A stretch of 64,000 nt of DNA from Nymphaea colorata. Lineage: Eukaryota; Streptophyta; Magnoliopsida; Nymphaeales; Nymphaeaceae. The position numbers and the translations under genes were made by a program. Within the stretch, counting starts at the first letter, position 1, and each line of letters opens with the position of its first letter. The notes below the pieces were generated by a model. That model was not told the DNA's origin and searched no databases. It was given only the letters and a program-made list of their open reading frames with translations. The stretch is taken from assembly GCF_008831285.2 (NCBI RefSeq), contig NC_045141.1:20456848-20520847 (forward strand). The letters run 5' to 3'. Below are positions 1 through 64,000 of the stretch, one piece after another.

Positions 1-2755
1 CGCCACTAACGGTGAGAGACCTACAAAGATGTAATACATGAAGGCATTTGACGAAAAAAACCAATATTCTTGGGATATACGTTCTTCTAGAGTTTAGCAA
101 ATTCAACTTGAAATTGCTCAATGATCTCGTGGAGACAAGCCGTCGCATGAATATCTGGGCCAGTTTCGTCGTCTTTAAGATGAACTCATGTAGTATAGGC
201 TGGCCACCCTCTCATTCTAATATTTACGGGCAAGAATTTTTGTTAAGGCCAGAATTGTGGAATCCTAATAATTCTCATTTTTGATGAAACGGAAATTATG
301 TTATTAGAAAAAAAAAATTGATTTAAGAATTATAGGCTCATTCTTGAATCAAAATTTTGAAATTGTGATTCTACTTCAAGGGGTGGAAATTATTCTAGAC
401 TTTAGAATTTGTTAATCTTTCTTTAGGACACATGTCATGATGACTTTAGTTTATGAATTCTGAAATTTTAATGATGTGTTATAGAACGAATCATTTTCAA
501 TTCTGAAATGAAAATGTCAAACTATCAACCACAAAAGGAACTATAAAATGTCAAACTATCAACCAAGAGATATAGGAATTGAGAGAACTTCGAATTTCTT
601 TTGAGTGGTGGAATGACCTCCGGCTCACCTAAAGCTTGCAGCAGCAGGGGAACCTTTATAAGCATATCGGTAGTAATTTGTGAGGTTAGGCACAAAGGCT
701 TTGAAACGATTGGTAAAGAGTTTGGAGACGCAGGTCGAACTCCGTCGACCGACACCAAGTTCATTGTACGCAGATGGCACTGTTAAAACACCCAAGTTCA
801 AGCTAGCAATAATGAACGGCTTGGACTTGAGTTAAGAGGGATGGAGCGTGAGAAAGAGAACTGAGAGCCACAGCATCATAATTTATCAGATACCAAAATT
901 CAAACGCATCATAATCGATCTGCATGGTGAATTTCTGTCCCTTGAAGTCCGATTCCTGCAACGAACTGTTCTGGCTTTGTATTATCCCTTCCTTGCCACT
1001 TGCCAGTGGTGGAGCTTCGGCAATTGCAGATCGTCAATTGTCCTCTTTCGAATTCGTGAGATGGTTGGAGCTGTCCTTCCTTGATCACGAGCATCTATCA
1101 GCAAGAATACCAGCAGCAGAATGTTTTGGACAGTTCAACACATGGTGATCCCTTCATTCTTTGTCCTCACTCCGCTTGTGTCCATCAGAAAATTCAAACT
1201 GGAATGTCGACCAAATTACAGTGCCTGGAATAATTCATCATTGCTGTCGTTTCTTACTAATTTACATTACGGCGGGAGGTTATTCCCATTGCTTTACCGA
1301 AGAGGCCGAAGTCCCTCCATCCCTTCAAGGCTGCTTTGAGGAGGTGACACTTAGGCTGTGTTTCAACTTGTATATTGATATCTTTTTCTTTTACAAAATC
1401 CAAAACAAAGCTACCATTTCACCAATCCCCTCATCAAGATTATAGTTTCTTGTATTGGAATACTGCCATCTTCTGTGCAATTAATTTTCTCGATGCTTTT
1501 AACCAAAAACTACAACTGCCCATTTTTTTACTTTTGTGGGAAAACATGCATGCAGCGGATGGAAAAGCAATGGTTTGAACTTTGAACAATCGTTTTGATG
1601 AACTGTGTGATGTGAATGAATGAGAGTGAGGACAGGAAATGAAGTGATCTCACAAGATGGGAGACGGTGGGCCGCAAGGAAAAGGAAATTAAATAGCTAC
1701 TAAAATTTTGAAAAGCAACCGTAGATTTATATATTAATACTTCATTTCAATTCAAAGTCTATATGGGTTTTTGTTTTTGAAGTCGCCCAAAGGTCCTCAT
1801 TCCCCATAGGTCTTGGGTTGCCTCAATGTCAGCAATGACAACTTCAACTTTGTTGTGCTCCACCAATTAAAACTTAGAGACGCAGTGGCCACTCAAATCA
1901 AATTGATCAAATTGCAACAATTTCAAAGACTTCTTCTCTCACGACATGTCCCTTCTTCTTCTCCTCCCTCCCATTCCTCACTCTTCATCATCTTCTTCTA
2001 CCAATCACCATCCTTCTTCTTTCACCGGTTTCTTTCGTCTTTATTTATTTCTTTACGTTTGTTGTTAATTCTGTCATTCCGTCAGATTTTTTTAGTGTAA
2101 ATTTAGTGTTTATTGCAATTTTGTTCGGATATGCGTTCTTTCTAGCTTGCAGTTTCCTTAAATTGAATATAAACTCTTTTGTTCATGGTTTTGCATATAC
2201 GAAACAATATTGTCGACGTACTTAGTGAATAAATGTTGGATTCCTATACTTGTCATCAATACATATGCAATGCATATTTCGTCGAGAACAAGTTATCATT
2301 GCCTAGCAAAACACCCATGGAAGCACACAAATTAGGAATTATGGTTCCACCACAAATCAATAAATTTAAAATAAGAAGGCGGCACATACTGTTTTAGATT
2401 TTTAATACAAAGGTGTTTTTAGTGCAATTGTTATTGCTGTATTATGATGCATCATAATACTATGAAAGGCTTGGTTGTGTTTTTGTTGCTATGAATCCAT
2501 TATCTTTTATTTTTCAAATGGCGAACCAAAAGTTTTTCATATTGTTAAAAATATGAAAGATGTTTAAGATCCAAAGAAGGAACGAGTTACGGGGAAATCA
2601 AGTTTAGGATGAGAAGTTGGGACAGAATTTTGGGCCTTCAACCGATCCACTCGACGCCCCTTTACATACACGAATCGGCCTACACGAATCGAGTCATAAG
2701 GATTAAAAGGTTTCATATTTGGAAATGAAAAGGAAGAAGTAGTGCTGCATAACGA
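1..2755. other. intergenic, no supportable gene
   Basis: AT-rich DNA with only short, composition-driven open frames and no recognisable domain. The stretch around 600-800 shares a short block with the repeat near 12.0 kb (a 'ggtgggatgaatctctagctc'-like motif) and may be a decayed SINE-like copy. Pyrimidine-rich sequence lies at 1930-2100. I see nothing else. Confidence 0.6.
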
Positions 2756-2756
2756 A

Positions 2757-3200
2757 CCCAGCCAACAACGCTCGAAAAAAACTCGACTCGTGTTAGACTC
2801 ATTTATAAATGAGCCGAGTTCGACCTTGCAAAGATACTTAAAACGATAAATAAGTCAGCTCGAGTTTCAGGAACTCGACTCGACTCACAAACCGGTACTC
2901 TATATAATATTATCAAAACCGGTTCAGCGATTTTAACTTTTAAGGTAAAAACAAATTTTCTTAATTTACACGAGCTAAACGAGTTACATGAGTTAATGTT
3001 AAACCAACTAACGCCTAAATGAGTTACATGAGTTAAATGAGTCGAGTTCGAGCTTTATTTTGTATAGTTGAGTCGAGCTCAAGCTCGCTATAAGAGTACG
3101 ACTTGAGTTCGAGCTGAGCTCGAGCTCATGTCTTTTGAGTCGAGTCGAACTCTAGTTGGCCAAGCTTGGGCTCGACTCAGTTCGTGTGCAGCTCTAGGAA
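2757..3200. repeat. TCGAG-rich degenerate repeat, probable non-autonomous transposon remnant
   Basis: Dense reiterations of ACTCGACTCG, GAGCTCGAG and CGAGTTCGAGC run across the stretch and end near 3195 with a block reading CAGTTCGTGTGCAGCTCTA. On the minus strand that end reads TAGAGCTGCACACGAACTG. From general knowledge, plant genomes contain many non-autonomous DNA elements whose ends read GGGCTGCACACGA and whose interiors are CGAGCTCGAG-rich. I infer this is a member. No matching second terminus or target duplication was identified. Confidence 0.45.
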
Positions 3201-3925
3201 GAAGATGGAGCGTGTGGGTCAGGATGAAAACCGAGATTGGTATGGAAGTGTTCTTTAAAAAACGAATTTGGTCAAACACGGGATATTAATGACCAGCTAA
3301 ACGCTCTCCTTAATTGAATATTTTAGAGTATTAGAATGACTTTTAAACCTTTGCATTTCTTTTGCCCTTAAAATTTGTAGAATCTCCATGGGTTCCGAGT
3401 TTGAAATTGGATACCGGATTCGAATCACCCCGGGGTTCAAGTCCCAACAATACCTATATCCGAATTTTTTACTTTTATCAGATCCAGCTAAACGGATCAG
3501 AGATTGAATCGATAATTGAATGTGTCAGATCCATTTACGTCCGGCCTAAGGCTGTAGCTCATACCCTGTGGTGATTGTTGGCCACTCGCCGGAGTGGGCC
3601 GGCGAAGCAGGCACTACCTGACCACGGTACCGTTTCCGTAGCTATTATTGGTTTCAACATCACAGAAACACTGAATGGTGCAACAGAACAGCAGAAAAGT
3701 TGAGTAGTAAGCTTCGGTATATATATATATTTATAGTAGATGGTCCAGGTAGCAGTTATCATCAGTATCCCTGCAGGCCTCCATCACAGTTTCCTCACCT
3801 AGCTCAGACATAGTTCACCATCTTTCTAGTTCCAACCCGCCTGCTCCCACTCGAACCCTTCTCAAAAACCCTTCTCAAAAGATTATCATCTCATAGATCC
3901 CAAAGAATTAGCGGTGTCTGGAAGC
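3201..3925. other. intergenic, nothing recognised
   Basis: Short open frames without recognisable domains. A (TA)n run lies near 3718-3730. No gene or RNA is supported. Confidence 0.5.
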
Positions 3926-4127
3926 AGGGGCGCAGAGGGAGGAGGGGGTTCTGCCTAGGCCATGGCTCCACCCCAACCAAATGAAAAAAAAAATACAATG
4001 TAAAAATTAATTTTTTTTTCTTTTATGTATTTTTTGAATGTGAGTTCAGTTTTATCCTACCCAATAAACCTATCTCCCATTTGGCCTGCCCCTGAAAAAA
4101 AAATCCTGACTCCGGTCCTGTCTGAAA
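3926..4127 (+). repeat. dispersed 'CAGGGGCG...GGCCATGGCTCCACC' element, copy 1
   Basis: Begins AGGGGCGCAGAGGGAGGAG, continues with GGCCATGGCTCCACCCC, an A-rich/T-rich core, and ends near CTGACTCCGGTCCTG. The same order of blocks is found at 13440-13545 (minus strand) and, more loosely, at 40700-40960. Elements with CAGGGGCGGAG ends are known among plant non-autonomous DNA transposons. That family assignment is inference. Confidence 0.5.
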
Positions 4128-4629
4128 AGATGTTCGGGTAATAGCGTGCAGTGCAGGGATCCAACAAAGACCATGGGGCAGATTGTAGGGGAACTTCAGT
4201 TGTCACTCGGGTCAGTGGGATTTCCTCTTTACTTCAACAAGTGTCTAGTCTTGGGAAAAGGTTGTTTCTTTTAATAGAACTAAATAAAGAGTTCCACGAG
4301 TGCGCATATCATGACTGGTCAGTGCTTAACTTGGAATGGCAACCACATTTGAAAATTTAATTCTTTATTGCGTAACTTGAACTCTATACTTCTTTCTTAC
4401 ATGGGAAAGCTAGAAAAGGCTCATTTTCCAATGATGCAAAGTTGTTTGAACTCGTTTTGAATCTTTTAAACGACAACCCCTTGTGCTATAAAAGAAGGGT
4501 CCATCATACATAATACATCAACCCCCTTCGCTCTGTTCGTTGTTTTTATCATATTCTTCAGTTTTATTCGTTGTTTTTCTCATATTCTTCACCATGTGTT
4601 TTAAATTTAGAATATGCACACGCGTAAGG

Positions 4630-4790
4630 CACAAGTAAAGTCTAGATTGGTTGGTAGACCAGCCTCATAGATCGCAGGGTTCGAACTTGCAGCAAGTCAG
4701 AAAAAACTGGTTGAATTTTATGACATGATTTGTGCCCACTTTGCTTAAACCGATCCCCGTTTTCCATATGCAAGAAATGAAAAAGAGCCC
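4630..4790 (+). mobile_element. tRNA-derived SINE-like sequence (candidate)
   Basis: A pol III box A-like block (TAGATTGGTTGG, about 4653) is followed about 32 nt later by a box B-like GGGTTCGAACTT (about 4678). The spacing suits an internal type-2 pol III promoter. No poly(A) tail or target duplication was identified, so a chance arrangement is possible. Confidence 0.3.
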
Positions 4791-4799
4791 TTATCTATG

Positions 4800-7734
4800 A
4801 CCCATTGTCCCATCCCAAAGGTTGCATCCGTGGAAAAAGTAGAGCTTTTTTAAAACGTCACCGTGAAAAGTTGATGACTTTTAACTAGGCAAATCTTTTC
4901 AAAAAATCAATGGTAAGGGACACCAAGTAAATGATTACGTGACACTAATATCAAACTCAGTAGTAGTGCCATGTGTTGTGTTTGTATAGGCAATTCTGAA
5001 CTAATCCGTCTTCCAATGTAGCAAACTATCTCGGGCCTTATCCTTAAAAAGGTTGCTCTCAGCATTTTTTTTTTCTTCCTAACTAAAAATATCGCCTAAC
5101 ATTTGAATTCAAAGACTTGTTAAGAGGAAAACTTTGTGTGTATATATATATATATATACCCATATTCATCGTTTGGCATTTTGTGAGATTGATAGATTGC
5201 TAGGGTACGTAATGGACAAATTCAATAGGCGTCCCGTTTGATTCGTAGTTCCTACCCGTGTTGACTCGTGATAATGGTTTACATAAATTTTCTCGAGTGA
5301 AAGCCAAAGGGAACCACGTTACTTGCGACTTCAACTAATGGCGACAGGCAATTAAGAACAGGGGGAGTTTACGGCATTTCAAAGGACGCTTAGAGCTTCT
5401 TTTATCTGTTTCTTTTGAATCTGATCTGAACTGGCTTGTGAGCTCACTTATGTGTTCTTTATTTGTTAATTCTGTGCATTAATGGAAAGGAACCACCCCG
5501 GCCTGTTCTCGTCCATTCCTCCATTCCTTTAATTGATATAGTAAATGGGTTTTCTTAAACGGCATTTGGTAGTTGGAACAATGTGTTCTAATCAAGAATG
5601 AGGTGCACCAAACACCGGGAGAACAATATGCTATTGTGTTTTCTTAAGAACAAAAATTTAAGTCCTTTCGCGAAAATTCAAGCTAGCCTTCCTTCATTCG
5701 GCTGCATCAAGGTGCACTCTCTCTCTCTTGTAATTCTTCGGCATCATCACCTATGGAGATGTTAGTATATCCAATTTGGATCAACCGAAACGTTTAAAAA
5801 AAAATTGGATATGGAAAAAAAATTTAATTTCAGATCAGAATAACAGATTGGATTTGGATTTAAAAATGACGTCTGATTAGATTCGGATTCGAACGTGCAT
5901 AAATATCCAATTGGGTTTAAGTAAGGATTCAAATCAGATATATTTTTAATCGGATTTAAGAAATGCTACGTGTTGTCCCAACTTGTTTTTCTAAACAACA
6001 ACTTGATCTTCGTTAAAACACATGTTCCTGGAATCACCTCTCAAGAACGTAAGTTCCAGACATTGGCAGAGGCAGGTGTGGGCTATTGCCCACATAGCAC
6101 CACTAAAATTGCTTATCAACTTATATGTCCATACTTCATCTCTAAACTTACTTGAAGTAATAATGCCAAAAAAAAAAAAAAAACTTTTAGGGTTTTAAAT
6201 CTATTAGATAAAAAATTATAAGATTACATTCCAAGGAAACTGGTAGTCGGTCGAATCACGAATGCCAATAGACAGAACGGAAGCAACAAAGGGAGCAGTG
6301 AGTGGGATCCAAATAGGAGATCCACCAAGCTAAGGGACCTGTGCTCCTGAAAAGTGAAGAAAAAGAAAACTTCTGCATAATAATAATAGCGACGATAATA
6401 ACAATAACAAAGAAAAGGACGATCTGTTTTCTGAACTTTTCTGCCATCCGTCAAAAACCAAACCCCATAAATTTGTCTTAAAAGATCTTTTAAACATAAT
6501 GTTAACCTCGTACTATGTTAATCCTAATTTAACATGAATAATGTCTCCGGAAAATATTTCTTTAATAGTGTGAATGCGATATTTTCATGATTGAAGGCGT
6601 TTATAAATGCCATAACTTTATTTCTACCATGAAATTATTTATAAATTGTGATTATTCAACATTTTGAACCTTAGTTTCACGGACACACAATTCAAACATT
6701 TCTTTGTGATGTACTTACACGCAATGCCACTCGTTCTCCAAAACACACACACACATATATGTACACTAAACAAATTAAAAATGGTTGCCAAAATGTTTAT
6801 TAGCCACAGTTTATGGTGTAGCAACCGTTTACGAAGCCTTTAACTGTCATGTATGGTACTTTTAGTGACAGTAGAATCATTCAAACCATGTGGCATGCAC
6901 ATGGTAGTAAGACTTTGAATGAGTGATGATAGAGTGATATTCACGAAAGCCAGCGGCCAATTAATGCATATTAACAAGTTCAAATGCTGCATGAATATCA
7001 ACCTTCTTTAACCAAAGTCAAGCATGTATGTGCGCATGATGTAAATGTGATTGATTTTATTCGGAAGATCTTGAAAAGATTTTGTATACAACGACATGAC
7101 ATGGAAATGATGTGCTTCTCGAGCTAGCTGATCGGATCAAACAACAAGTATTGCAAACGGATCCAATGAATAAGAACACAAAAACTCCCAATTGGAATAA
7201 GAATTGGTGTAAGAAGTGGAACAAGAAAAGATATTCCTCGTCACGTCACAGCAAGAGGAGCACAGGTCATATTGGTGTAAGGGGGCCATGAATTTGGATT
7301 CGAGCACCCGGAAGACCCAATTACAGTTCAATATTTTGAGTTTGAGTCGGATATTTTAACCTTCCTACCCAAACCCGAGAAGCTGCATCCATCCTTCACC
7401 ACTGTCGCATCAAATATACTCATGAAACGAAAATCTACTAAAAAGGCACTATCAAAAGTGTAAATAAGATTTACATGCTTCACAAGTTCACGTTTAGAAA
7501 CTGTCGGCATAAAGATATACATGAGTTTCTTAAGGAATCGTGGCCATCGTAGCTCCACCTGAAAATTTCATGACAGTGCCGCCGGATATTTGCTTGGAAG
7601 CTTCATAAAAGTTTCATGCGTATTATTTCATTAGCGTAAGCACGTAACGGAGGAAGAATACATACACATATAATAGATGGGGGTGTTGTTTTTACAATTC
7701 AGATTCCTTGTTACTGCAAGGAACGACAATTCAC
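4800..7734. other. intergenic, repeats only
   Basis: No gene is supported. It contains a (TA)n run at about 5143-5158, a degenerate TCGGATTC-rich block at about 5760-5960 (see the dispersed family), an A-run at 6168-6183, and CA/TA microsatellites at about 6741-6760. A 76-codon minus-strand open frame at 7328-7558 matches nothing I recognise. Confidence 0.5.
5760..5962. repeat. degenerate GGATTCGGATC-type dispersed repeat
   Basis: Reiterated variants of TTGGAT, GGATTTGGATT, GATTCGGATTCGAA and AAATCAGATAT fill the stretch. Similar blocks occur at 13560-13930, 37790-37960 and 40480-40690, and two of these end close to an ATTGACAT motif. Interpreted as decayed copies of one non-autonomous element family. 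Confidence 0.4.
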
Positions 7735-9301
7735 TCATAGAGCAGATAAAATGAAAGCGGGGGCTGGCTGTTTCAGATTTGATGACGGTCCGTCGAGCAT
7801 CTTCTTGACCTCCTGTTCAAAGATCACCATGGCCGGAGACGGCAAACAGACCGGAATCACTGCCCCCTCTTCTCCATGCTTGTTCTTGAACTTCATGAAG
7901 AAGCTGGCGACTCCAGGAATTGCGCCGACGCCGCCTTTGGCGGCACCGCCGTAGACAGGCATCCCCCAGCCGAGGTCCAGCTCGCTGAACCCAGCCTTCC
8001 TGATGTCCGACACCACGAAGGCGCGCACGACCGTGAAATGCGGCCTTCCCTTGAGCACCATGAGGTCTGCCACCGACCGCATGTACTCGTCCGTCACGTC
8101 TGCCTTGGCCTTCCTCACCAGCTCCACGGCGTAGCCCAGCGGGTTGATGCTGAGCTTGGCTGCCGTCGAGACGGCCGCCGGTAGAGAGAACGCGTTGCCG
8201 TAGTAGCCCTGCGGCAGCTGTGGCTGGTACTTGGACCGCGCATTGAAGATACACAACAGGCGAAAAACCTCCTCGGGATCAGGCTGGAGCGCGATGGTTC
8301 GGCATCGCCACAGGCAGCCAGTGATGATCTCGAAGGAGGTGGCGGCGTCCCGGAGGTGGGGAGGGAGCTGGCGGCGAAGCGCCTGCACCTCTCTGGCGCC
8401 GAAAAAGAAGGATTTGTGGGCCATGTCGTCCAGCGGCATCAGCGTGTTCTTGGTGTCGGGGACGTCCTCGTACTCGCGATGCACCCGCGTCACCGCCGGC
8501 GGGTTCCGGGCGTTGAGGAGGTGGCGCTCCCAGACCGGCAGCACCGACGGCGCCGCCGCTCCCTTCGCCATCTCGCATACCGCCGTCAGGAACTGCATGA
8601 GGCCAGAGGCATCACTCATGGTGTGATTGAGCCGCACTGCCCAGATGAAACCCCCACATCTCAGACGCGTCACCTACATCATCACCAATCTCAACTTAGA
8701 AAAAGAGAGAGAGCCCACTCTGTTTCTTAAACAGATAGTTCACTGACATTCCAAATTCTTTATAATTTTTCTACTGCAAATCTGTCGACTATAATGAAGG
8801 GAACCAGTTGAGGAATGTTCTGAACTGCCGTTATTTGGGAAGCATGTAAGTTAATATTATTACCTGAAATAGCAACAAAGGGCAGTTGGTGACCTCCCCA
8901 GAAGCAGGGACTTCGTAGAGGAGTTTTTCGAAACAGGGGAATGGTGGCTGCAGGGCGTCCCCAAATTCTTCCAACGTAACGTCGGCGTCGGCCTCGACGA
9001 AGAGAACGCCTTCGCCGGTGCACTCCACCGTCAACTTCCGGTTGGGGCCTTCCCGCAGCCTCCCGGCGAAGGGGTAGTAGAACACCAGCGCTTTCGCCAG
9101 TGCGTCCTTCATGACGGCGGCCGGGTCCCGGCCGTCCATGGCTGGGTTCCGACGATAGAACTGGATGACGGGGATCTGAAACCTGAAGCCATCTTGGTCG
9201 TCAATGTCAGACAGAGGTTTGAGCTCGTAGGGAGTGGGTTTAGCTGGAGGGACGAGGACGGGGTCGGCAATCTTGACGTCAAACTTCAGGGAGGTATCCA
9301 T
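7735..9301 (-). CDS. BAHD acyltransferase, benzyl alcohol O-benzoyltransferase-like
   Basis: Two exons: 9301-8864 (146 codons) and 8673-7735 (312 codons plus stop). The intron 8863-8674 has donor CAG|GTAAT and acceptor TGTAG|GTG, and the product is 458 aa, typical for the family. BAHD enzymes transfer an acyl group from an acyl-CoA to an alcohol or amine, usually in the cytosol. The catalytic HxxxD is HTMSD at residues 163-167. The structural DFGWG appears as DLGWG at 379-383. The N-terminal block ([38 protein letters not shown]) and [10 protein letters not shown] closely resemble benzyl alcohol benzoyltransferases and alcohol acyltransferases that make volatile esters, so a benzoyl- or short-acyl-CoA donor is likely. 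Exact substrates cannot be read from sequence. The second exon begins with a GTG valine codon; the only start is the ATG at 9301. Confidence 0.93.
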
Positions 9302-9418
9302 TGCTGCTGCTGCCGATGGTGGTGGTCGGCCTTCAAGAAATTTGAAGCTCGACGACAGGAAGAAAGGAAGGGGAGAAGGAGCTGAGGCTGTGAGGAGATG
9401 GTTGCCTCTGGACAGGAA

Positions 9419-9424
9419 TTTATA
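9419..9424 (-). promoter_or_regulatory. TATA box of the BAHD gene
   Basis: TATAAA on the minus strand within CTTATAAATTCC, about 118 nt before the ATG. This leaves a plausible 5' leader of roughly 85 nt. Confidence 0.6.
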
Positions 9425-9429
9425 AGCGC

Positions 9430-11832
9430 GCCCTCCACTGCAGTGGTTGGTAGTGCAGTATCCAACAGAGGAGACGGAAGTTACCTGGATATAAAGTTAC
9501 CTGGAGAAAGTGCTTCGATGAACCATCTCAAAAATTCAGTGATGATTTTATGAATGGTGAAAATTTCCTTTGGCAAAAATTAAAACTTTAAATATTTCTT
9601 TGGAATAATTTCATTTTTTGGTAGGAGCTACAACCTTGAAAACTAATTATATTTTTACCCTTGCATGGTTTTTGTATGAATACCACCCTTGCGTAGTCCT
9701 TTGTATCAATAGCGGGGAGCGAAAAAAATTTGCTGGAGTGGCACATGTATTAAAAATACTCAAATTTGGTGGGTACTTATATATATAAAGATAAATATTT
9801 AAGGTTTCTATTTAAAAATAAAAAACTTTTGTCAGTCACAATGTGGCTATACCACTATATGATTTATGTGTGAGCCATGACTTGTCTATCTCTATTTATC
9901 ACAATCCTTCCAGGACTCATTTGGATGGCACATGTATCTAACCTAGTTTTGTGAAAACTTGACTTTACAAAAACCAAGATTTTTAATGAGTTTTAAAAAC
10001 TTGTTTTATTTGTTTCCGTGGCACACACAAAACCTAGCTTTTTATAAATAACCTAAGGGGTTCAGGTTTCACTTTCTTTTACAAGACCAAGTTTTATCAA
10101 AGCTGAGTATTTCTCGAATTCACTTTTGGTGGCGCCTAAACACTCCAAAAACTTAGTTCTAGAGTCAAAAATTGTCCTTCTAACTAAATCTTGAAGTTCT
10201 GAATTCATTTGAACAGCCACCGATCGAAAAAAACTTTACGACGATCGTCAACAAGATTCGACAACATTTCAATAAAAGACAAGAATGCAAGCAGGTTCAA
10301 AATTTGACAACTTAGACGATGAACATCTTTTCCTGCTAAGAAAAACGATTCACAAGTTAATCCTTGTCAAATCGAACACTTGGTAGACCACCCGCAATGA
10401 CACTCGCATACTTCTATTCCAACAAGGCAAGCAAAAGCATTTCTTTTGAATTCATGCATATATGATATGAGGAGGGAAGGCAGCCTTCCAAAAGTTGAAA
10501 AAAACTCTCACTCTTACTGCTTCAAGCAAACTAGAATGATTCGACCAATTCCATCACCATAGTTGATTCCTATTAACAGAACTCCTTAAAAGTTCTCTCC
10601 CCAACAAAAGTTGTGCTCTTCTACAAACAGAAGTTCTTCTGTACATCCGATTCTCCTTGTGTTCCGGCGTTCCGGCTACAGTTCCGAGTTCTAGTTAGGG
10701 CAAAACGGGGAAGCCGCCGCAGGTGTCCCTCTCGAGAAGGTGCCGGGCTTCCGGTCGTCGTTCAATGTCAGATGTAAATGTCGACCAAGAAAAGTTGGAA
10801 AAGGGGAGTCAAAGGAGAATTGCCGAACGTCCTCCCAATTTTCGACGAACTTTCTCCCACTCGGATTTTTCTCAGAAGGCTCTCAGTAGAGGCTGGGAGC
10901 TCCCATGGGCCCGACGGCAGACACAGGGCGTCGCAGACTGCAAGTCTCCATATGTTAGGTGGGTCAAGATTTCGAGGTGAGTCAAGGTTTCGAGTCTTTT
11001 GTGCAATCTTTTAAAGATCGAGTCGACGGAGAAGGCGATCTCACCTTTGTTGGTGCTTAAAAAACTAACCCAACAGGAACCAACAAAATTGGATGACACC
11101 AACCTTCTTTTTTCTTTTTGGCTCAGTTAGATTCAAAGTAGCCGTCTCATTGGCAACTTCTACAACTTTTCACTTGGGGGAATTAAAAAAGGCGAGCCGA
11201 TGATGCAGCGCTGGCCCTTGACGGTTCAATCATGTCCTGGATCGAAAGCCATGGCCCTTTTTCTTTTCGACTTCTTCTTCCTGCCCAAGTAAATATTATA
11301 AAACGGTGGGACGTGGCGTGTCTGATCATCGGCCTTTCCAGTCCATCTTGACCGGCCGATCGTTTGGTGTTGAAACCGATCATGGTGTCCCTTGGTCCTC
11401 GGTCCTTATAAGTTCCTCTTCTTAACTTCTTGGGAGTGATTTCTTGATGCTAACCTTATACGATCTTATCGCACCAAAAAAAAAAAAAAAGACGTGATCT
11501 TTCCTCCCTTGTATCCAGCCAAAATTAATCCATGCACTCTGCATTAGGAGTGATTAGGACTATATATTTTGTTAGTTTGTGTGTGTGGTTAAAAATATTA
11601 GCTTTGTTTTGGTGAGTGGAGTTTCTTACGACAGGAGCTAACCTCTCATTCTCTTAAAGTATAGAGTTTCCTTTGAGTGTTTCAAAGTTATGTTTTAGTT
11701 TACTTCTTAATGTTTTAGACGATTTGAAACAAAAACTGACCTTGCGACAACTCTATCAGCTATATCTAAAAAGGTCATGGCAGAATTTTTCTTTATTATG
11801 TTGCATTATGAATAATTAAACAAGCCTTCAAA
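9430..11832. other. intergenic, no supportable gene
   Basis: 9910-10150 is a MITE-like block (separate entry). 10640-11090 is more GC-rich, with short open frames on both strands but no domain or continuous frame. An A-run lies at 11476-11490. No gene is supported. Confidence 0.5.
9910..10155. repeat. MITE-like repeat of the 'TTTGGATGGCA...AAACACTCC' type
   Basis: Starts near CATTTGGATGGCAC and ends near GGCGCCTAAACACTCC. The interior is rich in AAAACCTAGTTTT and CAAAACCAAG motifs. 42715-42865 and 45582-45860 share the interior vocabulary and similar ends. Interpreted as degenerate non-autonomous elements of one family. Confidence 0.4.
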
Positions 11833-12116
11833 AGGCATAGCATAGTTGGTTTGAGAACCTTTATGTATATAGGCAGGTTTTTAGTTCGATTCTTATAAAT
11901 GTTATGTTTTTGTATCTTAAGGTGATAAGTCACGGCATCCAAGTTGAAGAGTACACGGTTGCTATTACTGACACTGACGCAGTTTAAGACTCCGGAGGCA
12001 AAAGGAATGAAGGCCCTTCAGGCCTCGTTTTGGATGGTGGGATGAATCTCTAGCTCACCCAAACAACAAAACATGAATTCCAAGATTACATTTGTCAAAA
12101 AAAAAAAAAAAAAAAA
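11833..12116 (+). mobile_element. SINE-like element with poly(A) tail (candidate)
   Basis: A box A-like TAGCATAGTTGG (about 11839) and box B-like AGTTCGATTCTTA (about 11884) lie near the left end. The sequence ends in a 20-base A-run (about 12096-12116). The internal block GACTCCGGAGGCAAAAGGAATG recurs in altered form at about 15511 in a second candidate. This arrangement is what a tRNA-derived SINE shows. No clear target-site duplication was found. Confidence 0.45.
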
Positions 12117-12119
12117 GAT

Positions 12120-13439
12120 GATAGTTTAATAAGTAGATGGATTTCATTCAAAGAGTAATAACAAAACTCTCTCGACTCCAAAAATTATATATAGGCAGTA
12201 GATCTTACTCCGACATTTCTTTCACATTCCGAATCGGTTTATCTGATCATCAGCATGGCTGGTACAATCCAATTAATAACCGATGACGTGTTTGTGTATA
12301 AGGGGCGGACTATCTTCCGATTTTGGGATACAAAATTGACCACTTATTTTTAAACTTTTGACTTGGGCCCTACAAAAACTTTGAAAAATATTGTTTAACA
12401 TTTTTAAGAATTTTAAAAATAATTTTTCGGCCTCCAACTAAAATTATACACCCCTTTCTATGTGCGTGGATGAGCCAAGGTTGAGGCAAAGGGAGAGTCG
12501 CCATATTTTAACTTCTCTAACATTCAATTGACTCATTAATTGTTTTCTTTTGGGTGGCACCTCATGGGCCATTTAGAGTTAATACATAAGTGATTGAATG
12601 GTGATTCCAACTATTCATAATCACTCATTTAATCTTAATTGAAAGGAAAGCAAGAATAAAAAACGTGTAAAATTTAGATAAAACTTTTTTTTATTCTTCT
12701 TTCAACAGTTTATTATGATGGATCAAACAGTGAATAAATTGACTCTAGATAGCTAAAATAACCATTCAATTATATATATATATATATATATGTACATTTT
12801 GCACAAAAAATTTGGTTTCTCAAATCATGAACCTCCACTGCATTTTAGGAAATTCATTTTAAAAATCTCTTTTGGGTAGAACTCTCAGCGCTAAAAATCT
12901 CCTTCGGTGCAAATCAAGCGAAGGCGACGTAACTCATATGAGTACATTTTAAAAAAGCAAAAACAAAAAGGAATGGCCTAAATTAGAATGCCGTATATTT
13001 TTCTCATTTTATGCTTTCTTGAGGGCTCACAGATTACACAATTATTGTATGTACCCATCTCTCTCACCCTCTCCTAGAGCATGTTTTTTTCCTTGTCCCA
13101 ACTGTATGAACTTTCTTTCTTTCACGTTTTCTTCATTTCAACTTTTTCAATCCTTGCTCTTCACCCAGGGACAGGGATGTGGAGCAAAAGCATAAGAAAT
13201 TACGCCCAAGAGGGAGAGATCATCATGCTTCCAAAACTTTCAACACCACACACTCACTTTCCTAGAAAAATGTTGTCTTTGCGTAGCTCTCATCCTTCGA
13301 ACCACTTGCCATTTCATTGGAAAAATGATCTGAAGTAGGTTTTTTTCAAGTGTGAAGCTAGGTTTTTTTTTAGGGGCGGGCCAAACAATCCAACCCCTGG
13401 ATTTAGATGAGACCAAACTGAACGTCAAACCAAATAATG
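12120..13439. other. intergenic, nothing recognised
   Basis: AT-rich with a (TA)n run at 12770-12791 and no recognisable gene. An 85-codon plus-strand frame at 13081 has no recognisable features. Confidence 0.5.
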
Positions 13440-13545
13440 CATGGCGCAACTAAAAATTAAAAAAATTTTCAATGTAATTTTTTTTTTTCAATTCACTAGA
13501 GTGAGACCATGGCCCAGGTGGCCGCCCACTCCCTCCGCCCCTGAT
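13440..13545 (-). repeat. dispersed 'CAGGGGCGGAG...GGCCATGG' element, copy 2
   Basis: On the minus strand it begins CAGGGGCGGAGGGAGTGGG at 13543, followed by GGGCCATGGTCTC and an A/T-rich core with AAAAAAATTACATTG. This is the same order as the copies at 3926 and 40700. Confidence 0.5.
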
Positions 13546-13559
13546 TCTAATATGATGTG

Positions 13560-13930
13560 CTAATCTTCCGGACATTGACGTTTACATGTTTGGATTTAAA
13601 TGCAAATAAAGAAAAGTCTATACCTTATCTGAATTCTATTTGTAATCAAATTCTGAAATACATCCAACTTTTAAATTCTAAATCCAATCAGAACCCAACT
13701 TTTAAATACCCATTACAGACCGATTGAAGATATTTACGAAGAAAACAAATCTGAGTCCGATCAGGTTTGTAACTAACTCTGAATCCTAATCCAATCGGAT
13801 ACCATTTTCTAAATCCGAATATGATCTCATTTCTTAATTAATTGGATGTTAATTTTCCTTTTTTTTGATGTTTTAAATAAATCCGAGCCGAGAAATATTT
13901 TATTTAAATTCGATCCATTGACATTCTTAT
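13560..13930. repeat. degenerate TCGGAT/ATCCAA-type dispersed repeat
   Basis: Reiterated AATCCAATCAGAACC, GAGTCCGATCAGG, CCAATCGGATACC and AAATCCGAATATG variants, ending near CCATTGACATTC. Same vocabulary as the blocks at 5760, 37790 and 40480. Confidence 0.4.
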
Positions 13931-15390
13931 TGGGCAGCTGTGGAACCAGGCGGTTGGCGTGTCCACATCAATACCATTCACTTGCGCACCATTCAAGCTG
14001 CCTAATCTTTCCCCAAGTCTGAATCTTCCCACTTCACTTAATTGCAGTCCAAGTAGGAGAACAATTTTCGTCCAATGGCCGGAGAAAGTCCTGGCTGTTC
14101 GTGGTCCTGGTCCGGCACACATGGGCCTTCTTTTGGGGAACCAATGTTGGCTATTCTACATTCTAAAGTCGGTCAGAGGGACCTACCGGCTTCCGTCACA
14201 GCTTCCACGAGAGTCCAGGACTGTCTCCCCTTGCAACTTTCAGTCAAAAAATTATACTGAGTTTGGTGTTAAGACTTACAGTAACACAACTAGCTCAGGC
14301 GCCGTCTCCGTCAGTTGTATCTGCTTTTTGATATTTCTCTCTTTTCCAAAGATTGGCGATGGCAAATTCAACAAGTCGACGAGAACACGCGGCGTGCAGC
14401 TCGTTGTTGGTTTCATTCGTTTATTATCTAGCCATAGATCATGCAAGTCAGACTTCAAAATTGAAGAAAAACCAGCTTCTTCTTCTTCCCAAGAAGACAT
14501 TCATTCAACTTGATGATCACCTACCCAGGACATTCTTGAATTATTTACGCCTCTCGCTTTCTCTCTCACTATCAATGACCTGTTTAAATAATTACCAAAA
14601 GGCGTAGTCTCTTTTACATAAACAATAAACAATAAACCCCTCCACAACCACCTCCCAACTTATTAAATTTAGTACCTTAATTAGGTATGTCGGCAATTGC
14701 ACAATAAAACCCTGAGAACCGTAGGAAGAACATGGAAGCAACTGTTCAAGATGGGAGTCATAAGACTTTACGTTGCTTGACTTGCGGTCAAGCGACTTGA
14801 CCTAGGTCAGCTCCTTTAACTCGTCGAACAATTTGCATTTATATAAAATTGCGGATTAAACAGGCAAGGACCCGAGGATGAATTGCTCTGATACTTCTGG
14901 AAATTGACCCATTTGTTGTATTCATAGTTGGACTTTTGTATGTCGAGGAATCTGACCCAGCCTCTCTCTTTCATCCTTTATTTACCAGTAAATGAGTCAA
15001 ATTCGGATCAATATGGTCAGTCTCTGATGTGGTTGAATAGATAAGGCAGCAGCCGGACCGGTGCTTACAGAGTCTTCCACAGTGTAGACCAAATGAATCG
15101 CAGTCAGGAGTTCCCGACTGTTGATCATAAATGATCACACCTACTTGTTTCCGATCCGTCCGTCAGTGTACTACGTACTGAGGAAGTTACAGTCGATCTG
15201 AAAGTCACGTTTCTGAAAATGTATGTTTGCATTCACATTGTCATTCACAGTACTCCATTGTCAACTAGATGGAGTGAAGTTGATTACTGAATCAAGAAAT
15301 TAACCACCGAGTTGTGATGTAGAACCAGAAATATTGCTCCTGGAAGATTAACCAGAGACCAGATCATGGCGAACAAGTGCTTTTCTTTCC
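13931..15390. other. intergenic, no supportable gene
   Basis: A 184-codon plus-strand frame (13959-14513) is open, but it is Ser/Pro-rich early, contains no domain I recognise, and overlaps frames on both strands. I do not call it a gene. Nothing else is recognised. Confidence 0.45.
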
Positions 15391-15394
15391 CTGG

Positions 15395-15537
15395 TTTCTT
15401 TCATAGCTTAACTGGTTGGACTACATGTTTTTAAATCATTAGTTCGATTCTAGTGGACACTATATTCATTCTAGTGCATTGTTGTCATCCCTAACGCAGA
15501 TGCACCCTAGACTCCTGAAGTAAAAGGAATGCGGGAT
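15395..15537 (+). mobile_element. SINE-like sequence (candidate)
   Basis: Box A-like TAGCTTAACTGG (about 15404) and box B-like AGTTCGATTCTAG (about 15440) are spaced as in a tRNA-derived SINE. The downstream GACTCCTGAAGTAAAAGGAATG block is shared, with changes, with the element at 11833-12116. The copy runs directly into the 46-bp tandem array. Confidence 0.4.
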
Positions 15538-15671
15538 GATAATAACAATAATGTTTAATAGGAAAAGAGGAATCGACCATAATGATAATAACAATAATGT
15601 TTAATAGGAAAAGAGGAATCGACCATAATGATAATAAACAATAATGTTTAATAGGAAAAGATGAATCGAGG
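15538..15671. repeat. 46-bp minisatellite, about 2.9 copies
   Basis: Three consecutive units start at 15538, 15584 and 15630 with GATAATAACAATAATG, then TTTAATAGGAAAAGAGG and AATCGACC. Copies 1 and 2 are identical by eye. Copy 3 has one inserted A and a G-to-T change and is truncated. Confidence 0.9.
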
Positions 15672-16379
15672 AAGAAGCTACTTGGTTGCACTTAGCTATG
15701 TGGTACTGATCATGATCTTTCCCAGATATTTTATAAAAGCTAATGTAGGCTGGTGGTTAATTTAACAACAAATTCTTGAATGACATGCCCTCACCTCAAT
15801 GGTAGAGCCACTGTTCAACTTTGTTTTAGGGATTGCGAATTTGTCTTCTTCTTTTTTTTTTTTTGGCTTAGACGGAAAACTTGCAGATAATTTAATTAAT
15901 TATACAGTTATTTCAAAGCATAAAAGAAGTTGCAAGAACATGCACTTTCTGATCCCCACCAGCCTCGCTCTCTCTCTCAAAAGAAAAAAGGATAAAAACA
16001 TACGTTCACCTAATGAGCCATTAATGTAAAAGGTAGTTTGTTTTATAGCATACTATAGCACATTATTAATTAATGAATACCCAGAGAAACGGACATTCTA
16101 CTGGCAGTATATATAATAGCATGAGAATTGTTCCCATTATGAAGTTTCTTCCTTCTTTGAGCTGCGAAGCCTCGTGGAAGTCCCTCGTTCAGCAGGAAGG
16201 AAAAATATTGACACTTAACGGGAAGAACTAAGAAGGTTCCTTGCCACATAAAGAAATGGAAACCACCAAAATTTTAGGTTGAATGCTATGAATAGAAGAA
16301 ACTTAAATTCATTCTTTGCAAACCTAACAATCTTGACAAGTTTGTCTTTATATCTTCGAAAGATAAAGCTGCACACGTG

Positions 16380-16607
16380 TCTCAAAGGGCATAACACGAC
16401 CGGGTGGTATCGCGGTTCACATTTAAGGTGTTTGATGTTCGAAACCAATGGCTGCTATCACGTTCTACTGTGTTGTTTCTCTGAGCTGCTAAAGGTAGCA
16501 AAATCGACATTCAAGTTGAAGGGTATATTGTAAATCTACCCACACCCCGAAACAAGTCAAAACCTTGGAGTTGGAGGTATAAAGGTATGGTCTTTAAAAA
16601 AAAAAAG
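16380..16607 (+). mobile_element. SINE-like element with poly(A) tail (candidate)
   Basis: A tRNA-like 5' part, GACCGGGTGGTATCGCGG followed by GATGTTCGAAACC (box B-like, about 16433), precedes a body that ends in an 11-base A-run at about 16597. The segment CATTCAAGTTGAAGGG resembles CATCCAAGTTGAAGAG in the element at 11833, which suggests a shared 3' body. Confidence 0.4.
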
Positions 16608-16609
16608 AG

Positions 16610-18870
16610 TCTCAAGCTTTTGGGGGGCGAGAAACCCTTCTAAAAAAGAAAACTCTGGATGTGAAAACAACTTGTTGAGTCGTTATTTTGCTTTGGAATT
16701 TAAATGTTTTCAAGGAAATGTTCGTCCATGAGTAGTAGCTGGGTTATATATGAGAACAAAGGGGTTATGGCATTTATTAATGGACGCATATTATATTTTT
16801 GAGGTCGTATACTTTGGATCTTAATGGAAACCATATTTAATTTTTTGATGCCGTATATTTTGGATCTTGCTAGATTTCATTGCTATCGGCTGGCGTCAAG
16901 AGTTTTCCAAATTTGACTGGTTCATTTGGACTAAGAACGTTAACAGAGCGGGAGAGAACTGTTCAAACTGGGTCTTAGCATGTTCGACTGGTTCAATGTG
17001 CCTTAACCGAACGGATAAAGACCTGAGTTCATTGTAAGACTCCCCCAACCAGATCTTAATATGGTGAAAAAGAATTGCAATTAGTGCTGAAAATTTGCGG
17101 TTTCTGTAAATGAAGTACTGTAGCTATTTTTGTACCCATTTTTGGCTATGGAAATGTCTCTGCAACCAAACAGGCAGATCACTTATAAAATGCGTTTACA
17201 ATGACGAAAATGGGCCTACACTTTTGCTTGATTTACAGATGCAGGCCCAACGTTTGAAGTATAACATTTAGGCACCTAAGTTCATAGGTAATTCGAGTTA
17301 AAATATAGTTCAATATAAGTTAATGACATGAAATGAGAGTGTCATTCTTAAGATATCATGATCGTGCATTTAATTCATTCACCTCCGACACATGGTTCTC
17401 CCCAAAACGAAATCTTCTACTTCAACTGGCGTGATCTCATATTGCACCAATCGGCATCAGATCAACCGTAGGGCTTTCTAACATCGCAGCTGCCCTTCTT
17501 CCATGTGAGTTGCTGGGGATGGATTATGCGATCAATATTGGTCTACGAACCGCATGTTTACGACTTGTGTGATTCTTTAAAGATCAGTTGTGCCTTGGTT
17601 TTTATTATTTTAAATTAAATCATGTGAACAAAATCGACGTAAAATATCGGGGTTTACTGTTAAGTGTTCACTTAAAAATCAAAATGAAGACTTTAAGGAG
17701 CTAAATGTATAGTAACAAAATAAGAAGATGGCATCCAATGCAATGGGAACTTGCAACATAAAAGTTCCACTAATTCACGCAGCTAGCTTAATAGTAACGA
17801 ACTCACTGACAAAAAATTAACAGCAACTAAACAATTAGAAGCAACCCCTATGGACAAATCGAGAGAGAGAGAGAGAGGAGGGAGAGAGAAACTAAAAGTG
17901 GAAAATGTAAAGAAAATTGTGATAAAATCTCAAGGGGGTATTGCTACAAAGTTGTTAAAAGTTACTACCTCGGAGTGACAGTATCTAAAAGTGATTCAAC
18001 TACGCTGTACCATGTATTCATTGCTTGATTACCTAAGTGGCATATACCCAAGATTTTTTTCTTACGTTTGATAATTTAGGTGATCTATCCAGGATTCTAT
18101 TTTGTTGCTTGATCATAATAGATGAAATTATCCAGGTCGAAATAAACAAGGAGATCGTTTTCAATATGTATCTACGTTGTAATTTTATACAAAATTTAAG
18201 AATACCATACAGCATACGTGACATCATTTTCGTGTCTAGATTAACCTTCTCTTGCTTAGATTAAGCAACACTTGGTGCTAACAATCTAGTTTAAAAGCAT
18301 AGTTCCAATAAAGAATCAATAACATGGTCCAAGTAATACTGTTTTAGCAGATGCAAGGATCAAATAGAATGCAACCACTAATTGCCAATTTTACATCATG
18401 AGCAAATACAATATCTAAGAAACATATTGCTACCTCTTTAGTTTGCAAGCATGTGAACCACCACAGTCAATCGTGAAATGGCTCTTGGACGATTTTTGAG
18501 AGAGATATATAGCTGTTAACATCTGTTTAAAAGGGCACCATGTAAAATGTTCATTGTTTTCTGCAAAAAAAAAAGTATGTTGGTTGTAAGATAATAGTTT
18601 AATAATGCCATGTTTAGCTGGAAATCTTGGTGTTGGCAGATAGTGAATGTTCATTTTGTCTTTAGAGCCAAGTGGATGACATCCTAAAGGCGAAGAATAT
18701 AGAGGATAGTTGTGTTTTAATCAGATGAAGGTTAAGTATAAGAAATTTTGGTTCAGCTCACTAGATTGAAGCGTGAGCTTTGCCGCCAAAAATAGGAAAA
18801 ACAGTGACATAAGGTTCACCTGATACCCATTAATTTCTATACCGTAGGAAAATGGGTGGTTCATTAGCAC
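16610..18870. other. intergenic, nothing recognised
   Basis: AT-rich, with a (GA)n run at about 17861-17880 and only short open frames. No domain, RNA or repeat was identified. Confidence 0.5.
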
Positions 18871-18880
18871 CTTTCATTCA

Positions 18881-19231
18881 TCAGTTATGCTGATGCAGAA
18901 GATACATGCGTTCGTGTAAGCTCCCATGTGATGGAACACGAATGTTTCTTCCCATAGACCCCTCTTCGTCCGACTCGACGGAGATGGGATCAGAACAGTT
19001 ATTTTCCGCTTCAGAGCAAAGAAGGTAGAGATGTATATAACCATTTGCAGAAGAAACACCAAAGAGAGAGTGTGGCGCATTGAGAGGGAACCGGTTCCGA
19101 TTGTTCAAAGGACGGCTCTGCCTCTGGTTCTCGTTAAGATTCACGCTACGAGCAAGCAGATTGGAGAAACGACAGATCATTAAAGGGATTACTTGATGAA
19201 CTGCTGGTTGATCAGGTGGTGGTGGGGGCAA
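18881..19231 (-). CDS. uncharacterised open frame, doubtful
   Basis: A 116-codon open frame with a proline-rich start (PPPPPDQPAV) and a mid-region rich in Arg and Asn. The frame stays open upstream to about 19350 without an ATG. If real, it would be an internal exon or an exon with a start elsewhere. I recognise no family. A purely non-coding origin is equally possible. Confidence 0.2.
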   Translation of the reverse strand: MPPPPPDQPAVHQVIPLMICRFSNLLARSVNLNENQRQSRPLNNRNRFPLNAPHSLFGVSSANGYIHLYLLCSEAENNCSDPISVESDEEGSMGRNIRVPSHGSLHERMYLLHQHN

Positions 19232-19682
19232 CGATGGGGAAAATGGATGTAGTTGCCTCAGAAAAGCTGAAATGTTGTGAGAGAGTCGTGGAAGCCGAGA
19301 AATCCTCTCCTCACTACTTGAGTGCGTGAAGAAATGGAGTATTGTTCGGCTTTTGAGACTTATCTAGTTAACTCAAGCAGTAAAATTTAAACGCTGAAAT
19401 GTGAAGGTTGTACTGGTAAAACGATCAAAGAATAGGTGTCACTTCCTACTTTTTCCAAATACCTTCCTACTCTTACTCGCGTCCAGACACATGTTTTCCG
19501 CCGAATGGAAATCAGCTTAACCCTGATGAAAAAGTCTGTCACAAGATCCGGCATCTGCTTACCTTCAGATTGAGATTCGTATCAGATGTACAAGCCGGAC
19601 TCGCATGCAAGAAACAATGGCATGTTCGGGCTTTGTTCCTGGGCATACCACGCCCGAACTCTCGGAAGAAATCTGAATTTCT

Positions 19683-20012
19683 TCAAATGCAACAAACCCT
19701 TTTGTGAGCTGCAAATCGAGGAGTTATAAGTTGCGTCTGGTATGCAGGTACGCCTATGGAAACAATCATAAGCTCATCTTTCTTTCTTATAAAATTTGTC
19801 CATGTCACCCCCCAGTCAAATTCAGTTTTCGCGCTCACCTCATTTTTGTCGACCAAAAATTTAGGGCAACAAATTAAGATTGGCCAAGTGTGTTCTTTGT
19901 TGTGAATTCCAACACAATAAGAAACCCCAGCTTTTTTCTCTTCGTCAACTTCACCGATATCTTCATAATCGGGCAAGATCACCGTACCGGCTTGCAGCGA
20001 CTGCGTTGTGAA
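19683..20012 (-). CDS. uncharacterised open frame, doubtful
   Basis: About 100 codons of uninterrupted frame ending at 19683. It has a charged start (LPDYEDIGEVDEEKK) and then a mixed hydrophobic sequence that looks protein-like in composition. No ATG opens the frame; the first in-frame candidate is GTG. I recognise no family. It could be a fragment of a decayed gene or element. Confidence 0.2.
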   Translation of the reverse strand, partial: FTTQSLQAGTVILPDYEDIGEVDEEKKAGVSYCVGIHNKEHTWPILICCPKFLVDKNEVSAKTEFDWGVTWTNFIRKKDELMIVSIGVPAYQTQLITPRFAAHKRVCCI

Positions 20013-20119
20013 ATCTCACCCAACGCATATGTTCGCACATCCATGGGCTCTAAACTAAACTACTGTATCATTACCTGCGCATGTGGACGTGGGACCAACA
20101 AATCTATGAAGCCTATATG

Positions 20120-20744
20120 AGAACTAGATTAAGTTCCGTCAGCCTGGTTTCACCAGATTCTGGCTGGTTATTGGAATTCCAACCATAGTTTTCCAAAATT
20201 ATATCGCAATGACCGTAAAAATTAAAATTAATATCTTATGTTTCATTATATCATAATTTATAAGCTTTATCCATATACACAGTTTTGGACAAGCCTTCCA
20301 ATTTGTGAGGTAAAATTTTGGAAAAATAACAGACCAGCCACAGACCAGCCACAAGAACGATCAGACAGACCACCCCCTATGGATGGGTGGTCGGAACAAT
20401 CCAATATATTATGATATAATGAACGTGTGTCCATCAGAATTGTTCCCATGTTTATTGCTCATTCTTGCTAGAATAGCCCTTTTTTCTTCCGTAAATGGTC
20501 ATGAGTAACACTCACCTTTTTAAACATCAAACGAAATTTCAACTACTCACACAATTTCGTCCTAGTTAAATCAGATTTACAACCCCCCACCCCCAGTTTG
20601 ACCCGTTTTATAAACCTTATATAAATCAGACAGCTTAAACAAGCTCAAACGAGGTATCTTATTCATCATACGTCTCGAGCTGGCTTCGCGAGAAGCCTCA
20701 GCCAAATTTGAGAAAATAAAATAGTGAATCGAGTCTGAACATCC

Positions 20745-20776
<32 letters not shown>

Positions 20777-20990
20777 ATATATATACACACGCGTCACTTT
20801 CACCGGCCGCACTTTAGAGGAGGCTGCTGAAAGAAGCCCATGTTAAACTGAGGAACCGGGACAGGAGAACAGACCGTCCTGTGGATGGACAAAGAAATGT
20901 TGAGTTCTCATTAGTGCTCTTGTTCAAGCCTCAAGAATCAAGAAGCTAGCGCCAACAGAGAGCGCGAAACACCAATGTTCTGCCACAGCA
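20120..20990. other. intergenic, microsatellites
   Basis: Contains a short tandem ACAGACCAGCC (about 20331-20350) and a CT/TA microsatellite at about 20744-20784. No gene is recognised. Confidence 0.45.
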
Positions 20991-23789
20991 CTGGCCCAAA
21001 AGTGAAAATGCGCTACTGCTAAAGTTGCCTACAACAAGAACGAGTCTGCACTACAGCAACGAAATCCCCTGCAGAAATAGGGAGTGCAGAAAAAGAAATC
21101 AGTCCAGTGACCAGTCACAGGTTCCATGGGATATCTTTTCCTTGTGAGAAACTCGAAACAGGAAGAAGGTTCCATCACAACAGATTACGATGAAGTATCT
21201 GTTGCATCTTTCGCAAACTATCCGTGAGTTGATGAACGGAGACCAAGATCTTAAAAGTAAACGACAAAAGTGACTACTGGTCGCGGGAAAGCCAAACAGA
21301 CAAGTTGACGAAGGTGAAAAAGGAAAAAGAAAGACAACACGAGAACAGGGAAACTGTGCCCGTGCTTCAAGGGGGAAAAGACTACAAAACGATTTTGACC
21401 CCCAGACTAAGAGCATAGTAGAAAGGCATGGACACCCAAAACAGGCATTATGACAGAGCCATAGCGGAAACCCATTGACGTAGAGAAATAAAACATTAAG
21501 TTTCCAAACACAAACACACATGCACGCAGAGAATATATTCCTGGTAAAGATATCATAGAGCACCATTCAATTCAACCAGACTGAACTACTTACGGACCCG
21601 TAATTTTTGAACTGTTGATACTTAAACTGGACAACTTGATTCCACCACGAAAGCACTAGTCACTGTTCTGGTGACAGGTTTCTGTTTTCTCCATGTTCAA
21701 TAATTTTAGTAGCACTTCACCTTATAAGTAGGTAGGCATCCGTGACAGCGCCATCTGAAACAATTCAAAAGCCTCCCAAAGCTGCTCCCCTGGATGACAG
21801 AGGAAATCAGAGTAGGAATACATGGCAGAGTGGAGAAAAATCACTAAGGAAAGGTCTATCAAATTAACAGCGTAATACTTGATCTCCGTAATATACTTGA
21901 TGTCCGTTCTTGTCCCCAAACTTTGCTATGAATTCCCATTTTATCGGCTCTCTCTCTCTCTTTTGTGCATCAACTACGATCAATGATTAAGAAACAGACA
22001 ATGTTTGACAGATACCTGATCAGCACGACAGTAATCAAGTACTTACGTGCAAAGCCATTGTTTCATAGTGAATTAAAACAGAACAGACCATATGAGAAAA
22101 AGTTAATGAGAGGAACTGTCGCCGACCAGCCCTGCCAGAATATTGTGGGGATTCTTGACACAAGAAACTCAACAAAGGGGAGCCCCAGGATAAGCTCCAA
22201 ACAGAGACCTTGACGAATAAGAGCCGACAGTCCTTGTGACACGTAACCTGTGCCCTTCCATGTTCATCTGTGACCCAGAATCTTACAGAGACGTCTGTGA
22301 AACAGCCACCTTATCCTGAAAATGGACCCACTTCTCATTCCATTTGTCGGTCTTTCATTCCTCAACGGTTTTCAGTTTTTTCGGATCAAGTGAAAGTCCT
22401 CGACCAGATATCTATACTAGAATAAAATTTCTGTACCCAACTTATCCATGAAATTCCGAATTACAGAGCTTCAGCTTGCTTATCAAAAAAAGGAAATTCT
22501 GGATATATATATATATATATAGTTCTTTCTTAGAACTGGAAGCATGTGAGCTGGAACACAAATAACCAAAGAAGTATATAAACATTTGGTGTTAAACCGA
22601 TGTAAATCAACATTAAAAAAAATGACATTTTTGTAAGCAGAAATAAGAAGTCAGAACCCATCGTATATGAGCTTCTGCATGTATGGGCTATGAAGTAGAA
22701 ACTAGTAAGCATGACATAGATCTAAAGGATTGAAAACTTTTTGAGGATTTAGATGATGGGTCTTTGTAGTGAGTGAGACTTGGAAGACAAAGACATTTAA
22801 ATTAAACTTGGCAAGAACATACAGATCTGGAAACTGGAAATGTTTCATACTATGTACTCCAGTCCATTGTCTGGATTTTACCGGGGCGGAATATCAGTTT
22901 AATTAAGGTTCCTAACTCGATTGAGTTAACAAGTCGGACATCCGATCGCAGATAAAGAGGAGATTCAGATCAATCAGGCAGAACGAACTACGAGTGAAGC
23001 CTCATCTACTCGCAACAGCTGCATGTTTGTGCCCATACGTGTGCATCCCCGCTAAACAAAGAAACAACCAGGACCACCAGCAGTTCCCTAGTGAAGACTT
23101 GAAATATATAAAAGGCCAGCTGGGAACGAGTTTTGATAGCAATCAATCAGAAAGGCTGTTGCCTTTTGCCAAATTCTGAGAATGCGGAAAAGTATCTTTA
23201 CATCAAATAGAAAATAAGATCTAGATATCAAAGCCACAAGTCAAAAGCATTTACCTTGGTGAAAAATCGGAAATCACGTTCCTGGATTCCTAAGAGCAAA
23301 CCAGCAGATCCTTCAAAAGAATCCACAAATTGAGGACTCACAGAGAAAAACTTATGAACATTTCTCATGCATCGATAACTTAAAAGAAAATAAAAACTTT
23401 AAAAATTTAAAAAGCTAGAAAATTAGGAGAGTATTCACCGATCAAGTCCCAAAACGCCAAGGAACCAGTCATTAGGATTTCCGATCAACTAACAAAGAGA
23501 AAAACCCCCGTCCAAATCCCTGAAAACCTGGACTTTCAGCTCGCAAGAACGCGATCCTAATAAAAAGGAAGCTCAACCTACCAAACCGAGATGCAAAAAC
23601 AGCAGATCGCCGCATATCAACCATATCACCGAAGCAGGCGCGAAACTCAATATCTGGTAATCAAGAAAAGCAATTCAAGATAGCCAAACGGCGCGACAGC
23701 ACAGAGGGAAAGATGGCACCTTTTCGCCCGGGAAAACGCTTCGGGACAGCCGACAACCAGTATCGACCCGATCCCTCTTTTCACTGTCG
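20990..23789 (-). other. non-coding stretch downstream of MIR168, possible pri-miRNA body
   Basis: No protein gene is supported. Read on the minus strand, the first kilobase after the hairpin has moderate GC, U-rich tracts and potential splice donors (for example CAAG|GTAAATG near 23267), so it resembles transcribed, intron-bearing non-coding sequence. A 155-codon minus frame at 21099-21566 is rich in Cys, Phe and Ser with no domain, and I reject it as coding. Whether the pri-MIR168 transcript extends this far is unknown. Confidence 0.3.
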
Positions 23790-23795
23790 TCTCCG

Positions 23796-23816
23796 ATTCA
23801 GTTGATGCAAGGCGGG
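23796..23816 (-). ncRNA. miR168* (3p strand)
   Basis: 21 nt beginning CCCGCCTTGCATC and ending AACTGAAT on the minus strand. This is the well-conserved star strand of the MIR168 family. Confidence 0.92.
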
Positions 23817-23867
23817 AACCCGACCCTTTCTCGATACCGCAGGGAAAAGACGCGAACGGAAGGAGCA

Positions 23868-23888
23868 TTCCCGACCTGCACCAAGCGA
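23868..23888 (-). ncRNA. mature miR168 (5p)
   Basis: 21 nt with 5' U, reading TCGCTTGGTGCAGG then TCGGGAA on the minus strand. A 5' U favours loading into AGO1, which is also its target. Confidence 0.95.
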
Positions 23889-23999
23889 ATCCAAGACAGA
23901 AGTGATCTAGCGAGCGAGAAGAGAAGCGGAAGGAAAAAGAGAGAGAGAGAGGTCTCCCGAGCCGCTGCTGGTGACAGAAACCCTACATCAGCTCCCGCA

Positions 24000-24005
24000 T
24001 TTATA
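24000..24005 (-). promoter_or_regulatory. TATA box of MIR168
   Basis: TATAAA on the minus strand in GGACTATAAATGCGGG. It predicts a start near 23970, about 80 nt before mature miR168, which is normal for a pol II miRNA gene. Confidence 0.65.
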
Positions 24006-24120
24006 GTCCGGCGGTTGGTTCGACCAGACTACTGTCTGACCGCCACGTACGTGTTCCGGCATTTCCTGTAATCACGAGGGTAGATGTCGGAAAAATTGCA
24101 CTAAAGGGACTTCCCTCGGC

Positions 24121-24128
24121 TGACGTCA
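24121..24128. promoter_or_regulatory. TGACGTCA bZIP-type palindrome upstream of MIR168
   Basis: A perfect 8-bp TGACGTCA lies about 116 nt upstream of the TATA box, and a CCACGTACGTG block lies nearer (about 24042). Such ACGT-core sites bind TGA/ABF-class bZIP factors. Function here is inference from position and sequence. Confidence 0.35.
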
Positions 24129-24129
24129 T

Positions 24130-24955
24130 CCCATCGGCCCCCGGGCAAGCTGGTCCGTTTCGATCGGGCTTAGGTTCGAATCCAAAAAAACATAGCAGGT
24201 CCCTCGGGTTGGCTTGACGGGATCTGATTTGGTTTGATATATAGTTTTAATATTATTTTTATTTTTATAATGATATTATCACATGTATTTTATCATAATT
24301 AATGATATTTATGAATATTTTATATATACAAATATATTTTTATTTTAACGAACTGGGTTCGAACTCTGGTTTCGAGTGTCGAGCTGGGCTTGGGCGTTAG
24401 TTATGAGCTATGGCCCGACCCATGCCCGAGGCCCTGCCTAGCGTATTGCACTTTACAGTAGCAATTTCTCTCCAGTTAGGTCTGAGCCTGATATGGAGAC
24501 ATTTTGACCATGTGTTTGCGACCCCTTTTTGTCGCCCATTCCGCACATTTTCCATGTTAAAATCGTGTTTGTGTGAAAATTTTTCTTAGCTCCCACAAAC
24601 GCCTCCAAATTGCATTTCTGCAGTTTCTTCTCAATAATTTTCGGAAAATCTCATGTTAAGAAAAAAAAAACATTTGAACAGCAAGAACTTTCATGGAGAA
24701 GGGTGAAAAAAAGGGGTAAGGGGTGCAGGGGGGACTTTTTGGGTGGGCGAGATGTTCATTTTACTATCCAAAATAAGGTTTGAAGGTCTCTTAATTTTGT
24801 CTACCTCAAGGGTTCTGAGTTGTATCGATATTGGTGATGACAACAATGTATATTTAAATTGAATGTCGCATCCTACCACCTTAAACGTATTTTGACAAAT
24901 TCCCAATCTAATAAGCTATCCTATACTAAAACTGTGGGCGGTGAACTTTAATGGA

Positions 24956-24987
<32 letters not shown>

Positions 24988-26160
24988 GGCCAACCGTAAT
25001 TTAGTGTTGGGAAGTCAATAAAGTGGAAAGGAAGGCCGGTCTGTTTTATGCGCTTAAAGGGAAACAAAATTTTTCATTTTACTTCAATGTATAAGGGAGG
25101 AGGATTCTGCTAGAAAAAATATCAAAACACCCGTTTGGCAATTGATGGAAAATTATTTGTAGCCTTAGGTACTTTTAGAAAAGTATGATATCCGGAGATT
25201 CATTGCTACTGCACCCAGCAGGCCACCCAATTTAATATGGTATTCTCGTTCTAGAATGAGAACTTTTCTTTCACTCCTTTTTAGAACTCAAGCAGGCCCT
25301 GCCGGGGTTTTGTAGTCTGATTTGAAGGCTATTTGTCCATGTAATTTTTTGGACACATATTTTTGGTAAGCGATTTAGAGATGAAAAAGAGTCCTGACAT
25401 TTTCTTTTTTCATTACTTCTACTTCTTTTGGAGAATGTATAAATTTCTTACTGTTTATAAACATCAAAGAATTAGTTTTATCTTGTTTGAACTAGGCTCC
25501 ACTGAATTTTCCTTGATCGGATTTTTTTTGGGGTTGCAAGAATCTGGCTGAATTGATTTGAATATGTCAATTTGAGTCAACTTACAGAAACAAAATTTTA
25601 AAGATTTTATTATGTAATTATTATGCCTGATTCACTGAATTAATTCCCAAAGCCATGAACTTGATTGAGTACACTTAGATTAATTTGAGTATAATATTTA
25701 AAATATAAATTTATCCAAAGGAGCCCAAATCTGCTTTGCTTAAGCAAGCTCCAATATTTACATTCAAGCAGGATGGTACTGGAAAATCATACAATGAAGT
25801 TTGGATCCAATTACTATTCAAAGTTTTATTCAAAGTTTTCTATTTAATAAAAGAGACTTAAATAATTTTTTTTTTTGTTGATATGCAATATGTAAGTTGA
25901 AATATAATGGAAACATCACATCAAGAGATTTAAAGCAGCTCTCAACACTTCTTTTTTTGCGCATCAAATGCTTTTCACAATAATTTGTTATATTAATTTA
26001 TAATTACTTCCAATTTTGTTACTTACGATATATAATTTTGTTTTCGCTTTTATTCAAAATTGTAGTATTTTTCCAGACGATTACTTAAATTTGAATAATG
26101 ATGGTGACTTCTTAGGCTGGTTTATAGAAATCGACAGCCTTTTCGTTCATTTTGGAGATG
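24130..26160. other. intergenic between MIR168 and the SHH gene
   Basis: 24160-24460 carries degenerate TTCGAAC / GGGCTTGGGC motifs typical of decayed non-autonomous elements. A 25-base T-run occupies 24963-24987. The rest is AT-rich with only short frames. This is the shared upstream region of two divergently oriented genes. Confidence 0.5.
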
Positions 26161-26388
26161 GTTCAGGTTAGGGTTGAACGTGACCCGCACTAGGCCAAGA
26201 TCCGTGTCCCGTAAGTCGAGGCCGCACTAGAAGAGGTGAGATGAAGCTCCCCAAGCGTCGTCCCTCGTATTGGGCAGAACATTTCCCGCTTTCTCTCGCT
26301 CTCTCGTTCCCGCTCTCTGGGGTTTTGGTTCTTGTCTTGGATTTGGGCTTCGATTTGATCGTGGTGGGAGATAAGGGCGCGAAAGCTG

Positions 26389-29300
26389 ATGGGGAGACCA
26401 TCTCAGAATGGAGCTCCAGCCTTCCGTTTTACTCCAAACGAGGTAAAAAAAAAAAAACTCATCCACAAATTCATTGTTCATTCTTCATTTTTCTGGGGTT
26501 CTCTTCAGTCCCCAGTTGAGGAATGGCCACGGTCGTATCCTGATACGAGCGGCGCGAGGGCTGCCAACATGATCAAGCACTTCCGCACTGTGCAAGTGCC
26601 AAAATTGGGAGATTTCCATCTTGAAGGGAGGGGGTTCCATTTATATGCTGTGTCTTTTTCCTTTTTCTGGTTTGATTTAAGTGGAGAAACAAGAAAGAAG
26701 GGAAAGAATTCCTGCTACGTGATCGCATCAGATTTACTGTGCTCGCTCGATGTTTCTGCTTTAGAAATCATTAGACAGTTCGCTGCCAATGAGAAGAAAT
26801 AAATTAGCCCAAAAGTAGGGGCATCCAAAAAAGGCGCACATGTTTATAGCAGCAAAGAAGCTCAGTTTACAAGTAATATCCCGGGAGTTGTCTACTGGAT
26901 TTTGCTTTTGTGAGAAATTTTCATGTTACACTGCAACTTCTGTTGCATTGCTCTTGTTACGATTTCACTAAAACATGAAAATCATAGAGCCTTCAGAACT
27001 ACCGGAATGCATGTGTTTGTGCGTGTTTTTGGGCATATGTGCGTGAATGACATTGTCCTAGCCTAGGTGCTGGGTAAAATGTAGGGAACGATTCTACTAA
27101 GGATGACCTTCAGACTTGCATCAATCCCTGATGGTTTCTTCCAAATTCGTACAGATTGCTGCATCCATAAACGTGATACATGGGCATGATGTTTATTTCC
27201 TTCACTGGCCCCTGTGTTATTTCTGCTGGTTATCTGTTTATATGTTCGTGTCTGCGTGCAAATAAAGTCTTTCATTTTAGTTCTGAAGTACCTTTTCTTG
27301 TAACTTTTCACTTTTTTTTTATTTGTTCTAAGTATTTTAGTGGCTGTTTTGGCTTTTTCCCTGAAGGTAATGGAAATGGAATCATGCCTGCGTGATGCCA
27401 ATAATGGGATGCCTGCACGGGAGGTTCTAGTTATGCTTGCAGAAAAATTCAGGTAGTTATGGTTTTCATATTGAAGCCTTAACCACTACACTAGAGTGAG
27501 GTTAAATGAATCTAAATGAATTTTACTTGTTGAAGTGCATCGGCCGAGAGATCTGGAAAGGTTGTTGTGCAAACAAAGCAGGTTAGATATCAGCATCCAT
27601 CAAATTATTGATATTTAATGGTTTTGTTTATTCCCAATATCATTCTTGTTCTTTTGCAGGTATGGAATTGGTTTCAAAATAGGAGGTATGCTCAGAGGGC
27701 TAGATCAGCTAAGCCTCCTGCAAAATTATCAATTTCACCTCTTCCAAGGGATGATTCCATTTCATCAAGGCATGTGATTCATCCTGCTCCTGCTGCAGCA
27801 GGTAGTTTTTCTGTTTTGTTGTTGTACCATAAACTACTATTGAATTTTATGGCACCTTTTGCATCAAGTGGGGAAATGATGTTACTTCATTTAGATGTAT
27901 AACTTTCTATCATTCCAGAGAAAAATAAACTAGGTAAATTTCCGTTTGATTTGAAGTCAGGTTTTGAAAAGAATATTCAACAATTTGTTTCATGAATTCC
28001 TCATACTGATTTTTGACTTATATCTTGTTACATTTTTTTATCTTTCGTTGAAAGTTTGAAACATTTGGTTTCTAGCTGATAAAAAATGCATGTACAAACA
28101 TTTTTTGTACATATCGTAGGATACAGAGCCATATCATACAATGTGTCTTGTGACATTTGTGAAAATCAACACTATACACCTCACCATAAAATGGAGGTGC
28201 ATCGTATGTACATATTACAATATAGACCCCATAGTATATGAGGTTAGCATGCAAACATGGGGTCTGACTTTGCTTTTCTGGGATGTGTTCGAAAACCTTT
28301 CTCCTTCTCATTTGTAAACACTCTTGAGATTTCAATGAGGGGGGAGCTCATGTCAGTTTGAAAGAGAAATTGTTGTCTTGAGGGAAAAGTCATTGATTTG
28401 AAGTTGAAATTGGTGGTTTGACTTGTTTGAGGGAAGACTTATGTGTAGGAGATCAAATTGTATTTGAAAAAAAAAGGATTTTTGGTTTTTTATATAAAAA
28501 GTATAAATTATAAAATCTTTCATTTTCATTATAGATTTCTATTATTTCCTAAATTTATATTGTCTTTTTATTTGATTTTGAAGATATGGCATCTGAACCT
28601 GCATGGCAGTGGTGCATAAGGGTGAATGAGAATGATCAATTTAAACTCACTTGTAAGTTTTGCAAAAATCTGATATTAGGAGGGATTTCTAGACTAAAAC
28701 ACCATTTAGCTGGGACACACTTTAATGTATCTGTATGCAAGGGTAGTAAAGATAATCCACTGCCACAATATGTGCAAAGGCAATGTTTGGATATGCTCAT
28801 TGCTTTAAAGGAAGAAAAGGTTGATGAAGAAATGGATGAGACAGAAATGGGCTGTGGTGAACCTTGGGAAGTTGATGATGAAGATGAATACAATGAAGAT
28901 GATCAGGATCTTGATGCTAGTCTAGGATTAGATGTGGCTAGCTCGAAAGGAAAAGGGAAAGATGTCAGGCATGCAGGAGGCAGATCTTATAGCAGAAATG
29001 GAAGAGGTGCACCAGGTGATTGGTGTAATGATACAGTATCTAGTGCCGAGTCCAGTACTCTTGAACCAATCAGAAGCTTTTTTCCTTCCCATATTGTTCC
29101 AGGTTCTCAGCGCTACTTCCGTACTGTTACGACTTCGAAGGGTAAGATAGAACAAGCGGATATGGCAATTGTGAGATGGTTTTATGATGCAGGTATTCCT
29201 TTTAGTGCAGTCAACTCATCTCATTTCCAGGCTATGGCAGATGCAATTGCTTCTGTAGGTCCTGGATATAAAATGCCTTCATATCATCAGTTGAGAGGAG

Positions 29301-32300
29301 AAATTCTTGATAGGGTACTTAAAAAAGAAAAAGCATACTGTGATGAGTTAAAATTGAGCTGGAAAGAAACAGGCTGTAGCATTATGGTTGATGAATGGAC
29401 TGATACACAGTCAAGAACACTTGTAAACTTTCTGGTATATTGTCCCAAAGGTACTATATTATTGAAATCCCTTGATCTATCTGATGCTCCTAAGACTGCT
29501 GAAAGTTTGTGTAATATTTTTGATGATATTGTACAGGAAGTTGGGCTTGCGAACATTGTGCAGTTTATTACGGATAATACAAAAAATTATAAAGTTGCAG
29601 GCGAGCTGTTGTTTAATCGATATAAGTCATTTTATTGGACTCCATGTGTAACTCACTGCGTGAATCTCATACTTGGAAGATCTTAACAACACATATGAGA
29701 TGACATTAGTTGTTGAACAATGCCAAAAGATTACAAGGTATATTTACAATCGTGCTTATGTATTGAGTCTTATGAGAAAATTTACACATGGAGTTGAATT
29801 GATCCGACCTGCACAAACTAGACTTACTACAAATGTTTTGACTGTGCAGAGAATATTAAAACAAAGAAATCCTTTGAGGAAAATGTTCTCTAGTGATGAG
29901 TGGGTTGCATATCCACATGCCAATGAAAGAAACTCTTGTGCAATTAGGGATATTATATTCAGTAACGAATTTTGGGAATCATGCATGAAGTTATTGAAGA
30001 TTTGTATACCTTTGGTCAAAGTCCTTAGATTGGTTGACAACAAAGACAGACCTTCTATTGGATACCTATATGAAGCTATGCCTAAAACAAAAGATGCCAT
30101 TAGAGACAACCTGAAGGGAGAAAAGAAGTTATACATGCTTATATGGAACATTATAGATCAGAGGTGGACTGAACAACTCATGCAGTAGCTTACTATTTAA
30201 ATCCCGCCGTCAGATTTTCTCCCACATTTAAAATGGACAAAGAGGTCATGCATGGTTTGTTGGATTGTATTGGAATATTAGTTAAGGAACCTTGCGAACA
30301 AGTTGCTATCCACAATGAGATAGATTTATATGATCATTGTATAGGTGACATGGGAACAAGTACAGCAATTCGAAATAGGACAACTATGCGTCCAAGTATC
30401 ACATAGAAAATTTCAGTTTACTTTTTGTTACTTATTTGTTATTTCATGGACTCATAGTATTATTTTTTATTTATTTTTTGTTTAGATGTGTGGTGGAATA
30501 GGTTTGGGTATGATTGCCCACACCTTAGAAATTTTGCAATCAAAGTCCTCAGCCAGACGTGCAGTACTATTAGATGTGCAAAGAATTGGAATGTTTTCGA
30601 ACATATCAACAACAAAAACAGAAATAGGCTGGAAGATAAAAGGTTGAATGACCTTGTTTATGTTCGATATAACATGAAGTTGAGACAAAGGTAATAACCT
30701 AATAGCCTAATTTGGTGGTGTTTTATAAGTTATATACACTTGTTTTGTAATATATATTAACAAATTTTCTCTTATTTATTTTAGACATTTAGAAAATACA
30801 TCAACAACAAAGCATACATCTCAATTTGATCCTATCAGCTTGGAGAACCGGGATCTGTTGGACTCATGGGTTGAAGAGGAGCCGACCACCAAATCCGATG
30901 AGGAGGAGCTTGAGTGGTTGAATATTGAAGGAACGAAGAATATGGATGAAGAAGAGCCTGTGTATGCTGGCGAGGATATTCAATTTGAAGAAGCAACAAA
31001 TGACAATGAGAACAAAAATGAATGTGACAATGAAGATGAAGATGATCAATGATAATATTTTCATTTTTTTTTTTGCATCACACTATTTCTTCTTGTAATG
31101 TGTAACACTTTAATCTTACTTGTTGATATGTGATGGCTTATGACATTATGAATCTATGATTATGTTATGTTCAATACTTAAATTGGCAAATGTTCATTGC
31201 TATGACCTTTGTAAAACATGTTTAATGTATAGAAAATGGATCTCCTTGAATTTTCCTGATTTTTTCTCTATTTTACTATACATTTACAATACATTACAAT
31301 ATGATGTATCTATTGGCCCAACCAGTACTTAAAACATTGTCTTGTCTCTATGGTACTTATTCTGACATGACACTAAGTGGGTAATAGGCTCGACTAAATG
31401 TTCCACTACTTTGTTAGGTACTTAGGTTGCTTAAACATTGATTATTTTACTCTGGTCTTGCTGGTTAGCTTTTCCTTCTTGGAGAGTTTATTCTCTGAAT
31501 ATATGGTGATAAATGTGGTTTTGGTGATTTTAAATGTCAGGAAAACATGTTTCTGATGGCTCCCAAATGGAGTTTGAAGCCAAGTCAGCTAGGGATGGTG
31601 CATGGTTTGTATTGGATATTTACCTAGCCCATGAATTTCTTTTGCAACTTTTGTTCTTTTGTCCTTTACAAACTTGTTTCACTTGTAAAATATAGCAAAC
31701 ATCTTTAGTATGATTCTGATACATGTTTTGGATAGCATTTTGCTGTTCGCTCATTCATATCTCAAATAATCATTTAATGCTTGTTATATAAGTAGCTAAG
31801 TGACAAATACGTTATGCAATGCAGTGCTTGTTTATTAACCATTTTTTAAACAAGGTAAGTTTAATTTATTTTCCAGCAGAGGATCTATTCCTTTACTGGA
31901 ACCTGTTCTATCTTGCTTTCTGGATATACTGAGGCAGAAAACTTAAGAATATTTATGCGTGTGTCATCAAATACTAGATTATTATTTGTTATCTTAGAAC
32001 AAATGCCATAATGCTGCCTCTTACGATTGAGGGTTGGAGGCTGACTTGTTTGGAGTTACACTCACTTGGGCTGGGCTCTTTAGGATTCATCGAATTGAGT
32101 GCAAGTTGGCTTGTCAAAATATTTTATTTCTGCATTAGTAACCCTTTATGTGGATTTACAGAGCACCCTATTTGGCTACTTATCCTTTTATACACAAATG
32201 ATACATGCTTATCTAGATGAGCTTGTGTGATGATGAATAAAGTCATAAACAGTTAAACACCCATATAGGTGCTTTCCCTGCTTGTTGGACGATCTCCCTG

Positions 32301-35300
32301 TGGCTGCTTATTGAGCTCATTTCATGTGCTAGGAGCTTCATTCAAGCCAAAATATACTGAGCTGCTAGCAGCTTGCTCAGTTATAAGCCCCATATGGGGG
32401 CTGATGAATTTATTGCCAAAAATATTGGAGTCGTCTTCATGGGCACATCCCCTGCTTATGATGTCTGTTTGAGCTATCAGAAAGGAAGGTCTATATGCTA
32501 GTAGAGTGCCTCCAGGAAAATGTCCTTTATATGTTTTAAAAGAGCCATGTTTCATTTAACTCAAAAGCTTTTCGTTTACTAGCATATATCAGGAAAATGA
32601 TTTTCTTACCAAAGTATTGGAGTGCCTTCATGCACATCCATGCTTATGATGTCCGTTTGAGATACTATTGAGGAAGGCCTGGACTTTACTGGGTTGCCTG
32701 CAGGAAAACAACCTCTTTGGTTTTTCAACAAGCCGTATTTTATGGATCTGAAACTTGTCATTTGGAAAACCGGGGCAAGTCGTGATCTCCTTTCATAACT
32801 TTGAGTTGAAAAAGATCATTTTTAGGCTTTTGGCATTCTGGACTGTTTCTAGTTGTGGTCTGTGTTCTTCTCATCATCTATAAGGCACATATTCTGTTTT
32901 CTGCTTTTTGTTTGACATTGTGATGGTTGTATTTATCAGGTATGATGTTGCGAGCTTTGTTTCTCATAGGATGTTTGAGACTGGTGATCCGGTAATGTCG
33001 TGATTTCTGTCGACTTTTATTGAAGCTACATGTGATGATTGTAACATATTTATTCTCTATCATGTATGAAAAGGATTTGACCTTTTCATTAATCACGGCA
33101 GATGGAACCTCATAGGGGAATATATACAAATGTCTTTTGATGTGTTTTATTCTGATATTCCCCCACCCCCACCCCACCCCTACCGACCCAGTTTCCTTTT
33201 CCTTTTAAATCTTCTGTTGCATAAATGCTTTACTGTTAGTGTGCATTCACACATTGAACATAAATGAGTTCTATTTCATATTTTATCCTCAAACAATGAT
33301 CAGGCCTCAATATTAATGAAATATATAAAATTGCCATATCAGGAGGTTTGTGTAAGGTTTACAGGGTTTGGTTCTGAAGAAGATGAATGGATTAATGTGA
33401 AGAAGCATGTCAGGCAGCGCTCACTTCCATGTGAGGCTGCTGAGTGTGTTGTTGTACTTCCAGGAGATCTTATACTCTGCTTCCAGGTCTTTTTCTTTCT
33501 TTTTTTCCCTTTTATTCTGTACTTGGTGCATTGGCTTGTCCATATATTTGGTTTTATGAATTGTATATGATACTTTGAATTTACTTGTATATAGGAAGGC
33601 AAAGAACAAGCTCTTTATTTTGATGCACATGTTCTTGATGTTCAAAGGAGGAGGCATGATGTGCGTGGATGCCGTTGCAGGTTTCTTGTGCGCTATGATC
33701 ATGACCAGTCTGAGGTATGTTTTCATCTACGCATTACATACTTGAGTATATTGAGGGTTGATTCATCCATGCCGGCAAGTTAAAGGATGGGGTCCCTTTT
33801 ATGTTTTTAACATGTAAAATGATTTGTGAATACGTCTACAAAAACCATCATACCTGATGATGCTTGTTTATTTTATCCTGTTGAGGGAGAGTCATGTAGT
33901 AATTCTTATTATTGATGCCTACGGTCAAGGTTATAAAATGGTGATTGCATGACGTATCATAAAAATAATCCATTTTGTTTGACAATTTTGAATTTCTTAA
34001 AAGTGAAAAAATTTGTACAATTGTCTAACATCTTCATTAAGCAATCGTGAACTTCACTGAACATCCAAACACTTGTCAACATTGTGTGCTAAGAAGGAAT
34101 TCATATCTTGCAAGGAGTAGTGAAGACAAGTTTACTTGTTCATATAAAAGTGCTACATGCTTGTAGTTTTTTTCATAAAAAGTTTGCCAACAAATAATTA
34201 GTGGATATCAGTCATCATCAAATTTTTATTGTTTATTTCATCATCATGATTTCATCATATGTTCTTCTCTTCCAACATCTACATTCTCCCTGGAAAAACA
34301 TGTAAAATTTCAACACAAAAAAAATTATCTTATTGCCAGAATTCTTCTTGTGACGTGGGACTTGGTTTGGAGTTGGTTGACTCATAAGTGGCCAGGTGAA
34401 TTAGATAACTTGGTCGGGCAACTTCATTTTCTATTTGTTTTTAATGCTTTCTATTGCTCGTATATTGCAGATTATATATGTGCTAATGTATATAAAGTTA
34501 TAAAATGGAACTGTTAATAATATACTTACTAATTATTATTGCTCTATATGTAAACACACGTGTGTGCGTCCTCTGTTTCTTTCTGTGTCTCTTATATATG
34601 TGAATGACTTGATTGGACTAATTTTGACTTGATATGTGAGAAAAATCTTGTGTCACTTTGACCATGCTAAAATGTGATTCAGTCAATTGGGTCGGTCCAG
34701 GCTAAAATTTGGATGAGTTGGTCGTGCTGTCTCATGACTTGGCTGAGTATTGTCAACTTTCTGATTGATCGTTTGTTTAACCATGTCGTAACTAAGTCAA
34801 ACTAAATCAGCAAAGTTAACTTTGTGAGTTTCCAAAGCTGGTGTCAGCACTCTTTTGAGTAGAGTTAGTCACACATATATCGTTTATGGGTATATATGGC
34901 GAGAAATTTCTTGGGTATAATATGACAAAGTTGTATATCTCGGAAAAAAAATCTTAGGAAAATCTTGGCAAATTTAGAAGAAAATTAAAACATCTTGAAA
35001 ATTATGTAAAAATAAAATAAATGAAAAATTAATAAAAAAATGAAAAAATGTATTATATGTGTTTTTTTTTGTGCCTGGTGGTTTTTTGGAAAAACACATC
35101 TTATTGCCATTTTATTCGGCTGACTCATTTTTGGCATATTTATCATGTTTTTTTGATTAATACACGATATTTGTGATAGTGGCCATGACCCAGCTTCAAG
35201 GCGAAGCTGGGCCAGTTCAAACTTGGGTTCGAGTCCTAGCAAGCCCAGCGAGCTCGAGTTGAATGTGGAACAATTCTGGCTCTAGCTTAGCGGAGCTCTG

Positions 35301-36318
35301 TATGAAATTTCTTTCTCTTTTTGTTTTAACATATACGAAGTGAGGCAGTGAGTGGCCCTACCTATGAGTGAGATTGGTCGTAATGTCTAAATGTACTTGC
35401 TCATCTTTGTAGGAAAAAAAAGGTACAATAGTTTGTCTAAATAATATTTTGTTAGATAAAATGGATATGGAAACCATGAGGATGGTACAAGTTGCTAAGG
35501 TTGCAGTTTGGTGGTTTGTCATTGGTTAAAACACCTCGTATGGCCTCTTATGGGGCAGAGCTTTGCTACACTTGCTTAGGTGAAGGCTTGTTGGGTTCAA
35601 AGGGCATTCAAATTGAATTGATGGTTAGTTATACCTATCATGCGAGTCTCTTACTTTGGAGGGTCTCAGTTTAAATAAAACATGGTACAGTGCGTATGAC
35701 ATTGCATTGTAGGATAACATGGTCTATATTAAGTTATATCAAATGGGAGACAAATTGGTTTTAGGTCCGCAATAAACTGGTTTTAGGTCAAACTGCTTTA
35801 GATATTCCAATTACAGGACAGGATATATCCATCAAAGGTGCAACACTACTGTCCTTATTCTGTTTGACAATGCTTGTGGGCTCTGCAAGAACAGTTTAAT
35901 CATGTTGTATTTGTTTACTTGAATCGAGACCTGCAATCATGATTCCACCTTCCTCTTCCAGGAAATAGTGCCTTTGAGAAAAATTTGCCGTCGCCCAGAA
36001 ACAGATTATAGGTTGCAACTGCTGCATTCTTCCAAGAATTTGCCAACGTCAGACCTGAAGGCTGCTATTCATCACAGTAAAGACTCTCCTTTTCTGAGCT
36101 CTTCAAGGGAATATCATTCAAATGTGCCAAAGCCCAAGAAGCAAGATAAACTAGTGGACACTCTTGTAGATGGGTCAGCAGCGGGTAGAGCAGAGAAAGA
36201 TTCATCAGCTGCTGATAATTCTGCCCCAGTTGCTTCCGCTGAAAAGGATTTAGTTGACTGTGAAGCGAGCGTCGATGGTGATAACAAATTAACAGTTGAT
36301 GACCGTGAAAAAAGTTAG
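26389..36318 (+). CDS. SHH2: SAWADEE homeodomain homolog (SHH1/SHH2-like), RdDM reader
   Basis: Nine exons: 26389-26442, 27367-27452, 27536-27581, 27660-27801, 31541-31604, 32940-32991, 33343-33486, 33595-33714 and 35962-36318. All junctions are GT-AG and in phase, giving 354 aa. Residues about 11-76 form an atypical homeodomain with [15 protein letters not shown] (63-77). Residues about 119-260 form a SAWADEE domain. SHH proteins bind H3K9-methylated, H3K4-unmethylated tails and recruit Pol IV for RNA-directed DNA methylation in the nucleus. Using remembered Arabidopsis SHH1 positions, one constant offset of 8 places the aromatic cage at Y132, F154 and F157, and the K4-side residues at E122, L193 and Y204. 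C183, H217, C222 and C224 are the likely zinc ligands. The acidic Ser/Lys-rich tail (about 265-354) is unassigned. The length is nearer SHH2 than SHH1. Intron 4 contains a hAT gene. Confidence 0.93.
28586..31052 (+). mobile_element. hAT-superfamily transposase gene, frameshifted, in SHH intron 4
   Basis: The ATG at 28586 opens a BED zinc finger (C23, C26, H40, H45), an acidic linker, and a DUF659/hAT region with MVDEWTD and [16 protein letters not shown]. One extra base near 29675-29680 shifts the frame; the reading continues from about 29680 to 30178. A missing base near 30176-30179 shifts it again, and homology resumes at CATGCAGTAGC. Two introns with good sites follow (30396-30485 and 30691-30784). 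The exons 30486-30690 and 30785-31052 encode the C-terminal dimerisation block ([25 protein letters not shown]) and a very acidic tail. hAT transposases cut and paste DNA; this copy cannot make the full protein without correction. It lies in the same orientation as the host gene. I could not identify terminal inverted repeats or an 8-bp target duplication. Confidence 0.85.
31605..32939 (+). other. SHH intron 5 with a diverged tandem duplication
   Basis: Within the intron, 32410-32575 and 32597-32765 share the order ATATTGGAGTCGTCTTCATG/GTATTGGAGTGCCTTCATG, GCTTATGATGTC, GAGGAAGGCCT/GGAAGGTCT, GCCTGCAGGAAAA/GCCTCCAGGAAAA, and a CATTT/CATTTGG end. This is an old local duplication. No coding sequence is seen. 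Confidence 0.5.
33715..35961 (+). other. SHH intron 8, long, no gene
   Basis: 2.2 kb between a GAG|GTATGT donor and a TTCCAG|GAA acceptor. It contains AT-rich sequence and a block near 35190-35250 with TTGGGTTCGAGTCCTAG, which may be a decayed element. No gene is recognised. Confidence 0.5.
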
Positions 36319-36755
36319 CAGCTGGTTCCCTTTTCTGCCACCTATAAAAGCTCCCTCGTTTTGTTTTCCTTTTCCATGAAATTGCCAAACACTGTATCAG
36401 CAGCCTTCTTCAACTCTGTACATATATGTGCACGTATACTATGAGGAATTATTTACCTCTCTCTCATACGTGTGATGCTAGCAAGGCGCAACTTCAAATT
36501 CTTATTAGGTGACCTTCAATGCCTGGAGAAGGCATCCCTAAGGGGATTTGGTAAATTAGGCAGGTCATCGTCTGACATGAAAGCAGTTATAATCAGAGCC
36601 TAACAGGTGCACTCCATCTGTAAAGCAAAAAGCACGCTTTGCCCCTGTTTCCGAGAGATCAGCCCGAGGCTTTTTTGCTGCGGGGGAGTGCGGTTAAGGC
36701 CGACTGCTGCGTTGCGGTTTCCTGCGGCAAAGAAAATTCTCGAGAGTTGAAAGGG

Positions 36756-36979
36756 TGGACTTCTACCTCTTTTTTATTCAAGAAATGGATGTTTGTGGAG
36801 TAAGTTACAAATTACTTGCTTCTGAAAGGATGTATTGAGATAAACATCATTTTTTCACCCTTGTGATTCCCTTTCACCCTCTAAGGCCTCATTCGTTTCA
36901 TAAAGGGGGCACGGGACCAGTGGGTCTCAAAGATCGACCTTGTATGGTGCAACGCCAAAGTACAATTACTCCACTCTAG
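36756..36979 (+). repeat. segment duplicated into the PPR inverted-repeat spacer (source-side copy)
   Basis: Runs from TGGACTTCTACC to CAATTACTCCACTCTAG, 440-660 nt after the SHH stop codon. 60781-60979 repeats it in the same orientation with small indels and near-identical blocks such as AAATGGATGTTTGTGGAG and CTCAAAGATCGACC. Longer sequence is present here, so this copy is the probable source. Confidence 0.85.
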
Positions 36980-37605
36980 GGCCAATCAATTTTGCCATTG
37001 GAGGAAATTTAGGAGAGAAAAGTCTGGGCCAGTCATCCTCTTGGTTAGACTTTTCTTGCCCACTTGTTTTGCAGGGTTTCCTTCAATTGGACATGTGAAA
37101 ATATCGGAGCATTTTCTCATGATTTTATGCTGAGAACTGGTCTCTTAAGAAGCGGCGGGATACTCCTCTCTGTTATGTACGCTGAATCGCAAGTTTGTTA
37201 CTTTTCTGGTGTTCAATTCGACAAGAATTAACCATTACGAAAAAAACATGAGCTTTCCTGCTTCGCGCTCTCTGAGTTATTGCAAACTGGTACTCGAGTT
37301 ATGCATGACTCTCTGACCTATGAATGATCAGAACATTGTCTGTTCTTGATAGGCAAGCATGGATTAGCTGGAGCTCTACCATTTTATGGTAGATAAAGTA
37401 CTCAAAGTTCTTGACTGCTTTCAAGTCTTTTTAAGTCCCATGCCCAGCCAGGCGGGACGTTATCTTATCAATGTATCGCTGCTAGAGTGCACGCTTGTGT
37501 GTGGGCATCTTTCCATTATATCTGGGGGTGTGTATTGTATGGCCACACAATTGGAGCTTTGTTTTGTATGGTTTTTCTAAATCTTCTGAATCCGACTTTC
37601 TGTGT

Positions 37606-37645
<40 letters not shown>

Positions 37646-38532
37646 TCTTATGTGTGACGGCATCTCTTGGAATAGAAACTTGGGTCGGTTCCCACCTGGA
37701 CCTTGCATCAGTTTTGGTTGTATTTGCCATATGTATATTGTGTGTGATAGTATGTCAAAAGATCAGATTCAAATTGATTATGCTTTTAACTATATCAATT
37801 TTTTCGAACACTCACATATTCAGATTCAAATTCAGATGAAAAAAAGCTATATCCAGATCTGATTACGAAATCTGATTTCACAATCCAAGCCTGACATTTG
37901 TATTCGCATCTGAACCCACATCCAAATTTTAAATTAAATGCAGCTGATTTTCAAAAGTAAGGGCATGGGATGTATGGGATCTGCCTCTAGCCTTTGCACT
38001 CACTCTGCTCGAACGTGTGATGTTTTAACGAATCTGTCCCACCTGCTCGGAATTCGTAAAGACAAGAACTGAAGCTTATAACTTCCGCATAATGAATGAT
38101 AGGGCAAGTTTTCAACTGCCCAGTTGTTTTTTTGTACGTCGTCGTCTCTATCTCACTTTCTGCTCCCTTTATTACTCTCGAAACTGTAGTCCGAGGCCAT
38201 TACTGTTTGGGCCTGCGATGTGAAGAAGCTTGTCTGTCTATGTAAAGGCCCTACTATCTCCATGGCGTATTAAATGTGCAGAGGTGTTCCACGGTATCTA
38301 CTGTCAGACAAGTATCTGAATCTCGCGAACTGTAGTTGGGGTGCAGTAAATTCGAAGTCCATTAGCCTTTCAATTTTTATTGGTTTTCACTTTCCCAATG
38401 ATTTTAACATAAGATTTGCTATGCAGCATTTTGCATTTGACATATAAGAATGGGTCGTGCACTCGTGATGTCACAGCATTTATAATTAAAACCATCAAAC
38501 TTTGTTCTCACTCACTCACTCACTCTGTCTCC

Positions 38533-38566
<34 letters not shown>

Positions 38567-39235
38567 GAGATAGAGACGCATATAAACCGATATGACTTTC
38601 CGATTAACTGCGTTGCTAGTTCACAATGTGATAAGTATAAATTTGTTTTTTAAACTCAAAGCATTAGTTGTTATCCAACTTTTCTAATATTGCAGTTTTA
38701 CTTTCAAGGAAGATCTTTTATTCATGCTTGTTTATTTTTCAGGCCATTTTCGAAGTCATTAAGTTGTTATATTTCTTAATTTATATAACTGCAATAAGCC
38801 GAATCTGTAACATGGCATTTTGGTCATTGAAATAATGTTCTTGTTACAACTCGTGTCACATAAATTTATTCCTAAATCTGTTACGTGTATTGGAATGATC
38901 TTAATAATGTTTTGATGAGAAACGACATTAAATTAACCTTTTTTAGTCTAATAACTTTTTTTTTTTACAGTAAGGGAAAACCAAACATCTCTCATAACAT
39001 AATTGTTTTACTAGAACAAAAATGATTCACAAAACAACCATGAATGTAGACTTGTTTTAAGGTAAATTAGTGTTTACAAACATTCTAGAATGTTCATATG
39101 TTGTTTAAAACACATTTTAGTAAGAATTTAAGAGGTCTGGTTTGTCATCTCCGTCCTAAGTGGCTTGGGATAAACCAATTTTCATTATGTATATGTATCT
39201 ATAGAGAGAGAGAGAGAGATGAGGGGAAGAGGGAG
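36980..39235. other. intergenic, repeats
   Basis: No gene. 37790-37960 is a CAGATTCAAATTCAGATG-type degenerate block of the GGATTCGGATC family. 38511-38568 is a compound (CACT)n(CT)n(CA)n microsatellite. Confidence 0.5.
37609..37680. repeat. (GA)n microsatellite and flank also copied to 61.3 kb
   Basis: A 35-nt (GA)n run at 37609-37643 is followed by GGTTCTTATGTGTGACGG and CATCTCTTGGAATAG. The same flank, with minor changes, appears twice in the spacer at about 61266-61302 and 61332-61377. Confidence 0.8.
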
Positions 39236-39239
39236 AGAC

Positions 39240-39376
39240 AAGAACCAGTCCGCTTAACCACTATAATGGCATCCTTAATCCTCAGCTCGATATTCATCCA
39301 AAGATTGCACCCTCCAAGAATTGAACTGACGACGTGGCTATAATACGTCAGCTGACCCAACCGGTTGCTACCCAGA
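39240..39376 (-). mobile_element. SINE-like sequence, minus strand (candidate)
   Basis: Read on the minus strand, GGGTAGCAACCGGTTGGGTC (box A-like) is followed by GTCAGTTCAATTCTTGG (box B-like), then TGGTTAAGCGGACTGG. The layout resembles the plus-strand candidates at 11833 and 15395. No poly(A) tail is evident. Confidence 0.35.
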
Positions 39377-40479
39377 GAGAGAAAGAGTGAGAGAGATATT
39401 AGTAAGTAGGTAGGTGAGCATGACCCATAAGAAATCGGTAATAACCTTGACAGTTGATCTTTTCAAGCACAGAAGAAATTGATGAGAAGTGCTATTTATT
39501 TATTTATTTTAGAGTGTGAAGTCTCAATGCCCCATGCATTAATTCGCTAAGATAATTTAGTTGGGTCTTCACCAACCCTCTTAATGAAAGGTATCACGTA
39601 TATAGGGTTGAGTGCATTCACTGTGATTCTTTTAGGATAACATTGAATCGAAGAGAACTTGAAAGCCCTTGTGCTGTCTGCGACTGTTTACCTGAAGAGG
39701 CATCTTTCACGCTTCAAATTTCTTTACCTGCAGTTGGTATCAATCACATTTTCCTTTAATTGCAGGTTGGAAGAGGGCAGCCGAATCTTTCCAGACCGTG
39801 GGCCTTCTCTGTTCTTAATTTCTCGCCTGCAGAGGTTCAAAATCCACATGGGCTCTGCAATTCATCGTGTATCTCTTAATCAGTAAATGAAGAGTTGAAA
39901 GAAAAAGACAACCTGCAGTGGTTTAAATCAAATACAGATTGAAAAACAATATATCCCATTTTGTTCTAGGCAAATTCGAGGTTTACCAAGATGGATTTTG
40001 ATTTTTGAGGAGCTTATTTTTCATGTTTCACACATAAATACTTGTACACCCCATCAAGAAGAACCCACCTTATCAATAATGGAGCTTATTCATGCGAGAC
40101 AATTATAAATGGCTTTGGCCTTGTGATGAGGGTTGATTGTTACCTGTGTACTGCCACCAATTTGGTAACGTCCATAGTTTGCTCTTGCCAGGTGAGAGAT
40201 GCTTTCATATACTTGTATTCTTATCCAAGTTCTAAAATTTTACCGGCGGAGGGAATGATTGGATTTCAGGCCAGGATCTGGTCATCTGTTTGGATCGAAC
40301 ATGTAGTCAGATGTAGTTCTAACCACCATATCAATTTTTTGAGATTTTGTTCGTGTGTTCAGTTTCCAATCCAATGAAGAGGCGTACACTATACTGATTT
40401 TAAACCAAATTCAAGCTACACTATAATATGTTTAGAACCGATGTTCACAATGTGCAAATTTTGGATATATGATGTTAGT

Positions 40480-40960
40480 TTTACTGATAGATCTGATGTC
40501 CAAATCTGAATCCGATAAGATATTTTTTTAATTTTGAATCTGAATGTGGTAGGAGGATGCTATTTCTTAAGTTGGAATCCAGTCCATTTCTTGATCGGAT
40601 GTTAAATTTTGTTCCACAACCAATGTCTTTTAAAGCAGTTTGGTCAGATATCGGATCCAAATCAGATTTATTGACATGCCTACCCTCTTGCCATAACATA
40701 TGCGGCTGCTGGTGAGCCAGGGGTACATAGGCCGACCCTTGGGCCAGGGGCTCGCATGGGCCTTGGCTCCACCTCAATTTTAAAAAAAAATTACATGTAA
40801 ATTTTAAAAAAAATTAATGTTTCTATATAAAAATTTTGAAAAATGATATTTCGATTTGTATCAAAATTTAAAAAATTTAATTCGACCCTCTTCATAAAAA
40901 AAAAAAAAAAAGGGGTTGTGGTCATGAATGTGGCCACGGCCCGGGGCATCCAGCACTGCT
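40480..40960 (+). repeat. two abutting dispersed-repeat remnants
   Basis: 40480-40690 is a degenerate AATCTGAATCCGATAAG / ATCGGATCCAAATCAGAT block ending at TTGACATGCCTACCCTC. 40700-40960 is a third copy of the 'CAGGGG...GGGCCTTGGCTCCACC' element with an A/T core (AAAAAAATTACATG), ending near GGCCACGGCCCGGGGC. Confidence 0.45.
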
Positions 40961-43185
40961 GGTAGCTAGAATAGTATTTTAGCGGCCAGCAAGAAAGAAT
41001 CGTCGTTTCCAGGTGGTCCTTAATTAAGAGCCATGCATGTTAGGTCTCCTAGCGGACACATTGCTTTGTTCTGGTTCACACACACGGGGTGGAAGTTACT
41101 TACGTCTTCAACCATCTCTCGTCCCTTCTCTCTTACATTCATACCACATTATTTCATACCTTCATATTTCGAGGTAAGCCAGTAAATTCTGTAATGGACC
41201 ACAAAACAAGACCTAGAAACATATTCTATTCTTCCAATATATACTTTTTGTGACATATATTTTGCCAACGCCATGCTTTTGTTTCGCAAAATATGGTGTA
41301 ATTATGGCTACCATTTGATTATTGTTGAATTAATTTATAATTAAATCCATAATTCTTTTTCATCATGTCTTCTTGAACAAAATCATGGTCTTTTCAGATC
41401 TTGCATTTTAAAAACATGAGTTTCAAAAACAAGACATGTAGTTCTTCTGATGGATTTGCCTTTATATATAATTTTGGAGGTGCTTGATAAGATAAGAAGA
41501 ACGTTGTGTTTTTATAAAAGTATACGTTCTTAAAATATATGGTCTAGAAAAACCATGTTTGTTTTCTGTAAAACATGATGTAATTATGGAAATTGTTTTT
41601 GAAATCCAACGTCCAAACATTGAGTATAATGATACTAAGTTGCATGGTTAAAAAACAAAAATTGGTGTTTTTAGATCTAAAAGCATGCGTTTCAAAAACA
41701 AAATATTCTTTAAACACCCTCTTAGAAAGGGACTTGGTCTTGCAGGATTTTTCCCTTGGACGAGCCACTGTATTTTTCAAAGTTTTTGCCGTAGTCAAAT
41801 TTAAAGTTTTGAAAATATTTATAAATTAGATTTTGATTTAATTTTAAATACTTATAATGTGCTTTTGATAGAGAGGAGGGGTGGTTGACAAGGTGGGGTC
41901 GCCACTTATCGCCATAAAAGAAACTAAATGAACACTTAAATTAATTCTTTGATATCATTTTATTGACATAATGGCTAATGAAGAGGCTACATTAATATTG
42001 GTGGGTGTTAATGTGAGAGCTCATTTTGAGCCTTTTTTTTACTTTTTTTTTTTTTTAAAAACATTGATATTACGCAAGATCCGTAGATGTAGATACAGAC
42101 CGACATTAGTAGCACTGCTTTAGACACAAATAAAAAGGCCAACTCGAGGGAAATGTGATGGTACAAATAGAGCTATATATATGACAATAATGTGGCATGA
42201 AATGAAGCGTATAGCAAATTAATATAGGCCCACAAATATTGCCAACTTACTAAAGTTGCTTGTCTTTGGGCACGGAAAAAGATTGAAATTAATATTTTAG
42301 CTTCCATTATTTGACGCAATGAATAAGCTTTCAATGAAGTGTCGATCCCTTCTCGGCTTTCATGAAGTGACAAGAGCTCGTGTTTCGAAAAATGTGTCAA
42401 CATTCGCAAGAAGTTATGGAAAAAAGTTGTTCACTTGGTTCAATCATGATCCACCTAGCAATTATAGCAATTAAGGTGAAATTCCAGATTAGGTTAAATT
42501 ATTAAACGGTGTTGTTTTGAATGACACTTTGCCGAACATAGTTTTGTTTTTTTAATTTAATTAGTAAGTTTAGTTATAGAAATATTAAAATGATATTTTT
42601 TTATGTATAGTTTATATGACAGGTGTAAGTTATTTGTTATCGTCGCACGTAAAAATGTGTAAAACAAATAAAGACAGTGCAACGATGAGATGACTTAACA
42701 CCAGAAGCACCCTCAGTGGTTCTTAGGTTGTTGATGTCCTGTCCTTTTAAAAACATTGGTTTGTCAAAATTGAGTTTTTCACAAACCAAGTTTTATGGAT
42801 AGTCACTCAAAATCCTCCAAAACAAAACAACATTTAAGTGTACCAACCAAACACGCTCTTAGTAATTGGATTTCAATTTGTTCTCCTACAAACATGAGCC
42901 TGGTTTGGTTTTTTTATCTTTTTTTTTTTAAGTTTTTGAAATTCCTTGTAATTTCTTCTGATTTGATCATTTTTTGAATTTAATTTTTATTTATGAGATC
43001 ATTTTCTCAGCAGCCTGATGAAGATTCAAAACCTCTTGATTGTTTAAACAATGGGTCCTAGAAAGTGTGAAGTACCCTTTACTATTTTGTGACATTGATC
43101 CAGACCAAATTAAGGCTTGCCAGTGCACATTTATCCTGGCGGTCAATTAATTCTCTTTCTATGAAACGTACGAAGGAGATATAAC

Positions 43186-43189
<4 letters not shown>
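40961..43189. other. intergenic, no supportable gene
   Basis: AT-rich with only short frames. 42715-42865 shares ends and interior motifs with the MITE-like blocks at 9910 and 45582. Confidence 0.45.

Positions 43190-43220
<31 letters not shown>
43190..43220. repeat. (TA)n microsatellite
   Basis: About fifteen uninterrupted TA units directly abutting the foldback element. Confidence 0.95.
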
Positions 43221-43222
<2 letters not shown>

Positions 43223-43223
43223 G

Positions 43224-43371
43224 ACCCCTTCCTTTCATTGGCAAAAAATTGTTTATGTTATTCGAAAGATAGCATCAAATCATGCTCTTATATTATATAT
43301 ATATAAGAGCATGATTTGATGCTACCTTTGGAATAACATAAACAAATTTTTGCCAATAAAAGGAAGGGGCC
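43224..43371. repeat. 148-bp foldback (near-perfect inverted repeat)
   Basis: The left arm 43224-43294 (CCCCTTCCTTTCATTGGC to GCATCAAATCATGCTCTTAT) and right arm 43301-43371 are reverse complements with about six mismatches and almost no loop (a TATATA centre). Position next to a (TA)n run suggests insertion at TA, as for many MITEs. Such a transcript would also fold like a young MIRNA or siRNA hairpin. A partial third copy of the right-arm sequence follows in direct orientation at about 43378-43415 (GGAATAGCATAAATG). Confidence 0.85.
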
Positions 43372-43415
43372 ATCCCCGGAATAGCATAAATGCGTCTTTC
43401 TGAGCAATAAATATG

Positions 43416-46160
43416 AAAGCGCAAAAACTGATTAAAGTAACGAAAAAGATGTCTTGAAAGTGCCCATTCAGAGATGGGTTTCTCAGTCAGAATTACTTGA
43501 ATGACGAATTTGAAGTTTTTTACTAATTAAATATTCAAAATTGTAGATGGTTATTCATGACCGCATCTCACTTCTTGCTTTTTTAATGTTTTCTTGTTTA
43601 TAGTTTGTATTTTTTTTTGTTTTATGATTTTTATTTTCCTTTCTTGAATAATTGTTCCATAGACACATTTCATTTTCTCTTTAGTTTTGTTTTAAGATTC
43701 TCTTCTCACTTATGTTCTCTCCTTTGTATCTTCAATCATGGTCAGTGCAGGAGAAGTTTATATGTTCATTATATCCACACACACACACACACACACAACG
43801 GATGACAATTAGCAATCTTTTGTGGGATAAACTTGATATACGATTGCATGCTTATGTCTTAAAATATCTTGAATGCTTCAATGAAACACAGTTGTAAAAC
43901 TTTAGCTTGATCTGTTCTAAATATAGATGTGTTAAGTCATTGGTTCTCGCTCTAAGTCAGCATGAGATCAAACTCATTTAATTAAATCACTTTTTTTTTT
44001 TTTACTCATCAAGTGTTTATGATAGCATACCGATAGATCTAGACACTTACAACAGAGAAAAAAAAAATGTAATTAATGTACATTTATTATGAAGTGGCTA
44101 CAAGATGTCCTGTATTTCAGATGAAGCAAATTATGCATAAAAGCCTTTCCCTCTAAAGTTGCTCACAGTGTTCTGCAGACAAATTGTTCAGTCGGCATTG
44201 ATCAATTTCTCTTCCTCTATTGATTTCTTCAACGCCCTTTTTTTTTTTCCTGGGCTCCACATTGCCCACCCTGAAAAGTAACATACATATGTATATGTAC
44301 ATGCGTATGTATGTATGTATGTATGTAGTTATTATAGAAAATTGGACTTCTTATACTGCAAGTTTACTGCAATCTTAGCCATTTCTTTCTCTTTCTTTGA
44401 GGAACATGTATAATTCACATTAAAAAAGTACCTGCTAACATATCTAACAATTTAAATCCCTTCGATATACTTTCTAAAGGGTCAAAAATACGATCCGGAA
44501 ATTCATTTCCTCTCTTATTAATCTGTCATTATCAGAATTACAATATCAGATTACAACTCCAAAAGTTCGATTCAGTTGCTTATTCTAATACACATATTGA
44601 AATATATAGGCGACCATTTAGTCGATGGCTGTTGATATATTCGATGCTGGTGTCACAGACAAGCGCATACATTAATTTAATTCATGTTTTTAGCTTCCGG
44701 CAACGTGCAACGTCCGGACCATTATATTTCTTGATCATATGCGAAGTTCAATGGATGTGCATTATTTTTATGAAAATTGTGAACCTTACTTGCTATTTAT
44801 TTAAAAGTATAAACACTAGGTGCAGATCATTTCTGAATAAAGAATCGCTTTCTTAAGCAAATAAATTAGAAGTAGTTCTGTACGAGAAGAAAGATGATGA
44901 ACTTATCCATGTGGGTCGTAAGGAATAGGCGGTGTTTGAGAGGAGGAGGAGGGAAGGAAGTCGGGCCCTGATCATGACATTCAATCTCGCATACCGTGAA
45001 GAAAGTAATACATTCTTATGAAAGAGAGACAAAAAAAAGCGGAGATATTTTATCCAAGGCATTTATTAGTTTCTCGGATTTGGATTCGACCCACACTTTG
45101 TGCAGTTCAAATACGTCATAACACTGGGAAATTAATCACTTTCTAAATGGAAAAAACTGATTAGAGGTGGTAACGTCTATGTTTATAGAAGCTAAATCCT
45201 GATTTTTAAATCCTAACAGTACTCTGACTTGCTTGTCTATCTTTGTGCCATCAGCTGGATGTTTTGAAGAAGCCCGCACGATTCATGTTGTGAATTACTT
45301 GAACATTAAACTAATACATATATACATATTAAAAGACTACCATTCACTACCTAACTATTATGCTCTTTATTATTAAAGATAGAATACTACTATTAGATGA
45401 TAATGGACTTTTTTTAAAAAAAAAAACTAAAAATGCATCGAGTCAGAGCAAGAAGCTCAAATGTATGACGAAGTAAGTATGCTTTGTAAGCAAATTTTAA
45501 GTACAAATTGTTGGGAGGTAATTGAGATATACAAAAACTAGATTGTGTTTCCAAAATTGGTATCTATAATAAGTCTTTTGGGGGCGTTTGGATGCCACTT
45601 TAAAACCTGAAAACCACTTTTTAAAACTGTTTGGATGATAAAGAAGATGTTGTTTTGTGAAAAATGGAGAAGTCAGTTTTTACATGAGGATGAAAAAGCT
45701 GGATCCACAAAGGTTTTTCATCAAAACATGGCTTTTACTTTGTTATCCAAACATGCAAACTAGGTTTTCTAAAAGCTCATAAAAAGAAAAAAAACCAAGT
45801 TTTTACAAAACCTGGTTTTGTGAAAACCAAGTCTTAGAGAGTTTGGCATCCACCCTTATAGTTTTGGGCAACTAGTGACAATAGGGCTCTCTCTTATACT
45901 ACTCTCGGGCTTTTAATTTGGTAGATCTTAATTTACATTCTTGTTCTAAAAAGCTAAAATTAGAATAATGAATTACTTAGCAAACTCTTTTGTAAAATTT
46001 TGAATATTTGCAATAACTTTTTTTTTTACGGACAAAAATTATGGTAACAAAATAATTTGGGAGTGTTTCGTTCAAAAAAATAAAATAGATTTATAAAATA
46101 ATAGTTTTAGTGCTTGATGAATCTAAATTTAATTTTTAAAATAAATTGATATGACACTGA
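43416..46160. other. intergenic, no supportable gene
   Basis: (CA)n at 43776-43798 and a GTAT repeat at about 44306-44326. 45582-45860 is a MITE-like block (GGGGGCGTTTGGATGCCAC to GTTTGGCATCCACCC) whose ends are partly inverted repeats. Otherwise AT-rich with short frames. Confidence 0.5.
45582..45860. repeat. MITE-like element with partial terminal inverted repeats
   Basis: The left end GCGTTTGGATGCCAC and right end AGTTTGGCATCCACC are partly complementary (TGGATGCCA against TGGCATCCA). The interior is rich in AAAACCTGGTTTTGTGAAAACC palindromic motifs. About 280 bp, a typical MITE size. Confidence 0.5.
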
Positions 46161-46460
46161 CAAAATGGGAAAGTATTTGAGCCTCTTTAATCAGATTTTT
46201 CAAAGAGGAAACGGGCGCCATGTGGGAGTGAGATGTGCTTCCAGCCGGCGCCGATGGAATCCACTCTACCTTCACTTTTTAATTTCGGTCAAAAGAAGAA
46301 GCGGACAGCGCCGGAGACATTTGGCAGCGGTGGCAAGATATCGGAAGGGACTGTCCCCACGCCAACTGCCGTGGCGGTCGACGGGTTGGATGAAGGAATT
46401 GAATGCTCCCTCCCACTGCCACTTCACCTCCCACGTCCTCTCCGAGTTCGGTTGCTCGTC

Positions 46461-46466
46461 TATAAA
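46461..46466 (+). promoter_or_regulatory. TATA box of the fatty alcohol oxidase gene
   Basis: TATAAA in CGTCTATAAATCATGC, 116 nt before the ATG, after a GC-richer promoter-proximal stretch. Confidence 0.65.
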
Positions 46467-46581
46467 TCATGCATCTTCCCTGGCCCTCCCCGTGCTGTAA
46501 TTTTCTCTCTCTAACCAACAACTCAACTCAATCCATCCCTCTTCCTCTTCTTCGATCTTGCTTGCTTGGGACCGGTCGATC

Positions 46582-49500
46582 ATGTCGAGCCGTTACAGTC
46601 TGGGAGGCGAAGTTCATCCCGAGCCTGCGCTGGAGCTGACCGAGGTGGCCATCGAGCTGGATGGCGAGGACACGATGAGCAGACGGTCCATGAGCTTCCG
46701 GTCAGACTGCGACGAGGCCAACAGCCACCGGCTGCTGAGGGGCGGAAGGCCCCCTTACCCCCACTCCTACTCCCGCCGCCAGATGGAGGTGCTCACCGCC
46801 GTCTGCGACACCATCCTGCCCTCCATCGACTTCGACCTCTACAAGCGCAGGACCGTTCCGGAGCCCCCCCTGGCCGCGGAGGAGTCGCTCAGGACCTTCT
46901 TTGCTACCTCCGCGTCCATGGCCGGCACTCCCCAGCATGTAAGAATCCTTCGTCTTACCTTCCCTTCCCTCTTGTCGGCCGACAAACTCTTTCAACTCTC
47001 ACCACCTTTCTTCTTCATCTTCTTCAGATTGCGGGATTCATCAGCGAGAGGATGAAGCACCCGCTGCTGGGGCTGCTCCGCATGGCATTGTTTCTGCTGT
47101 CGACCTGGTACGGCACCTTCATCTGCTGCGGCTGGCTGAGCGTCGGCACCGAGTTCCCTTACTTCCGCAAGTTTTCCGATATCGAGCTTCACAGACGGGA
47201 GGCCATCCTGCGGTCCTGGTCCTCCAGCTACTTCACCATCCTCAGGCAGCTCTTCAACGCGCTCAAGTTCCTCACCCTCCTCACTTTCTTCACTCAGGCA
47301 AGTATTCACCGCCCACCAGCAACTTCAATTTCACAGTAAAAGTACTTCACTTCATTTTCTTAGTCCAACCTCAGTTTTGCTAGCTTATTAGTTATTAAGT
47401 ATTGCAGAAAAAGAAGAAGTAGGAAAAACACGCTGTTCTCCAAGAGGAAGTAGAGTGATTTACAAGGCATATAGTTAGGCGTGCCGAGTCCATTGCCAAT
47501 CATTGGCAGCGCTACCTACTAGCGCTTTCTCGTGGAAGATGGAGGGTCGAAATTCTGCGGTTACTTCCGATGGATGGGGGCGACGTTAACCATCCTGCTA
47601 CGGGAGAAAGCGTCCCCAAGCAAATTTATGACGCGCGCCACCTGTCGAGTGCAGCAGCACGCTGTCCGGCATTCGTTCTTCCAATGGCATCATTAATCGT
47701 CGTTCCGTATGGCCTTTTCCGGAAATCCTACTTTCACACGGAAGGCATTCTGACGCGCGTGAAGTTCTTTCAGCTCTCCGTCGAGCTTCTCATACTTCGC
47801 TTTTATTTCATTGAAATAATTAGAAGCAGCGAGAGCACTGTAAGTAGTTCCGGCTCTTGGAGTGCACTATAGTTCACTCTCAAACAAACCAGAACACTCC
47901 AAAGAGAATGGCTTTGAGAGTTTTACGCAAGACTAAAAAATGAATGATTTTGTATACATATTATATATAGAGGATAAGGTAGTATTATTATTCTATGCTT
48001 TGATCCAAAAGGGTGGGATGGCTATCCTCCTTTCCCAATTCTTTTCCGTTTCAATCCGTGGGCCTGAGTGACTTTTCCGGCTGCCGATCGCCCACCAGAA
48101 TCCCGAAACCGGACCCCAGAAATCGGCAAGTATCTTCAAGAGAAGTAATGAGCACGCTGCTGCATTAAAGGGGGTCCCCAACTTTTTGAAGACGCTGCTT
48201 CTCTCAAAATCATTTACAAAGAGCTTTCCCCATCGATCGACTATTAGCCTCTTATAAGCGTCTTGCCAGATAGATAGATAGTCGAGCGGTCGACTTCAAC
48301 ACCAAGGTCGTCGCTTAAACGTACATTCTGGATGGCAAAGCTTCCATATTGGTGTAACTGTAGAATGTTCTGCTGCTTTAAAATTTAATGTATTTTGAAG
48401 TTAGTCGCTTTATAAGTTCTGCACATTTACTGGGCCATCGCCATGCGGCGGCCATTAATCAGTGGAGGTCGGAACATGAATGAGGAACTAATAGTAAGAT
48501 ATTGAGATCTCGTGAAAGTTACCAGGAGCGACCATGACAAACCACCTTAGCTTTCATCCGGAAATGGCGAAATGCTCTGGACTGCCAGATCAGATGAATT
48601 GGATGGGAGGATGAGTGGGGCCTGTCATAAAGGGGGTCAAACGCAGTAGGTACTGGAAGTAAACTTTCTCAATTGTTCACGAGCGATGTGATAGTGGTTT
48701 TTGAATTGTTTTTAGAGACTAATTGTTCGAAATCATTAGCGTTTCTTGTTTTCTTTTTTCTCGCTTCTAGAGAACGATTTAAGCATGTACTGACTGTGAA
48801 TCAAATTTTGCATGGTGAGTATTTCTTTCCCAATTTGGATTTGTAAGTTTTGTTAATTGATTAAGATGTAATTGAAGATTAAGAAAAGATGCAATCCTTG
48901 GTAGAAACATGTTGACGCTTTTAGTTCGTCGATTTTGGGGCAGGTGGACCAGAAGAACGAGAACCCGTCGTGGGCGGCCCTCGGGTACTGTGGCCCCGAC
49001 CCCGAGTTCGCGAACCGAAAGAAACGGCCGGATCACCGCCAAGGCAAGGACGGCGACGGCGCTGAGTACGGGCCTCTGCATGGCGCCGTCATCGACATGG
49101 AGAGCGCGGAGGACGGCGACATTGCTGCCTCCCTCAGAAACTCCGGCTTCTCCGTCACGATCCACCGGAGGACACGCAGCGGAAAGACGGTGGCCAACAT
49201 CATGAAGAAGCTGAAAGGAAGGGGAGGCGAGTGCGACGACGTGGACCCGGCTGTGACGATCCGCTGCGACGCCGTAGTCGTCGGCTCCGGCTCCGGCGGA
49301 GGAGTGGTGGCGGGTGAGATAGCTAAGGCGGGGTACAAGGTGATCGTGCTGGAGAAAGGGCGGTACTATGCCAGGAAGACGCTGTCGCTGCTCGAGGGTC
49401 CGACGATAGATCAGATGTACGAGGGCGGAGGCGTTGTAGCCACCGACGACTTGGGCATCCTCGTGCTCGCGGGGTCCACCGTTGGCGGCGGATCCGCCAT

Positions 49501-50794
49501 CAACTGGTCGGCGAGCATCCGCACGCCGGAACACGTCCGGAAGGAATGGAGCGAGAAGAATGGGCTGGAGCTGTTCGGAAGCGAAGCGTATACGGAAGCC
49601 CTCGACTCGGTGTGTGATCGCATGGGCGTCCAGGCGAAGCCACTGAGATTAGAAGAGGAGAGCCTGAACAGCTCCGTTGTGAGGAAGGGATGCTTGGAGT
49701 TGGGTTATCCGGTGAGCGATATTCCGAGAAACTCCCCGTCCGACCATTCCTGTGGGTGGTGCTGCTTCGGATGCAAGGACGGCAAGAAGAAGGGCACGCA
49801 GGAGACGTGGCTCGTGGACGCAGTGGAATCCGGCAACGGCGCCATCATCTCCGGCGCGAGGGCATTGAAGATCGTCGGTGTCAAGCAGAAGAATAGGGCG
49901 AGGAAGAAGGCGGCGGGCATTCTCTTCCAGCGGGCGAACAAGGAGAAGGACGTCGTCTACTTCATCGAGTCGAAAGTGACCATCGTCGCGTGCGGGGCGC
50001 TCAACACGCCGGTTCTGCTGAGGAAGAGCGGTCTGAGAAACCCGCACATCGGGCGGAACCTGAAGCTCCACCCCGTGCAGATGGCGTGGGGATACTTCCC
50101 GGAGGCGGAAACAAACAACCGGAGCTACGAGGGCGGGATTATGACGGCGATGTCGACGGTCGCCGCGAATTTCAGCACGACCGGCTACGGCGCAATCATT
50201 CAAACGCCGGCGCTGCACCCGGGGATGTTCTCCGTCTTAGTGCCCTGGGTCTCGGGGCTCGACTCGAAGGAAAGAATGAGCCGCTTCTCGCGAACGGCTC
50301 ACGTGTTCGCGCTGGCCCGTGACCGAGGGTCCGGGGTGGTGGACCTGCCGCGGTCGCTGAGCTACCAGCTGGCGAAGGAAGACGAAGAGAGCCTGGGGAA
50401 CGGGTTGGAGAAGGTGCTGAGGATACTGGCGGCGGCGGGGGCGGAGGAGATCGGGACGCACCACGTGGGAGGGGAGAGGATCAATGTGAAGCGGGCGAGC
50501 TACAACGAGTTCGAGAGGTTCGTGGCGAGGGCGAAGGAAAGGGGAGTGAGGGGGCTGTCGACGCCGCTGTGCTCGGCCCACCAGATGGGGAGTTGCAGGA
50601 TGGGGGTGAACCCGGAGGAGTCGGTGGTGGACGAGAGGGGGGAGAGCTGGGAGGTGGAGGGCCTGTACTTGGCCGACGCCAGCGTGCTCCCCGGCGCCCT
50701 TGGAGTGAACCCCATGGTCACCATCATGGCCGTCGCCCACTGCACCTCCAAGGTCGTGGTCGACGTCCTCAAGAGGAAGAAGAGGACGCAGTAG
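46582..50794 (+). CDS. long-chain fatty alcohol oxidase (FAO), GMC oxidoreductase
   Basis: Three exons: 46582-46938, 47028-47297 and 48944-50794, all phase 0, giving 825 aa. Intron 2 uses a GC donor (CAG|GCAAGT). FAO is a membrane-bound flavoenzyme that oxidises long-chain fatty alcohols to aldehydes (omega-oxidation or wax metabolism). Exon 1 carries the plant FAO N-terminal region (YSRRQMEVLTAVCDTILPS). Exon 2 has a hydrophobic membrane segment at about 130-155. The FAD-binding GSGSGGG starts near residue 323. The second GMC signature is GSTVGGGSAINWS, followed by a Cys-rich CGWCCFGC block. The C-terminal AHQMGSCRMG and GLYLADASVLP...NPMVTIMA hold the conserved active-site region. The start is the ATG at 46582; the frame is open a little further upstream only through a TTG. 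The protein is somewhat longer than the roughly 720-770 aa I expect, mostly from a charged linker at about residues 225-310. Confidence 0.92.
47298..48943 (+). other. FAO intron 2, GC-AG type
   Basis: The donor CAG|GCAAGT matches the strong consensus of GC-AG introns, and the acceptor is GGGGCAG|GTG. The conserved reading TFFTQ-VDQKNENPSW across the junction supports these sites. The 1.6-kb intron shows no gene. Confidence 0.8.
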
Positions 50795-50799
50795 TCCCA

Positions 50800-53700
50800 C
50801 AAATACAATGGGGTGATAACCAATCTCTAAAAGTTTACTACTGTTTTCCGTGAATTTCGTGTTGGGAAGGTGCAGAGATGGATGTGTGCTTCTTCTCTTT
50901 TTTGTGCTTACTTTGTAAATTGGTGCTCATATTACACATGAATTGCAATGTACAATTTGTCTCTTATTTTATCGAAGATAGTATACCGTATTCCTCGTGC
51001 CTTTTTTCGTTGATTCTTGTCAAAGATTTTTTTTCTCCAGCGGCTAACCTATCAAGTGGGAACTACAAATTGCGATAACGTCCTCCTTTTCTTCCGGCAG
51101 GAGACACGCCGCCTGAAACCCCAAACGATGCTTGAAAGATGACAACATATATATTTTTTTCTTTCAAAAAGGCAACGGTGACCTTTCAACGCCGGAGATT
51201 ACATAACTCTTTTTTCAACATTTTAATGATTTCGCCAAGTTTTTAAACATTGGGTATTTAACTACATCATTTGAAAAAAAAGACATTCAGAAAGAAAACA
51301 ACTAAAGTTTTGATAACTGGGTTGCATGTCAATTGTAGTATTTGTACTTGATTCACCGAATCAACCCACTGACCCAATTGACTACCGATGATATCTGAGT
51401 TTACCAACTATGGTTTTGAATTCATATTCATATTCATATTCATATGGTTACTTTTAGAAGAAGTTGCTATAACCATCTTGCGTTTGTTGAATTCATATTC
51501 ATATTCATATTCCTATGGTTACTTTTAGAAAAAGTTTCTGTAACCATGGTGCGTGCGTTTAAGACGTAGGCCCGTTGATAATACACAGCTCATACGTCGG
51601 ATCCCAATGCAATTATGTTATGCGCCCCAAGAGAAAGAGGTCGCTTTTGCCAAGAAGCCTGTTTCCTTTGGTACCTAAAGATGTGACGGATACAACTAAG
51701 CCGGAATCGGAAACGAAGCAGTTGCATGTTCATTCATCTAATTTGGGTAGGACATCCCACCATATATATATTTTTTTAAATCAGTTAAAAAATAGTTATC
51801 CGATTAAGAAGCCAGGTTGAATTCAGATGTAAAAAATGACATTTGGTTTGATTCTCATTCAATTTTGAATAAATATCCCATGCATACCCAATATGCATCC
51901 TCTTCAAAGCCAGTTCTTGATATATCACAATGCTGTTTGCATTCTGTTTATTGGATTCAAGTTCAGAAAGGTATATTAAGAGGATGTTTGATTGTCTCAT
52001 ATGTAAGATCCGAAGTGACAGAAGGTCTCTTGATCTTAAGTTTTATAAGCGCTTAAAAATGTTTAATTTGCACCTAAAAATTTGGTTTCTTCTTTTTCTT
52101 TTTCTTATTAATCAACGAAATAAATGATTGATTGTTTCCTTCTTTTTCCCTCCATCCAAACAAGCTGTTAGAGTGAGCCTGCTTTCAGCCATGCCCATCA
52201 GCTGATGCGTAGCTTTTGATGGAAATGACAAGGAACATGGCATAAGAGAGCTCTTAACATTCATGTGTTCCAGTCTGGTTTGTAGTCGGTCTAGCCCTTC
52301 AAACGAGTGGACCGTGGAGGTTGCCTGCCATTGGCCAACATTCATGCTTATTCAAGGAGATGCTGGAAACGTGGCGGTCGCCGGAGATGGCTGCCAGAGA
52401 CTTTGCTGTCGATCTCGATCAGCAGGTTGATCATTTTTCGCCATTAATACAGAAGCTAGGTCAGGTCATTTCCAACTCTCTGTTGAAAAGCGACCTCCAA
52501 CTTCCAGCTTTCTTCATTCCATGGCGACGGTTTTACAGTCATTGTGTCTGTGGCGACGGGTGATGGCTACGTGGTGGAAGAGTCGCCGGTCGCGGAGGGC
52601 ACGGCGAATGGAGAGCAGGAGCTGCCGCGGGCTGGCGGAGTTGGTTGGGCTTTAATTTTCCGACAGCGACCCGCGGGCCTCATCAGATCATTTAAAATAT
52701 GATTCAGCCATTAATTCTGCTGTTTGGGATTGGCGACCTAACTCCTTCCATCCACCCAACTCCCACCTTGGTCAATTTATCATGGTAGCTCAAAGGTTAG
52801 TGTCTGTTTCTCAACGGTTCAGTTCCAAGCGGAGGAAAGAGGCCATGTCATCTTCTTTCAGTCTACATTTTTCCAATTTCCAAACGAAATTCTGGAAGGT
52901 GATGTTTTTTGTTTCATCTCCATTTTGCTAATGGGGTTTGATCCCACCTTCTCTCTTTACTAGCTCATGCTGATCACAGGTCCAACAACATCTTCTAGTT
53001 AGCGTACAAAGTTTTGAAAAATTTCCTGTAAAAAGTTCCATCTGCTTTTGCATCTAAAGAAAGTTGATTTCACAGTCTCCGTGCCTGCCTGGTTTCGATT
53101 GACGTTTCAAACTTCTCTTCCCAATGAAGGCCAGAATATCGAATCGTGTCATGGCTTTGGCTCCTCGCAATCCATTGGAAGCATTTAATGAGTTACGATC
53201 AGTGGCAGCCAAAAAGTTTAATTTGCTGTCCAAAACTTTTATTGAAAATTAAAAGACACTGAGATATCAAATTATATATATGTTCCTGTCAAGTTTCCCC
53301 ATCTCTTATATGTGGATCTGCCACCGCATGATAATTATATGCAGCAACAATGTTATCATAACATGTTCATTGAGAAATCAAAGTCTATTTCATGAGAACT
53401 GAGAAGCCCATAAGAAGTGCAGTCATATCCTGATGATGCATGCTTCCCAATGAAGGCAGTTGGAATGGACGACATATAGAAATGTCTCGGACCATTTATC
53501 CGACCTAACAAGTCACACATTCCATGCCTAAGTACTGTAGACAATACAATTTTCATGTCTCAAATTAACAATACATATATATACACACACATACATACAT
53601 ACCATACATGTATAGTTTCTAGTTTCGGACACCTTCAACCGATCAATCTTCCGGTAATGTTCTACTGTACGTGAGCTGATGATGTTCTAATATTCGGTGG

Positions 53701-53980
53701 ATGCCAGAGCTAATCAGGCAATGTTTCAATGTATGCGCTCCGGTTCATTGAAGAAAAAAATATTTCAAGTGAAGAAATCTTCATTTGGATTTAAAAAATA
53801 GAATCAAGCTGCTCCAATTCTTTATTTGTAATACATTAAAGAATTCCATTGTACAGATTATTCACAACAACATTGATTGATGGACCCGAGACAAACACAA
53901 ACTAGATCTGACGGTGTGGACAACTAAACATTACAGACGAAGCAACGATAAATACTGTAGAGTTGTATATATGCATTCTC
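50800..53980. other. intergenic, no confident gene
   Basis: 51415-51558 holds a tandem duplication (separate entry). A GC-richer island at about 52330-52680 has short open frames (80 codons at 52321; an Arg-rich 44-codon frame from about 52521) but no domain I recognise. It may be a captured gene fragment. The rest is AT-rich. Confidence 0.4.
51415..51558. repeat. about 70-bp tandem duplication with ATTCAT microsatellite
   Basis: Two units, each (ATTCAT)n then ATGGTTACTTTTAGAA, AAGTT and TAACCAT followed by TGCGT, at 51415-51485 and 51486-51558. They differ by a few substitutions. Confidence 0.8.
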
Positions 53981-53987
53981 AAGTATA

Positions 53988-55838
53988 CTATTGCAGACAA
54001 TTTATTGGTGGAACCACGCCCGTGCTTGCGCTCCCATATGCATATTCACAATAGGACTTCGAAGGCTTGCTCATGTATGTTAGCTGCACATTTGATACCT
54101 TGATCCCTTGGCACGGTGTGCTTGAACTGCAATTAAAGGTTACCGCCGCTTGTGTTGCAGATGTCCCTTTTATGTTGTTGTACGTTATGTCTGAGATCTG
54201 AACTCCAGAGCTCTGAAACAAGCAAGAACATTGACGATCAATTTACCATCTACAAGATATAAATTAGAGATACAAGTATACATGCATCTCATCGTCGTCA
54301 TCAACTCTGTAAGGAATACAGTTGAAGACAAAATCAAATCCTGATCATGTCTAACTTTTCTCTAGCAGGTGATCTTAACAAGACATTCAAATCTCTCACT
54401 GTTGCGGCTAAGATTTGTGAATACTGTAAGAAAAGAGCATCACCTCCGCAGGGCAGTCGATGTCGTGTGGACAATAGTGCTGGTCTATGATGATGGGATT
54501 ATTAACACCGTCCATGGTGGCTCCATCATACGTTATTCCTTTAGCAAAACTACTGCTGCTTCTTGCCCACGATTTTATTCTCAGCCCATTCGTGGACCCT
54601 GAGAAAGCGACATTTTTCACTGTGACATTTTGTACCCCAGCTTCATCTGCAGACTTTCCGAGGCTTCCAATACTGCCACATACACGAAAAGCAACTTACT
54701 CAGGAAAATCACACAAGAATGTTGAAGAAGAAGCCAACTGATGAATGTTGTCCCCTCAGACTGACGAATTGAAGTAGTCAGGGATTTGTTTTACCTTATC
54801 CCATGTCCTGGACCGCACGTCACTTTCTCTATCCACAGGTTTTGAGTTCCCGGACCAATGGATATGCAATCATCTCCAGTCTTTATAACAGTGTTCGTGA
54901 TCTTCACACCCGTCGATTCCTCCACGTGTATGCCATCCGTGTTCGGGCTTGATCCAGAGGCGTTGACCTTCACTGCATCTACTTGTACATTACTAGATGA
55001 GTCGATGACAATGTGATAAAGCTCACTGTCAACTGAGGTGAGGCTTGTTAACAGAACATCTTCCACATTGTTGAAGAGGAGGGACTGCGTTAATGAAAGG
55101 AAGAGAACCATCGATCAGAATCTTACTCGAATATGAAAAAACCATCATGTGGAATTTAATCATGTTGAGTTAAATGACTTGCAAGTTTACGTGGACAACA
55201 TTTAGTTTAGAATGGAAATAGTGCATAAAGACGACTGTACATTAGGTTAGGGTGTGTTTGTTTCACCGTAAATCTACGGAACTTCACTCCAACCTTAAAT
55301 TCATTTTCTTTTTTTACATGTAACATGGATTTAAGATCCATGTTACTGCAAAGCTATCAAACACAACTTTAAAGAGCTTACTTACCGTTGCACCGGATGG
55401 GCATGTCCCTGAGCCTGCCTTGCAAGCCCACAACGCCGAGCCCTTGCCGTGGAGATATCCGCCTTGGATTGTCAGCCCCTTCACCCGGTCGAACTTCAGC
55501 CAGTAACCCTTAGCTCCATACAGAGTGTAGTTGGAAGAAGCAACCAGGTAGCCGTCGATTTTGACTGTGATGTTGCCATTTACACAGGGACCGGAGAAGA
55601 GAGTCGGGTGCAGCAGGTACTGCCCGCTCGGCACATACATTGTGGTTGCAGAACTTGTTGCAGCAGCACACATGGCCGACCACGCCTTGAGAAACGCAGG
55701 ACTGTCGTCGGTCACTGCATCGGCCTTGGCACCATAGCTCAGAACGTTGAAGGTCTTCTCTGCTCCAGTCACTGATTGGAGAAGCACCGAAGGAAGGAGA
55801 AGGGCCATGAGGATGGTAGTTGCAGGAGCAGTCCCCAT
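53988..55838 (-). CDS. secreted polygalacturonase, GH28 family (exo-type-like)
   Basis: Four exons on the minus strand: 55838-55386, 55084-54795, 54672-54444 and 54212-53988. All junctions are GT-AG and in phase, giving 398 aa. Residues 1-25 are a signal peptide (hydrophobic ILMALLLPSVLL, then TGA|EKTF), so the product goes to the cell wall. All four GH28 signatures are present: NTDGIH (199-204, with D201), GDDCISIGPG (DD at 222-223), CGPGHGISIG (H245) and RIK (279-281). These supply the catalytic aspartates, the histidine and the substrate-binding Arg/Lys. The enzyme hydrolyses alpha-1,4-galacturonosyl bonds in demethylated pectin. FNVLSYGAKADAVTDDSPAF and the overall length fit the pollen/exopolygalacturonase-like clade, but endo or exo action is not proven. 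Several N-glycosylation sequons (for example NIT, NYT) are present. Confidence 0.94.
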
Positions 55839-55924
55839 GGTAGCAAGAAGAGTGCAAGCAGAAATGTCGTCTTGCTAGCTAGCTAGTTTGTGAATGTTGA
55901 TGGGAAGGCTTCCCGTAGCTTAAT

Positions 55925-55934
55925 CTATATATAG
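55925..55934 (-). promoter_or_regulatory. TATA box of the polygalacturonase gene
   Basis: CTATATATAG (palindromic) about 90 nt before the ATG, leaving a leader of about 55-60 nt. Confidence 0.6.
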
Positions 55935-56244
55935 GGACCTTGGCCTTGGCGTTGGTGCTTAATTTGATGTTTACGTAGTGCATGCATGAGGGAAGGACTA
56001 AAAAGAAGTTTGGTGATTGATGATCACTAAAAGAAGAAGAATCGCATTTCAGTACTGCAACCTGCGAGCGATTGATTCTTCTTCTGAAATTGGACATCGT
56101 AAGAGGAATATAGACAGCTAGCGTTTTGAATTCTTAGAAGGAAACTGAATCTAGATACATGTGGAAAACTGTATCTAAGTGAGGAGTTAATTTCACATTT
56201 GAAAGATAGTTTTTGCGTAGATAACTACAATCAGAAGGCCGAGA

Positions 56245-58958
56245 TAGAGAGAATTGCAGAGGTGTTCACATGTTAAAGGTTTTCCCCATTCATACGAGAA
56301 GCTAAGAGCTTGGAATCAAAAGACTTCCCCAATATATACGTATCTGTTTTGGTGGTTTTAGTCCTTATCTAGCTAACATTATGCATGAGAAGATAGTTAA
56401 TTTTAAGCATGAAAGAATCATGCGCATGGCAGTCGAGAGGATGAAAAGAAGAGCCGTTAGGGTATCTTCCTTAGTGTAAACATAAGATGGTATAAGAGAT
56501 TAATTTCCAAAAGATCATCGAACTCCCCCAAGAAAAGAATTCGATCCAGTATTGAATTTACAAGGTATATTGGCGTCGTTTTCCATTTGGTCTCTATCTT
56601 CCCTTGGACGAGACATTTTCGAATTCGAAGTGCGATGTGGATGACATAATTATGAAGATCAAATCGACGGGAAGTCAACGTTTACGGTCAAGAGATAAAA
56701 AGGGATTGTCATCTTCTCTTCTTTTCTCTTTCTTTGTGGAATGTTTGTCAAACCTCATATGAAAATTAATCTATGTTTAATCAACACATATACAAGTTTT
56801 TCCTTTTGACAATAGTTAGATTTATGAAAGTCAAGGAAAAAAAACTTGTATATGTGGTACAACATCACGGAATGTAAGCCATACGAAGCAAAACTTAATC
56901 TGATTGTTGTAACAATTTTAGGAATCAATCTATGTAGTGAAGCTGAGTCGAGTTAACCGAGTTTTTACAATTCAAACTCTACTCGTTTAATATTTTGAGC
57001 ATACATTTGAAATCAAGATCGATTTGTTTATAGACAAGTTGAGTTGAAGAGTTTTAACAATGAAATTTGAAGTTTTTACAATTTAACTCGACTAGTTTAA
57101 CATTTTGAGCATACATTTGAACTCAAGATCCATTCGTTTATCGACAAGTTGAGTTGAAAAGTTTTAACAATGAAATTCGAAGCCAGCTTGAGTCGGCTAA
57201 ACTCCAAGGACCATGTACAGTGTCGTGCCTAACGAGCTCTGCTCGTGTCCGGCCTTAGACCGCAGAACAAACATTTCGTTGGGTGGGCTAAGGTTCGTGT
57301 TCGAACCTATCGCCGTTGAAACCCATTCCCATTTCCGTGAGTCCGCAGCCATGCCGACGGCCCAACGGAGATCCCTTCCTTCCCACCAGCGGCTGAGTGG
57401 GAGTCGCTTCCATCGTCTGGTGCTTGGAGCTACCCATCTTTAATCTGCAGCTTGCACTTCTTCTTCTTCGAAATGGTGAAAGTGGGCAATCCCAAACGCT
57501 CGTCGAATGGCCGTTCTCCTAAAAAGCGCCCGAAGGAAGCATCTGCGTCCACCGCCAAACCATCCACTGCGTCTCCGACCCTGCCCCCAATCCCTTCTGT
57601 CAAGGGCGGCGACGACCATGGCATCGCCCGAAAGCCTCCGAGGCAGACCTTCCCCTCCCACCTGGACTTCCCGGACCTCCCCCAGAGGATCAGATTGCTC
57701 TGCGAACTCATCGCCGAGACGCCGGCTGAGAACATTGAGGCTGCCCTCGCTAAGACCCACATTCCCATCTCCCCTGAAGACGTCGAGGTCGTCCTCAAGC
57801 TGTCCTATGGCTCCCCCAACGCCGCCGTCAAGTTTTTCCGGTGCGTTCTGCATAGGGTGCGGGTGAACCCCTTCTCCTGGAACCTGGTGGTAGACGTTTT
57901 GGGGAAGAACTATCTGTTCGATGAGATGTGGGACGCCGCGAAGTCGATGAAGGCCGGCGGCTTCCTCTCTGTCTCTACCTTCGCCTCCGTCTTCAGCAGC
58001 TACGTGCAGGCCGGCCGCCTCAACGAGGCCTTCATGACCTTCGACGTCTTGGACCGGTACGGCATCCCCAAGGATGTGGTTGCCGTGAATTCCCTCCTCA
58101 GCGCCATCTGCAGGGGCAGGGAGACGTCGGAGGCGCTCGAATTTTTCGACAAGATGAAGGGGAAGGTCCCGCCGGACGCTGATACCTTCGCCATACTGCT
58201 TGAGGGCTGCGAGAGGGAAGGGAACGCCGCTAGGGCAATGACGACCTTCGCCGAGATGATCAGTCGGATGGGATGGAATTCAGAGAACAAGTCGGCCTAC
58301 GACGCCTTCTTGACCACTCTGGTCAGGGCCTCTGAAATCGAAGAGACTGTCAAGTACCTAAAAGCGTTGCAGAGCCGAAATTGCTCGCCTAGCATGAAGT
58401 TCTTCCGGAACTCTGTCAGTTTGCTCGCTGAAAGGAATGACCCTAAGGCCGCCTCTAAGCTCTGGGATATCATGATCAGTAGCAATTTGCTGCCCAATGT
58501 GACAATGTATAATACGATGATTGGCTTGTTCTGTCGAGCGGCCGATGACATGGTCGATGATGCTTACAAGCTCCTGGATGAAATGGCGTTTAATGGCGCA
58601 TTCCCAGATTCTATTACCTACAATACGATCTTCGAATGCTTGATTAAGAGGGGGAAGACGGAGGAGGCAGCTAAATTTTTCGTCGAAGCTAAGAAAAACG
58701 AATGCCATCTTAGTGATTCTGTTTCTGCATCGGCGATCAAGTTCTTCTTCGAATCAGACGACCCTGAAACAGCCATTGAGGTATGGACATACATGGCCGA
58801 GAGTGACATTAACCCTAGGGAAGAAAGTGCGAATACTTTGCTCACCTGTCTTGGCGACCTTGGTAGGCTGTATGAAGTGCGAAAATTCTTTGATGTTGTA
58901 ACTGATAGCGGGATTTATATACACTCTTCGACAATGGTTAAATTGAAGAGGACGTTTG
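56245..58958 (+). repeat. left arm of large inverted repeat (PPR duplication)
   Basis: Runs from AGAGAGAATTGCAGAGGTG to the block ending GAGGACGTTTG and is the reverse complement of 61378-64000 with indels. It holds about 1.2 kb of upstream sequence and nearly all of the PPR gene. The match ends abruptly at 58958, inside the PPR C-terminal codons. Confidence 0.92.
56966..57183. repeat. about 106-bp tandem duplication, left arm only
   Basis: Two units each contain TTTGAGCATACATTTGAA, TCAAGATC, GACAAGTTGAGTTGAA and GTTTTAACAATGAAATT. The right arm (about 63170-63270) has only one, more diverged counterpart. Confidence 0.8.
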
Positions 58959-59038
58959 TGGATGCTGGGAAAGGGCAGTCGTATGAAAGGATTGCTAGCA
59001 GGTGGAAGGCACGCTCGGATGGCATTAGAAGACTATGA
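57473..59038 (+). CDS. P-class pentatricopeptide repeat protein (At1g77360-like)
   Basis: A single exon of 521 aa. PPR proteins bind organellar RNA and act in its processing, stability or translation. Residues about 1-60 are basic and Ser/Lys-rich. About 60-130 is the family-specific head (FPDLPQRIRLLCEL, SPEDVEVVLKLSYGSPNAAVKFF). About 134-490 is a run of 35-residue helix-turn-helix repeats, for example SWNLVVDVLGKNYLFDEMWD, VNSLLSAICRGRETSEALEF, YNTMIGLFCR and ITYNTIFECLIKRGKTEEAAKFF. There is no E or DYW extension. The protein resembles Arabidopsis At1g77360 throughout, including the WNLVVDLLGKN-type block. The start is the ATG at 57473; an earlier ATG at 57351 is out of frame and closed. 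The gene lies in the left arm of an inverted repeat, and only its last 27 codons lie outside the repeat. Residue 124 is Cys where the degenerate copy and the Arabidopsis relative have Trp. Confidence 0.92.
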   Translation: MVKVGNPKRSSNGRSPKKRPKEASASTAKPSTASPTLPPIPSVKGGDDHGIARKPPRQTFPSHLDFPDLPQRIRLLCELIAETPAENIEAALAKTHIPISPEDVEVVLKLSYGSPNAAVKFFRCVLHRVRVNPFSWNLVVDVLGKNYLFDEMWDAAKSMKAGGFLSVSTFASVFSSYVQAGRLNEAFMTFDVLDRYGIPKDVVAVNSLLSAICRGRETSEALEFFDKMKGKVPPDADTFAILLEGCEREGNAARAMTTFAEMISRMGWNSENKSAYDAFLTTLVRASEIEETVKYLKALQSRNCSPSMKFFRNSVSLLAERNDPKAASKLWDIMISSNLLPNVTMYNTMIGLFCRAADDMVDDAYKLLDEMAFNGAFPDSITYNTIFECLIKRGKTEEAAKFFVEAKKNECHLSDSVSASAIKFFFESDDPETAIEVWTYMAESDINPREESANTLLTCLGDLGRLYEVRKFFDVVTDSGIYIHSSTMVKLKRTFVDAGKGQSYERIASRWKARSDGIRRL

Positions 59039-60780
59039 ATCTTTTCTCTGCTTGTACACCATTTCCTCATCAAGTAATGAAAAAATTGTTGCTGCAAATG
59101 TGATTTTCACACCTTTCGTAGATGATGCTTGGAAGACAATGGTTTTTATATGTAACACAGAGGTGTTGGTACCTCCAGATTTGATAGATAAATTCGACTA
59201 CACTGATTTAGTATGGAAAGGAATTACAGAGTCAAGAGTTCATACTTCTGTTGTACTCCATCAGCTTTCTCTTTACCCCTTGTATGGTCCATCATTTATT
59301 CTTTCTGTCTTATGACTTTTTCCTTATATCTTTGTGCACGTTCCTATTTCCTTTTCTCTTTTCTTCCTCATCACCTTATTTGAGTAGATTGTACCTCTTA
59401 CTCCAGTAAAATACTTGGTGTTTTTCTTTTTGATTCTGGAATGATGCAAAATTGTGCCATGTTCTTTGGCTTTTGTCGTTCTTTTGTCTGCTGGTGCTGA
59501 AGGTACCATTTGCCAAAAGCTGCTTTATTTGTTTTTCTCTTGTATATTTTGCTTGTTTATGCATGTTGTGAGATGGCTTAGCTGCTTACCCAACGTCTAC
59601 AGCGTGATGATGCGTTCATTCACATTATTGTGTTTTCCCTTTATGTACCGAAGGTTGCTCATGTTTCTAACATGGTCTGACTGAACTTGCTGTTTCTTTA
59701 TTATTCATGGATAGAGACTAATCTATAAGGTGCAATTCTTCTGTCTTTGCATCTTTAGTACAGTTCATCTTTCCAACAGAAATGGAAGACGGACATTTTC
59801 AGACATTTCACGAAATTATTTAGTACTCCTGGTTTCCCAAATTTAACCCCTAACTACGTTTCTCTTCTGGACACATTATTTTGCTGTTGAACTGCTTGTG
59901 CTTTAACAGAAGAACAATTGGTAATCTCCTTTGATCAACAATAGTTTAAGTATTCATCTCTTGATTCTGTTTGACTTTCTTTGTTTCATTAGTAATATTC
60001 CACTATGTGAAGCGAGGTCTACCTGCGCATCCACTGACAGATTTTTTTTTTTTTTTAAAAAGAACTTCCTTTTGGCATCGTGATCTAATTGCTGCTGACT
60101 TCCATTAGATAAGCAAGATTTCAGTTGCTTCTCAATGCGAGTGGAGAATATCGGTTATGAAACTGCAAGAGGCTAAGCTTTAATCACCAATGAATTTCTT
60201 CCTGGTTGCTGGGATGGAGTCTAATTTTATCTAAATGATAAGTTCGGTAACCAAACTTTTGCAGTTGTCACTTCAGCAACTTTATTTGATCGGGGAGGCG
60301 CATCTATATTCTAGTTTAATTTCTGAAAGTGCCTTGCAGTTCTCTGACCTTCTGCAAGGTCTGAGCTTTTGTTTCTGGAAACTCCACATCTCAGAGCTGA
60401 AGAATTGCATATAGATTACTAAATTACCGACTCGTTTCATACATTGTTCCCTGGTTATATTCCACTCCTTTTCTCCATGATCTCTCCCTTGCTTTCCACC
60501 AGATTTCTGTGCCACGCTAATATATGTAAATTACAATAAAAAGTCTTTACAGTCGCATTCTTGTTTTAATTCTGCGTCATTTCCCATTTGCATGAACGTC
60601 GTTTTCGTTCATTTCTGCTTCCTAAAACAGTCTCTCCCCACAATTTCAGTTTTACTTGTCAAATCCTTTTAATGCTCAAGGAATTCACTCTATTCCCTTT
60701 ATGCGCTGCCTTCTAATGTTCATGCATCAACTTATGCTTTAGAGATCACTTTTCATATCCTAATAGACACTGTGATATAA
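59039..60780. other. inverted-repeat spacer, 3' flank of the PPR gene
   Basis: U-rich sequence with short open frames and no domain. Presumably 3' UTR and flank of the intact PPR gene. No gene is supported. Confidence 0.5.
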
Positions 60781-60979
60781 TGGACTTCTACCTTTTTTTT
60801 TTGATTCAAGAAATGGATGTTTGTGGAGTAAGTTACAAATTACTTGCTTCTGACAGCATCATTTTTTCACCCTTGTGATTACCTTTTACTAAGGAACCAG
60901 TGGGTCTCAAAGATCGACCTTGTATGGTGCAACGCCACCTTGTATGGTGCAACGCCAAAGTACAATTACTCCACTCTAG
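60781..60979 (+). repeat. copy of SHH 3'-flank segment in spacer
   Basis: Matches 36756-36979 in the same orientation with internal deletions (for example loss of the AAGGATGTATTGAGATA part and of CTCTAAGGCCTCATTCG). It includes a local tandem CCTTGTATGGTGCAACGCCA (two copies, about 60920-60957) that is single at the source. Confidence 0.88.
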
Positions 60980-61170
60980 TGAGAGTGAGAGCCGATAAAA
61001 TGAAAAATATATAATAAAATTTGGGGACAAGACGTCTCCAATTTCCTAAATACAAAAGGGATGCAAAAACAAAAGCAAAAAGATGAAATATACAATACAA
61101 TGCACAGTGAGAAGTAAGGTGGTGTGGACAGAGAGGAAAGAAGGAGTGACACCGCTGCAAGGCGCCTCAA

Positions 61171-61377
61171 CCGAATGGCAAACTGAACATCCCCGCACAA
61201 GACGAGCCAACCGAATGGCAAACTGAACATCCCCGCAGAAGACCAGCCAAACCAGCCAGTAATTTGGAGAGAGAGAGGTTCATAGGTGTGACGGTATCTC
61301 TTCACCTCCGCACAAGACGAGCCAGTAATTTGGAGAGAGAGAGAGGTTCTTAGGTGTGACGGTATCTCTTGTAATAG
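61171..61377. repeat. nested short tandem duplications next to the right arm
   Basis: A block with CCGAATGGCAAACTGAAC and ATCCCCGCA occurs twice (about 61171 and 61210). A block with CAGTAATTTGGAGAGAGAG, GGTGTGACGGTATCTCTT occurs twice (about 61255 and 61322). The second block matches the 37.63-37.67 kb (GA)n flank. The right arm starts immediately after. Confidence 0.8.
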
Positions 61378-62851
61378 CAAACGTCCTCTTCAATTTAGCC
61401 ATTATCGAAGAGTGTATATAAATCCCGCTATCAGTTACAACATCAAAGAATTTTCGCACTTCATACAGCCTACCAAGGTCGCCGACAGGTGAGCAAAGTA
61501 TTCGCACTTTCTTCCCTAGGGTTAATGTCATTCTCTGCCATGTATATCCGTACCTCCGTTTCAGGGTCGTCTGATTCGAAGAACTTGATCGCCGATGCAG
61601 AAACTGAATCACTAAGATGGCATTCGTTTTTCTTAGCCTCCACGAAAAATTTAGCTGCCTCCTCTGTCTTCCCCCTCTTAATCAAGCATTCGAAGATCGT
61701 ATTGTAGGTAATAGAATCGGGGAATGCGCCATTAAACGCCATTTCATCCAGGAGCTTGTAAGCATCATCGACCATGTCATCGGCCGCTCGACAGAACAAG
61801 CCAATCATCGTATTATACATTGTCACATTGGGCAGCAAATTGCTACTGATCATGATATCCCAGAGCTTAGAGGCGACCTTAGGATCATTCCTCTCAGCGA
61901 GCAAGCTGACAGAGTTCCGGAAGAACTTCATGCTAGGCGAGCAATTTCGGCTCTGCAACGCTTTTAGGTACTTGACAGTCTCTTCGATTTCAGAGGCCCT
62001 GACTAGAGTGGTCAAGAAGGCGTCGTAGGCCGACTTGTTCTCTGAATTCCATCCCATCCGACTGATCATCTCGGCGAAGGTCGTCATTGCCCTAGCGGCG
62101 TTCCCTTCCCTCTCGCAGCCCTCAAGCAGTATGGCGAAGGTATCAGCGTCCGGCGGGACCTTCCCCTTCATCTTGTCGAAAAATTCGAGCGCCTCCGACG
62201 TCTCCCTGCCCCTGCAGATGGCGCTGAGGAGGGAATTCACGGCAACCACATCCTTGGGGATGCCGTACCGGTCCAAGACGTCGAAGGTCATGAAGGCCTC
62301 GTTGAGGCGGCCGGCCTGCACGTAGCTGCTGAAGATGGAGGCGAAGGTGGAGACAGAGAGGAAGCCGCCGGCCTTCATCGACTTCGCGGCGTCCCACATC
62401 TCATCGAACAGATAGTTCTTCCCCAAAACGTCTACCACCAGGTTCCAGGACAAGGGGTTCACCCGCACCCTATGCAGAACCCACCGGAAAAACTTGACGG
62501 CGGCATTGGGGGAGCCATAGGACAGCTTGAGGACGACCTCGACGTCTTCAGGGGAGATGGGAATGTGGGTCTTAGCGAGGGCAGCCTCAATGTTCTCAGC
62601 CGGCGTCTTGGCGAAGAGTTCGCAGAGCAATCTGATCCTCTGGGGGAGGTCCGGGAAGTCCAGGTGGGAGGGGAAGGTCTGCCTCGGAGGCATTCGGCGG
62701 TGCCATGGTCGTCGTCGCCCTTGACAGAAGGGATTGGGGGAAGGGTCGGAGACGCAGTGGATGGTTTGGCGGTGGACGCAGATGCTTCCTTCGGGCGCTT
62801 TTTAGGAGAACGGCCATTCGACGAGGGTTTGGGATTGCCCACCCTTGCCAT
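61378..62851 (-). pseudogene. frameshifted PPR copy (inverted duplicate)
   Basis: Reverse-oriented copy of the 57473-59038 gene, from the ATG at 62851. A one-base deletion near 62697-62700 (around codon 52) breaks the frame. The long frame then resumes and stays open from about 62693 to 61470, covering most repeats with only a handful of amino-acid changes. Near the end it has in-frame losses of 3 and 6 nt (FFF to FF; AIEVWTYM to EVRIYM) and a 2-nt deletion near 61488 that shifts the frame again. The last 27 codons are missing, replaced by unrelated spacer sequence at 61377. It may be transcribed but cannot make the full protein. It retains Trp at the position where the intact gene has Cys124. 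Confidence 0.92.
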
Positions 62852-64000
62852 TTCGAAGAAGTGCAAGCTGCAGACTAAAGATGGGTCGGTCCAAGCAACA
62901 GAGGATGGAAACAACCCCCACAGAGGATGGAAACGACCCCCACTCAGTCGCTGGTGGGAAGGAAGGGATCTCCGTTGGGCCGTCGGCATGGCTGCGGACT
63001 CATGAAAATGGAAATGGGTTTCAACTTCGAGAGGTTAGAACGCGAACCTTAACCCACCCAACGAAATGTTTGTTCTACGGCCTAAGGCTGCACAGAGCAG
63101 AGTGGAGCACGAGTTCGGCACGACACTGTACATGGTCCGCCCACTCAAGCTGGCTTCCAATTAAAACATTGTTAAAAAAATCTTCAACTCAACTTATTTA
63201 TAAACGAGTAGATCTTGAGTTCAAATTAATGCTCGAGTCGAATTTGATTCGTAAAAAGTTGATTAACTTAAGTCAGCTCCACTACATAATGAATTCTGAA
63301 ATGTAACGAAAGAAGAGTTAAACAAAAAAAAAATCAGATTAAGTTTTTGCTTCGTATGGCTTACATTCCGTGATGTTGTACCACGTACAAGTTTTTCCTT
63401 GACTTTCATAAATCTAACTATTATCAAAAGGAAAAATTTGTATATGTGTTGATTAAACATAGTTTAATTTTCATATGAGGTTTGACAAACATTCCACAAA
63501 GAAAAAAAGAAAGAAAGAAGAGAAGATGACAATCCTTTATCTCTTGACCGTAAACGCTGACTTCCCGTCTCTTTGATCTTCATAATTATGTCATCCTCAT
63601 AGCACTTCGAATTAGAAAATGTCTCGTACAAGGGAAGATAGAAACCAAATGGAAAACGACGCCAATATACCTTGTAAATTCAATACTAGATCGAATTCTT
63701 TTCTTGGGGGAGTTTGATTATCTTTTGGAAATTAGTCTCTTATACCATCCTCTGTTTACACTAAGGAAGACGCCCTAACGGTCTTCTTTTCATCCTCTTG
63801 AGTGCCATGCGCATGATTCTTTCATGCTTAAAATTCACTATCTTCTCATGCATAATGTTAGCTAGATAAGGACTAAACCACCAAAACAGATACGTATATA
63901 TGGGGGAAGTCTTTGATTCCAAGTTCTTAGCTTCTCGTATCAACGGGCAAAACCTTTAACACACAGCAAATATTTGAACACCTCTGCAATTCTCTCTAGC
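61378..64000 (-). repeat. right arm of large inverted repeat, cut by window end
   Basis: Reverse complement of 56245-58958 with indels. The last bases (CACCTCTGCAATTCTCTCT) match the left arm near 56245, so the arm may continue beyond the window. A 22-bp tandem (ACAGAGGATGGAAACAACCC) at 62899-62942 is present here and not in the left arm. Confidence 0.92.

Follow-up and report, generated by a model that had tools for sequence, protein, structure and literature searches.

The window, by which is meant the whole 64-kb stretch of Nymphaea colorata DNA analysed here, carries on its minus strand, at positions 23779–23906, an ordinary, real MIR168 gene, i.e. a member of a deeply conserved family. 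The precursor hairpin (pre-miR168) was recognised in that range both by the Rfam scan and by folding: the match to the MIR168 family RF00677 scores 81.9 bits against a gathering cut-off of 66 (E = 4.3e-18), aligns with the model over its full length (positions 1–129) and represents the only Rfam family reaching the gathering score within the 64 kb. With regard to the model, the locus differs by the deletion of five model positions just 3' of miR168 and by extra bases in the loop. The minus strand at 23780–23910 folds into a stable hairpin of −58.5 kcal/mol, the mean of its shuffled versions being −40.36 (z = −4.75) and none of the 200 shuffles being as good. The MIR168 locus proposed in a preliminary description of this DNA is thus borne out by sequence, structure and a curated covariance model, although the range given there, 23790–23896, is right for the locus but too short for its extent, the paired stem spanning 23905–23781 in the fold and 23906–23779 in the Rfam match. 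The same description held that the locus would be missed by protein-based annotation, a fair point that counts for little, since routine scanning with Rfam detects it above the curated cut-off. The locus may well already be present in miRBase or PmiREN; the literature searched on Nymphaea or Nuphar miR168 and on Nymphaea small RNA contained no title with this locus as its subject, and the combination of PmiREN and Nymphaea colorata gave no literature match.

Concerning the duplex, the mature miR168 occupies 21 nt of the 5' arm (23868–23888, minus strand) and is identical to the canonical 21-mer, while miR168* (CCCGCCTTGCATCAACTGAAT), also of 21 nt, lies on the 3' arm (23796–23816, minus strand). 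The upper stem and loop between them, as given by the coordinates and the fold, cover 51 nt (23817–23867, minus strand). In the predicted duplex, A23798 is the partner of U1 of miR168, and 23797–23796 form the overhang of the star, and G19 (23870) pairs with C23816, the 5' end of the star, leaving miRNA positions 20–21 as the second overhang; both duplex ends therefore carry a 2-nt 3' overhang. Among positions 1–19 of miR168, only 4 and 15 are unpaired in the fold. The claims that both strands are recognisable base for base and that the pairing leaves a 2-nt 3' overhang hold, the former with correct coordinates (23888–23868 and 23816–23796), the latter on both sides of the duplex. The features expected of the family—the canonical mature sequence on the 5' arm, the star with overhangs on the 3' arm and few duplex mismatches—were all found here. 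From this anatomy, we infer that the locus would be expressed and processed by DCL1.

Both 21-mers of the window locus are identical to those of Arabidopsis thaliana MIR168a, for which Table 1 of PMC2714465 gives the miR168 and miR168a* sequences as cloned, each of 21 nt. The base 3' of miR168 differs, however, being U in the window locus and C in Arabidopsis as given in the same source (PMC2714465), so that a 22-nt form from the window locus would end in U. The lower stem consists of a 5' side (23889–23905, minus strand) with 14 pairs, unpaired at −4 and −11/−12 in the fold, and a 3' side (23781–23795, minus strand), the last pairs of which also involve the region of the 2-nt overhang of the star. 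PMC2664809 describes the lower stem of Brassicaceae MIR168a as 18–19 bp long, typically mismatched at −4 and −14 and bulged at −11; the window locus resembles the Arabidopsis MIR168a in the mismatch at −4 and the opening at −11, whereas its 14 pairs make the stem shorter.

Upstream of the hairpin, the TATA box TATAAAT (23999–24005, minus strand) starts 117 nt before the 5' end of the miRNA; its presence had been described correctly and its distance, given as about 110 nt, only nearly so. The same TATAAAT precedes all three MIR168 loci found in the genome—at −117 in the window copy on C4, at −157 on C12 and at −108 on C8. Near the expected transcription start, at −96, there is the telo-box-like motif AGGGTTT (23978–23984, minus strand), which is also seen in the C12 paralog at −108 and was not found within 400 nt upstream in the C8 paralog. 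The 5' leader further contains a CT run at −63 (23938–23951, minus strand), with a counterpart in the C12 leader at −77; no CT run of at least four units was found within 300 nt upstream in the C8 paralog. The promoter data in PMC2664809 include a TATA-like motif upstream of both Arabidopsis MIR168 paralogs—a feature common to them and the window locus—as well as transcription starts of the Arabidopsis MIR168b mapped ~60–110 bp before miR168.

As far as coding potential is concerned, the absence of a long open frame was confirmed, the sole ATG frame overlapping the hairpin (minus strand, 23400–23980) having 73 codons. It starts at 23868, its A being the last base of miR168, and no ATG occurs on the minus strand between 23980 and miR168. 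The C8 paralog keeps the ATG at the miR168 end, with a frame of 32 codons and a different sequence, and a second ATG frame, 53 codons long, begins there 43 nt before miR168; the C12 paralog is without an ATG at the miR168 end, a 41-codon ATG frame beginning 22 nt before miR168. No conserved peptide is apparent at the MIR168 copies, and such a product was rejected.

Elsewhere in the window, no tRNA was found. A GMC oxidoreductase frame of 619 aa at 48935–50794 (plus strand) is without a visible intron, three other matches in the genome, 45–50% identical, being listed for it. Two frames of PPR-repeat proteins, at 57452–59038 (plus) and 61470–62693 (minus), lie 2.4 kb apart on opposite strands. 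The Transferase family (PF02458) is represented at 7735–9301 (minus) by the frames 8831–9301 and 7735–8673, which jointly cover profile positions 3–433 of 434 and probably belong to a single gene interrupted by an intron or a frame break. Finally, the plus strand at 28586–29686 contains a frame with DUF659 (hAT-type transposase); with 113 genome matches listed, including itself, the others being 45–58% identical, this frame is a member of a large transposon-like family.

The assembly searched for further MIR168 loci comprises 407.8 Mb in 783 contigs, the window copy being located on C4. The search with RF00677 returned five rows—C12 (83.7 bits), C4 (81.9 bits) and C8 (54.2 bits) as well as the opposite strands of C12 (53.3 bits) and C4 (48.5 bits)—corresponding to three MIR168 loci, two of which (C12 and C4) score above the Rfam cut-off of 66 and the third (C8) below it. 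The two paralogs are positioned at C12:7777776-7777916 and C8:20633080-20633235. All three loci share the exact miR168 21-mer; eight matches to the miR168 complement with up to three mismatches were listed, exact at the three MIR168 loci only, compared with two for the reversed-pattern control. A hairpin resembling MIR168 by chance or derived from a repeat might be suspected from the transposase-like frame ~4.7 kb away in the window (28586–29686). The E-value of the RF00677 match and the exact star strand, however, speak strongly against either origin, the exact 21-mer occurs at just three places among the matches listed for the 408-Mb assembly, and blastn of 5.5–6 kb around the three copies showed them to be alike, at E ≤ 0.01, nowhere but in the hairpin region; such an origin thus deserves hardly any credence.

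The C12 paralog has the same miRNA and star as the window copy and a similar leader, the two being 72% identical over 167 nt around the hairpin (blastn), with changes in the loop and in some stretches of the lower stem. The window copy could therefore be viewed as a silent or decaying duplicate, kept in sequence alone, with the C12 copy supplying miR168: the mature 21-mer is common to the three loci, so that miR168 reads alone are not assignable to one of them, and the Rfam score is slightly in favour of C12 (83.7 vs 81.9 bits). Both duplex strands of the window copy are, however, fully kept, its TATA box is in place, and the divergence from C12, which has spared the miRNA and star, points to selection; a silent copy is accordingly considered very improbable, and the reading of the window locus as a working MIR168 gene is preferred.

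The C8 paralog is divergent from the window copy, scoring 54.2 bits, sharing just 24–25 nt around miR168 with C4 or C12 (blastn) and having, in its predicted duplex, miRNA position 15 bulged out on one side, i.e. a one-base asymmetric bulge without a base opposite. It represents one small oddity of some interest. One may speculate, though we regard it as rather unlikely, that C4 and C12 give the 21-nt miR168 and the bulged C8 mainly a 22-nt form, a division of work like that of Arabidopsis, though reached by a different structural route. Whole-genome duplication was also tried as the origin of the paralogs and not retained: partners of the window proteins at 48935–50791, 7738–8673 and 21102–21566 were sought, and no listed match lies beside the C12 or C8 MIR168, so that shared synteny is not shown. 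The fourth window protein (28586–29683), one member of a large family of repeats, is uninformative for synteny.

With regard to the target, a miR168-complementary site (AUCCCGAUCUGCGCCAAGCUG) is located in an Argonaute gene (L016) on the minus strand of C9 (G000:C9:11713907-11713887). It is in frame and codes for PDLRQA, being preceded by a glycine-/proline-rich stretch and followed by RFPLRPGKG. Under a plant-type complementarity score with our own settings (1 per mismatch and 0.5 per wobble, doubled at positions 2–13), the site scores 5.0, with mismatches at miRNA positions 2 and 21 and wobbles at 1, 9 and 14. A score of 6 or lower was reached at none of the 264,852 background positions, consisting of the window without 23701–24000 and seven other Argonaute stretches, the near-complementary places L008–L012 having been left out because they were chosen by pattern; when the miRNA was scrambled, none of the 200 versions attained 5 on the site's strand at the C9 locus. 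The open frame runs into the start of the N domain, matching AGO10 in PDB (E = 1.8e-8) and the first 27 positions of the Pfam ArgoN profile (E = 0.0018), the latter with 19.1 bits, short of the curated cut-off of 30.9 since the exon holds only the start of the domain. Piwi exons follow downstream on the same strand. The complementary site in AGO1 mRNA that belongs to a MIR168 system is thus found as the in-frame site before the N domain in the C9 gene. The AGO1 site motif PELHQA, a string not found by a text search of the literature, corresponds to PDLRQA in the C9 gene; given the site itself and this motif, the gene would be AGO1 rather than AGO10. PMC4300679 describes the miR168 target region of AGO1 as highly conserved among plants though outside the key domains, which fits the C9 site; it also reports species in which miR168 is predicted to target AGO1 poorly.

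The other Argonaute genes were approached through 36 listed Piwi-domain matches, from which eight stretches around exon-split genes were taken, that on C4 on the strength of a match not reaching the Pfam cut-off; among Argonaute genes, the target scan was confined to these eight stretches and so did not extend to those without introns on C11 and C14 or to the small-contig fragments. In the seven stretches besides C9, no site scored 5 or lower, the best reaching 7.5. Three of the seven match the C9 exon in tblastn, in the N-domain part only—C2 (73% over 48) and C1 (60% over 60), with C6 (41% over 69) as a weaker match—so that the stretches on C2 and C1 have a recognisable N-terminal exon without a good miR168 site. 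It should be mentioned that two small contigs contain near-complete intronless Piwi matches with in-frame stops (G000:C223:14862-15725 and C475:4799-5647), which may represent pseudogenes of Argonaute or stem from some other source of DNA.

Near-complementary places elsewhere were scored as the set L008–L012, which leaves out two further such places on C6 and C9. Two of the five do at least as well as the C9 site, namely L009 (C2:19901076) with 3.5 and L010 (C4:2530976) with 5, the longest open frames across their sites comprising 78 and 72 codons, respectively. No match to the C9 Argonaute exon was obtained at E ≤ 1 in tblastn with the three frames of each of the five places, and L009 and L010 may have arisen by chance or serve as minor targets. 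L012 codes for PELHQA in a frame open for only 28 codons, which is expected by selection, since the search pattern was derived from such a site; that pattern gave five matches, three of them the MIR168 loci themselves, its reversed control giving two.

The miR168–AGO1 pair is known as a feedback loop keeping AGO1 steady. Owing to the in-frame site before the N domain of the C9 Argonaute, this classical loop is the best explanation of the present locus, and we are nearly certain that it is a canonical MIR168 gene acting in that loop, one of the three loci found. RNA polymerase II would start ~30 nt past the TATA box, and the non-coding transcript is predicted to fold into the hairpin, from which DCL1 would release the 21-nt miR168/miR168* duplex with the 2-nt overhangs seen in its anatomy; miR168 loaded into AGO1 would then guide the cleavage of AGO1 mRNA at the in-frame site present before the N domain. 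Most likely, the locus thereby helps the plant to hold AGO1 at the right level. The miR168/miR168* duplex is unchanged base for base between a Nymphaea plant and Arabidopsis and is accompanied by a matching Argonaute site, which agrees with the accepted view of an ancient AGO1 feedback loop and leaves that view as it is.
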